Positions 1 through 35,726 of a stretch of 35,726 nt of DNA are shown one piece after another; positions within the stretch are counted from its first letter, which is position 1; the number at the start of each line of letters is the position of its first letter. The DNA comes from a virus. The notes below the pieces were generated by a model. It saw only the letters and a list, made by a program, of their open reading frames with translations. It was not told the DNA's origin and ran no database searches. The DNA is taken from positions 1-35,726 of IMG/VR virus record IMGVR_UViG_3300046796_000846. One strand, given 5' to 3'. The position numbers and the translations under genes were made by a program.

Positions 1-636
1 ATGCGGACTTCAGTTTTCGTCGCTGCCGTCGCCGCGGTGGCTCTCGCGGGCGTGCTCGTTGCCGGCGCACTCGCGGGCGGCGGGCCACGTGCAAAGCCCG
101 TGCATGCGGTGCTTACGAAGAGCGAGGGCTCGATCATCGTCTCCCTCTTCGACCCGGCGGACTGGGGACTTCGCGTCATGGTGACGGAGCGGGGCGCTGA
201 CGGACGAGAGCGGCCGGACGGACCGCTGACTCTCGACTTGCCGGAGGGTTCTCGCATCGTGCAGGCGCGCGTTGCCGAGTGGGCCGACGGACGCCCGTTG
301 CTCGGCCTCGTCGTGGAGCGGCCGGGCAAGGCCGGCCACAGTTACCACTATGCGTATCGCTCACCCGCACCGTCGCACGAACCGTCGACGCCGCGGCCCG
401 CGGCCACGCAATGGCTGACGTCCGCGCCGATCTTCACGAGCGAGGGCGAGGCGTGGCGGATCGTGGACGTGCGGTGCCCTGGTGGCGACAGCCTGGAGTT
501 GACCTTCCGCCGCGGGACGGTTCCGACCGATGCGAAGAGTGCTCCGTCGTTCGAGGAGCGCGTCTACGCCAACGGCGGCCCTGGACGTGACCCCGCGCTG
601 GGCGGCACGCTCTGGACGCTGGCTGCGGCGCGATAG
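1..636 (+). CDS. Predicted exported protein, possibly flanking chromosomal gene
   Basis: The 211-residue product opens with a basic residue (MRTS) and a hydrophobic Ala/Val/Leu stretch to about residue 26, a standard signal peptide or N-terminal anchor. The rest is soluble, with predicted beta-rich segments and a proline-rich linker around residues 121-134. I recognise no catalytic motif or family. Nothing in it is phage-like and it lies outside the integration cassette, so it may belong to the host chromosome next to the left end of a prophage. The ATG is the first base of the window, so an earlier start cannot be excluded. Confidence 0.7.
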   Translation: MRTSVFVAAVAAVALAGVLVAGALAGGGPRAKPVHAVLTKSEGSIIVSLFDPADWGLRVMVTERGADGRERPDGPLTLDLPEGSRIVQARVAEWADGRPLLGLVVERPGKAGHSYHYAYRSPAPSHEPSTPRPAATQWLTSAPIFTSEGEAWRIVDVRCPGGDSLELTFRRGTVPTDAKSAPSFEERVYANGGPGRDPALGGTLWTLAAAR

Positions 637-948
637 CAAGGACACGCCCAGCGCGAGCGCCATTCGAACTCTCGGATTCTCGGGTTACAGAACGCCCTTC
701 TTGAACGGGATCGAGAACGTTGGGACCCCATCGCCCGGCGTTTCGAACTCGTTTCCGGTATGTAGTAGATGAGGCCCTCGCGGCGCGTCGCCGCGGGAGC
801 CCCGAACACCAGACGACGAACCGGCCGGGACGCCCGGAGGACGCCGTGGGTGCCGCGCGAGCGCGGACCTGCGTCGTCGTTCCCCGCCAGGTCCGGCCCG
901 AGCGACACCCGCACGTCCTGCCGCGCCCCGGTCCGCCCGGAGGCCGCC
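637..948. other. Gene-free interval, candidate attachment region
   Basis: I see no convincing gene in these 312 bases: open frames crossing it lack start sites and typical codon use. It separates a non-phage gene from the recombinase cassette, which is where an attachment site of a serine-integrase prophage usually lies. The 9-mer TTCGAACTC occurs twice, at 663-671 and 742-750. A Shine-Dalgarno-like GGAGG at 939-943 serves the next gene. Neither the att core nor a tRNA can be shown from this window alone. Confidence 0.4.
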
Positions 949-1211
949 GTGGACGATCCCGACGATCCCGCCCTCATGTCCGAGGAGGCGCGCGCCCGCG
1001 AAGTCGCGGAGCTGCTCGCGACGGGCTACCTGCGCTACCGCGCACTGCGCGCCCGGGGCGCCGCGCCGGCGACGCCGCCAGGTACTTCGGAGCGGCCCGC
1101 CGAGGAGCCGCCGCGTCAACCCGAGAACGAAGTGGATGCGTCCCGCGACCGGAGCGTCCATGCGTCCCGTGCCGTCGGGAGCGCCCCGGCGGCCGAACTG
1201 GAGGTGCTCGG

Positions 1212-1215
<4 letters not shown>
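949..1215 (+). CDS. Small conserved protein of the recombinase cassette
   Basis: An 88-residue protein of unknown biochemical role. The N-terminal half forms a short predicted helix with the pattern EVAxLLATGYLRYRAL (roughly residues 18-33), like small proteins often found ahead of DUF2924 and recombinase genes; the C-terminal half is Pro/Ala/Glu-rich and probably disordered. I chose the GTG at 949 because GGAGG lies five bases upstream and the longer frame back to 769 is low-complexity Arg-rich sequence. Its stop overlaps the next start in an ATGA, indicating translational coupling. Confidence 0.65.
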
Positions 1216-3297
<2,082 letters not shown>

Positions 3298-3307
<10 letters not shown>

Positions 3308-3738
3308 ACACGGACGCGCCTGCGAGCGACTGGACGTTCCGCACGCAGGTCCACTTCAAGGCCGCCGCGAAGGGACGCAGGAGGATGGTCGAGGGCGCGG
3401 TCCCCACGCCGACGCCCGTCGTCTCGGGCCGCGTCCCGCGGATCGCGCGGCTCGTTGCGCTGGCGCACCGCTTCGCGGCGCTGATCGAGTCCGGCGACGT
3501 CCGCGACTACGCCGACGTCGCGCGGCTCGCGGGAGTCAGCAGAGCCCGCGTCTCGCAGATCGCGTCCCTCGCGATGCTCGCGCCCGACATCCAAGAGCAG
3601 CTCCTCGACTTGCCGCGGACGCTGCACGGCCCCGACGCGGTCCTTGAAACGGACGTCCGCCCGATCGCGGCGGTGCCCGAGTGGTCGAAGCAGCGCACGA
3701 TGTGGTGTCGGCTCGCGCAACATGTGCGGACTGCGTGA
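3298..3738 (+). CDS. ParB-like helix-turn-helix protein of the recombinase cassette
   Basis: A 146-residue DNA-binding protein. The HTH lies at about residues 68-92 (YADVARLAGVSRARVSQI), followed by an LAPDIQEQLLDLP segment and a C-terminal RPIAAVPEWxKQRxMW signature, a combination often seen right after serine recombinases. I chose the ATG at 3298 because GGAAGGAG sits about eight bases upstream; an in-frame ATG at 3304 is the alternative. The gene overlaps the recombinase end by 10 bases. It may regulate the recombinase or help direct recombination. It is also the nearest thing to a regulator in the integration cassette, although it does not look like a CI-type repressor. Confidence 0.8.
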
Positions 3739-3762
3739 ACAGTTGCGGCATCGCGCGCGGAC

Positions 3763-4053
3763 CTAGAGCAGCAACCAGCCGTCGACGCTCCCGTCATCGC
3801 CTACGCGGCAGACGATCCCGGCATCGCGGCTGTAGACCTCTTTCCCGAACAACTCGCGCAACGCGGCGACGCGCCCTTCGCGATCCGGAGGCGCTTTCTT
3901 GCCCGTGTAGTCGGGCGAGCGCTTGACGTCGTTCGAAGCGCTCGGTGGCGGCGCAACTCCGTGGTACGTCACGCGCGCGCCGTCGTGCCCTTGTACGACG
4001 CCGAACCACTCGTAGTGCTTCCCGTTGCCGCCTGATGCGAAGTTGGCTGTCAT
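3763..4053 (-). CDS. Small minus-strand protein of unknown function
   Basis: A 96-residue acidic protein with no recognised family, signal peptide or membrane segment. The ATG at 4053 gives a start MTANFASGGNGKHYEWFG; an in-frame GTG at 4116 would add 21 residues, and neither has a strong ribosome-binding site. It converges on the recombinase cassette with a 24-base gap and diverges from the QueC-like operon, so the roughly 90 bases at 4054-4143 must hold promoters for one or both directions. Its position on the border of the cargo operon makes a regulatory or accessory role possible but unproven. Confidence 0.5.
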   Translation of the reverse strand: MTANFASGGNGKHYEWFGVVQGHDGARVTYHGVAPPPSASNDVKRSPDYTGKKAPPDREGRVAALRELFGKEVYSRDAGIVCRVGDDGSVDGWLLL

Positions 4054-4143
4054 GCGACAGATGATCGTCGCACTGGCGACGGAACACTCGCTCCGTTCGA
4101 ACGCTGACACGCTCACGAAGCTATCTTCGCTCTTCAGAGCACG

Positions 4144-4938
4144 ATGGGTAACAGCCACCTCGCGAATGGACTGCCGAAGACGCGCAACTGGCGCGAGGTA
4201 GTCAATCTCGTCGCGAGCAGCGCCGACGCGTCTCAGGTCGCCGCGGCGACACTCGACGCGTCCCTCCAAGGACTCCGCGTCGGCGCCGAGGATCCTGCGC
4301 TGCTGCACGCCGTCTCGCTGCTCTTCAAGATTCCCCTCGCGGCGAAGACGGAGGACTTCGTCGATGCCCTTCGCGACGCGGGTCTCGACGTCGGCCGACG
4401 GCCGACGCTGTTCGACATCACGGCCGCATTCACCGACGCCGTGGATCGTGCGCAGGCGAAGGTCGGCGGGAAGACGGACCTCGGGGAGATGGCTCAACTC
4501 GCTGCGGTCGAGACCATCGAGGGGCTGGTTGGAGAGCGGACCCGCAGCCTGTTCGGCACGACGCCCGAGGATGTCCAGAGGACGTTCGAGAAGTTCGGGA
4601 CGACGGCCCAGATGGGCGGCCTCATGCGCGAGTTCTTCTCGCGCTTCACGCGCCGATACCTGACGAACTTCCTCTCGCGCGAAGTCTCCAACCTCGTCGG
4701 CCAGTCCACGCCTGACCAGCAGCGGCCTTTCGCGAACATCCATGACCACGCAGAGTTCAACCGCGCAATCGAGACGCACTGCCGCGAGGCGAGCGCGATC
4801 GTCGAACGGTTCGCGGGCGAGTGGTTCTCGAAGACGAACTACGAGCAGAACGGCATACCGCGCGAGCTGGTGGCGCGGTTCGTTCCATTCGCCCTCAAGA
4901 AGCTCCGCAAGGAGTTCGAGCGGCGGGCCACGGCATGA
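4144..4938 (+). CDS. QatB-like candidate partner of a QueC-like enzyme
   Basis: A 264-residue, mostly helical protein without membrane segments. It starts Met-Gly-Asn-Ser, so methionine aminopeptidase should expose an N-terminal glycine. The C-terminal third (about residues 165-262: FFSRFTRRYLTNFLSRE, then FNRAIETHCREASAIVERFAGEW, then FALKKLRKE) resembles, from memory, the tail of QatB proteins of the QatABCD anti-phage system. Its stop overlaps the start of the QueC-like gene in an ATGA, so the two are translationally coupled. QueC-like enzymes of some defence systems attach a deazaguanine to the N-terminal glycine of a partner; this protein is a good candidate acceptor, by inference. No QatA ATPase or QatD nuclease gene is nearby. 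Codon use looks less GC-extreme than in the phage structural genes. Confidence 0.65.
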   Translation: MGNSHLANGLPKTRNWREVVNLVASSADASQVAAATLDASLQGLRVGAEDPALLHAVSLLFKIPLAAKTEDFVDALRDAGLDVGRRPTLFDITAAFTDAVDRAQAKVGGKTDLGEMAQLAAVETIEGLVGERTRSLFGTTPEDVQRTFEKFGTTAQMGGLMREFFSRFTRRYLTNFLSREVSNLVGQSTPDQQRPFANIHDHAEFNRAIETHCREASAIVERFAGEWFSKTNYEQNGIPRELVARFVPFALKKLRKEFERRATA

Positions 4939-7010
4939 AGGAGCCGCGCACCGTTCTCTGCGGCGGCGTGCAGGCCCCTCCGGGGGCCGCCTCGGAGGCC
5001 GACCCGATTCGACTCGACCGTCCCGGAAGCGGCGGCAACGTCAACCTGAGCATCTTCGACATCAGCCGGAAGCAAGTGCAACTCCCCGACGCGGTCCTCG
5101 ACCTGCTCGACCTCGCCGCGTACGTGTACTGCGCCGACCAGGCCGTATCTCGCGGCGGCTCCGGAGTCCGCGACATGGGCGCCGGCTGGCGGCGGAGATT
5201 CGCCTTTCACGTTCCGGTGCGCCAACTCGATCTGTGGTCGTCGGCGGAGGTGCTCGGCGCGTTGACGGACGTCCTCGGATTCCTCTCCGAGGACGAGTAC
5301 GAGTTCCACTTCTCGAAGCTCACGGGAACCTCGCGGGCGGACCAGTACTTCGACTTCGCCTCGCAGACGGCCACGCCGACGGACGCCGAAGAGGTGCTTC
5401 TCTTCTCGGGCGGTCTCGACTCCCTCGCGGGCGCGCTGCATGAGGTCGTGGGGCGTGGTCGACGCGCCGTGCTCGTCAGCCACCGCTCGTCTCCGCGGGT
5501 CGATCCTCGACAGAAGGGACTCGCGGCGCGCGTGGCGCAACTCGCCGTCCGCGGCCGCGCGATGCACGTTCCGGTCTGGGCCAACAAGGAGGAGGCGATC
5601 ACTCGCGACTTCACCCAGCGAAGTCGGTCCTTCCTCTTCGCGTCCCTCGGCGTCGCCGTCGCCTCCGTGTTCGGACTTCGGCGCATCCGCTTCTACGAGA
5701 ACGGCGTCACGTCGATCAACTTGCCGATCTCCGAGCAGATTCTCGGTTCGCGTGCGACGCGGACGACGCACCCCAAGACGCTCCTCGGATTCGCGAAGCT
5801 CTTCCGCGTCGTGCTGGGCCACGCCTTCGAGGTTCAGAACCCCTTCCTTTGGAAGACCAAGGCGGACATCGTCACGGTCGCCGCGCGGCACGGCGCGGAC
5901 CTGATCCGGGACACCGTGAGTTGCAGCCGGGAGAGGAAGCGTTCATCGGACAAGCCGCATTGCGGGAACTGCTCGCAGTGCATCGACCGGCGGTTCGCCA
6001 TTCTCGCGGCCGGGTGCGCGCAACGCGATCCCGGTGAACTCTACGGAACGGATTTGTTCAGTGAAGGGCGCGAGTCGATCAAGGATCGAACGATGCTCCA
6101 GTCGTACGTCGGCACCGCCATCGACATCGACGGCATGGCCGACGAGGCGTTCCTCCGCCGCTTCGGCGGCGAAATCAGCCGCGTGGTGAAGTGCGTCCCC
6201 GGTGAGTCGGCCGACAGGGCCGCGGGGCACGTGCTCGAACTCTACAAACGCCATGCACACGGAATCCGAGAGGTCGTCGAGGACCAAGTCCGAGACCACG
6301 TGTCGGACTTGGTGAGCGGAACGCTCTCGAAGGACTCCCTCGTGGTCCTTTCCCTCCAAAAGCAGTTTCGCGCAGAGGAAGCCGCGAAAGCTGCGCAGCC
6401 AACATGGGTCCGCGACCGTGACCTTGGGACGTGGACCATCACCTACGCTGAGAAGTCCATCACGCCCGCGCACTCGGTCGGGTTGGAGTACATCGGACGT
6501 CTCCTGGCTAGGCCGAACACCGACGTCGGGTGCGTGGCGCTCCGACAACTCGTCGCCGAGACATCGCGCGAGCCAGCGGCAGAGGCGTCATCCCGCGGAC
6601 GCGAGCGCGGGGGGCAGGTCGATGCCGACGAGGGCCTCGACAACACAGGCACCGCGATCCCCGCTACGGACAGGACGACGATCGAGGAGTGCAAGGAGCG
6701 GCTGCTTGCGCTGGTCGAAGAACGGCGCGAAGCGGAATCGAGCAACGACGCAGTCGAGCTTGCTCGCATCGACACGGAACGCGAGAAGATTGCGAAGTAT
6801 CTGAAGAGCGTGACCGGCCGACGCGGGAAGATCCGCAACGTCGACCGCGACGAGAGACGGGCGCGCCAGAGCGTCGGCAAGGCGATCGAGCGGAGCATCT
6901 CCCTGATCGAGAAGGCTCACGAAGCCCTCGGGCGCCACCTCCGCAACACGGTGAAGATCAACGGCGTCTGCGTGTACGAGCCCGACGGCACCGTCGTCTG
7001 GCGGACGTAG
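4935..7010 (+). CDS. QueC-like PP-loop protein with unusual C-terminal module
   Basis: A 691-residue protein; ordinary QueC is about 220-240 residues. Residues 155-355 hold a QueC-like N-type ATP pyrophosphatase domain: the PP-loop is SGGLDS (158-163), and zinc ligands are Cys330, Cys343, Cys346 and Cys349 in the family spacing C-x12-C-x2-C-x2-C. The N-terminal 150 residues are a lead domain I do not recognise. Residues 499-690 match a tail I know from large ATPase-type and LuxR-type regulators: GxWTITY, GLEYIGRLLARP, a Glu/Arg-rich coiled coil, then ALGRHLRNTVKINGVCVYEPD. The active-site motifs are intact. Queuosine synthesis is unlikely because no other queuosine gene is present; a defence role with the upstream gene is inferred. 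The ATG at 4935 overlaps the previous stop. Confidence 0.8.
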   Translation: MKEPRTVLCGGVQAPPGAASEADPIRLDRPGSGGNVNLSIFDISRKQVQLPDAVLDLLDLAAYVYCADQAVSRGGSGVRDMGAGWRRRFAFHVPVRQLDLWSSAEVLGALTDVLGFLSEDEYEFHFSKLTGTSRADQYFDFASQTATPTDAEEVLLFSGGLDSLAGALHEVVGRGRRAVLVSHRSSPRVDPRQKGLAARVAQLAVRGRAMHVPVWANKEEAITRDFTQRSRSFLFASLGVAVASVFGLRRIRFYENGVTSINLPISEQILGSRATRTTHPKTLLGFAKLFRVVLGHAFEVQNPFLWKTKADIVTVAARHGADLIRDTVSCSRERKRSSDKPHCGNCSQCIDRRFAILAAGCAQRDPGELYGTDLFSEGRESIKDRTMLQSYVGTAIDIDGMADEAFLRRFGGEISRVVKCVPGESADRAAGHVLELYKRHAHGIREVVEDQVRDHVSDLVSGTLSKDSLVVLSLQKQFRAEEAAKAAQPTWVRDRDLGTWTITYAEKSITPAHSVGLEYIGRLLARPNTDVGCVALRQLVAETSREPAAEASSRGRERGGQVDADEGLDNTGTAIPATDRTTIEECKERLLALVEERREAESSNDAVELARIDTEREKIAKYLKSVTGRRGKIRNVDRDERRARQSVGKAIERSISLIEKAHEALGRHLRNTVKINGVCVYEPDGTVVWRT

Positions 7011-7046
7011 CCGAACCAACTCCCCGCGTTCTGGTCCGTCTCTCCC

Positions 7047-7065
7047 GGCGACATCGGATGTCGCC
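7047..7065 (+). terminator. Hairpin after the QueC-like operon
   Basis: GGCGACAT and ATGTCGCC form a perfect 8-bp stem around a 3-base loop, 37 bases after the QueC-like stop. No T-run follows, so termination may be weak or Rho-aided. It separates the cargo operon from the early genes starting at 7140. Confidence 0.5.
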
Positions 7066-7139
7066 CTGACGAAACGCAGTGTCGCGCCTCTCCCTTCGAG
7101 GGCGCGGCTGTACCGCCCTCCGAACACGAGGAGGCGCGG

Positions 7140-7487
7140 ATGAACACTGCGGACTGCAACCGAGACCCGGCGAAGCGCGGCCTTTCGCCATCACGCAGGC
7201 GCCTCGTCGAGCTGTTCCAGGACATCCACTTCGGCCACGTCGAGCGGCTGCGCGTTCGCGACGCCGAGCCGGAGTGGCTCCCATCGCCGCGGATCGTCAG
7301 GCAGATCCGCCTCGGGAAGGGAGACGGACCGCATCCGATGCGGGCGGCGGCGGACTTCGCCCTCCGCAGCGAAGTCGTCGAACTGCTCGCTCTCTTCGAC
7401 CTGGAGCGCGACCTCGACATCGAGTCGATCGAGGTCCAGCACGGCCTGCCCGTCCGCGTCGCGGTCGCGAACGCGGGGACCGCGTGA
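7140..7487 (+). CDS. Conserved small phage protein of unknown function
   Basis: A 115-residue soluble protein. The central pattern RRRLVELFQDIHFGHVERLRVRD, followed by a PRIVRQIRLG segment and a C-terminal FDLERDLDIESIEVQHGLPVRV, resembles small proteins I have seen beside primase genes in GC-rich phages; no biochemical role is known. The ATG at 7140 follows GAGGAGG by about five bases, a strong ribosome-binding site. It is first in the early block and precedes the sigma-factor gene by three bases, so the two are likely co-transcribed. Confidence 0.75.
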   Translation: MNTADCNRDPAKRGLSPSRRRLVELFQDIHFGHVERLRVRDAEPEWLPSPRIVRQIRLGKGDGPHPMRAAADFALRSEVVELLALFDLERDLDIESIEVQHGLPVRVAVANAGTA

Positions 7488-7490
7488 GCC

Positions 7491-8108
7491 GTGCAGATCA
7501 GCGCGCCCTCCCATCTCGTCACCGACCACGACCTCGCGCTCGCGCGCCACCATTCGCTGGGCGCGGTGGGAAAGGCGGGCCTCCGCCGCGACGACGCGGA
7601 CGACCTGGCGCAGCAGGCCGCCCTCGAACTCTGCAACCGCATCGCACGGTTCGACCCGCAGCGCGGTCGTCGCGAGGCCTTCGTCGTCGCCGTGGCGCGC
7701 AACGCGACGGCGCGCGTCATCGAGGAGAGGTCGGCGGCGCGGCGCGACTGGCGGCGGTGCCGCGCGTCGTTGCAGGACGAGATCGCGACCGCGGCCGGCG
7801 CGGCCGTCCCGCGCGCCGACACAATCGACGACGACGACCATGCTCGCCGGACGCGTGGCGCCCGACTGAGTTCGGCTGAACGCGACGACATGCGGCTCGA
7901 CGTACAAGCCGTCGTCGATCGCATGCCCGCCGAACTTCGCGCCGTGTGCGCCGCGCTGTTGCGGCTCGGCCCCTCCGACGCCGCCCGATCCCTCGGACTC
8001 CCGAGGGGCACGTTCTTCGACATCACCCGGCGCGTCCGCGCCCACTTCGAAGCGGCCGGTCTCGACGCCTACGTCGCCGCCGCTGCTCCTGCCGGAGGCC
8101 GCCGATGA
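7491..8108 (+). CDS. ECF-like sigma-70 family factor
   Basis: The 205-residue product has sigma region 2 at about residues 15-88, with the DADDLAQQAALELCNRIARF helix and the AFVVAVARNATARVIEE segment expected for core RNA polymerase and -10 contacts. Region 4 at about 139-190 has an HTH reading PSDAARSLGLPRGTFFDITR, the -35 reader. There is no region 1 or 3, as in ECF sigmas. A phage-encoded sigma placed with early replication genes fits a switch to late transcription. The 31-bp elements before the late blocks carry a GAAC-type upstream box typical of ECF promoters, so this protein is the natural candidate to read them. The GTG start at 7491 has only a weak ribosome-binding site. The end overlaps the primase start. 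Confidence 0.75.
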   Translation: MQISAPSHLVTDHDLALARHHSLGAVGKAGLRRDDADDLAQQAALELCNRIARFDPQRGRREAFVVAVARNATARVIEERSAARRDWRRCRASLQDEIATAAGAAVPRADTIDDDDHARRTRGARLSSAERDDMRLDVQAVVDRMPAELRAVCAALLRLGPSDAARSLGLPRGTFFDITRRVRAHFEAAGLDAYVAAAAPAGGRR

Positions 8109-10492
8109 ACGCCGACTTCGACCCCGCGCTCGTGCGCGAGAACTTCCCCGCCGAACTCCGTGGTCTGCCGCAGTGGCTCGTCTGGCGGCTGGAGCAGGTC
8201 CCCGGCAAGGACAAGCCGACGAAGATCCCCTACTCGCGCCGAGGGTCGAAGGCGAGCAGCACGAACGCGAAGACGTGGTGCTCGTTCGACGAGGCGCTCA
8301 CGGCGCAGGCGGCCGGGCGCTACGACGGCGTCGGCTTCGTCTTCGCCGACGGCGTGTACACGGGCATCGACCTCGACCATTGCCGCGACGCGGCGACGGG
8401 AGCGATCGACCCGTGGGCGAAGGCGATCCTCGACAAGGTCTCCAGCTACTCGGAGGCGAGTCCGTCCGGCACCGGCGTCCACCTGATCGTCCGGGCGACG
8501 CTTCCTGGACCGGGGCGAAACAAGCGCCGCCTCAACATCCCGGGGGCTCACCCGGAAGCAGCGATCGAGATGTACGACCGCGGCCGGTACTTCACCGCCA
8601 CGGGCGACCGCCTGATCGAGTACCCGCCGGAAATCGAGAACCGCCAGGACGCAGTGACGGCGCTGTACGCGCGCATCGAGTCCGCGCCGCCGAAGGAGAA
8701 GAAGTCGGCGAAGCCGTCGTCCCGGCCGCCCGACATCTCCGACACGCAGATCGTCGAGAAGGCGATGGCCGCGAAGAACGGCGACGCGTTCCGTCGCCTG
8801 TGGGGCGGCGACACGAGCGGCCACGGCGGCGACGACTCCGCGGCCGACCTCGCTCTCTGCGACTACCTCGCGTTCTGGTGCGGGCCCGACGTCGCGCGGA
8901 TCGACCGGTTGGTCCGGCAGTCGGGGCTCTATCGCGAGAAGTGGGACCGCGAGGACTACCGCGACCGGACGATCGCGAAGGCGCTGGAGGGGCGGACCGA
9001 GTTCTACGGCGTCCCGCGCGCGACGGCCCCGTCGAGCACGCCCGCGGGCGAGTCCGAGGACCGCGACGTCGTCGACGACGAATCGGACGCCGACGCCGCG
9101 CCGAGTTCCATTCCGACACCGCGCCGGGACGTCGATCTCAAGTTCCAGCCGCAGACCGACGCCGGCGCCGCCGAGAGAATCGCGGCGCTCTTCGGCGAGC
9201 ACGTCCGTCACGTCGAGGGGTTCGGCTACTTCCTCTGGGTCGGCAAGCGGTGGCAGCGGGACCGGCACGGCGTCCTGACCCAGTGCGTGATCGTCGCCGC
9301 GCGGGAGACCTACCGGCAGGCGGCCGACCTCGCCGAGGACCGCAAGAAGCCGCTGTCGGACTACGCCAGGAAGTGCGAGCAGGAGCCGCGCATCCGCGGA
9401 ATCCTGAAGATCCTCGCGACGATGCCGGAGATCGCGCTCGACGTCGCCGCGCTCGACGCGGACCCCGACCTCCTGAACGTCGACAACGGCATCGTCCACC
9501 TGCCGACGAAGACGCTGCGGCCGCACGACCCGAAGGCGTACTGCACGAAGCTCGCGCCCGTCGCGTACCGCCCGGACGCGCCGGCGCCGACATGGATCGA
9601 GTTCCAGAAGCAGGTCGCGTGCAACGACGCCGAACTCGTCGCGTTCAAGCAGCGGGCATACGGCTACTCGTCGACGGGCCAGACGAGGGAGCAGTGCGTC
9701 TTCATCGGCCACGGCAAGGGCAGCAACGGCAAGACGACCGAGAGCAACGCCGTGCGATTCGTCCTCGGCGACTACGTGAAGAACGCCGACTTCGCGACGT
9801 TCACGAGCGGCAAGCGCCACGGCGGCCCGCGCTCCGACGTCGTGCGTCTCGTCGGCGCGCGGCTCGTCACCGCGCTCGAGGGCGACGAGGGCCAGCATCT
9901 CGACGAAGCGTTCTTGAAGGGCATCACCGGCAACGACCCGCAGACGGCGCGCGACATGTACGAGTCGGAGATCGAGTTCGTCCCGGTGCTGAAGCCGTGG
10001 CTCTTCTCGAACTTCACGCCGCGGATCAAGGGGACCGACGAGGGCATCTGGCGGCGCATCCGCCTGATCCCGTACCTCGCGCACTTCCCGAAGGACAAGC
10101 AGGACAAGAAGCTCCCCGAGAAGCTCCGCGCCGAGGCCGAGGGCATCCTCGCCTGGATCGTCGAGGGCGCGTTCCAGTGGTACGCGAAGGGCCTGCCGGA
10201 CGTCTCGTCCGTCGACGCCGCGACGAAGGACTTCCGCGAGAGCCAGGACGCCCTCGGGCAGTTCATCGAAGAGCGATGCGTGCAGCGGACCGACGCCGAC
10301 GTCGGCTCTGCCGCGCTCTACAAGGCCTACCGCGCGTGGTCGGAGTCGGCCGGCGAGGAGGCGGTGCGCGACCGCGAGTTCAAGGCGCTGCTGATCGACC
10401 TGGGGTACGTCTGGAAGAAGGAGAACGACGGGGCGAAGTGGTTCGGTCTCGAACTGAAGGGCCTCTTCCAGAACCAGTCGGTGACGGCATGA
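8105..10492 (+). CDS. AEP primase-polymerase / SF3 helicase
   Basis: A 795-residue replication protein. The N-terminal primase-polymerase domain shows archaeo-eukaryotic primase motifs GIDLD (residues 87-91, metal-binding aspartates) and SGTGVH (121-126). A linker rich in Asp/Pro lies near residues 310-340. The C-terminal D5/P4-type superfamily 3 helicase has Walker A GHGKGSNGKTT at about 535-545, and downstream KPWLFSNFTPRIKG and EGIWRRIRLIPY segments resembling motif C and the arginine-finger region. It should prime and unwind phage DNA from the origin. The ATG at 8105 overlaps the sigma-factor stop (ATGA), and its own stop overlaps the next start. Confidence 0.93.
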   Translation: MNADFDPALVRENFPAELRGLPQWLVWRLEQVPGKDKPTKIPYSRRGSKASSTNAKTWCSFDEALTAQAAGRYDGVGFVFADGVYTGIDLDHCRDAATGAIDPWAKAILDKVSSYSEASPSGTGVHLIVRATLPGPGRNKRRLNIPGAHPEAAIEMYDRGRYFTATGDRLIEYPPEIENRQDAVTALYARIESAPPKEKKSAKPSSRPPDISDTQIVEKAMAAKNGDAFRRLWGGDTSGHGGDDSAADLALCDYLAFWCGPDVARIDRLVRQSGLYREKWDREDYRDRTIAKALEGRTEFYGVPRATAPSSTPAGESEDRDVVDDESDADAAPSSIPTPRRDVDLKFQPQTDAGAAERIAALFGEHVRHVEGFGYFLWVGKRWQRDRHGVLTQCVIVAARETYRQAADLAEDRKKPLSDYARKCEQEPRIRGILKILATMPEIALDVAALDADPDLLNVDNGIVHLPTKTLRPHDPKAYCTKLAPVAYRPDAPAPTWIEFQKQVACNDAELVAFKQRAYGYSSTGQTREQCVFIGHGKGSNGKTTESNAVRFVLGDYVKNADFATFTSGKRHGGPRSDVVRLVGARLVTALEGDEGQHLDEAFLKGITGNDPQTARDMYESEIEFVPVLKPWLFSNFTPRIKGTDEGIWRRIRLIPYLAHFPKDKQDKKLPEKLRAEAEGILAWIVEGAFQWYAKGLPDVSSVDAATKDFRESQDALGQFIEERCVQRTDADVGSAALYKAYRAWSESAGEEAVRDREFKALLIDLGYVWKKENDGAKWFGLELKGLFQNQSVTA

Positions 10493-10576
10493 CGGCTGGT
10501 GACGTCACTGACGACAAACTCCTCATGCCCGCGCGCATGTGGGACTTTGCAGTAGGTGACGTCACGTGCCGTCACC
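10480..10576. promoter_or_regulatory. Cluster of GGTGACG repeats with two GTGACGTCAC palindromes
   Basis: The perfect 10-bp palindrome GTGACGTCAC occurs at 10499-10508 and 10556-10565. GGTGACG occurs at 10480, 10498 and 10555, and the inverse CGTCACC ends at 10576, so 10555-10561 and 10570-10576 can pair. The cluster straddles the end of the primase gene and the start of the next. It could be an operator array or replication-origin repeats. The choice between them is open. Confidence 0.4.
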
Positions 10577-11082
10577 GGACGCCGGACTCACCTGCTGAAG
10601 CTCATCCTCGCGAGTGCGTGCGTCGAGTTCCCTGCATCGCGTCCGACAAGACCGCGCAGCACTGCATCGCCGGTCTGCTGCTCGGCGTCGCCTGCTGCCC
10701 CGACGGCGACTGCACGTCGTGCGTGCAGCAGCGCGAGAAGATGCGGAAGTCCGGCTTCTCGCCCGCAGCCGTCGCTCGGTCCTTCGCGCGGTCGCGCGCC
10801 GGCCTGCTGGACCGCTGCCCGCAGTGCGGGTTCCCGCCGCCTCCTCCGGTCATGACGCCCGCGCCGATGCCCCGATTGGATCGGATCGACAGCGCGCAGA
10901 GTGGCTCGTGGATGTGCCGCGGCTGCGACCGACCGCTCCCGAAGGGCAGACGCCGCTTCCACTCCGACGCCTGCCGACGCGAGTTCATCCGCGAGACCGA
11001 AATGGAGACCGACGAGATCGTCTCGCCGTCCCCGCCGCGAATCTATCGCTCGCACGCGGACACGTCGGCGTGCTCCGCTTGA
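10489..11082 (+). CDS. Cysteine-rich zinc-finger protein
   Basis: A 197-residue product with several Cys pairs: a CCPDGDCTSCVQQ segment, then RCPQCGF, then MCRGCDRPL followed by FHSDACRREF, a treble-clef-like zinc finger common in nucleic-acid-binding proteins. I see no catalytic signature. The ATG at 10489 overlaps the primase stop, but the first 30 residues coincide with a palindrome cluster and an in-frame ATG at 10525 is an alternative. The TGA stop at 11080-11082 lies inside the first late-promoter element. A role in replication or transcription is possible, not shown. Confidence 0.6.
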   Translation: MTAGDVTDDKLLMPARMWDFAVGDVTCRHRTPDSPAEAHPRECVRRVPCIASDKTAQHCIAGLLLGVACCPDGDCTSCVQQREKMRKSGFSPAAVARSFARSRAGLLDRCPQCGFPPPPPVMTPAPMPRLDRIDSAQSGSWMCRGCDRPLPKGRRRFHSDACRREFIRETEMETDEIVSPSPPRIYRSHADTSACSA

Positions 11083-11109
11083 ACGAGTCGCGCCAACGGT
11101 GACGCTGCA
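11079..11109 (+). promoter_or_regulatory. Late-promoter element 1 (HNH/terminase block)
   Basis: TTGAACGAGTCGC followed by 12 variable bases and GCTGCA. The 13-mer is identical to the elements before the capsid and tail genes, and the downstream hexamer differs by one base from GCTGAA. The upstream gene's TGA stop lies inside the TTGAAC box. The HNH start at 11114 lies five bases beyond, which suggests a leaderless transcript. Confidence 0.65.
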
Positions 11110-11113
11110 TGAC

Positions 11114-11485
11114 GTGCCCCACCGCCCTGCCCACGGCTGCGCCGAACCCGGCTGCCCGACTCTCGTCCGCGGACGCGCGCGCTGCGTCCAACACGACCGC
11201 GCCGTGCGCGCCGAGATCGACTCGCTGCGTCCGTCGGCCGCACGTCGTGGGTACGGACATCACTGGCGCCTGATCCGTCTCGCCCATCTGCGCCGCAATC
11301 CGCTCTGCGTCGAGTGCCTGACCGACGGTCGGTCCATCGCCGCGACGGACGTCGATCACGTCGTGGCGCGCGCCCGCGGTGGGACGGACGAGTCCAAGAA
11401 CCTCCAGAGCCTCTGCCACGCCCACCACAGCCGCAAAACCGCGCGCGAGGACGGCCGCTTCGGGCCGCGAGGAGCAGGACGATGA
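11114..11485 (+). CDS. HNH endonuclease of the packaging module
   Basis: A 123-residue protein with the HNH core ATDVDHVVARARGGTDESKN followed by LQSLCHAHHSRKT, where the DH pair, Asn and final His form the beta-beta-alpha metal site. Zinc cysteines occur as CAEPGC, CVEC and in the C-terminal CHAHH. HNH proteins next to terminase genes cut or nick DNA during packaging of HK97-like phages; the gene lies just upstream of the terminase genes. I prefer the GTG at 11114 because it follows the promoter element directly; an in-frame GTG at 11099 lies inside that element. Neither has a Shine-Dalgarno sequence. Confidence 0.85.
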   Translation: MPHRPAHGCAEPGCPTLVRGRARCVQHDRAVRAEIDSLRPSAARRGYGHHWRLIRLAHLRRNPLCVECLTDGRSIAATDVDHVVARARGGTDESKNLQSLCHAHHSRKTAREDGRFGPRGAGR

Positions 11486-11889
11486 CCACGCTCTACGCCG
11501 TGCCGCTCACCGATCTCGACTCGGTCTGGCGCACGCCCGAAGGCGCCGCGCTGGTCGAGACGGCGCTCGACGACGGCGGCGTCGGCGACGCCGAAATCGT
11601 CACCGTGCACGGCGCGGACGCCGTCGTTCTGGGCGGCGACGAGCCGCGCATCGCGGCGCTCGTCGCGGGGTTCGTCGGGACGCCGCTCCCCGCGCCCGCG
11701 GCGCGCACGGCGCGCGTGTTCGCCAACGACGGGAACGGCTGGCGTCGCGTCACGACGCCGCCGGAGGTGCCGGAGCTGCCGATTGAGCAGCCGGAGGGGG
11801 GAGGTCGGACGTGCCGACCTCGGCGCGGTGGACCGGAGCGCGCCTCGCTCGCACGCGCATCCAGGTATTGCACTTCCGAGCGAGCCTGA
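11482..11889 (+). CDS. Hypothetical phage protein
   Basis: A 135-residue acidic protein of unknown function. The first 90 residues look like a compact alpha/beta fold (MTTLYAVPLTDLDSVW, then EIVTVHGADAVVLGG); the C-terminal 35 residues are Arg/Gly-rich and look disordered, with less typical codon choice. The ATG at 11482 overlaps the HNH stop in ATGA, supporting co-expression with the packaging genes. I do not recognise a family. Confidence 0.55.
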   Translation: MTTLYAVPLTDLDSVWRTPEGAALVETALDDGGVGDAEIVTVHGADAVVLGGDEPRIAALVAGFVGTPLPAPAARTARVFANDGNGWRRVTTPPEVPELPIEQPEGGGRTCRPRRGGPERASLARASRYCTSERA

Positions 11890-11948
11890 CGTGAGCCCGA
11901 ACTTCCCCGTCATCCGCGCCGTGGGCGCGCGTGTCGCGAGCCTGCGCG

Positions 11949-12452
11949 ATGGGTAGACGCGGTCCCCCGCCGTTGCCCAGCGCGATGAAGCGCGCGCGTG
12001 GGACGCTGCGTCCTTGCCGCGAGAGCCCGAGCGAGCCGCGCGGCAGCGCGGGTGTCCCGGACGCGCCGGCCGGACTCGACCGCCGCGAGCTGGCCGAGTG
12101 GAACGAACTCGGCGCGCGCCTCGCCGCGATGGGCGTGTTGCAGAAGCAGCAGGTCGAGGCGCTCGATCTCCTCGTGCGCGCGAAGGTCCGCTACCTGCGC
12201 CTCGCCGCCACCGTGCGCGAGATGGGCGAAGTCCTCGCCGACGCGAAGGGCGACCTCTACCGGAACCCGCACGCCATCGCGATGGAGAAGGCCGAGTCCG
12301 AGTACCGGCGCATGGCGATGGAGTTCGGGCTGACGCCCGCCGCTGCGACGCGCGTGCGCGCCGACACGGAGACGAACGGCGACGACGTGTCGAACGCGCG
12401 GCGGTTCTTCAAGCTGGTCGCGGGCAGCGCGGCCAAGAGGAAGTCGTCGTGA
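11949..12452 (+). CDS. terS: Phage terminase small subunit, P27-like
   Basis: A 167-residue DNA-recognition subunit of the packaging motor. It has the typical basic opening MGRRGPPPLPSAMKRARGTLRP, then a helical core (LDRRELAEWNELGARLAAMGVL, then QVEALDLLVRAKVRYLRLAATV) as in P27-type small terminases, and a C-terminal FGLTPAAATRV segment. The ATG at 11949 gives this family-typical N-terminus; a GTG at 11931 would add six residues. Its TGA overlaps the next GTG start. The large subunit lies three genes downstream, separated by a methyltransferase. Confidence 0.8.
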   Translation: MGRRGPPPLPSAMKRARGTLRPCRESPSEPRGSAGVPDAPAGLDRRELAEWNELGARLAAMGVLQKQQVEALDLLVRAKVRYLRLAATVREMGEVLADAKGDLYRNPHAIAMEKAESEYRRMAMEFGLTPAAATRVRADTETNGDDVSNARRFFKLVAGSAAKRKSS

Positions 12453-12721
12453 AGCCCGCGGCGCTCGTCTACCTGCGCGACAACGTCGCGGCGCAGCGCC
12501 TCGCGGTCGCGTGGCCCCTCGTCCCGGACCGCACGCGCTCCGAGAAGATCGTCATCCGCGACTGGGCGCGCGTCGCCGACGTGCCGCCGCACCAGGCCGA
12601 GGCGCTCGCGCCCGTGCTTCGCTCACATGGAATCTGCCGCGACGACGGCACGATCGATCCGCTCGCCGAGCAGTACATCGGCGCGCAGGTCCAGTCCACG
12701 ATCAGGACGGGGCGGCGGTGA
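12449..12721 (+). CDS. Small protein between terminase and methyltransferase genes
   Basis: A 90-residue protein with GTG start at 12449 and GTGA overlaps at both ends, so it is firmly part of the operon. It is helical and basic. The middle (IVIRDWARVADVPPHQAEALAPVLRSHGI) could be a small HTH, with an NGG-like wing missing; I do not recognise the family. A DNA-binding role in packaging or with the ParB-methyltransferase is possible. Confidence 0.6.
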   Translation: MKPAALVYLRDNVAAQRLAVAWPLVPDRTRSEKIVIRDWARVADVPPHQAEALAPVLRSHGICRDDGTIDPLAEQYIGAQVQSTIRTGRR

Positions 12722-13962
12722 TCGCGCCCGACCTCCTTCCGCTCGCCCGGCCGATCGCGTCGCTGCGCGAGGATCCGCAGAACGCGCGCAAGCACGACAA
12801 GCGCAACCTCGACGCCATCGCGAAGTCGTTGTCGGAGTTCGGGCAGAGGAAGCCCGTCGTCGCGCTCGCGGACGGCACCGTCGTCGCGGGCAACGGCACG
12901 CTCGCCGCCGCGCGGTCGCTCGGGTGGAGCGACATCGCCGTCGCCACGTTCGAGGACGAGCAGAAGGCGAAGGCGTACGCGGTCGCCGACAATCGCGCCG
13001 GCGAACTCGCGACGTGGGACGACGACCTCCTCGTCGCCGCGCTCTCCGGCATCGACGAGGGACTGCGCGCCGCGTGCGGGTTCAGTGCCGCGGAGTTGGA
13101 GCGGCTGCTCCACGTCGAAGGCCGCGGCGACGGCGACGACGTCCCCGAGGCGCCCGCGGAGCCGACGACGAAGCGCGGCGACCTGTGGCTCCTCGGCGAG
13201 CACCGTCTCCTCTGCGGCGACTCGACGAACGCCGCCGACGTCGCGCGCGTCCTCGACGGCGACGCGCCGCGACTGCTCCTGACGGACCCGCCGTACGGCG
13301 TCGAGCTCGACATGGAATGGCGCGACCGCGCCGGACTGAACGGTCTCGGCCCCGCGCAGAGCAGCTACATGCAGCGGGCCGAGGGCCACACGAACACGGC
13401 GATCAGCGGCGACACGCGCGCCGACTGGTCGGAGGCGTTCGAGCTGGTCCCGTCGCTCGACACCGCGTACGTGTGGCACGCGAGCGCGTTCTCCGTCGAG
13501 GTCGGAATCGGCCTGCGCCGCATCGGCTTCGAGTTGAAGCAGCAGATCATCTGGAGGAAGCCGCACTTCGCGCTCTCCCGCCAGCACTATCACTGGCAGC
13601 ACGAACCGTGCTGGTACGCGCGGAAGGACGGGGCCGCGAAGTTCCGCGGCAGCCGCGACCAGAGCACGATCTGGGATGCCGCCTCGCCCAAGATGCTGAT
13701 GAACCCCGCGGGCGAGCGCGAGGAGAAGGTCGACCACCCGACGCAGAAGCCGATCGCGCTCTACGTCCGGCCGATCGAGAACCACCTCGAGCAGGGCGAG
13801 TGCTTCTACGAGCCCTTCGGCGGCTCCGGCACCGCGATCGTCGCCGCCGAACAGACTGGCCGCCGCTGCCGCGCGGTCGAACTCGACCCGAAGTACGTCG
13901 ACGTCATCGTGGCGCGCTTCGAGAAGTTCAGCGGGAAGAAGGCTGATCGGCGGCCGACGTGA
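12718..13962 (+). CDS. ParB-domain DNA methyltransferase (beta class)
   Basis: A 414-residue fusion. Residues 8-95 form a ParB/Sulfiredoxin-like domain (SLREDPQNARKHDKRNLDAIAKSLSEFGQ, then VVAGNGTLAAARSLGW), followed by a linker. The methyltransferase begins with LLGEHRLLCGDST near residue 158, then the catalytic motif IV DPPY (190-193) and, near the end, the AdoMet-binding FGGSGT (367-372). The order DPPY before FxGxG places it in the beta class, which makes N6-methyladenine or N4-methylcytosine. Such fusions are common in phages next to terminases and may protect phage DNA from restriction or mark it for packaging. It starts with GTG overlapping the previous stop. Confidence 0.9.
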   Translation: MIAPDLLPLARPIASLREDPQNARKHDKRNLDAIAKSLSEFGQRKPVVALADGTVVAGNGTLAAARSLGWSDIAVATFEDEQKAKAYAVADNRAGELATWDDDLLVAALSGIDEGLRAACGFSAAELERLLHVEGRGDGDDVPEAPAEPTTKRGDLWLLGEHRLLCGDSTNAADVARVLDGDAPRLLLTDPPYGVELDMEWRDRAGLNGLGPAQSSYMQRAEGHTNTAISGDTRADWSEAFELVPSLDTAYVWHASAFSVEVGIGLRRIGFELKQQIIWRKPHFALSRQHYHWQHEPCWYARKDGAAKFRGSRDQSTIWDAASPKMLMNPAGEREEKVDHPTQKPIALYVRPIENHLEQGECFYEPFGGSGTAIVAAEQTGRRCRAVELDPKYVDVIVARFEKFSGKKADRRPT

Positions 13963-14138
13963 TCCGCCGTCTCCTCTGTCGTCTCGGATTCCACCGCTGG
14001 CAGTACCTCATGGCAATGCCGACGTTCCGTCGCGGCGACGACTACGAGCCGGGCATCTGGTGCATCTTCTGTTGCGCGCGCTCTCGTCACCGGCCGGGTG
14101 TGTTCTGGCGGCGCGACCGGTGCCGCGGCCGTGGGTAG
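13959..14138 (+). CDS. Small Cys/Arg-rich protein overlapping the terminase start
   Basis: A 59-residue basic protein starting at GTG 13959, which overlaps the methyltransferase stop in GTGA, and ending eight bases into the large terminase gene. It contains RLLCRLGFHRW near the start and WCIFCCARSRH in the middle, giving Cys residues that could bind one metal. The overlap geometry matches the rest of the operon. No family is recognised; it is short enough that an automatic caller may miss it. Confidence 0.5.
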   Translation: MIRRLLCRLGFHRWQYLMAMPTFRRGDDYEPGIWCIFCCARSRHRPGVFWRRDRCRGRG

Positions 14139-15894
14139 GCGACGCGCGCGGCGGACGCCGCCGACGAACTGGTGGGGCGACGGCGCTCCTCCGTGGGAAC
14201 GCTGGCGCGGCGTGTCGCTCCGACTCGACGATGCCGACGGGCGCTACCACTTCGACGCGGAGGCCGCCGACCAGGCGTGCGCGTTCTTCCCGACGTACCT
14301 GCGTCACGTGAAGGGCGAGTTCGCGGGGCGGCCGTTCGAACTCCTTCCGTGGCAGCGCGACCTGATCGTGCGCCCACTCTTCGGCTGGAAGCGCGCAGAC
14401 GGCACGCGGCGGTTCCGCAAGGCGTTCCTCGAGGTCGGCAAGAAGAACGGGAAGAGCGGCCTCGCGTCGGGCATGGGACTCCTCCTCGCGTTCGGCGACG
14501 ACGAGCCGGGTGCCGAGGTTTACGCGGCCGCGGCCGACCGCGACCAAGCGCGAATCGTCTTCGGCGACGCGGCCGTCATGGCCCGCGAGAACCCTGAGTT
14601 CCTGCGCGACGCGGACATCACCGTGCTGCGCAACGCCATCGTCCAGCGTGCCACGAACTCGACGTTCAAGGCGGTCTCCTCCGAGGTCGGCACGAAGCAC
14701 GGCTTCAACGTGCACGGCCTGATCTTCGACGAGTTCCATACACAGCCGAACCGCGACCTCTTCGACACGCTCTACAAGGGCACGAGCGCGCGGCGCCAGC
14801 CGGTCGTCTTCATCATCACGACGGCGGGAGACGACCGCGAGTCGATCTGCTACGAGGAGTACGAGTACGCGAAGAAGGTCCGCGACGGCGTCATCGAGGA
14901 CGAGCAGTACCTGCCCGTGATCTTCGAGTCGGACGCCGCGGCGGACTGGACGGACGAGGCGACGTGGGATCGCTCAAACCCGTCGCTCGGCGTGACGAAG
15001 TCGCTGGACTACATGCGCGCCGAGTGCGCCGCGGCGAAGGCGGAGCCGCGCAAGCGGAACTCGTTCTTGCGGTTGGAACTCAACATCTGGACCGAGAGCC
15101 GCACGGTGTGGATCGCGCCGGAGTCCTGGGAGGCGTGTCGGCGAGCGGAACCGGCGACGGACCTCGCGACGCTGTCGTGCTGCGCGGGCCTCGATCTGTC
15201 GGCATCCGCCGACTTGACGGCGATCGTGCTGGCGTTTCGCCGCCGCGACAAGGCGCGGCCCGCCGAGACGCTCGACGTGCAGACGAAGGAGGGTTCCGCG
15301 CCGCCGGTGCAGCACCGCCTCGTCCTCGACTACGAGGTCGAACTCGTGCCCTTCTTCTTCCTGCCGCGCGAGGTGCTCCACGAGCGCGCGCGCATCGACC
15401 GCGTCCCTTACGACGTGTGGGCGCGGGAGGGATGGCTGCGCGTCACCGAGGGCAACGTCGTCGACTACGGCGAGGTCTACCGCGTGGTCCTGGAGGAGAT
15501 CCGCGTGAAGCACAAGGGCCTCGCGCAGATCGGCTACGACCCGTGGAACGCGAATCACCTCGCGTCGTCGCTCGTCGCCGCGGGCGTCGAGATGGTCGAG
15601 GTACGCCAGGGCTATGCGTCGCTCTCGGGGCCGTCGAAGCTCTTCGAGGCGCTCGTGCGCTCGCGCCGTATCCGCCACGACGGGAACCCGGTCATGCGCT
15701 GGTGCGTCGCGAACTGCGAGGTCGCCTCCGACCCCGCCGGGAACATCAAGCCCGTCAAGCCGGGCGGCGCGGCGCAGGGAACGCGGCGCATCGACGGCGT
15801 CGTCGCCGCGGTGACGGCGCTCTCGCGGCTGATGGTCTTGCCGGATCGTCCGGCGTCGCCGTACGCGTATCGAGGCGTGAGGACTGTGGGGTAA
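14131..15894 (+). CDS. terL: Phage terminase large subunit
   Basis: The 587-residue motor ATPase and nuclease that packages and cuts concatemeric DNA. The ATPase domain has FELLPWQRDLI (adenine/Q motif, about residues 69-79), Walker A VGKKNGKSG (102-110) and Walker B GLIFDEFH (196-203, Asp200-Glu201). The RNase H-like nuclease starts at CCAGLDLSASADLTAI with Asp355. It is the Terminase_1 type that goes with HK97-like capsids. I chose GTG 14131; an in-frame GTG at 14098 would add 11 low-complexity residues. The end is six bases from the convergent minus-strand gene. Confidence 0.95.
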   Translation: MGRRRARRTPPTNWWGDGAPPWERWRGVSLRLDDADGRYHFDAEAADQACAFFPTYLRHVKGEFAGRPFELLPWQRDLIVRPLFGWKRADGTRRFRKAFLEVGKKNGKSGLASGMGLLLAFGDDEPGAEVYAAAADRDQARIVFGDAAVMARENPEFLRDADITVLRNAIVQRATNSTFKAVSSEVGTKHGFNVHGLIFDEFHTQPNRDLFDTLYKGTSARRQPVVFIITTAGDDRESICYEEYEYAKKVRDGVIEDEQYLPVIFESDAAADWTDEATWDRSNPSLGVTKSLDYMRAECAAAKAEPRKRNSFLRLELNIWTESRTVWIAPESWEACRRAEPATDLATLSCCAGLDLSASADLTAIVLAFRRRDKARPAETLDVQTKEGSAPPVQHRLVLDYEVELVPFFFLPREVLHERARIDRVPYDVWAREGWLRVTEGNVVDYGEVYRVVLEEIRVKHKGLAQIGYDPWNANHLASSLVAAGVEMVEVRQGYASLSGPSKLFEALVRSRRIRHDGNPVMRWCVANCEVASDPAGNIKPVKPGGAAQGTRRIDGVVAAVTALSRLMVLPDRPASPYAYRGVRTVG

Positions 15895-15900
15895 CTCCGA

Positions 15901-16599
15901 CTACAAGATCTCACGCCACTCCTGCGGCGACGTGTTCGGGTGCGATGGCTTCTCAAAGTGCCGGTCGTCGCCTCCTCGGAGCGCCGCAGGAGGAAGCGGC
16001 CGACAGGCGAAGTAGTTGTGGTACGTCACCAGATACGGATCACGGCTCTCGTGGTGTTCCTGAAGCACCGCCACGGCGCTGATGTAGACGCGCTCGTCCT
16101 CCGTCATCTGCCGCTCGCCGCCCCGGCCGTCAGAAACCGGGACGAGCCTCGGTGCGACCGGCGTCTGCACCACCTTGCACACGACCGTCTGCAACCCGTA
16201 CATCCCGAAGTCGATGAACGACGACTCCAGATGGATCGAGTAGCCCCCGCGCGGGCGCTGACCGTTCACCACGATGTTGTCGTAGACCACAAGGACGGAG
16301 GGCAGGGCGAGGTTTGCGAACTGTCTGAGTTGCGGGGCAGCTCGCTCGATCAGCCGTCCAACGCGCGCCCCCGGCTGGCCTCCTCCGGAGGTCATGCCCG
16401 TCTCCGCGAGTTCACGCGCTTGTCGCCTGTCGTCGGGATTGGCCGTGAGTTCCTTGATCTCGACCACGATGCGCCCCGAGGGCGTAGACACGATGCGGTC
16501 CGGGGTCTGCCCTCGATTGGGACCTGCCTCGACGGGCGTGGACGTGTAGCCGCGCGCCTCGCAGTACTTGTCGAAGAGCAACTCCGATGTCGTCGCCAT
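15901..16599 (-). CDS. PD-(D/E)XK-fold candidate nuclease, antisense cargo gene
   Basis: A 232-residue protein encoded against the direction of all surrounding late genes. Residues 33-49 read PDR...VVEIKE, a canonical PD-(D/E)XK pattern with Asp34, Glu47 and Lys49, preceded by a helix ELLFDKYCEARGY that suits the fold. The C-terminal half (YISAVAVLQEHHESRDPYLVTYHN) is not recognised. Its orientation, position between terL and the portal block, and less GC-biased codons suggest an acquired cargo gene, perhaps defence-related. The start at 16599 gives MATTSELL; an in-frame ATG at 16632 would add 11 residues. Nuclease activity is inferred from the motif only. Confidence 0.65.
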   Translation of the reverse strand: MATTSELLFDKYCEARGYTSTPVEAGPNRGQTPDRIVSTPSGRIVVEIKELTANPDDRRQARELAETGMTSGGGQPGARVGRLIERAAPQLRQFANLALPSVLVVYDNIVVNGQRPRGGYSIHLESSFIDFGMYGLQTVVCKVVQTPVAPRLVPVSDGRGGERQMTEDERVYISAVAVLQEHHESRDPYLVTYHNYFACRPLPPAALRGGDDRHFEKPSHPNTSPQEWREIL

Positions 16600-16825
16600 G
16601 CGGATCGAGGCTACCGTTCGCGCGAACCGCATGAACTGGAATGGTGCGAGTCCTCAGCCGGCGCAATGGTTGTCGCGAGGTCGTGTCCAAGTCTGAGACG
16701 CGCTGCGCAAGTCAAGTTCGGCGGCGCGCGTCGAATCCTGACTCCACCTTGATTCCACGGCGGCGACGACTGGCTTTCGTCCGCGTCAGAGCGAATGTCC
16801 GTGCACGCTCAAGGAGGGCGCAGAC

Positions 16826-17221
16826 ATGGCGAAGAAGCAGAAGTCGACGAAGGCGGGGAATTCCCGCAAGGCCTCGAAGGTCCCGGCGACCGCGCGGACG
16901 CCGAAGGCCCCGCGGACGCGCGAGCGCGACCCGCGGCTCCCCGCTGCGGGGACGACGCTGACGCGCGAGTACAAGGGCAAGACGATCCGCGTGTCGGTAC
17001 TCGACGAGGGGTTCCGCTGCGACGGAAAGGACTACCGCTCACTCTCGGCGCTGGCGTCGGAACTCTGCGGGAACCCCGCGAACGGCTTCCTCTGGTTCGG
17101 GCTGATCGAGCGGAAGATCGCGACGCCGAAGCGGAAGCCCGCGAAGTCGAAGGAGAAGTCAGGTGCGCCGAAGGAGACCGCGCCGGAGACCGCCCCGGCG
17201 GCCGCGTCCGCGACGACCTGA
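16826..17221 (+). CDS. Second DUF2924 family protein
   Basis: A 131-residue protein with a Lys/Arg-rich tail at each end and the conserved DUF2924 block at about residues 35-93 (DPRLPxxGTTLTREYKGK, VSVLDEGF, YRSLSALA, NGFLWFGL). It lacks the helical N-terminal half seen in the 171-residue paralogue beside the recombinase. A strong AAGGAGG lies about 10 bases upstream of the ATG. Its basic ends suggest nucleic-acid binding. It follows a cargo gene and is the only plus-strand gene before the terminator at 17246. Confidence 0.8.
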   Translation: MAKKQKSTKAGNSRKASKVPATARTPKAPRTRERDPRLPAAGTTLTREYKGKTIRVSVLDEGFRCDGKDYRSLSALASELCGNPANGFLWFGLIERKIATPKRKPAKSKEKSGAPKETAPETAPAAASATT

Positions 17222-17245
17222 TCGGCACGCTCCGATGTCCTGACC

Positions 17246-17269
17246 CCGGCGGTGCCCGCGCACCGCCGG
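17246..17269 (+). terminator. Intrinsic terminator-like hairpin
   Basis: CCGGCGGTGC and GCACCGCCGG form a perfect 10-bp stem with loop CCGC, followed by the T-rich TTCTCGTTCC. It is the best intrinsic terminator candidate in the window and closes the DUF2924 unit. Confidence 0.7.
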
Positions 17270-17322
17270 TTCTCGTTCCATCGCCGAATCGCTCCCTGTA
17301 GTCTCGCCGCGAAGGGAGCCAT

Positions 17323-17664
17323 ATGCCGTTGCACCTCGTCCTTCACCACCGACGCGCGCGGGAGCAACCGTGGTCGAACGCGTGGGAGGATGACGATCGC
17401 ATTCGGGCGATCACCACGACCGACGAAGTCGGCGATCTCTGCACGGCCGCGATGAAGCGAAACGAGGAGATCTTCATCCACCGCTGCGCTTGGTCAGGCG
17501 GAGAGCCGGTCGTGTGCTGTGCCGCGAAGATTGCGTCGGTCGATCAGATGCCCCAGCGTGAAGCGTTCGTGCGATTCCACAAGACTCGACAGCTCCACGT
17601 CCTGCCGACCGAACGGCCGCGCGCGGGACAGAACTTCTACGAGGCCGCCGCGCCCCGCACCTGA
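17323..17664 (+). CDS. Hypothetical small protein
   Basis: A 113-residue protein of unknown function, with GGGAG about seven bases before the ATG. The core reads DDRIRAITTTDEVGDLCTAA, then IFIHRCAWSGGEPVVCCAAKI, a compact alpha/beta pattern with three cysteines. It stands alone between a terminator-like hairpin upstream and another downstream, so it probably has its own promoter; TAGTCT at 17299-17304 could be a -10 box. It may be cargo or a small regulator. Confidence 0.6.
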   Translation: MPLHLVLHHRRAREQPWSNAWEDDDRIRAITTTDEVGDLCTAAMKRNEEIFIHRCAWSGGEPVVCCAAKIASVDQMPQREAFVRFHKTRQLHVLPTERPRAGQNFYEAAAPRT

Positions 17665-17676
17665 GTAGCGTCGATC

Positions 17677-17692
17677 GCGACGCGAGCGTCGC
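17677..17692 (+). terminator. Short hairpin before the portal promoter
   Basis: GCGACG and CGTCGC pair around loop CGAG, 13 bases after the preceding stop and 15 bases before late-promoter element 2. No T-run follows. The placement suggests it insulates the portal block. Confidence 0.4.
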
Positions 17693-17706
17693 ATGCTCCG
17701 CGCAGG

Positions 17707-17737
17707 TGGAACGAGTCGCCCGCGCGCCCACACTCGA
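17707..17737 (+). promoter_or_regulatory. Late-promoter element 2 (portal block)
   Basis: TGGAACGAGTCGC, 12 variable bases, then ACTCGA. The upstream 13-mer matches the consensus at 12 of 13 positions; the downstream hexamer is the most divergent of the five. The portal ATG at 17742 lies five bases beyond, the same spacing as at the HNH gene. Confidence 0.55.
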
Positions 17738-17741
17738 TGGG

Positions 17742-19007
17742 ATGGCCCCTTCGCGCCGCGGCGTCGGCTCCCGGCTCCTCTCCGGGATCCGCGCGTTCCT
17801 GACCTCGGAAGATCCGCCGGAGTCCTTCCAGCGGTGGCCCGGCGTCAGCGCGCCGTCGCTCGCGGGCGTGAACGTCACCGACCAGACGGCGCTGCGCGTG
17901 ATGACGGTCCTCTCCTGCGTGCGCGTACTCGCCGAGTCGGTCTCGACGCTGCCGATGGCCGTCTTCGAGCGGCTGCCCAACGGCGACAAGCGGCCCGCGC
18001 CGGACCATCCGCTGAACGAGATCCTCGACGTCCTCGCGAACCCGGAGAACACGGCGCTTGCCTCCCGCGAGACGCAGATGGCGCACGTCCTCCTGCGCGG
18101 CAACTCGTACGCGCGCGTGCTGCGCGACGGCGGCGGCGACGTCCGCGAGGTCTGGCCGATCGCCCCGAACCACTGCTTCATCGAGCGGCCGAAGCCCAAC
18201 GCCCCGCTCGTGCTGCGCGTGTCACAGCCGGGCGTCGCGCCCGAGACGCTCTCGATGGACAAGGTCTGGCGCGTCCACGGGCTCTCGTGGGGCGGCGTCA
18301 CGGGCCTGACGCCGATCGGTCTCGCGCGCGAATCGATCGGCGTCGCGATGGCCTTGGAGCAGGGCACCGCGTCGGCGCTGCGCAACGGCGCGCGGATCGC
18401 CGGCATCGTCGAGCACCCGACGACGATGGAGGACGACGAGTACAAGCGGTTCAAGGACTCGTGGAACGAGGCGTACGCGGGCGCCACGAACGCCGGGAAG
18501 ACGGCCGTCCTGGAGGCAGGCGCGAAGTTCAACAAGGTCTCGATGACCTTCGAGGACTTGCAGTTCCTCGAGCTGAAGAAGTTCCAGGTCGCCGAGATCG
18601 CGCGCCTCTTCCGCGTGCCGCTGCACATGCTCTACGACGACAAGAGCCAGCCGCGCGCCAACATGGAGCAGGCGTCGCTGGAGTTCGCGATCTACTCGCT
18701 GCGCCCGTGGCTCGTGCGGATCGAGCAGACGATCGCGCGCGACCTGCTCTCGCCCGCCGAGCGCCGCCGCTACTTCGTCGAGCACAACGTCGCGGGCCTG
18801 CTCCGCGGCGACTTCGCGACGCGCATGCAGGGCTACGCGCTCGCCCGCCAGTGGGGCTGGGTGTCGGTGAACGACATCCGCCGCCTGGAGAACCTCAACG
18901 GCATCGGACCGGAGGGCGACGTCTACCTCCAGCCCATGAACATGGTCCCCGCGGGGACGACCGTCGCCGTCGATCCCGAGACGACGACGCAGAAGGAGCC
19001 CGTATGA
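17742..19007 (+). CDS. Phage portal protein, HK97 family
   Basis: The 421-residue portal subunit forms the dodecameric DNA channel at one capsid vertex. Family features: SVSTLPMAVFERLPNG near residue 69, HPLNEILDVLANP, LLRGNSYARVLRD, GxVEHP-type wing and LEFAIYSLRPWLVRIEQ towards the stem region. I chose the ATG at 17742 since the longer GTG start at 17706 overlaps late-promoter element 2. The end overlaps the protease start in ATGA. Order portal-protease-capsid is standard for HK97-like heads. Confidence 0.93.
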   Translation: MAPSRRGVGSRLLSGIRAFLTSEDPPESFQRWPGVSAPSLAGVNVTDQTALRVMTVLSCVRVLAESVSTLPMAVFERLPNGDKRPAPDHPLNEILDVLANPENTALASRETQMAHVLLRGNSYARVLRDGGGDVREVWPIAPNHCFIERPKPNAPLVLRVSQPGVAPETLSMDKVWRVHGLSWGGVTGLTPIGLARESIGVAMALEQGTASALRNGARIAGIVEHPTTMEDDEYKRFKDSWNEAYAGATNAGKTAVLEAGAKFNKVSMTFEDLQFLELKKFQVAEIARLFRVPLHMLYDDKSQPRANMEQASLEFAIYSLRPWLVRIEQTIARDLLSPAERRRYFVEHNVAGLLRGDFATRMQGYALARQWGWVSVNDIRRLENLNGIGPEGDVYLQPMNMVPAGTTVAVDPETTTQKEPV

Positions 19008-19780
19008 GTCCCCCGACGAACGGCCGTGGGTTCGCGCTGGTCCGCGGCGAGGGAGCAGCCGCCGCATCGGCGTCGATGTACGTCTACGACGTCATCGGCC
19101 TCGATCCCTGGACGGGCGGCGGCGTCACCGCGAAGAAGGTGATCGACGACCTCGCGGCGCTCACGGGCGTCACGGCCCTCGACGTCCGGGTCAACAGCCC
19201 GGGCGGCGACGTGTTCGACGGGATCGCGATCTACAACGCGCTCACGCGTTTCGCGGGCGACGTCACGGTCCACGTCGACGGACTCGCCGCGTCGGCCGCG
19301 TCGATCGTCGCGATGGCGGGCGGCCGGACGCTCGTCGCCGAGAACGCGATGATGATGATCCACCGCCCGTGGACGACGTGCAGCGGCGACGCCGCCGACA
19401 TGAAGCACACGGCGGCGACCTTGGAGAAGGCGTGGACGGGACTCCTCGCCACGTACGCGCGCCGCACGGGCCGCCGCGCCGCGACGTTCGAGCAGCGGGT
19501 CGCCGACAGCGGCGGCGAGTGGTGGCTCACCGCGGAGGAGGCGGTCGCCGAGGGGCTCGCCGACGCCGTCGAGACGCCGCCCTCCTCGGGCGTGAAGGCG
19601 TTCGGGCTCTCGCGCTTCCAGCGCGTGCCGGAGCGGCTCGCCGCGAGCGCCGAGAAGGACGCCGCCGCACCGCGGCAGTCCACGCCGATCGTGCTGGAGA
19701 TCGCGACGCCGCGCGTCGTGCGCGTCGACCGCGCGGCGCAGCGCCGTCGCGAGGTCGAACTTCTGCGCGCGCAGATTTGA
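19004..19780 (+). CDS. ClpP-like (S14/S49-type) prohead protease
   Basis: A 258-residue head maturation protease that should cut the scaffold delta domain of the capsid protein. It has the ClpP fold signatures NSPGGDVFDGIAIYNAL (about residues 64-80), the nucleophile in GLAASAAS (Ser97) and the catalytic histidine in MIHRPW (His120). A basic/Glu-rich tail after residue 210 may act in scaffolding. The TGA stop lies inside late-promoter element 3. Confidence 0.92.
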   Translation: MSPPTNGRGFALVRGEGAAAASASMYVYDVIGLDPWTGGGVTAKKVIDDLAALTGVTALDVRVNSPGGDVFDGIAIYNALTRFAGDVTVHVDGLAASAASIVAMAGGRTLVAENAMMMIHRPWTTCSGDAADMKHTAATLEKAWTGLLATYARRTGRRAATFEQRVADSGGEWWLTAEEAVAEGLADAVETPPSSGVKAFGLSRFQRVPERLAASAEKDAAAPRQSTPIVLEIATPRVVRVDRAAQRRREVELLRAQI

Positions 19781-19807
19781 ACGAGTCGCGCGCGGGCGCA
19801 GGCTGAA
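19777..19807 (+). promoter_or_regulatory. Late-promoter element 3 (major capsid)
   Basis: TTGAACGAGTCGC, 12 variable bases, then GCTGAA: a full match to the consensus. The 36 bases to the capsid ATG leave room for a leader with CCGGT/ACCGG hairpin arms (19808-19812 and 19824-19828) and an AGGAG ribosome-binding site. The preceding protease stop is embedded in TTGAAC. Confidence 0.7.
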
Positions 19808-19843
19808 CCGGTCGAAGCGATCCACCGGACAGGAGACGCGCCC

Positions 19844-21094
19844 ATGAGCACCGCCGTCCTCGAACTGAAGCGCAAGCGAAAGGGCCTCGTCGAGAGCATG
19901 GAGGCGCTCGTCAAGAAGGACGCGCTCACCGCCGACGAGGAGAAGAGCTTCGGCGACCTGAAGGCGCAGGCGGCGGCGCTCGCGACGCAGATCGAGCGGC
20001 ACGAGTTCGTCGCGGGAGAGCGCGCGATCATCGACCGCATCGAGGACGTCCGCGCGAAGCCGCAGCCGGACGGAGCGAAGGTCGTCGGCGCGCGCAAGCC
20101 GCGTGTCGAGAACCCCGGCTTCGAGAGCCTCGGCGAGGTCATCTTCTGCGCGCGCTTCCAGCGCGACGACTCCCGCATCAAGGCGCTGATGGAAGTCCAG
20201 ACGGGCGCCTCGGGCGGGATCATGATCCCCGACGAGTTCCGTCCCGACCTCCAGCAGGTCTCGCCGCAGGAGGCGATCTTCCGCCCGCGTGCGACCGTGG
20301 TGCCGGCGGGCGACATGCCCGACGCGGAACTCGTGCTGCCGACGCTCGACCAGACCTCGACCGGCAACATGTTCGGCGGCGTCACGGTCAACTGGACCGC
20401 CGAGGGCGGCACGAAGCAGGACACGTCCGCGTCGCTGAAGGAGACGCGCTGGAACCCGAAGGAGGTCTCGGCGTCGCTCGTCGTGACGGACAAGCTGCTC
20501 CGCAACTGGCGCAGCGCGGGCGTGCTGCTCGACCGCCTGCTCCGCGGCGCGCTGCTGGCCGCCGAGGACGTGGCCTTCCTCTCCGGCAACGGCGTCGGGC
20601 GGCCGAAGGGCGTCCTCGCGTGCGACGCACTGATCAAGGTCAACCGCAACCTGGCGAGCCACATCAAGTACGTGGACCTCGTGAACATGGAGGCGCAGAT
20701 CCACGAGGACAACCCGGCGGTCTGGATCGTCGGGCGCAACACGATCCCCGAGCTGCGCCAGATGGTCGATCCCGCGAACCGCTACCTGTGGGTCGAGGGC
20801 TACAACCTGCCGGGCGCGTACACGAACCCGCCGACGCTGCTCGGCCGCCCGGTCGTCGTGAACTTCCGCTCGCCCTCGCTCGGCACGGCGGGCGACGTCC
20901 TCCTCGCCGACCTGAAGGACTACATCATCAAGGACGGCGTCGACGTCACGGTCGCCGCGTCCGAGCACGTCCTCTTCCAGAACAACAAGACGATGATCAA
21001 GGCGTTCCGGACGGTGGACGGCGGGCCGTGGCTCTCGGCCCCGATCGTCCAGGAGGACACCAAGACCTACAGCCCGTTCATCGCGCTGAACTAG
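19844..21094 (+). CDS. Major capsid protein, HK97 family
   Basis: A 416-residue capsid subunit. Residues 1-75 form the charged coiled-coil delta domain that serves as internal scaffold. The mature HK97 fold begins near LMEVQTGASGGIMIPDEF, and the domain shows typical segments WTAEGGTKQDTSASLKE, LLRNWRSAGVLLDRLLRGAL and GVLACDALIKVN. The protease upstream should remove the delta domain between about residues 75 and 115. AGGAG sits about nine bases before the ATG. The stop codon is part of an 18-bp palindrome. Confidence 0.95.
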   Translation: MSTAVLELKRKRKGLVESMEALVKKDALTADEEKSFGDLKAQAAALATQIERHEFVAGERAIIDRIEDVRAKPQPDGAKVVGARKPRVENPGFESLGEVIFCARFQRDDSRIKALMEVQTGASGGIMIPDEFRPDLQQVSPQEAIFRPRATVVPAGDMPDAELVLPTLDQTSTGNMFGGVTVNWTAEGGTKQDTSASLKETRWNPKEVSASLVVTDKLLRNWRSAGVLLDRLLRGALLAAEDVAFLSGNGVGRPKGVLACDALIKVNRNLASHIKYVDLVNMEAQIHEDNPAVWIVGRNTIPELRQMVDPANRYLWVEGYNLPGAYTNPPTLLGRPVVVNFRSPSLGTAGDVLLADLKDYIIKDGVDVTVAASEHVLFQNNKTMIKAFRTVDGGPWLSAPIVQEDTKTYSPFIALN

Positions 21095-21108
21095 CGGCGC
21101 GCCGCTAG
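21091..21108 (+). terminator. Palindrome at the end of the capsid gene
   Basis: CTAGCGGCG and CGCCGCTAG form a perfect 18-bp palindrome that includes the capsid TAG stop. As RNA it folds to a stem of about seven pairs. No T-run follows, so it may act as a partial terminator or as a 3' stabilising structure that keeps capsid transcripts above connector transcripts. Confidence 0.5.
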
Positions 21109-21125
21109 GCGCAGGAGACCCCGAC

Positions 21126-21521
21126 ATGATCAAGCTGACCGAACTCCTCGCCCTCGACAACGTCGTGGCCCCGCAGGACTGCGGCACCGCGCCGGTGACG
21201 GGCACGTACGTCGACGTGTCGAACGCCGGACGCTTCGTGGCCCTCGCGAAGGCGGGCGCGGTCACGGCGGCGAAGACGCTGACCGTGCAGCTCCTCCAGG
21301 CGACGTCCTCGGGCGGCGCGGGCGCCAAGAACCTCGGTGCGGCCGTCGTCGTCGCGGGCGCGGGCGGCAACGCCCCGGCCGACGTCAAGATCGAGAAGCA
21401 GGCGACGGACCTCGACGGCGCGGGCGGGTTCGTCTTCGTCACGGCGCAGCTCACGATCAACGAGGCGGGCAAGCTCGGCGAGGCGTGGCTCGTCCGCGGC
21501 GACCGCCGCTACCAGCCGTAG
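21126..21521 (+). CDS. Putative head-associated protein after the capsid gene
   Basis: A 131-residue, Ala/Val/Gly-rich protein predicted to be mostly beta. It sits where decoration or head-stabilising proteins are often encoded in HK97-like phages, between capsid and connector genes, but I recognise no family motif. GCAGGAG precedes the ATG by about eight bases. A decoration role is inferred from position only. Confidence 0.7.
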   Translation: MIKLTELLALDNVVAPQDCGTAPVTGTYVDVSNAGRFVALAKAGAVTAAKTLTVQLLQATSSGGAGAKNLGAAVVVAGAGGNAPADVKIEKQATDLDGAGGFVFVTAQLTINEAGKLGEAWLVRGDRRYQP

Positions 21522-21536
21522 TCGGGAGGCCCGCAC

Positions 21537-22226
21537 ATGGGGCTCCTCCTGCTCGCGGCCCCGTCCGAAGCGCCCGTCACGGTCGCCGAGGCCCAGGTCC
21601 AGATCCGCTCGGAGAACCCCGAGGAGGTCGAACTCCTCACGTCGCTGATCTCCGCGGCGACGGCGAACGCCGAGGCGTACTGCCGCCGCCGCTTCGTCAC
21701 GCAGGCGTGGCGGCTCCTCCTCGACAGCTTCCCCGGCGGCTGCGGCGACTGGTCGTTCTCCACGCAGGGAACGATCCCCGGTTCCTTCGTCCCGTGGAGC
21801 GGCATGCCCGTGTGGTACGACGAGTACGCGCTGCGCGCCGCGCGCCGCCGCCGCGCGATCGTCGTCCCGCACCCGCCGCTCGCCTCCGTCGAGAACGTGA
21901 AGTACATCGACGGGAACGGCGTGAAGCAGACGCTCGATCCGTCGGCGTACGTCGTGCGTCTCGCGGAAGTGCCCGGCGAGATCGTCCCCGCGTTCGGCCA
22001 GGTCTGGCCGTCGCCGCGCTTCCAGCCCGACGCCGTTAGCGTGGACTTCACGGCGGGCTACGGCGACGCCGCCGCGGTGCCCGACGCGGTGAAGCGCGCG
22101 ATCCTGATGATCGTCGACAACCTCTACGAGAACCGCGGGACGCAGTCGCCCGTGCAGCTCCACGAGATCCCGCAGGCGGCGACGTGGCTCCTCGGCCCCT
22201 ACCGCGTGATCAGGCACGCCGCCTGA
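21537..22226 (+). CDS. Head-tail connector, phiE125 gp8 / gp6-like
   Basis: A 229-residue adaptor that forms the first ring under the portal. It shows the family pattern: PVTVAEAQVQIR near residue 18, LISAATANAEAYCRRRFVTQAWRLLLD, a PHPPLASVENVKYIDGNG block, PSAYVVR, and the closing AVKRAILMIVDNLYENR helix. These segments match phiE125 gp8-type connector proteins. The stop and the next start share TGATG. Confidence 0.87.
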   Translation: MGLLLLAAPSEAPVTVAEAQVQIRSENPEEVELLTSLISAATANAEAYCRRRFVTQAWRLLLDSFPGGCGDWSFSTQGTIPGSFVPWSGMPVWYDEYALRAARRRRAIVVPHPPLASVENVKYIDGNGVKQTLDPSAYVVRLAEVPGEIVPAFGQVWPSPRFQPDAVSVDFTAGYGDAAAVPDAVKRAILMIVDNLYENRGTQSPVQLHEIPQAATWLLGPYRVIRHAA

Positions 22227-22561
22227 TGCCGGTGCGCGCGGGCCTCCTCGACCGTCGCGTGACGCTGAAGCGCCGCGTCGAGACGGTCGATTCGTCGCGG
22301 CAGGCCGTCGTCACCTACTGGCCGATCGCGACGGTGTGGGCGCGCGTCGAGCCGCTCGGCGGTCGCGAGCAGTTCGGGCAGGAGCAGTGGGTCGCGTCCG
22401 GCGACGTGCGGTTCACGGTCCGATGGCGCAAGGACATCACGCCGCTCCACGTCGTCACGTACGACGAGCGCGACTTCGACGTCGTCACGGTCGCCGAGGA
22501 CGGCCGGCGCGAGGGCGTCCTCATCGTCGGGCGCGCGCGCGCCGAGAAGAGGCCGTCGTGA
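22226..22561 (+). CDS. Head-tail adaptor / closure protein (SPP1 gp16-like)
   Basis: A 111-residue small beta-barrel-type protein. Family hallmarks are RAGLLDRRVTLKRRVE at the start, WARVEPLGGREQFG in the middle and DITPLHVVTYDERDFDVV near the end, typical of head-closure proteins. The ATG at 22226 overlaps the connector stop, and the end overlaps the next GTG start in GTGA. Confidence 0.85.
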   Translation: MPVRAGLLDRRVTLKRRVETVDSSRQAVVTYWPIATVWARVEPLGGREQFGQEQWVASGDVRFTVRWRKDITPLHVVTYDERDFDVVTVAEDGRREGVLIVGRARAEKRPS

Positions 22562-23064
22562 TCGAAGTGCAGACGTCCGGGGTCGCGGAACTCGACGCCG
22601 CCCTGCAGCAACTCCCGAAGGCGCTCCAGCGCGGCGTGATGCTGACCGCTCTGAAGAAGGCGGCGCAGCCGATCGTGGAGGCCGCGAAGGCGAAGGCCCC
22701 GCGCGGCACGGACGACAAGCGGCGCGGCTCGAAGAAGCAGAGGAAGTCGGGCGAGTCCGCGGAGATCGGCCACGGCGCCGATTCGATCGCGGCGCGCGCG
22801 GTGCGCTCGGACTCGCCCACGTCGGCGACCGTGGCCGTCGGCCCCGACGCAAAGCACTGGTACATGAAGTTCGCGGAGTTCGGCACGGCGCACGAGGCAC
22901 CGCGCCGGTTTCTCACGCCCGCGTTCGAGGAGAACAAGCTCACCGTCGCCGACCGCGTCGGGCTCGAACTGTGGGCCGCGCTTCAGGCGAAGGCCGCACA
23001 ACTCGCCGGGCAGGCCGGCCGCGGCACGCTCTCGGACAACACGCGCAGGGCGTTCAACTCGTGA
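22558..23064 (+). CDS. HK97 gp10-like neck / tail-completion protein
   Basis: A 168-residue protein resembling HK97 gp10. The opening GVAELDAALQQLPKALQRGVMLTALKKAA, the APRGT segment and the later KHWYMKFAEFGTAHEAPRRFLTPAF pattern are typical. Family members sit at the head-tail interface. It uses a GTG start coupled to the previous stop and ends in a GTGA overlap with the next gene. Confidence 0.88.
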   Translation: MIEVQTSGVAELDAALQQLPKALQRGVMLTALKKAAQPIVEAAKAKAPRGTDDKRRGSKKQRKSGESAEIGHGADSIAARAVRSDSPTSATVAVGPDAKHWYMKFAEFGTAHEAPRRFLTPAFEENKLTVADRVGLELWAALQAKAAQLAGQAGRGTLSDNTRRAFNS

Positions 23065-23471
23065 CGCTCGGCGAGTACGTCGGGATGCTCCTCGCGAACG
23101 ACGCGGGCGTGTCGGCGCGCGCGGGCGAGCGCGTCTACACGGAGGTGCTCCCGCAGGCGCCGACCTTCCCCGCCGTCGTATTCACCGAGGTCTACGGCGA
23201 CGAGGACAACGATCTGCTCGGTCCGACGGGCGTGCGCATGCGGCGGCTCCAGGTCGATTCGTGGGCGGACACGCGCGCCGAGGCGACGGCGCTGGCGCTC
23301 GCGGTGCGGGCCACGCTCGACGGCCACGACGGCGGCGCTGCGGGACTCGCGGTCCAGGACGCCTCGCTCCTCAGCGAGCGATGGGAGTTCGACCCGGGCG
23401 TGAACGCTGCGGACGGCGCGTACCGCACGAGCCAGGACTACGAGATCACGACGTCCGGCGTCGAGAGTTGA
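23061..23471 (+). CDS. Tail completion protein, DUF3168 (gp17-like)
   Basis: A 136-residue tail-terminator-type protein. LPQAPTFPAVVFTEVYG and the LQVDSWADTRAEATALALAVRATL helix are DUF3168 hallmarks. It would cap the tail tube at its head-proximal end. The GTG start at 23061 is coupled to the previous stop. Its TGA at 23469-23471 lies inside late-promoter element 4. Confidence 0.87.
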   Translation: MTLGEYVGMLLANDAGVSARAGERVYTEVLPQAPTFPAVVFTEVYGDEDNDLLGPTGVRMRRLQVDSWADTRAEATALALAVRATLDGHDGGAAGLAVQDASLLSERWEFDPGVNAADGAYRTSQDYEITTSGVES

Positions 23472-23498
23472 ACGAGTCGCCCGCCGCCCGAAGCTGAA
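23468..23498 (+). promoter_or_regulatory. Late-promoter element 4 (tail block)
   Basis: TTGAACGAGTCGC, 12 variable bases, then GCTGAA, a full consensus match. The next ATG is at 23516 with GGAGG just upstream, leaving a very short leader. The preceding stop codon is embedded in the TTGAAC box. Confidence 0.7.
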
Positions 23499-23515
23499 GA
23501 CGTCCGGAGGTCTTC

Positions 23516-23857
23516 ATGGCGGCTCTGACGATCCAGCAGGTCGTGCGCACCGGTCTCGTCGAGGCACTGGTCGCCGCGAGCAACGGCGGCGACTCGTTCG
23601 CGAACAATGGCAAGACGATCTTCCGCGTGAAGAACGGCCACGCCTCGGCCGCGCGGACCGTCACGTTCGCGTCGCAGCTCCCGGCGGCGGCGCTGCCCCA
23701 GGGAGCCGCGAAGACTGATCTCGCCGTCGTCGTCGCGGCGCTGACGACCGTCGAGATCGGCGTCTTCGACCCGGCGGCGTTCAACGACGGCACCGGCAAG
23801 GTGATCGTCACCTACTCGACCGAGGCGGACCTGACGGTCGCGGCGATCTCGCAGTAA
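23516..23857 (+). CDS. Putative tail protein of unknown function
   Basis: A 113-residue, probably beta-rich protein (TIQQVVRTGLVEALVAAS, then TVTFASQLPAAALPQG, then TVEIGVFDPAAFNDGTG). It is first in the tail block with a GGAGG ribosome-binding site and its own promoter element. Similarity in style to the 131-residue head-associated protein at 21126 (Ala/Val-rich, KTDLAVVVAALTTVEIG) suggests a related structural protein. I do not recognise the family. Confidence 0.7.
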   Translation: MAALTIQQVVRTGLVEALVAASNGGDSFANNGKTIFRVKNGHASAARTVTFASQLPAAALPQGAAKTDLAVVVAALTTVEIGVFDPAAFNDGTGKVIVTYSTEADLTVAAISQ

Positions 23858-23881
23858 CGCGGCGAGGACAAGGAGACGAGC

Positions 23882-24331
23882 ATGGCGGCCACCGGCGCGA
23901 AGATCGGCAAGAAGACCCAGTTCCTGCGGGAGACGACTCCCGGAGGCGGCGTCTACGCCGCGGTCGCCGAGGTCAAGACGATCAACGGCCTGAAGATGTC
24001 GCGGACCGCGGTCGACGCGACGAACAACGACTCGCCGAACGACTTCGAGGAGTTCATCGCGGGGCTCGGCACCGCGGGCGAGATCGATCTCCTCCTCAAC
24101 TTCCGCCCCGAACACGCGTCGCAGGGCGCCACCACCGGTCTCCTCGCCGACTTCCTCGCGGGCACCGTCCGCGGCTGGCAGATCCAGTGGCCGCAGTTCA
24201 CGAGCACGCCGACCGCGACGTGCAACGGCTTCCTCATCGGGCACGAGGTCGTCTCGACGCACAAGGACCTCGTCACCGTGTCGGTGAAGGTCAAGCTGAC
24301 GGGAGAGCCCGTCCTCACCAACTTCGCGTAG
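23882..24331 (+). CDS. Major tail (tube) protein
   Basis: A 149-residue tail-tube subunit. The pattern TGAKIGKKTQFLRE, LKMSRTAVDATNNDSPNDFEEFIAGLGTAGEIDLLLNF and QIQWPQF is typical of siphophage tail-tube proteins. Tube subunits stack as hexamers around the tape measure. AAGGAG precedes the ATG. It is followed closely by the assembly chaperone gene, the standard order. Confidence 0.87.
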   Translation: MAATGAKIGKKTQFLRETTPGGGVYAAVAEVKTINGLKMSRTAVDATNNDSPNDFEEFIAGLGTAGEIDLLLNFRPEHASQGATTGLLADFLAGTVRGWQIQWPQFTSTPTATCNGFLIGHEVVSTHKDLVTVSVKVKLTGEPVLTNFA

Positions 24332-24342
24332 GAGACACGACG

Positions 24343-24726
24343 ATGCCGAACCCGCTGCGCGGCGAGACGACGTTCGAAGCGAACGGCAAGGAGTACCGCG
24401 TCCGCTTCAACTGGAACGTCGCCGCGGAGTACGAGGTCCCTGCCGGCCGCCCGCTCTCGGTCGGCGTGCAGGAGATCCTCGACGGCAAGGTCTCGGCGCG
24501 GTCGCTGCGCGCCATGCTGTGGGCCGGGCTCCAGGACGAGCACCCCGAGGTGTCGCTCAAGGACGCGGGGAAGCTCCTCGGCGCGATCGGCGTGAAGCGG
24601 GGCCTCGACGTCATGCTCGAGGCGGTCCAGTACTTCTACCCCGCGCCCGATCCGGCGAGTCCGCGACCGGACCCTCCGATGGCGCCGGTGTCGCAGACGC
24701 CCGCGCCCTCGACGCCCGCGTCCTGA
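24343..24726 (+). CDS. Tail assembly chaperone, first frame
   Basis: A 127-residue protein in the tail assembly chaperone position between tube and tape-measure genes. It reads FEANGKEYRVRFNWNVAAEYE, then RSLRAMLWAGLQDEHPEVSLKDAGKLLG, resembling GTA gp10/TAC-type chaperones. The C-terminal 25 residues are a Pro/Ala/Ser linker. Its stop is a CTGA overlap with the next frame, and a CCCC run at 24639-24642 would allow a -1 slip into that frame, as in lambda G/GT. Confidence 0.82.
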   Translation: MPNPLRGETTFEANGKEYRVRFNWNVAAEYEVPAGRPLSVGVQEILDGKVSARSLRAMLWAGLQDEHPEVSLKDAGKLLGAIGVKRGLDVMLEAVQYFYPAPDPASPRPDPPMAPVSQTPAPSTPAS

Positions 24727-25052
24727 CCGTCGAGGAGTGGCGCGATCTCGCCGCTGACTGGGGCGTCGCTCCTGACGTCTTCTGGCGGCAGACGCCGCGC
24801 GAGACGCTGAGCCAGGTCCGCGGCGCGCAGGCCGCCGTGCGCCGCTCCGCAGCGCTCGCGGTCTCGGCCGCGTGGCACGCGGAAGCCTTCGCGCGGACCG
24901 AGCGGCTGCCCGAACTCGCGCCGTTGCTGGAACAAGTCGCCCGCGGCCCCACGATGGAGCGGAGCGCCGCGGACTCCGAGGAGCAGTCGCCCGAGGAGCA
25001 GCTCGACGTCATGCGGGCCATCGCGGCGAGCTTCAAGAAGGGCGCGGAGTAG
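24723..25052 (+). CDS. Tail assembly chaperone, second frame
   Basis: About 109 residues in the -1 frame of the preceding chaperone gene. The core LTVEEWRDLAADWGVAPDVFWRQTPRE matches the second TAC domain of GTA-type clusters. There is no ATG, GTG or TTG start upstream within the overlap. Translation must begin at the CTG at 24723 (CTGA overlap with the previous stop) or arise by -1 frameshifting, producing a fusion. The coordinates given use the CTG. It ends three bases before the tape measure start. Confidence 0.7.
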   Translation: MTVEEWRDLAADWGVAPDVFWRQTPRETLSQVRGAQAAVRRSAALAVSAAWHAEAFARTERLPELAPLLEQVARGPTMERSAADSEEQSPEEQLDVMRAIAASFKKGAE

Positions 25053-25055
25053 CGC

Positions 25056-27746
25056 ATGGGCACGTCGGTCGTCGGCCAACTCGCGGTCCTGCTCAAGGCG
25101 GACTCGGCGCAGTTCGAATCCGACCTCGGGAAGGCGCGCGCCGCGGTCGCCGCGACGACGGCCGAGTTCAAGGTCTTCGGCAAGGTCGGCGTCGACACGA
25201 AGGCCGCGTTCATCGACACGACGGGCGGTCTCGAAGAGCAGATGAAGGGCTCGCGCGCGGCGCTGGGCATCCTCACGCAGGGCCTACGCGAGATGGGCGG
25301 CGCGGCGGCGGCCGAGTTCGGGCGGATGTCGTACCACCTGGCGCACGTCGCCGAGGGCGCGGGACTCGTCGGAATCTCGATGGCCGCGATCGGTCTGTCG
25401 GTGATGGCCGTGACGAAGTCGATGGAGGCGTTCCGGGCGTCGAATGAACTCGCGATCGAGGGCGCGGAGCACGCGGCGAAGGAGCAGGGCGACGTCCTCA
25501 AGCGCCTCGACACCGAGTCGAGGAACTACGCGGACGCGCAGATCGCTCGCGCGCGCGGCGTCACCGTCGAAGAGCAGAAGATCACGAAGGAGATCGAACG
25601 CGCCCGCGTCGAGTACGAGGCCGCCGCATCGACGGTCAAGCGTCTGACGGACCAGGGCGTCAAGACGCACAGCAACACCGCGTGGTACGACGTGGACTTC
25701 AGCGGGAAGGAGGAACTCCTCTCGAAGTCGATGGGCGCCGTGGCCGCCTCCTCCGGTGTCATCGAAGAGGCCGAGAAGCGCCTCACGCAGATCACGGCCG
25801 AGCAGTCGCAGAAGCGGATCGACCTGTGGGCCACGGAGGCGCAGGAGAAGACGCTCGCCGCGGCGCGCTTCGTCGCGGCGCAGCTCGACGCCGCCGGGAA
25901 GCTCTCGTCGGAGTCCGCGATGAAGCAGCGGGGCCTCGCGGGGCTGCCGCTCCAGGTCGGCGAACTGAACGCGGGCCGCGACGAGGCGGTCGCGAAGTAC
26001 CTCGCGGACCAGAACGCGGCCCTCGACGAAGGAGAGCGGCATCAGGTCGAGGCCGCGAACCACGTCGCGTCCGCCATCTCCGCGATCCGCACGCACTTCG
26101 CGGAACTGCGCAGCGCGCTGACGTCGTCGCCCGAAGTCGTCTCCGCGCTCGCCGCGATCAACACGCGCTTCGACGCGATGATCGAGAAGGCGAAGACCGA
26201 CGCCGACGTCGCGGCGCGCACCGAGCAGGCGCGGCTGGCGTCGGCGGCCGGCACGATGCAGTTCGAGCTGCGCGAGATCGAGCAGCGGGGCTACGTGGAC
26301 CGCTACGCGCTGCTCTTTCAGGAGAGCGAGGCGGCCGTCGCCCTCGCGGAGCGCGAGGGCAAGAACGTCGAGACGGTGCGGCGCGACTTCCTGAACCGTC
26401 TCCTCCAGCTCGACGTCGAGTACGCGCAGCGCCGGGCGGAGACGCTGAAGCAGGCGACGCGGAGTGCGGAGGACGCGGCGCGTGGACTGGGCCAGTCGCA
26501 GACGATGTGCGGCCTCGATCCTCACGATCAGGTCGGACGGATCCGCGCGCAGATGACGGCGTCGCTCGCGGCCGAGGACGTGCGCGACACGCGGCAGTGG
26601 CAGGACCGCATGATGTCGGGCACGTCGAGCCCCGCGACGCAGGAGGCCGACTACAAGACGCACCTCGCCAACGTCGCGCGCATCAAGAACGACGCGGACA
26701 CGACGATTCGCAACCTCGGGGAGGAGACCAACCGCGGCGTCACGCGCGCGACCGAGGACTTCTGGCGCGGGATCGAGAACCTGTCGCGCACGTCGCTCGA
26801 CGCGCAGATCGCCGACGAGAACGTGCGCTACGCGCGCCAGGTCGAGGACGAGAAGGGCAAGAACGCCGACCTCGACAAGCTGGCCGCCGAGCACCAGGCG
26901 AAGCTCGCCGAGATCACGGCGCAGTACGCGACGGTCTCGGCGCAGCGGCGGCTCGTGGACGAGGCGACGAAGAAGACGCTCGACCAGGTCGGAGCGAGCT
27001 TCGACGCGGGCGCCGCTGCCGCGCGGCGCTACATCGAGGCGCTGCGGCCGACAGAGGCCGAGCGCGGTGCTGCGTCGGCGACGATCTCCGGACAGCGCAC
27101 GCTTGCGCATCAGGACGAGCAGGCGAACCTCGACGACCCGTCGAAGCAGAGCGACTTCTTCGGTGGGTTTCACGACCGCATCCAGACGGTCAACGCCGAC
27201 CTCGGGACGACGCGCGAACTCGGGGCGCAGATCGGCGAGATGGCCGTGAAGGACGTGTCGAGCGGCCTCGCGGGTGCCTTGAACGACGTCGCGACGGGCG
27301 CGAAGAGCGCGAAGCAGGCGTTCGAGGACTTCGCGCGGAGCTTCCTCCTCCAGATCGCGAAGATGATCGAGCAGGCGCTGATCGCGAAGGCGGTCGGCGC
27401 GCTGCTCGGCGGCGTGACCGGCGGCGGCGCGGCCCCTGCCGGCGACGCCGCGGGCGCGGGCGCCACGGCGACCGCGTCGGCCGCCGTCCAGTTGAAGTCG
27501 GCCCTCGCCGGAACGTGGAGCGTCGGCGGCGCTGGCAACGGCTTCGGCGCGGCGATGCGCGCGCCGAACGTGTCGGGAAGCGACGCGCGCAAGGGCGGCG
27601 GCGACTTCAACGGAACGCTCATCGTCCGTCCGCCCGCCGTCGTCGCGGACGACGTCATGGCGCGGGCGTCGCCGGACGCGAAGGCCGCGGTCGTCGCGTC
27701 GTCGCTGCGCCAGAGCGGGCGGCGCGGATTCCGGCCGAGGGACTGA
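25056..27746 (+). CDS. Tail tape measure protein
   Basis: An 896-residue, largely helical protein that sets tail length; by the usual rule of about 0.15 nm per residue it predicts a tail near 130 nm. The start GTSVVGQLAVLLKADSAQFESDL is typical. A hydrophobic segment near residues 105-123 could insert in the host membrane. Long coiled coils cover about 150-720, and the closing part (ALNDVATGAKSAKQAFEDFARSFLLQIAKMIEQALIAKAVG) matches the lambda-family tape-measure C-terminus. The stop overlaps the next start. Confidence 0.93.
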   Translation: MGTSVVGQLAVLLKADSAQFESDLGKARAAVAATTAEFKVFGKVGVDTKAAFIDTTGGLEEQMKGSRAALGILTQGLREMGGAAAAEFGRMSYHLAHVAEGAGLVGISMAAIGLSVMAVTKSMEAFRASNELAIEGAEHAAKEQGDVLKRLDTESRNYADAQIARARGVTVEEQKITKEIERARVEYEAAASTVKRLTDQGVKTHSNTAWYDVDFSGKEELLSKSMGAVAASSGVIEEAEKRLTQITAEQSQKRIDLWATEAQEKTLAAARFVAAQLDAAGKLSSESAMKQRGLAGLPLQVGELNAGRDEAVAKYLADQNAALDEGERHQVEAANHVASAISAIRTHFAELRSALTSSPEVVSALAAINTRFDAMIEKAKTDADVAARTEQARLASAAGTMQFELREIEQRGYVDRYALLFQESEAAVALAEREGKNVETVRRDFLNRLLQLDVEYAQRRAETLKQATRSAEDAARGLGQSQTMCGLDPHDQVGRIRAQMTASLAAEDVRDTRQWQDRMMSGTSSPATQEADYKTHLANVARIKNDADTTIRNLGEETNRGVTRATEDFWRGIENLSRTSLDAQIADENVRYARQVEDEKGKNADLDKLAAEHQAKLAEITAQYATVSAQRRLVDEATKKTLDQVGASFDAGAAAARRYIEALRPTEAERGAASATISGQRTLAHQDEQANLDDPSKQSDFFGGFHDRIQTVNADLGTTRELGAQIGEMAVKDVSSGLAGALNDVATGAKSAKQAFEDFARSFLLQIAKMIEQALIAKAVGALLGGVTGGGAAPAGDAAGAGATATASAAVQLKSALAGTWSVGGAGNGFGAAMRAPNVSGSDARKGGGDFNGTLIVRPPAVVADDVMARASPDAKAAVVASSLRQSGRRGFRPRD

Positions 27747-28402
27747 TGGCGACCATCTTCTCCTTCGTCTTCCTGAAGAAGGGCTACCGCGAGTACGTCG
27801 CGTTCTCGACCGCGGTCTACGAGCAGAGCGGCGGACGGAGGACCGCGCTGAAGCTCCACGCCGCGGGCGAGTTCGTCGCGCGCGGGAAGATGCTGTTTCC
27901 GAATCTCGGCGGCAGCTACGGCAGCTTCGAGGCGTTCTGGAGCGCGGCGTTCGGCGGCTTCGGAGCGTTTCTCTTCAAGCCGCAGAACCACGGTGCCGCG
28001 AAGGTCACCGACGCCATCGGCACGGGCGACGGCTCCACGAAGGACTTCGCGGCGACGCGGCGCTACGTCGACGCCGCGACGCTCGTCGTCAAGGTCAACG
28101 GCGTCGTCAAGACGATCACGACCGACTACACGCTGAAGGACGAGACGGGCGGGGCGTACGCCCTCGGCACGTCGGCGAAGCTCGTCGTCCACTTCGTGAC
28201 GGCACCGGGCGCCACGCTGCCGGTCGTCCTCACGTACGACTTCTACTATCCGGTGCGCTTCGAGGGCGACGAGCTGCCCGATTCCCAGGAGATGGAGGCG
28301 GGCGGTCTCGGCGGGACGAACGTCGCCGACCGCACGCTCGAGGTGCATCTGCGCGAGGCGGGTCCGGGCTGGAGCTACGCCAGCACGCCGAACGCGCTAT
28401 GA
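27746..28402 (+). CDS. Distal tail protein, DUF2460 (GTA gp12-like)
   Basis: A 218-residue tail-tip protein. VYEQSGGRRTALKLHAAGEF and FGGFGAFLFKPQNH are DUF2460 hallmarks; the insert from about residue 92, VTDAIGTGDGSTKDFAATRRYVDAATLVVKVNGV, is a small beta module that also appears as a related stretch in the gp29031-31598 product. It lies in the tail-hub order DUF2460, DUF2163/L-like, J-like. The start and stop overlap both neighbours. Confidence 0.85.
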   Translation: MATIFSFVFLKKGYREYVAFSTAVYEQSGGRRTALKLHAAGEFVARGKMLFPNLGGSYGSFEAFWSAAFGGFGAFLFKPQNHGAAKVTDAIGTGDGSTKDFAATRRYVDAATLVVKVNGVVKTITTDYTLKDETGGAYALGTSAKLVVHFVTAPGATLPVVLTYDFYYPVRFEGDELPDSQEMEAGGLGGTNVADRTLEVHLREAGPGWSYASTPNAL

Positions 28403-29031
28403 GGAGCAAGGACGCCTCCTTCATCGCGCTGCTCCAGGGCGACGCGCTCGACCTCGTCGCGCTTGTCGAGATCGCGACGACGGCGGGGCCGCTCCGCTAC
28501 GCGCTCGACACGGACGCGCGCACGTGGAACGGACTGACGTTCACGCCGAACGCGGGCCTCTTCACCGAGATCAAGGAGTCGGCCGAGCGCCAGATCCCCG
28601 GCCTGCAGCTCATCCTCCAGAACGCCGACGGCGTCCTCGGGCCGCTCCTCTATCCCGGCGCGGGCGGCGAGGACATCCGCGGCAAGCGCGTCACGATCCG
28701 TCAGGCGGCGAGGACGATGCTCACCGGATCGACGCCGACGGCGCTCGTCATCGAGTGGGTCTTCTTCGTCGCGTCCTGCCAGTGGATCGGCCGCGAGGCG
28801 GTGGCGATCGACCTCGGCGTCTTCCCCGCCGACACCGTCCGCGTCCCCGACCGCACGTGCCAGGGCCTGCGCTGCCGCTGGCTCTACAAGGGCGCCCACT
28901 GCGGCTACGTCGGATCGCTCGCGACCTGCGCGCAGACGGTCGACGACTGCCGCATCCACTTCGCCGGGCAGTTCCTGCGCTTCGGCGGCTTCCCGTCCGC
29001 GGCCGACGCCCGCGCGCTCGTGGTGTCGTAG
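28399..29031 (+). CDS. Minor tail protein, lambda gpL-like
   Basis: A 210-residue tail-hub protein. Cysteines at 154, 159, 168, 177 and 184 in CQGLRCRWLYKGAHCGYVG...CAQTVDDC resemble the iron-sulfur cluster ligands of lambda gpL. The preceding part (ALDTDARTWNGLTFTPNAGLF) matches the DUF2163/L family N-terminus. It has ATGA coupling to the DUF2460 gene, and its TAG shares a base with the next GTG. Metal binding is inferred from the cysteine pattern. Confidence 0.85.
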   Translation: MRSKDASFIALLQGDALDLVALVEIATTAGPLRYALDTDARTWNGLTFTPNAGLFTEIKESAERQIPGLQLILQNADGVLGPLLYPGAGGEDIRGKRVTIRQAARTMLTGSTPTALVIEWVFFVASCQWIGREAVAIDLGVFPADTVRVPDRTCQGLRCRWLYKGAHCGYVGSLATCAQTVDDCRIHFAGQFLRFGGFPSAADARALVVS

Positions 29032-31598
29032 TGGGCGGCTCCATCGGCTACGTGATCGGCGGCCTGGAGATCGCCATCGGCGCGATCCTGACGTTCACGG
29101 GCGTCGCCTCGGAGATCGGCATCCCGCTGATGATCGCGGGTGCGGCGACGATCGCGGGAACGGCACTCACGCCCGCGCCGCCGCGGCAGAAGACGCTGCG
29201 CGACTCGCCGACGTACGGGATCGACAAGTTCGACAATCCGCGCGGCCCCGACGCGATGGTGCCGGTCCTCTACGGCACGCACGTCGTCAAGCCCGTCGTC
29301 GTCTCCGAGTCGGTCTCCTCGATCGCGGAGAACAACGTCCCGGGCGTGGACGCGCAGACGCAGCAGGCGGTCAAGTGGCTCGGCGTCGTCTGCGAGGGAG
29401 TCGTCGCCGACATCACCGGCATCCAGATCAACGACGTCGACGTGCTCACGGATCTGAAGACCGACGTCTCGATCGGCACCGGCAACGGCTCGAACAAGAC
29501 GTTCGTGCTGCCGCACGCGTGGGCCTACCTCGGCACCGACGACGTGCCGGCCGTCGTCGTGAAGGTGGCGGGCGTCGTGAAGTCGTGGCAGGCGACCCAC
29601 GCGACGACGAGCTTCACGGTGCCCTCGACCGGCACGTCGAAGGTGTTCACGATCGTCCGTGACGACCACTCGGACAAGCTCCTCGACGCGACGCTGCGCG
29701 TCTTCATCAGCGGGCCCGGACGCCCCGAGAAGGAGCAGCTCCGCAGCGTGGGCGTCTACCAGTGGAGCGCCCAGCGCGTCGCGCCGTGGAAGCTCCAGAT
29801 CCGCTTCGCGACGCGGCCGCCCGCGGGCTACGTGATCCGGACGACGTACGACGTGCTCGCGACGAGCGGCCTCGCGATCGTGCAGGACAGCCACGGCCAG
29901 ACGTCCGTCGTCTTCGGCACGGCACCCGCGAACCACGCCGCGGTGACGGCGACCTACCGCGTGGCCCGCTTCCACGGGTTGAAGATCACGTGGCGGCCGG
30001 GCACGCTCGACCAGCTCCCGATCGAAGGGTTCACCGACACCGAGACGAGCCGGAACCCGCCGTTCCAGGACCTCCTCGTCAAGAACGCGGTGCAGACGTA
30101 CACGACCGACAACCGCCAGGTCGACGATCTGCGCATCGGCATCAACGCGCCGCGGGGACTCATCCAGTACGACAACTCGGGCGGCACGAACCCGGTGCTC
30201 CTGAAGATCCGGATCGAGTACCGGATCGCGGGAGCGACGAGTTGGACCGTGCTGCGGAGCAACGCGTCGGCGACGGACTTCGGTCTCCTCGCGGAGAGGG
30301 CGTCGACCGTCCGCTGGGAGATCAGCATCCACGACGAGTTGGAGAAGCTCGCGATCACCGGCGACGCCACCGCCGCCGCGGCGCTCGCCGCCTTCGACCG
30401 CGAGGCGTACGAGGTCCGCGTGACGCGCCTGACGGCGGCGTCGGCGGACTCGCTCGTGATGGACGACCTCGCCTTCGCCTACGTGACGGAGGTGCTCCGC
30501 GAGGGCTTCGTCTATCCGGGGACGTGCATGCTCGCGATCGAGGCCATCGCGAGCGGCCAGTTGAACGGCCAGTCGCTGCGCGTTTCCTGCCTCGCGACGC
30601 GCGCGGCCCTCTACGACCCGCGCACCGCGGGCGGCTCGCGCAACCTCGGCAGCAGCAGCAACGCGGCGCTCGCGATCCGCGACCTCGTCACGTCCTCCGA
30701 GGGTGTGGCGGCCGAACGGTTCGGCGGCGGCTTCTTCTTCACCGGCGCGGACCTCCTCGTCGGCGCCAGCGGCGACCTGAACGGATGGACCGCGTTCGCG
30801 GACTTCTGCGACCAGTGGGTGCTGAGGCCCGGCGACGACCCGACGTCGACGCCGTCGGGGGCGAACGGCGAGCGCCGCTGCGTCCTGAACATGGTGCTCG
30901 ACACGCCGATGTCGCTCATGGAGACGGTCGCCGACGTCGCGTTCCTCGGCTACTGCTTCGCGTCGCTGCAAGGCGCGCTGTGGCGCTTCCCGCTCGATGC
31001 GGACGGCGACGGCGTCTTCACGTTCGTCGACGACGTCGATCCCCCGAACCAGAACATGGGGAAGTTCGTGCTGAAGCTCGACGACTGGTCGAAGTCGCCG
31101 ACGGGACTGCGCGGCGCCTTCTGGAACGAGCGCATCCGCTACGGGCAGGACGAGATGTTCTATCCCGTCGCGGACGTCGCGCCCGGCACGCCGCTCAACG
31201 TCAAGGACATCGACCTGCGCGGCTGCACGCGCGAGAACGAGGCGGCTCGGATGCTGCGGCACCTCGCCGAGCAGGCGCACGAGGCGCCCTTCCCCTGCAC
31301 GTGGGAGGCGCACCCCGGCGTGCAGCACGTCGAGGCGGGCGACATCGTCACGGTGAAGACGCGCACGCCGTACTCGACGGGCGCCACCGCCACGACGCTG
31401 AAGGTCCGCGTACTCGCGGGCATGGTCGGGCGCGACGAGAAGGGGAAGCTCACCGTGAAGTACGCGGGCCGCGTCATGGCGTCCTCCGCGTACACGCTCC
31501 AGCCGGTCACGGTGCCGGTGACCGCGTCCTCGACGAGCGTCTCGGCCGCCGACACCTCGCGCGCGGTGACGGGTCTCACGGCGCGGGTGGCGTCATGA
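29031..31598 (+). CDS. Tail tip / host specificity protein, gpJ-like
   Basis: An 855-residue central tail-tip protein. The hydrophobic N-terminus (GYVIGGLEIAIGAILTFTGVASEIGIPLMIAG) is the small membrane-like gpI-type lead often fused in this position. DSPTYGIDKFDNPRGPDAMVPVLYGTHVVKPVV is the classic gpJ opening. Later segments such as ENEAARMLRHLAEQ and FPCTWEAHPGVQHVEAGDIVTVKT match the phage-tail hub. It starts with GTG overlapping the L-like stop. It is likely to contact the host receptor or hold the fibres. Confidence 0.88.
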   Translation: MGGSIGYVIGGLEIAIGAILTFTGVASEIGIPLMIAGAATIAGTALTPAPPRQKTLRDSPTYGIDKFDNPRGPDAMVPVLYGTHVVKPVVVSESVSSIAENNVPGVDAQTQQAVKWLGVVCEGVVADITGIQINDVDVLTDLKTDVSIGTGNGSNKTFVLPHAWAYLGTDDVPAVVVKVAGVVKSWQATHATTSFTVPSTGTSKVFTIVRDDHSDKLLDATLRVFISGPGRPEKEQLRSVGVYQWSAQRVAPWKLQIRFATRPPAGYVIRTTYDVLATSGLAIVQDSHGQTSVVFGTAPANHAAVTATYRVARFHGLKITWRPGTLDQLPIEGFTDTETSRNPPFQDLLVKNAVQTYTTDNRQVDDLRIGINAPRGLIQYDNSGGTNPVLLKIRIEYRIAGATSWTVLRSNASATDFGLLAERASTVRWEISIHDELEKLAITGDATAAAALAAFDREAYEVRVTRLTAASADSLVMDDLAFAYVTEVLREGFVYPGTCMLAIEAIASGQLNGQSLRVSCLATRAALYDPRTAGGSRNLGSSSNAALAIRDLVTSSEGVAAERFGGGFFFTGADLLVGASGDLNGWTAFADFCDQWVLRPGDDPTSTPSGANGERRCVLNMVLDTPMSLMETVADVAFLGYCFASLQGALWRFPLDADGDGVFTFVDDVDPPNQNMGKFVLKLDDWSKSPTGLRGAFWNERIRYGQDEMFYPVADVAPGTPLNVKDIDLRGCTRENEAARMLRHLAEQAHEAPFPCTWEAHPGVQHVEAGDIVTVKTRTPYSTGATATTLKVRVLAGMVGRDEKGKLTVKYAGRVMASSAYTLQPVTVPVTASSTSVSAADTSRAVTGLTARVAS

Positions 31599-32953
31599 CG
31601 GACACGGTTCCCGTCGTCGACGTCGTCCTCTCCTGGACGAGGAAGCGCCCCGGCACGACGGCGGTCTTCAAGTCCGACGGACAGGGCTTCACCGAGATCG
31701 GCCGCACGGACGCGACGACGTTCACGGTGAAGGCGCTCAACCCGGAGCGGTCGTACGTCTTCGCGGCCGCGGGCGTGCTCCCCAACGGCACCGTCACGCC
31801 CGAGTCCGACTGGGAGATCGTGCGCGTCGCGCCGTCGGCGCACGCGAGCACGCCCGCGCTGCCGGCGACGCCGTCGGGCTTCGCGGCGGCGCAGGACGGC
31901 GCGAACGTGAACTTCCGCTGGGACGCGGCGTCCGACGGCGTCACGACCTCCTTCGAGATCCGCGTCGGCGCCTCGTGGGAGGACGGAACGCTCGTCGCGT
32001 CCGGTCTCGCGGCGTCGCCGTACGCGTGGGCGTGGTGGGGTTCGGGGGCGGTGACCTTCTGGCTGAAGGCGATCGACAAGCTCGGGCGCGCGTGTCTCGT
32101 CGGCGCGTCGGCGACGGTCGAGATCGCGTCGCTCCAGGACCACGTCACGGCCGGCGCGTCCGACGAGGGCGGCGGCGGCTGGTCGGGCCAGAAGTCCAAC
32201 CTGGAGATCGACGGCTCCGGGAACCTCCGGCTCGCGCAGATCCCGCCGCACTTCGGCGCGGCGACGTCGCCGCCGTTCGGGGCGTGGCCCGCGCCGTGCA
32301 TGGCGCGCTACCAGCCGACCGGCACGTACACGACGCCCGACATCGACGCCGGTGCGCTGGAGAAGACGCGACTCGAGGTGGACCTGTCGGGCGCGGCGCA
32401 GCCGATCGACGCGGCGATCCCCTTCGGCGCGTGCCTGCACCCCGCGCTCGGCGCGAAGACGCTGCCCGACGGCACGCCCGCGCCGCACGGCCTGCGCGGA
32501 TTCGCGTCGAGGCACTCGTGGCGCGCGACGCCGCTCGTGCCCGTCGACGCGAAGACCGAGATCGACACGTGTCCGACTACGGGAGGTCCGTGGGACGGTT
32601 GGCGGCCGTTCACGCCGGGCGTCCACGCCTTCTGGCACGCGCGGCTGCGGGTCACGGTGACGGGCGACGGGACGCGGTTCGTGCAGATCCCGCGGCTCGT
32701 CGTCACGCGGCAGAAGTTCAACAAGAAGCAGGAGGGCCACGTCGTCGTGAACTGCTCGCCGGTGGACATCGTCTTCCCGACGCCGTTCCAGAACTCGCCG
32801 AAGGTGACCGCGGCGATCCTCGGCTACGCGGGCAACCCGACCATCACGAACGTGACGGCGACGGGCTTCACGATCGCGGGCGGAGCGGCGGTCTTCCCGG
32901 GCGACCCGGCGACGTTCGCGCCCACGGTCCACTGGCAGGCGCTTGGCACGTAG
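31595..32953 (+). CDS. FN3-containing tail protein with lectin-like C-terminus
   Basis: A 452-residue structural protein. Two fibronectin-III-like repeats occupy about residues 5-180 (TFTVKALNPERSYVFAA; then VNFRWDAASDGVTTSFEIRV). The C-terminus (QKFNKKQEGHVVVNCSPVDIVFPTPF, then SPKVTAAIL) resembles H-type lectin-like or gpJ C-terminal receptor domains. The middle has a Gly-rich hinge near residue 190. It is coupled to the J-like gene and probably extends the tail tip and binds host surface sugars; receptor binding is inferred. Confidence 0.78.
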   Translation: MTDTVPVVDVVLSWTRKRPGTTAVFKSDGQGFTEIGRTDATTFTVKALNPERSYVFAAAGVLPNGTVTPESDWEIVRVAPSAHASTPALPATPSGFAAAQDGANVNFRWDAASDGVTTSFEIRVGASWEDGTLVASGLAASPYAWAWWGSGAVTFWLKAIDKLGRACLVGASATVEIASLQDHVTAGASDEGGGGWSGQKSNLEIDGSGNLRLAQIPPHFGAATSPPFGAWPAPCMARYQPTGTYTTPDIDAGALEKTRLEVDLSGAAQPIDAAIPFGACLHPALGAKTLPDGTPAPHGLRGFASRHSWRATPLVPVDAKTEIDTCPTTGGPWDGWRPFTPGVHAFWHARLRVTVTGDGTRFVQIPRLVVTRQKFNKKQEGHVVVNCSPVDIVFPTPFQNSPKVTAAILGYAGNPTITNVTATGFTIAGGAAVFPGDPATFAPTVHWQALGT

Positions 32954-32970
32954 CGAAGGGGCGGTAGACT
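32943..32970 (+). promoter_or_regulatory. Possible sigma-70-type promoter for the isolated gene at 33133
   Basis: TTGGCA and TAGACT are separated by 16 bases, five and four matches to the host consensus hexamers. It would give the isolated gene transcription independent of the late block. It overlaps the end of the tail gene and a GGGCGGT/ACCGCCC stem, so the call is tentative. Confidence 0.3.
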
Positions 32971-33002
32971 CCTCGTCGCGACCGCCCACGCACAAGCCTC
33001 TC

Positions 33003-33023
33003 CGGCATCGTCCCCCGGTGCCG
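33003..33023 (+). terminator. Hairpin after the lectin-like tail gene
   Basis: CGGCATCG and CGGTGCCG pair with one G-T wobble around loop TCCCC. A second possible stem (GGGCGGT at 32959-32965 with ACCGCCC at 32981-32987) lies just upstream. Together they may end the tail-tip transcript. The rest of 32954-33132 shows no gene. Confidence 0.4.
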
Positions 33024-33132
33024 TCAAGAGGTCAAAGGGGTTTAGCTTCCTCGGGCAGACGTACCAAACCCGATCCTGTTTGCGCCGTGACGCGTTGGGG
33101 GGCGCGACGCGGTGCCGATTCAGGATGGGAAC

Positions 33133-33744
33133 ATGACGAAGAACAAGCACTTGAAGCGCGCCATTCGTGAGCGCGCTCTCGAAACCGGAACGAGCTACTC
33201 AACATCTCGCGCGGCGTTGGGCGTCACGACGCCCCCTCGAACGTGGCCCCCGACGCTGGAGACTCTCGCATCGCTGCCGAGCGCATCGGACGAGGTTCTG
33301 CCGACGCATTGGGACTGGCACGCCTTCCCGCCGATGCACTCCGAGACGCTCAACTTCTCGGACCGGAAGCGGGGATCTGTGATCGTCCCGCAGTGGGCGG
33401 TTGCCTACGCGGTTGTGGGCACGGTCGATGAGCACGGGGCGATCATCCGAGAGCCCGGTGCGACCACGACGCTCGTGTTCTGTCGGAAGATCCGGTCCGA
33501 GGAGCACACGTGGGCGTCGCTGCGTCGGGCCGAGCGTGAGAACCCGCGCCTGAAGTGGCAGCACATGAGCGGCCTCCAGAATGGATACGCGTGGCCCGGC
33601 GGAGACTCGCCGTACTGGGCCTTCATGCTCACCTACAACTCGGAAGGCCTGTACTCCGTTCATCCGGGCAAGGGACTCGCGACACTCGCCGAACTGCTGC
33701 GGGACATGCCGCCAGCGGATGACGAGGCGAAGCCGTTGAACTGA
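33133..33744 (+). CDS. Isolated hypothetical protein, probable cargo
   Basis: A 203-residue protein with a basic opening MTKNKHLKRAIRERALETG and TSYSTSRAAL, a short helical motif I have seen at the N-termini of assorted bacterial proteins. The body (HWDWHAFPPMHSETLNFSD, then WAVAYAVVGTVDEHGAII) is not recognised. It is bordered by hairpins on both sides and has less GC-biased codons than the tail genes, so it looks like an acquired cargo gene with its own expression. ATG 33133 follows AGGATGGG; an in-frame GTG at 33112 is the alternative. Confidence 0.65.
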   Translation: MTKNKHLKRAIRERALETGTSYSTSRAALGVTTPPRTWPPTLETLASLPSASDEVLPTHWDWHAFPPMHSETLNFSDRKRGSVIVPQWAVAYAVVGTVDEHGAIIREPGATTTLVFCRKIRSEEHTWASLRRAERENPRLKWQHMSGLQNGYAWPGGDSPYWAFMLTYNSEGLYSVHPGKGLATLAELLRDMPPADDEAKPLN

Positions 33745-33757
33745 CTGGCGACCTACA

Positions 33758-33787
33758 GCTCCCGGGGACCGATCGGTTCCCGGGAGC
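33758..33787 (+). terminator. Strong hairpin before the tail fibre promoter
   Basis: GCTCCCGGGGACC and GGTTCCCGGGAGC pair over 13 bp (one G-T wobble) around loop GATC. No T-run follows. It ends the isolated gene's unit and lies 15 bases before late-promoter element 5. Confidence 0.6.
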
Positions 33788-33802
33788 ATGCAGCCGCGCA
33801 GC

Positions 33803-33833
33803 TTGAAGGAGTCGCCCGTGGGCCGAGTCTGAA
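33803..33833 (+). promoter_or_regulatory. Late-promoter element 5 (tail fibre block)
   Basis: TTGAAGGAGTCGC, 12 variable bases, then TCTGAA; one mismatch in each box. It directly follows a strong hairpin and precedes the fibre ATG at 33855 by 21 bases, with GGAGA as ribosome-binding site. Confidence 0.65.
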
Positions 33834-33854
33834 CGACAGACCCGGAGACCCCAC

Positions 33855-34883
33855 ATGGCCTGGAAGAAGCTGATCACCGAGGACGACTTCGGCGGGCTCG
33901 CCAACCCGAGCGGCGTGGTCGGCGGCGCGGCGGTCAACGGCTCCGCGACGACCGCGCTGCGCAGCGACGCCGCGCCGGCCCTCGGCCCCTTGACGCGCGA
34001 CCTCGACTTCGGCGCGTTCAAGGGCGTCAACGCGGCGGACCCGACGGGCGCGCAGCACCTCGCGACGAAAGCGTACGTCGACAGCGTGGCGCAGGGCCTC
34101 GCGCCGAAGGACTCCGCGCGCCTCGCGACTGCGGTGGCGCTCCCCTCGCACACCCGTTCCACGAACACGCTGACCGCGTCCGCGAACGGTGCTCTCTCCG
34201 TGGACGGCGTCGCCGTCGCGAACGGCGACCGCGTGATCGTGAAGAACGAGGGCGCGTCCCACCTCGAGCACGGCGTCTACACCGTCACCGACAAGGGCAG
34301 CGGCGGAGCGCCGTGGATCCTCGACCGAGCCACCGACGCGGACAGCGAGGGCGACCTCCTCGCCGCGTCAACCTTCGTCCAGGAGGGCGCGGCGAACGCG
34401 GACACGCTCTGGGTGATGACGACGGACGCGCCGATCACGGTCAACACCACGGCGCTGACGTGGTCGCAGTTCGCGAGCGCGGGCGACATCGTCGGCGGCA
34501 ACGGCCTGACGAAGACGGGCAACACGCTCGACGTCAACGTCGACAACTCGACCCTGGAGATCAACGCCGACACGCTGCGCGTGAAGGCGCTCGGCATCAC
34601 CGACGCCCACATCGCCGCCGCGAACAAGGACGGCGTCGTCGGGACGGCGTCGATGCGGACGCTCGGCACCGGATCGCAGCAGGCCGCCGCGGGCAACGAC
34701 GGGCGGCTCTCCGACACGCGCGTCCCCGCGGCGTCGCAAGCCGGGACCGCGTGGGACTTCAACGACAACGAGATCACGGCGCTGCGGCCCAAGGGCTACA
34801 CGACCGGCGCGCGTCCGGCGAGCCCCGCGAACGGGCGCGTCATCTTCGACACGACGATCACGCGCCTGATGGTCTGGTACTGA
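33855..34883 (+). CDS. Tail fibre / phage tail-repeat protein
   Basis: A 342-residue fibre-type protein. It starts MAWKKLITEDDFGG, a motif shared with the 170-residue protein at 35214. The next part (HLATKAYVDSVAQGLAPKDSARLAT) is a typical tail-fibre repeat, followed by a beta-helix-like stretch (NGALSVDGVAVANGDRVIVKNEG) and a C-terminal NGRVIFDTTITRLMVWY that may end in a trimer tip. It should be a receptor-binding or fibre-shaft protein. Confidence 0.8.
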   Translation: MAWKKLITEDDFGGLANPSGVVGGAAVNGSATTALRSDAAPALGPLTRDLDFGAFKGVNAADPTGAQHLATKAYVDSVAQGLAPKDSARLATAVALPSHTRSTNTLTASANGALSVDGVAVANGDRVIVKNEGASHLEHGVYTVTDKGSGGAPWILDRATDADSEGDLLAASTFVQEGAANADTLWVMTTDAPITVNTTALTWSQFASAGDIVGGNGLTKTGNTLDVNVDNSTLEINADTLRVKALGITDAHIAAANKDGVVGTASMRTLGTGSQQAAAGNDGRLSDTRVPAASQAGTAWDFNDNEITALRPKGYTTGARPASPANGRVIFDTTITRLMVWY

Positions 34884-34885
34884 CC

Positions 34886-35209
34886 GTGGCCGACGCGGCG
34901 TTCCTCGCACGGGTCCACGCGCGCGCGGCGCGCGAGACCGACGAGCGCGCTCATGGTCCGCGCGCGTTCCTGCCGCCGGGACCGCCCATGCCGGAGCAGC
35001 AGTCGCCCGAGCCCGCGCCCGCCGATCCGGGGCCGCCCGTCTCCGCGGAGCCGCGTCTCACGCAGAAGGAGCGGACGCGGCTGCTCCACGACGATCTCGC
35101 CGAGGTGATCAACCGCCACGCGGCATCGCCCGAGACCGTGCTCATGGCGCTGGAACTCCTCCGGAACCAGGCGCTCGCGCCGCGGCTGCGGCAGTTCGAG
35201 ATGGAGTAG
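34886..35209 (+). CDS. Small helical protein in the fibre block
   Basis: A 107-residue protein: a Pro-rich disordered half followed by a helix (TQKERTRLLHDDLAEVINRHAASPETVLMALELLRNQAL). GTG 34886 follows the fibre stop by two bases. Its place between two fibre genes suggests a chaperone or anchor role, which I cannot show. No family is recognised. Confidence 0.6.
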   Translation: MADAAFLARVHARAARETDERAHGPRAFLPPGPPMPEQQSPEPAPADPGPPVSAEPRLTQKERTRLLHDDLAEVINRHAASPETVLMALELLRNQALAPRLRQFEME

Positions 35210-35213
35210 CGCC

Positions 35214-35726
35214 GTGGCGTGGAAGCTGATCTGGACCGAGGACGACGCCGGAGTCGCGGACGGACTCGCGACGCTCGACGGCAGCACGCTCGTCGTCCAG
35301 GACCCGGCGAACGCGACTGCCACTCCGACGGCGAACAAGATCCCCAAGGCGCTCGGCACCGGGAAGCTCGCCGTCGGGTGGATTCCGTCGACGAGTCCCT
35401 TGCCTCACGCCTTCACCCACAAGGACGGAGGCGGCGACGAAGTCGCGACTGCCAGTTCTTCGCCGAACGCGATTCCGAAGGCGGACGGCAGCGGGAAGTT
35501 GGACGTCGCGTGGCTCCCGACCGGTGTCGCGGGCGGCATCCCGGCGCTCGACGGGAGCCAGTTGGTCGTCGGTGCCGGCCTCGTCGTCTCGGGGACTCAG
35601 GTCGTCGGCTCGCAGGCGTCGGCCATCGCGAACCCCGCGGGCGGCGTCACGATCGACCTGCAGGCCCGCGCCGCAGTCCTGGCGATCCTCAACGCGCTGC
35701 GCGGCCACGGTCTCATCGCGCCGTAG
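35214..35726 (+). CDS. Second tail fibre-like protein with internal repeats
   Basis: A 170-residue protein starting MAWKLIWTEDDAG, close to the N-terminus of the 342-residue fibre. Residues 41-58 (NKIPKALGTGKLAVGWIP) and 85-102 (NAIPKADGSGKLDVAWLP) repeat, as do LDGSTLVVQ (21-29) and LDGSQLVVG (112-120). Such repeats suit a trimeric fibre. GTG 35214 lies four bases after the previous stop. The window ends exactly at its stop codon, so neighbours beyond are unknown. Confidence 0.75.
   Translation: MAWKLIWTEDDAGVADGLATLDGSTLVVQDPANATATPTANKIPKALGTGKLAVGWIPSTSPLPHAFTHKDGGGDEVATASSSPNAIPKADGSGKLDVAWLPTGVAGGIPALDGSQLVVGAGLVVSGTQVVGSQASAIANPAGGVTIDLQARAAVLAILNALRGHGLIAP

What the first reader, a model, noticed from the sequence alone, without database searches (positions are those of the whole stretch)
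4144..7010. Two-gene QueC-like operon: candidate minimal deazaguanine-based defence system
A 264-residue protein is translationally coupled (ATGA) to a 691-residue protein with intact SGGLDS and four-cysteine zinc motifs of QueC. No other queuosine or archaeosine gene is present. QueC-like proteins occur in QatABCD and type IV CBASS defence systems, where a deazaguanine is reportedly joined to a protein partner. Here only a partner-like protein and the enzyme are present, with no QatA ATPase, QatD nuclease or CD-NTase nearby. The operon sits in a typical cargo slot, between the integration and replication modules. A stand-alone pair of this kind is not one I recognise.
Basis: partly seen in the sequence, partly recalled or inferred. 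Interest (0 to 1): 0.9.

Follow-up and report, generated by a model that had tools for sequence, protein, structure and literature searches.

The report
Stand-alone QatB–QatC pair on phage
A phage carries a two-gene module whose proteins match the core of the bacterial QatABCD anti-phage system, but in a separate, widespread lineage that has no QatA or QatD and has a predicted DNA-binding domain on the enzyme; it occurs even in bacteria that appear unable to make the deazaguanine thought to be the enzyme's substrate.

Summary
Protein 1 (4144-4938) and protein 2 (4935-7010) overlap by ATGA. Protein 2 is a QatC across residues 19-450, with the QatC-specific Thr/Thr pocket. Protein 1 has the QatB fold (Z 12.0 against solved QatB; next unrelated match 6.3) and a conserved N-terminal glycine.

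The pair is not an oddity. A QatB-like gene precedes the QatC-like gene in 118 of 122 related loci, with no QatA/QatD operon in any. In a tree these QatC proteins split cleanly from nine QatABCD QatC proteins. Unlike QatB (MGTS plus a 30-90-residue tail), the partner starts MGH-RLG-LP with a short tail. The enzyme has an extra C-terminal module: a winged helix in most members, a DpnII/MboI-type nuclease domain in Leptospira. In phages it is optional cargo: 2 of 80 phages with the same integration module carry it.

However, QatB+QatC alone was already shown to defend (PMC13279940), and the deazaguanine part is doubtful: four cultured hosts lack detectable QueC, QueE and QueD. Best reading: a new stand-alone variant of Qat, probably an ATP-dependent modifier of the partner's N-terminus used against phages. 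No function was tested.

The parts
4144..4938 (+). QatB-like partner protein, 264 aa (P0001)
   Evidence: Predicted all-helical model (pLDDT 88, pTM 0.87); best PDB match QatB 9y01_A, Z 12.0, rmsd 3.9, 196 of 215 residues, next unrelated row Z 6.3. Homologue directly upstream of the enzyme in 118 of 122 loci.
4144..4191 (+). N-terminal motif MGNSHLANGLPKTRNW: acceptor-type Met-Gly on a short, low-confidence tail
   Evidence: Relatives read MGHxRLGxLPxTRxW; Gly2 in all 60 rows of A6, seen before any start was chosen. Information content of residues 1-16 exceeds the rest of the protein (3.3 v 2.4 bits) although the model is unsure there (pLDDT 51 for residues 1-10).
4935..4938 (+). ATGA stop/start overlap (translational coupling)
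   Evidence: 4-base overlap in 43 of 115 pairs, other short overlaps in most of the rest.
4935..7010 (+). QatC-like enzyme with C-terminal module, 691 aa (P0002)
   Evidence: PADLOC QatC 2.5e-56; NCBIfam QatC 204 bits, under its 280-bit cut-off; PDB QatC chains E 1e-30.
4989..6284 (+). Region homologous to the whole of QatC, including its N- and C-terminal extensions (residues 19-450)
   Evidence: hhalign A1 v nine QatABCD QatC: probability 100%, E 1.2e-52.
5406..5423 (+). SGGLDS ATP-pyrophosphatase loop (residues 158-163)
   Evidence: S158, G159, G160, D162, S163 invariant in A1.
5718..5774 (+). QatC-specific loop N262-H279 (contacts QatB in solved QatC) and pocket motif T275-x-T277-x-H279-P280
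   Evidence: Aligned to solved QatC over 'ng..sinlp..ilgsratrtthp'; T277, H279, P280 invariant, T275 nearly so. Role of loop and threonines: PMC13279940.
5922..5981 (+). Zinc site C330-x12-C343-G-x-C346-x2-C349
   Evidence: All four cysteines invariant in A1.
6396..6989 (+). C-terminal module: OmpR/PhoB-like winged helix (6396-6569 plus 6840-6989) split by an inserted helical hairpin (6672-6812)
   Evidence: AlphaFold2 model of 6291-7007 (pLDDT 83); VIA-align rows dominated by response-regulator DNA-binding domains, Z up to 8.1; Trans_reg_C in 3 of 25 relatives, best 1.8e-4. Same module at the C-terminus of an actinobacterial 1140-aa protein with a P-loop motif.
1718..3307 (+). Flank: large serine recombinase (integration), preceded by DUF2924-like frame (705-1724) and followed by small HTH-like protein (3295-3738)
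   Evidence: Pfam Resolvase 6e-42, Recombinase, Zn ribbon; DUF2924 profile 2e-52 and small-protein profile 2e-22.
8105..10492 (+). Flank: replication primase/helicase (NrS-1 HBD + D5_N)
   Evidence: Pfam D5_N 2.7e-29, NrS1-1_pol-like_HBD 5e-23.

Best explanation
The two genes are a stand-alone QatB-QatC pair, a separate lineage of the catalytic core of the Qat anti-phage system carried as optional cargo by temperate phages and also found in bacterial chromosomes. Shown here: QatC-type enzyme, QatB-type partner fold, conserved gene coupling, conserved N-terminal glycine, absence of QatA/QatD, extra C-terminal module. Inferred: the two proteins form a 1:1 complex; after Met removal the partner's Gly2 enters the enzyme's active site; the enzyme uses ATP to activate a carboxylated small molecule and joins it to that N-terminus; the winged helix lets the complex bind nucleic acid and so may do the job that the DNA-binding ATPase QatA does elsewhere; the outcome is protection of the lysogen against other phages or mobile elements. 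What small molecule is used is open; a deazaguanine from the host is not well supported.
For: QatC identity. QatB fold. Pair in 118 of 122 loci; three of the other four are contig edges. From the partner's side, in a sample of about 600 genomes drawn evenly from two phyla, 8 of 10 matches have the enzyme next door and the other two lie in short or interrupted stretches. No QatA/QatD operon in any of 122 loci; one weak opposite-strand NTPase hit (L100). Tree: 59 stand-alone rows apart from 9 QatABCD rows, 99/94 support, 100% of bootstraps. Patchy: 3/398 and 7/199 genomes in two phyla. Cargo: pair in 2 of 80 phages with the same integration module and in none of the 8 nearest by recombinase; the same slot holds a GmrSD restriction enzyme in L160. 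Copies near a type III restriction system (L097) and defence-type helicases (L041, L080). Published: QatBC alone blocks phage lambda, and Gly2 and the active site are required (PMC13279940).
Against: No defence or modification assay exists for this lineage. Sequence-only comparison of partner with QatB is weak (hhalign probability 42%), so partner homology rests on fold plus synteny. The partner lacks MGTS and the long tail. The slot also carries M78-peptidase/HTH regulators, so a regulatory role is possible. Proximity to defence genes was not tested against a control set.
Confidence: 0.62

Rival explanations
1. A prophage regulator: the pair with its winged helix controls the phage's own lysogeny or early genes (or immunity to the same phage) rather than defending against others.
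For: It sits next to the recombinase, where lysogeny regulators usually lie; the same slot in sibling phages holds HTH+M78 peptidase proteins of the ImmA/CapP kind (L156, L167); the enzyme carries an OmpR-like DNA-binding domain.
Against: Optional: absent from 78 of 80 sibling phages. 32 of 80 genome copies show none of the phage-backbone genes, some beside restriction or defence genes. Leptospira carries a DpnII/MboI-type nuclease domain instead of a winged helix. The catalytic site is fully kept, and in Qat the same site is needed for defence (PMC13279940).
Confidence: 0.17
2. A QueC-like enzyme of small-molecule or nucleic-acid chemistry: it makes a preQ0-type base for phage DNA or tRNA, with the partner as a helper.
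For: QueC Pfam domain above its cut-off; phages are known from general knowledge to carry 7-deazaguanine DNA pathways.
Against: QueC Tyr/Asp pocket replaced by Thr/Thr; no QueD-type PTPS or TGT in the record; published QatC cannot replace QueC (PMC13329287); hosts without QueC, QueE and QueD keep the pair.
Confidence: 0.06
3. A decayed QatABCD operon that lost its outer genes.
For: QatA and QatD are dispensable for defence against some phages (PMC13279940).
Against: Stand-alone rows form one side of a well-supported branch apart from QatABCD rows, span many phyla and share their own motif and C-terminal modules.
Confidence: 0.04

Closest known systems
QatABCD anti-phage system (QatB-QatC core; PDB 9y01/9y02, 9vlk, 9zee)
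   Same: Enzyme homologous over the full QatC with all published QatC motifs, including the Thr/Thr pocket and QatB-binding loop; partner has the QatB fold, N-terminal Met-Gly, and lies directly upstream.
   Different: No QatA or QatD; separate branch of the QatC tree; partner starts MGH-RLG-LP (MGNSHLANGLP here) with a short tail instead of MGTS plus 30-90 disordered residues; enzyme has about 150-240 extra C-terminal residues, winged-helix in most; below the NCBIfam QatC cut-off (204 v 280 bits).
Type IV CBASS (Cap9 deazaguanylating its CD-NTase, with Cap10)
   Same: QueC-family ATP-using enzyme plus a partner with an N-terminal glycine.
   Different: Partner has the QatB fold; pocket is Thr/Thr, not Tyr/Asp; no TGT-family (Cap10) protein in the record.
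Canonical QueC (preQ0 synthesis)
   Same: ATP-pyrophosphatase core, SGGxDS and four-cysteine zinc site.
   Different: Substrate motifs replaced, N- and C-terminal extensions, partner protein, no queuosine genes nearby.
OmpR/PhoB-type regulators and actinobacterial ATPase regulators with the same C-terminal module
   Same: Winged helix; the module recurs at the end of an 1140-aa Embleya protein with a P-loop motif.
   Different: Here it is fused to QatC and split by a helical hairpin.

Membership tests
QatABCD | QatC enzyme with QatC-specific motifs (D63 equivalent, D-x4-R, W-x-R, R-x-R-x3-F, E-x-G, T-x-T-x-HP, P-x4-TK, CGxCxxCxxRR) | tested here: met
   D56, D68, R73, W85, R87, R229, R231, E255, G257, T277, H279, P280, P303, T308, K309, C343, C346, C349, R352, R353 invariant, F235 and T275 nearly so; motif list from PMC13329287. 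The D-x4-R to W-x-R spacing differs from E. coli.
QatABCD | QatB partner (helical fold, directly upstream of qatC) | tested here: met
   Z 12.0 to QatB 9y01_A; ATGA-coupled. Sequence profile comparison alone is weak.
QatABCD | QatB N-terminal MGTS with a 30-90-residue disordered tail | tested here: not met
   MGNSHLANGLPKTRNW, helix 1 begins at residue 16; nine QatB all MGTS. Met-Gly itself is kept.
QatABCD | QatA KAP-family ATPase | tested here: not met
   No KAP NTPase in the record; none beside the pair in 122 loci except one weak opposite-strand hit.
QatABCD | QatD TatD-family nuclease | tested here: not met
   No TatD in the record; none in 122 loci.
QatABCD | QatC falls among QatABCD QatC in a tree | tested here: not met
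   Separate side of a 99/94 branch.
QatABCD | Protects against phages; needs QatB Gly2 and QatC active site | not testable with these tools
   Needs plaque assays.
Type IV CBASS | CD-NTase partner | tested here: not met
   Partner has QatB fold; no CD-NTase family hit for either protein. The rest of the window was not scanned for CD-NTase.
Type IV CBASS | Cap9 Tyr/Asp deazaguanine pocket | tested here: not met
   T275/T277 at these positions (PMC13279940).
Type IV CBASS | Cap10 TGT-family protein | tested here: not met
   No TGT match in the record.
Canonical QueC | Pathway context (QueD, QueE, TGT nearby) | tested here: not met
   No PTPS or TGT in the record; QueE not searched in the record.
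OmpR/PhoB-like winged helix (C-terminal module) | Fold of the DNA-binding domain | tested here: inconclusive
   Foldseek E above 0.1 but top rows are OmpR-family domains; VIA Z up to 8.1, rmsd 2.8, 93 aligned; Trans_reg_C hits in 3 relatives.

The most novel reading that the evidence does not exclude
A stand-alone branch of Qat immunity in which QatC joins something other than a 7-deazaguanine to the partner's N-terminal glycine, with swappable C-terminal DNA-binding or nuclease modules taking over the role of QatA and QatD; because the pair lives in hosts that lack the deazaguanine pathway, it could reveal the unknown Qat substrate.
Probability: 0.35. Interest if true: 0.85.

Novelty: new variant of a known kind. 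Interest (0 to 1): 0.7.

Why it matters
What QatC attaches to QatB, and how that stops phages, is an open question stated by the authors of the structure paper (PMC13279940), who could not reconstitute the reaction. This lineage is a naturally minimal version: two genes, a short partner tail, and a built-in module that probably binds DNA. Hosts that keep the pair but lack detectable QueC, QueE and QueD argue that the donor need not be CDG, which can be tested directly. Present annotation is likely to miss the pair, because it scores below the NCBIfam QatC cut-off and has no QatA/QatD.

Tried and rejected
Partner against Pfam, NCBIfam, PADLOC and PDB sequences: nothing useful. Sequence-profile comparison of the partner with QatB: weak; settled by fold. 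Foldseek alone ranked QatB only 14th, E 0.41; the aligner's second look separated it clearly. Idea that the C-terminus is specific to this phage: rejected, the same module is in many relatives and in actinobacterial ATPase-type proteins. Idea that the pair is a core phage gene: rejected. Idea of a decayed QatABCD operon: rejected by the tree. The Gly2 conservation was checked for circularity: starts in later alignments were picked with a pattern that requires Gly, so the claim rests, made without it. L053 is the one related locus with room upstream but no partner found. Window partner gave no hit in plasmid records; the Leptospira plasmid pair was reached through the enzyme.

Full report
What is there. 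The window is a 35.7-kb virus record. Two genes overlap by ATGA: P0001, 264 aa, 4144-4938, and P0002, 691 aa, 4935-7010. The first start codon of the P0001 frame is 4144, so its N-terminus Met-Gly-Asn is not an annotation choice. The only QueC-family match in the record is P0002; KAP NTPase, TatD, TGT and PTPS/QueD are absent. Upstream lie a DUF2924-like frame, a large serine recombinase and a small HTH-like protein; downstream a sigma70-region-2 protein and a D5/NrS-1-type primase, then terminase and capsid genes.

The enzyme is a QatC. PADLOC gives QatC at 2.5e-56; NCBIfam QatC scores 204 bits, below its 280-bit cut-off; the best solved structures are QatC chains. Profile against profile, residues 19-450 align to the whole of QatC including both extensions (probability 100%, E 1.2e-52). 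Published QatC motifs (PMC13329287) are present and invariant or nearly so in 21 relatives, though the spacing from D-x4-R to W-x-R differs. Most telling, T275 and T277 sit where QatC has the threonines that replace the Tyr/Asp that read deazaguanine in QueC and Cap9 (PMC13279940), and the loop that contacts QatB (N265-H282 there, N262-H279 here) has the same length.

The partner is QatB-like. Sequence search finds nothing, and profile comparison with nine QatB is weak. The predicted structure (pLDDT 88, pTM 0.87) has an unsure N-terminus and eleven helices. In the second-look alignment the two QatB structures stand alone at the top (Z 12.0 and 11.6, 196 and 194 residues), the next row being 6.3. 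The tool warns that helical models can reach Z 13 by chance, so the gap to the next rows and the identical gene order carry the weight. The first 16 residues are more conserved than the rest (3.3 v 2.4 bits) in a region the model cannot fix, as expected for a peptide that docks elsewhere. Relatives read MGH-x-RLG-x-LP-x-TR-x-W; the window copy is deviant (MGNSHLANGLPKTRNW) but keeps Gly2.

A family, not an oddity. Scans gave 42 viral and 80 genome loci. The partner lies directly upstream in 118 of 122; three of the remaining four are contig ends, L053 is the true exception. Overlap of the two genes is the rule. No locus has a Qat operon; one weak NTPase hit lies on the other strand (L100). Searching from the partner's side in 398 and 199 genomes drawn evenly from two phyla found 3 and 7 carriers; eight of the ten matches show the enzyme next door, the other two are short or interrupted stretches. 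A careful tree puts 59 stand-alone enzymes on one side of a branch (99/94; 100% of bootstraps) from nine QatABCD enzymes. Two long-branched rows make the deepest order unsure.

The C-terminal module. After the QatC part, most relatives end in GYRLNP-type tails typical of OmpR-like winged helices, with weak HTH hits. The window type, shared by many chromosomal relatives, is modelled as a winged helix split by a helical hairpin. Foldseek and VIA-align lists are dominated by OmpR/PhoB-family DNA-binding domains (Foldseek E not significant; Z up to 8.1), and three relatives hit Trans_reg_C. The same module ends an 1140-aa Embleya protein with a P-loop motif. In Leptospira noguchii the module is a DpnII/MboI-type nuclease domain instead (9.4e-11). 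Others have unrelated short tails. Swappable ends on a fixed core are typical of conflict systems (general knowledge).

Cargo. 40 of 42 viral and 48 of 80 genome loci show parts of one phage backbone (recombinase, DUF2924, small HTH-like protein, AAA_24, helicase). In 80 viral loci fetched by that recombinase, 2 carry the pair; none of the eight nearest to the window's recombinase does, though several of those contigs are short. The slot in other phages holds a GmrSD restriction enzyme (L160), M78-peptidase/HTH proteins (L156, L167) and unknown modules. Outside this backbone, copies lie near a type III restriction-modification system (L097) and defence-type helicases (L041, L080). These are examples, not an enrichment test.

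Hosts and the substrate. Of 46 host genomes, 37 have canonical QueC and 9 do not. In 14 tested, the QueE model hits 5 of 5 QueC-positive and 0 of 9 QueC-negative genomes, and seven of the nine also lack PTPS. Among these are four cultured species (Antarctobacter heliothermus DSM 11445, Roseisalinus antarcticus CECT 7023, Aquamicrobium defluvii DSM 11603, Seohaeicola saemankumensis DP4N-5), all with an intact TGT, so the absence is not just poor assembly. CDG, the QueE product and Cap9 substrate, is therefore probably not made there. PTPS is also missing from three QueC-positive hosts, so only QueC and QueE are diagnostic; a QueE of another type could have been missed, and the pair could be inactive in those hosts.

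Mechanism. Shown by others: P. aeruginosa QatB and QatC form a 1:1 complex that suffices against lambda, and Gly2, the ATP loop, the threonines, both extensions and the loop are needed (PMC13279940); Cap9 joins a deazaguanine to an N-terminal glycine (PMC11996544). Inferred here: the same N-terminal conjugation in this pair, with the C-terminal module giving contact to nucleic acid. Confidence by step: QatC membership 0.95; QatB fold 0.9; stand-alone lineage 0.97; defence role 0.7; N-terminal modification 0.6; deazaguanine as donor about 0.35.

Verdict. A new stand-alone variant of a known kind. In the library searched I found no description of it; the two QueC-family papers read describe QatC only in the QatABCD setting, one noting that only about a third of QatC-cluster genes neighbour qatA or qatD, which this lineage may partly explain.

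Noticed in passing
L125:7938-9803: Leptospira noguchii plasmid: the QatC-like enzyme carries a DpnII/MboI-type restriction-nuclease domain at its C-terminus, directly after a QatB-like partner beginning MGHERLG.
   Followed up: partly
L134:4240-6191: Rhizobium leguminosarum plasmid: 193-aa hypothetical protein coupled to a 459-aa QueC-like enzyme, followed by an XRE regulator; a very long branch in the tree, perhaps a third QueC-like pair.
   Followed up: no
L171:5071-7317 and L196:5183-7331 (also L156, L200, L205, L206, L209, L211, L212): The same phage slot repeatedly holds a single ~749-aa protein or a coupled ~413+~320-aa pair; those scanned have no Pfam or PADLOC match.
   Followed up: partly
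17693-19777: 695-aa protein with a ClpP-type protease domain at its C-terminal end, just upstream of the capsid gene; possibly a portal-protease fusion.
   Followed up: no
L234:1109-4528: Embleya 1140-aa protein with a P-loop motif ends in the same module as the window's QatC; a related module is in Nonomuraea (L235). No Pfam family covers it.
   Followed up: partly
3763-4053, minus strand: Plausible 96-aa ORF (P0003) divergent from the pair; unknown.
   Followed up: no
16742-17218: A second frame in the window also matches the DUF2924 profile (2e-20), within the structural gene region.
   Followed up: no

What the first reader, a model, noticed from the sequence alone, without database searches (positions are those of the whole stretch)
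6429..7010. QueC-like domain fused to the C-terminal module of ATPase/LuxR-type regulators
Residues 499-690 follow the order GxWTITY, GLEYIGRLLARP, coiled coil, then LGRHLRNTVKINGVCVYEPD. I know this order from the C-termini of large AAA/NB-ARC-like and LuxR-type regulators, not from QueC proteins. It suggests that the enzyme also senses or binds something, perhaps DNA or a signalling partner, and could be the trigger or effector arm of the system.
Basis: partly seen in the sequence, partly recalled or inferred. Interest (0 to 1): 0.75.

Follow-up and report, generated by a model that had tools for sequence, protein, structure and literature searches.

The report
QatC-like enzyme with swappable DNA-binding tail
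A prophage carries a two-gene relative of the Qat anti-phage system whose protein-modifying enzyme has an extra DNA-binding-type tail; relatives carry other DNA-binding domains or a nuclease in the same spot, which suggests how such two-gene systems might find their target.

Summary
The gene at 4935-7010 (691 aa) is a QatC-like QueC-family enzyme, and residues ~490-691 are an extra module beyond the end of canonical QatC. The LuxR part was not seen. Its predicted structure is an OmpR/PhoB-type winged helix with a coiled-coil hairpin between helices 2 and 3 (Z 9.0).

The fusion is not unique. About 100 bacterial and prophage loci share it, and 72 carry a plain winged helix there. Others have an OmpR Trans_reg_C domain, HTH-like sequences, or (Leptospira) a DpnII/MboI-type nuclease. 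Nearly all loci have an upstream partner starting MG(H), whose model matches QatB (Z 12.0, next 6.1). QatA and QatD are absent, and 99 of 143 testable loci have a serine integrase upstream.

Best explanation: a two-gene QatB/QatC-like prophage defence cassette whose tail ties the complex to nucleic acid, replacing QatA and QatD in cis. Homology, fold, operon and tail swapping are shown; DNA binding, modification and defence are inferred. New variant of a known kind.

The parts
4144..4938 (+). QatB-like partner (264 aa, starts MGNS; MGH in nearly all relatives), overlaps the next gene by 4 nt
   Evidence: Homologue in 181 of 188 loci by tblastn. M1 and G2 invariant in 22 diverse members. AF2 model (pLDDT 84.6) matches QatB 9y01_A at Z 12.0, 201 residues, 4.0 A; next best Z 6.1. 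Profile vs QatB 57.6%, E 1e-4; unrelated controls 0.4% and 0.2%.
4935..7010 (+). QatC-like gene (691 aa) with added C-terminal module
   Evidence: PADLOC QatC 2.5e-56; NCBIfam QatC 2.9e-60, 204 bits, below the 280 cutoff; PDB QatC 9vlk 1.2e-30.
5067..6032 (+). Residues 45-366: QatC N-terminal extension and QueC core; YCADQ 5127, SGGLDS 5406, QRSRSF 5616, ENG 5697, TRTTHP 5757, CGNCSQCIDRR 5961
   Evidence: invariant or nearly so in the family.
6033..6359 (+). Residues 367-475: C-terminal extension shared with canonical QatC (contacts QatB in the solved QatBC complex)
   Evidence: Canonical QatC aligns to residues 4-449 (hhalign 100%, 2.9e-49); role of the extension from PMC13279940.
6402..7007 (+). 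Residues 490-691: added C-terminal module, coiled-coil winged helix shared with STAND/TPR ATPases
6390..6569 (+). Tail subregion: beta strands, helix 1 and helix 2 of the winged helix (model residues 1-60)
   Evidence: secondary structure; alignments span model residues 2-205.
6672..6812 (+). Tail subregion: coiled-coil hairpin inserted between helix 2 and helix 3 (model residues 95-141)
6840..6989 (+). Tail subregion: helix 3 (recognition-helix position, DERRARQSVGKAIERS) and wing (model residues 151-200)
   Evidence: conserved arginines in helix 3.
1724..3307 (+). Large serine integrase upstream of the cassette (context)
   Evidence: same-family integrase upstream in 99 of 143 related loci with at least 3.5 kb upstream; Pfam Resolvase/Recombinase/Zn_ribbon_recom in homologues of related loci.
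7491..8108 (+). Sigma-70-like protein downstream (context)
   Evidence: Pfam Sigma70_r2 1.9e-7; homologue within the fetched flanks of 27 related loci.

Best explanation
A compact, prophage-borne relative of the Qat anti-phage system, reduced to two overlapping genes. The QatC-like enzyme binds the QatB-like partner and performs an ATP-dependent modification at the partner's exposed N-terminal glycine (inferred from Qat and Cap9). The added C-terminal module is a coiled-coil winged helix that ties this complex to nucleic acid, or to a nucleoprotein partner, so that it acts on incoming DNA. It thus supplies in cis what the separate DNA-binding ATPase QatA and nuclease QatD supply in canonical qatABCD. 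Shown here: homology, predicted folds, conserved catalytic residues, operon, absence of QatA/QatD, tail swapping. Inferred: DNA binding, the modification, defence.
For: QatC identity with catalytic and zinc residues kept. Partner has the QatB fold and an invariant N-terminal MG. QatBC alone is sufficient for defence against some phages, QatB G2 is essential and QatA binds DNA (PMC13279940). QatA and QatD absent from nearly all loci. Tail homologous to STAND/TPR regulator C-termini, with a winged-helix fold. The same C-terminal slot holds other DNA-acting modules in relatives: Trans_reg_C, plain winged-helix-like tails, a DpnII-MboI nuclease. Position next to a serine integrase and beside HsdM, GmrSD or PLD-helicase genes in some genomes.
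Against: No experiment on this family exists in the papers found. The shared fold gives no proof of DNA binding: helix 3 of the window carries only +2 net charge. In STAND proteins the same tail could serve oligomerisation or partner binding. Some tail types (L056/L072, L240) could not be assigned to a nucleic-acid fold. QatC chemistry is itself unresolved (PMC13279940).
Confidence: 0.5

Rival explanations
1. The tail is a transcription-regulator domain: the QatC-like protein also represses or activates its own operon or prophage genes.
For: Winged helix of OmpR/PhoB type; Trans_reg_C in L257/L258; the tail is otherwise known from C-termini of regulator-like ATPases.
Against: Upstream inverted repeats are weak and not shown to exceed chance; no sigma-70-type promoter found; a nuclease in the same slot in L002 does not fit regulation.
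Confidence: 0.17
2. The tail is mainly a protein-protein or oligomerisation module, as its coiled coil may be in STAND ATPases, and contacts a host sensor or a phage protein.
For: Long coiled-coil hairpin; shared with STAND ATPases, a class that usually senses and oligomerises (general knowledge); helix 3 weakly charged.
Against: Other identifiable occupants of the slot are DNA-binding folds without the coiled coil or a nuclease.
Confidence: 0.18
3. The cassette is not defence but a phage tool for taking over the host or countering host defence, by modifying its partner to act on host proteins or DNA.
For: Carried by prophages; PHROGs files QueC-like proteins under moron / host takeover.
Against: Strong relation to Qat, a tested defence system; other copies lie beside HsdM, GmrSD and PLD-helicase genes.
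Confidence: 0.1
4. The tail is a passive fusion without function in an ordinary QatC.
For: QatBC without any tail suffices for some defence (PMC13279940).
Against: Tail conserved across phyla with invariant W, H and W residues, and replaced by other complete domains rather than lost.
Confidence: 0.05

Closest known systems
qatABCD anti-phage system (QatB-QatC complex)
   Same: QatC core and extensions, SGGxDS, TRTTHP, Zn site; QatB-fold partner with N-terminal MG directly upstream
   Different: No QatA or QatD; partner begins MGH/MGN with a short N-terminus instead of MGTS with a 30-90 aa disordered tail; QatC is about 560-730 aa with an added C-terminal domain, against 431-465 aa
Cap9 / type IV CBASS deazaguanylation
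   Same: QueC-family enzyme with a protein partner bearing an N-terminal glycine
   Different: Active site has the QatC Thr-Thr in place of Tyr/Asp; no CD-NTase; partner unrelated to the CD-NTase
C-terminal module of actinobacterial and myxobacterial AAA_16/STAND-TPR regulators
   Same: Same residue order and inserted coiled coil (hhalign 100%, 6.5e-39 for the family)
   Different: Attached to a modification enzyme, with no ATPase or TPR sensor in the same protein
OmpR/PhoB winged-helix DNA-binding domains (NsrR, SaeR, AdeR, PhoB)
   Same: Fold, order of strands and helices, wing
   Different: No sequence match to Trans_reg_C; a coiled-coil hairpin of about 47 residues sits between helix 2 and helix 3

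Membership tests
QatC (NCBIfam NF041925 equivalog) | Score at or above curated cutoff (280 bits) | tested here: not met
   204.2 bits, E 2.9e-60: clear relative, outside the equivalog
QatC (QueC family cluster 2) | SGGxDS, catalytic D, RxRxxxF, ExG, HP with Thr-Thr, P(x)4TK, CGxCxxC...RR zinc site | tested here: met
   All present in the window and invariant or nearly so in the family; motif list from PMC13329287
qatABCD system | Four genes: KAP ATPase QatA, QatB, QatC, TatD nuclease QatD | tested here: not met
   No QatD hit and one weak QatA hit (L106) among the related loci and the window region, although some loci are cut short
QatB | QatB helical fold | tested here: met
   VIA Z 12.0 to 9y01_A, 201 residues, 4.0 A, next best 6.1; profile support weak (57.6%)
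QatB | N-terminal MGTS with long disordered tail | tested here: not met
   MGNS in the window, MGH in nearly all relatives; first helix begins at residue 14
N-terminal deazaguanylation (NDG) systems | Enzyme attaches a 7-deazaguanine to the partner's glycine | not testable with these tools
   Only the exposed Gly2 and the enzyme class are seen
STAND/AAA regulator C-terminal module | G.W..Y, GL..L..LL..P, coiled coil, ERAR..V, LGxHL, C.Y.PD..W in this order | tested here: met
OmpR/PhoB winged helix (fold) | N-terminal sheet, helices 1-3, wing | tested here: met
   Z 9.0 to 5dcm, 88 residues, 2.6 A; several others at Z 8.4-8.8. Foldseek alone gave no significant hit
OmpR/PhoB (Pfam Trans_reg_C) | Sequence match to PF00486 | tested here: not met
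   No hit for the window tail; met only by relatives L257 and L258
LuxR-type regulators | LuxR HTH in carriers of the tail | tested here: inconclusive
   Not found among the tail carriers scanned against Pfam; only a sample was scanned

The most novel reading that the evidence does not exclude
A previously unnamed, widespread family of prophage-borne two-gene systems in which a QatC-like enzyme carries an interchangeable C-terminal nucleic-acid module (several winged helices, HTH-like domains or a nuclease). Contact of that module with foreign DNA would trigger N-terminal modification of the QatB-like partner: a DNA-triggered protein-modification immunity with a polymorphic sensor or effector slot.
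Probability: 0.3. Interest if true: 0.8.

Novelty: new variant of a known kind. Interest (0 to 1): 0.64.

Why it matters
How QatB/QatC restrict phages, and what activates them, is an open question stated in the 2026 structural paper (PMC13279940), and QatC could not be reconstituted in vitro. This family is a natural simplification: two genes, with the candidate sensor or effector module fused to the enzyme and swapped between relatives. Deleting or exchanging the tail directly tests whether DNA contact is the missing activator. The papers found here do not describe QatC proteins with such tails, nor the MGH partner family, which had no significant hit in PADLOC, NCBIfam, Pfam or PDB sequence searches.

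Tried and rejected
Tail alone against viral contigs by peptide patterns: no relatives. Pfam, PADLOC, NCBIfam and PHROGs with the tail alone: nothing significant. Tail profile against PDB sequences: only coiled-coil look-alikes. Foldseek on both models: no significant hits; the VIA second look gave the informative matches. Common ancestry of the coiled-coil tail and the plain winged-helix tail by profile comparison: not demonstrable, even with the coil cut out, so only fold equivalence is claimed. The other tail groups did not join either; the Trans_reg_C tails match the plain winged helix only weakly (45.5%, E 2.2e-4). Autoregulation through an upstream operator: only weak inverted repeats, no sigma-70 promoter match. 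A tail-only alignment scan of viral contigs could not be run (no conserved stretch).

Full report
1. What is there. The window is a 35,726-bp IMG/VR virus record with 70% G+C. From left to right it holds a large serine integrase (1724-3307), a partner gene (4144-4938), the gene in question (4935-7010; the two overlap by 4 nt), a sigma-70-like gene (7491-8108) and a D5-type primase (8099-10492). This reads as a prophage or temperate phage.

2. The enzyme. Residues 45-366 match QatC: PADLOC 2.5e-56, NCBIfam 2.9e-60 but 204 bits against a cutoff of 280, solved QatC 9vlk at 1.2e-30. The catalytic residues of QatC are kept and are invariant or nearly so among relatives: D68, SGGLDS, QRSRSF, ENG, TRTTHP, P(x)4TK and the zinc site CGNCSQCIDRR (motif list from PMC13329287). 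The Thr-Thr pair that in QatC replaces the nucleobase-recognising Tyr/Asp of QueC and Cap9 (PMC13279940) is present. A profile of the family aligns with the whole of canonical QatC over residues 4-449 (hhalign 100%, 2.9e-49). Six canonical qatABCD loci fetched as controls have QatC of 431-465 residues, with no tail.

3. The partner. In 181 of 188 related loci tblastn finds a homologue of the partner. A start codon followed by Gly was located in 169, of which 165 read MGH; the window reads MGN. M1 and G2 are invariant in 22 diverse members. No sequence library names it. Its AlphaFold2 model (pLDDT 84.6) matches QatB of the solved QatBC complex at Z 12.0 over 201 residues and 4.0 A, with the next match at Z 6.1. 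The tool's own note warns that mostly helical models can reach similar best Z values, so the gap to the next match and the gene position matter. Profile comparison with QatB adds weak, collinear support (57.6%, E 1e-4, against 0.4% and 0.2% for QatC and QatD controls).

4. The tail. Residues 490-691 match the C-terminal ends of actinobacterial regulators by tblastn (Embleya E 1e-6), with the whole order of motifs conserved. A profile built only from QatC-like tails hits these actinobacterial regulators at 100-121 bits. The window tail alone against eight regulator C-termini gives 99.2% and E 1.2e-19; the tail family without the window gives 100% and E 6.5e-39. The carriers are AAA_16 or AAA_22 STAND-like ATPases with TPRs, TPR proteins, a DEAD/SF2 helicase and an APH/TCAD9 protein. 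In sampled genomes the module (QatC-like carriers included) occurs in 12 of 193 from the phylum of G001 (L050, Myxococcales) and 29 of 199 from that of G003 (L058, Zavarzinella). The predicted structure (pLDDT 82) is strands, helix 1, helix 2, a coiled-coil hairpin, helix 3 and a wing. The second-look aligner matches it to OmpR/PhoB-family DNA-binding domains, best Z 9.0 over 88 residues and 2.6 A; Foldseek itself found no significant match.

5. The slot is swappable. Among 125 proteins in the first set, 49 carry this tail (including two truncated at a contig end) and 67 a plain winged-helix-like tail ending GYR(L/I)N; six members carry others and three were left unclassified. A further 64 viral loci give 52 coiled-coil tails, 5 plain, 2 of a third type and 5 unassigned by profile. 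Two of those five, L257 and L258, carry Pfam Trans_reg_C above its cutoff. The Leptospira plasmid copy ends in a DpnII-MboI restriction-endonuclease domain (1.2e-9). On a tree of the cores, the plain tail forms one clade (SH-aLRT 95) and all tail types need 6 changes against 39 in shuffles. The window sits on a long branch, and its nearest cores L051 and L052 (51% identical by tblastn) carry a different tail, so its exact place is unsure.

6. Context. QatA and QatD homologues are absent from the fetched surroundings of the 124 related loci and from the window region, apart from one weak QatA hit; some loci are cut short, so absence in those is not proven. A serine integrase related to the window's lies upstream in 99 of 143 loci with enough sequence (Pfam). 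Elsewhere the neighbours include HsdM, GmrSD and an SNF2-PLD helicase. From general knowledge, this is a usual setting of prophage cargo and defence genes.

7. How it most likely works. In canonical Qat, QatB and QatC alone protect against some phages, QatB Gly2 and the QatC active site are essential, QatA binds DNA, and QatA/QatD affect the range (PMC13279940). The family here keeps exactly the QatBC pair and adds a module that is nucleic-acid-acting in most forms that could be identified. The simplest reading is that the tail brings the modification complex to DNA, or lets DNA contact switch it on. Shown: homology, predicted folds, conserved catalytic residues, operon, swapping. Inferred: the modification, DNA contact, protection. 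Rivals are autoregulation, oligomerisation or partner binding, and a phage takeover role.

8. Novelty. The membership tests file the enzyme as a relative of QatC outside the curated equivalog, and the system as a QatBC variant without QatA and QatD. The papers found do not mention such tails or the MGH partner, but only open-licence papers were searchable and only parts of the two Qat papers were read. I rate it a new variant of a known kind.

Noticed in passing
L002:5938-7803: QatC-like protein of Leptospira noguchii plasmid p1 ends in a DpnII-MboI restriction-endonuclease domain, next to an MGH partner; a natural enzyme-nuclease fusion.
   Followed up: partly
L183:547-3684 and L182:566-3667: The same coiled-coil winged-helix tail ends an SF2 DEAD helicase (with archaeal helicase domain 4) and an APH/TCAD9 protein, so the module is used well beyond STAND ATPases.
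   Followed up: partly
L051:4989-6305: An in-frame stop codon splits the core from a tail of the L052 type; either a broken gene or an assembly error.
   Followed up: no
window 3298-3738 (+): Small HTH-like protein right after the serine integrase, with a typical DNA-binding stretch (YADVARLAGVSRARVSQI).
   Followed up: no
L056, L072, L236, L240, L249: Further C-terminal tails of QatC-like proteins that match no known family; some look HTH-like by eye.
   Followed up: partly
L043:4-3348: PLD-like nuclease plus SNF2 helicase gene directly upstream of the partner gene in a viral contig, with a relative in L094; may be a companion defence gene.
   Followed up: no
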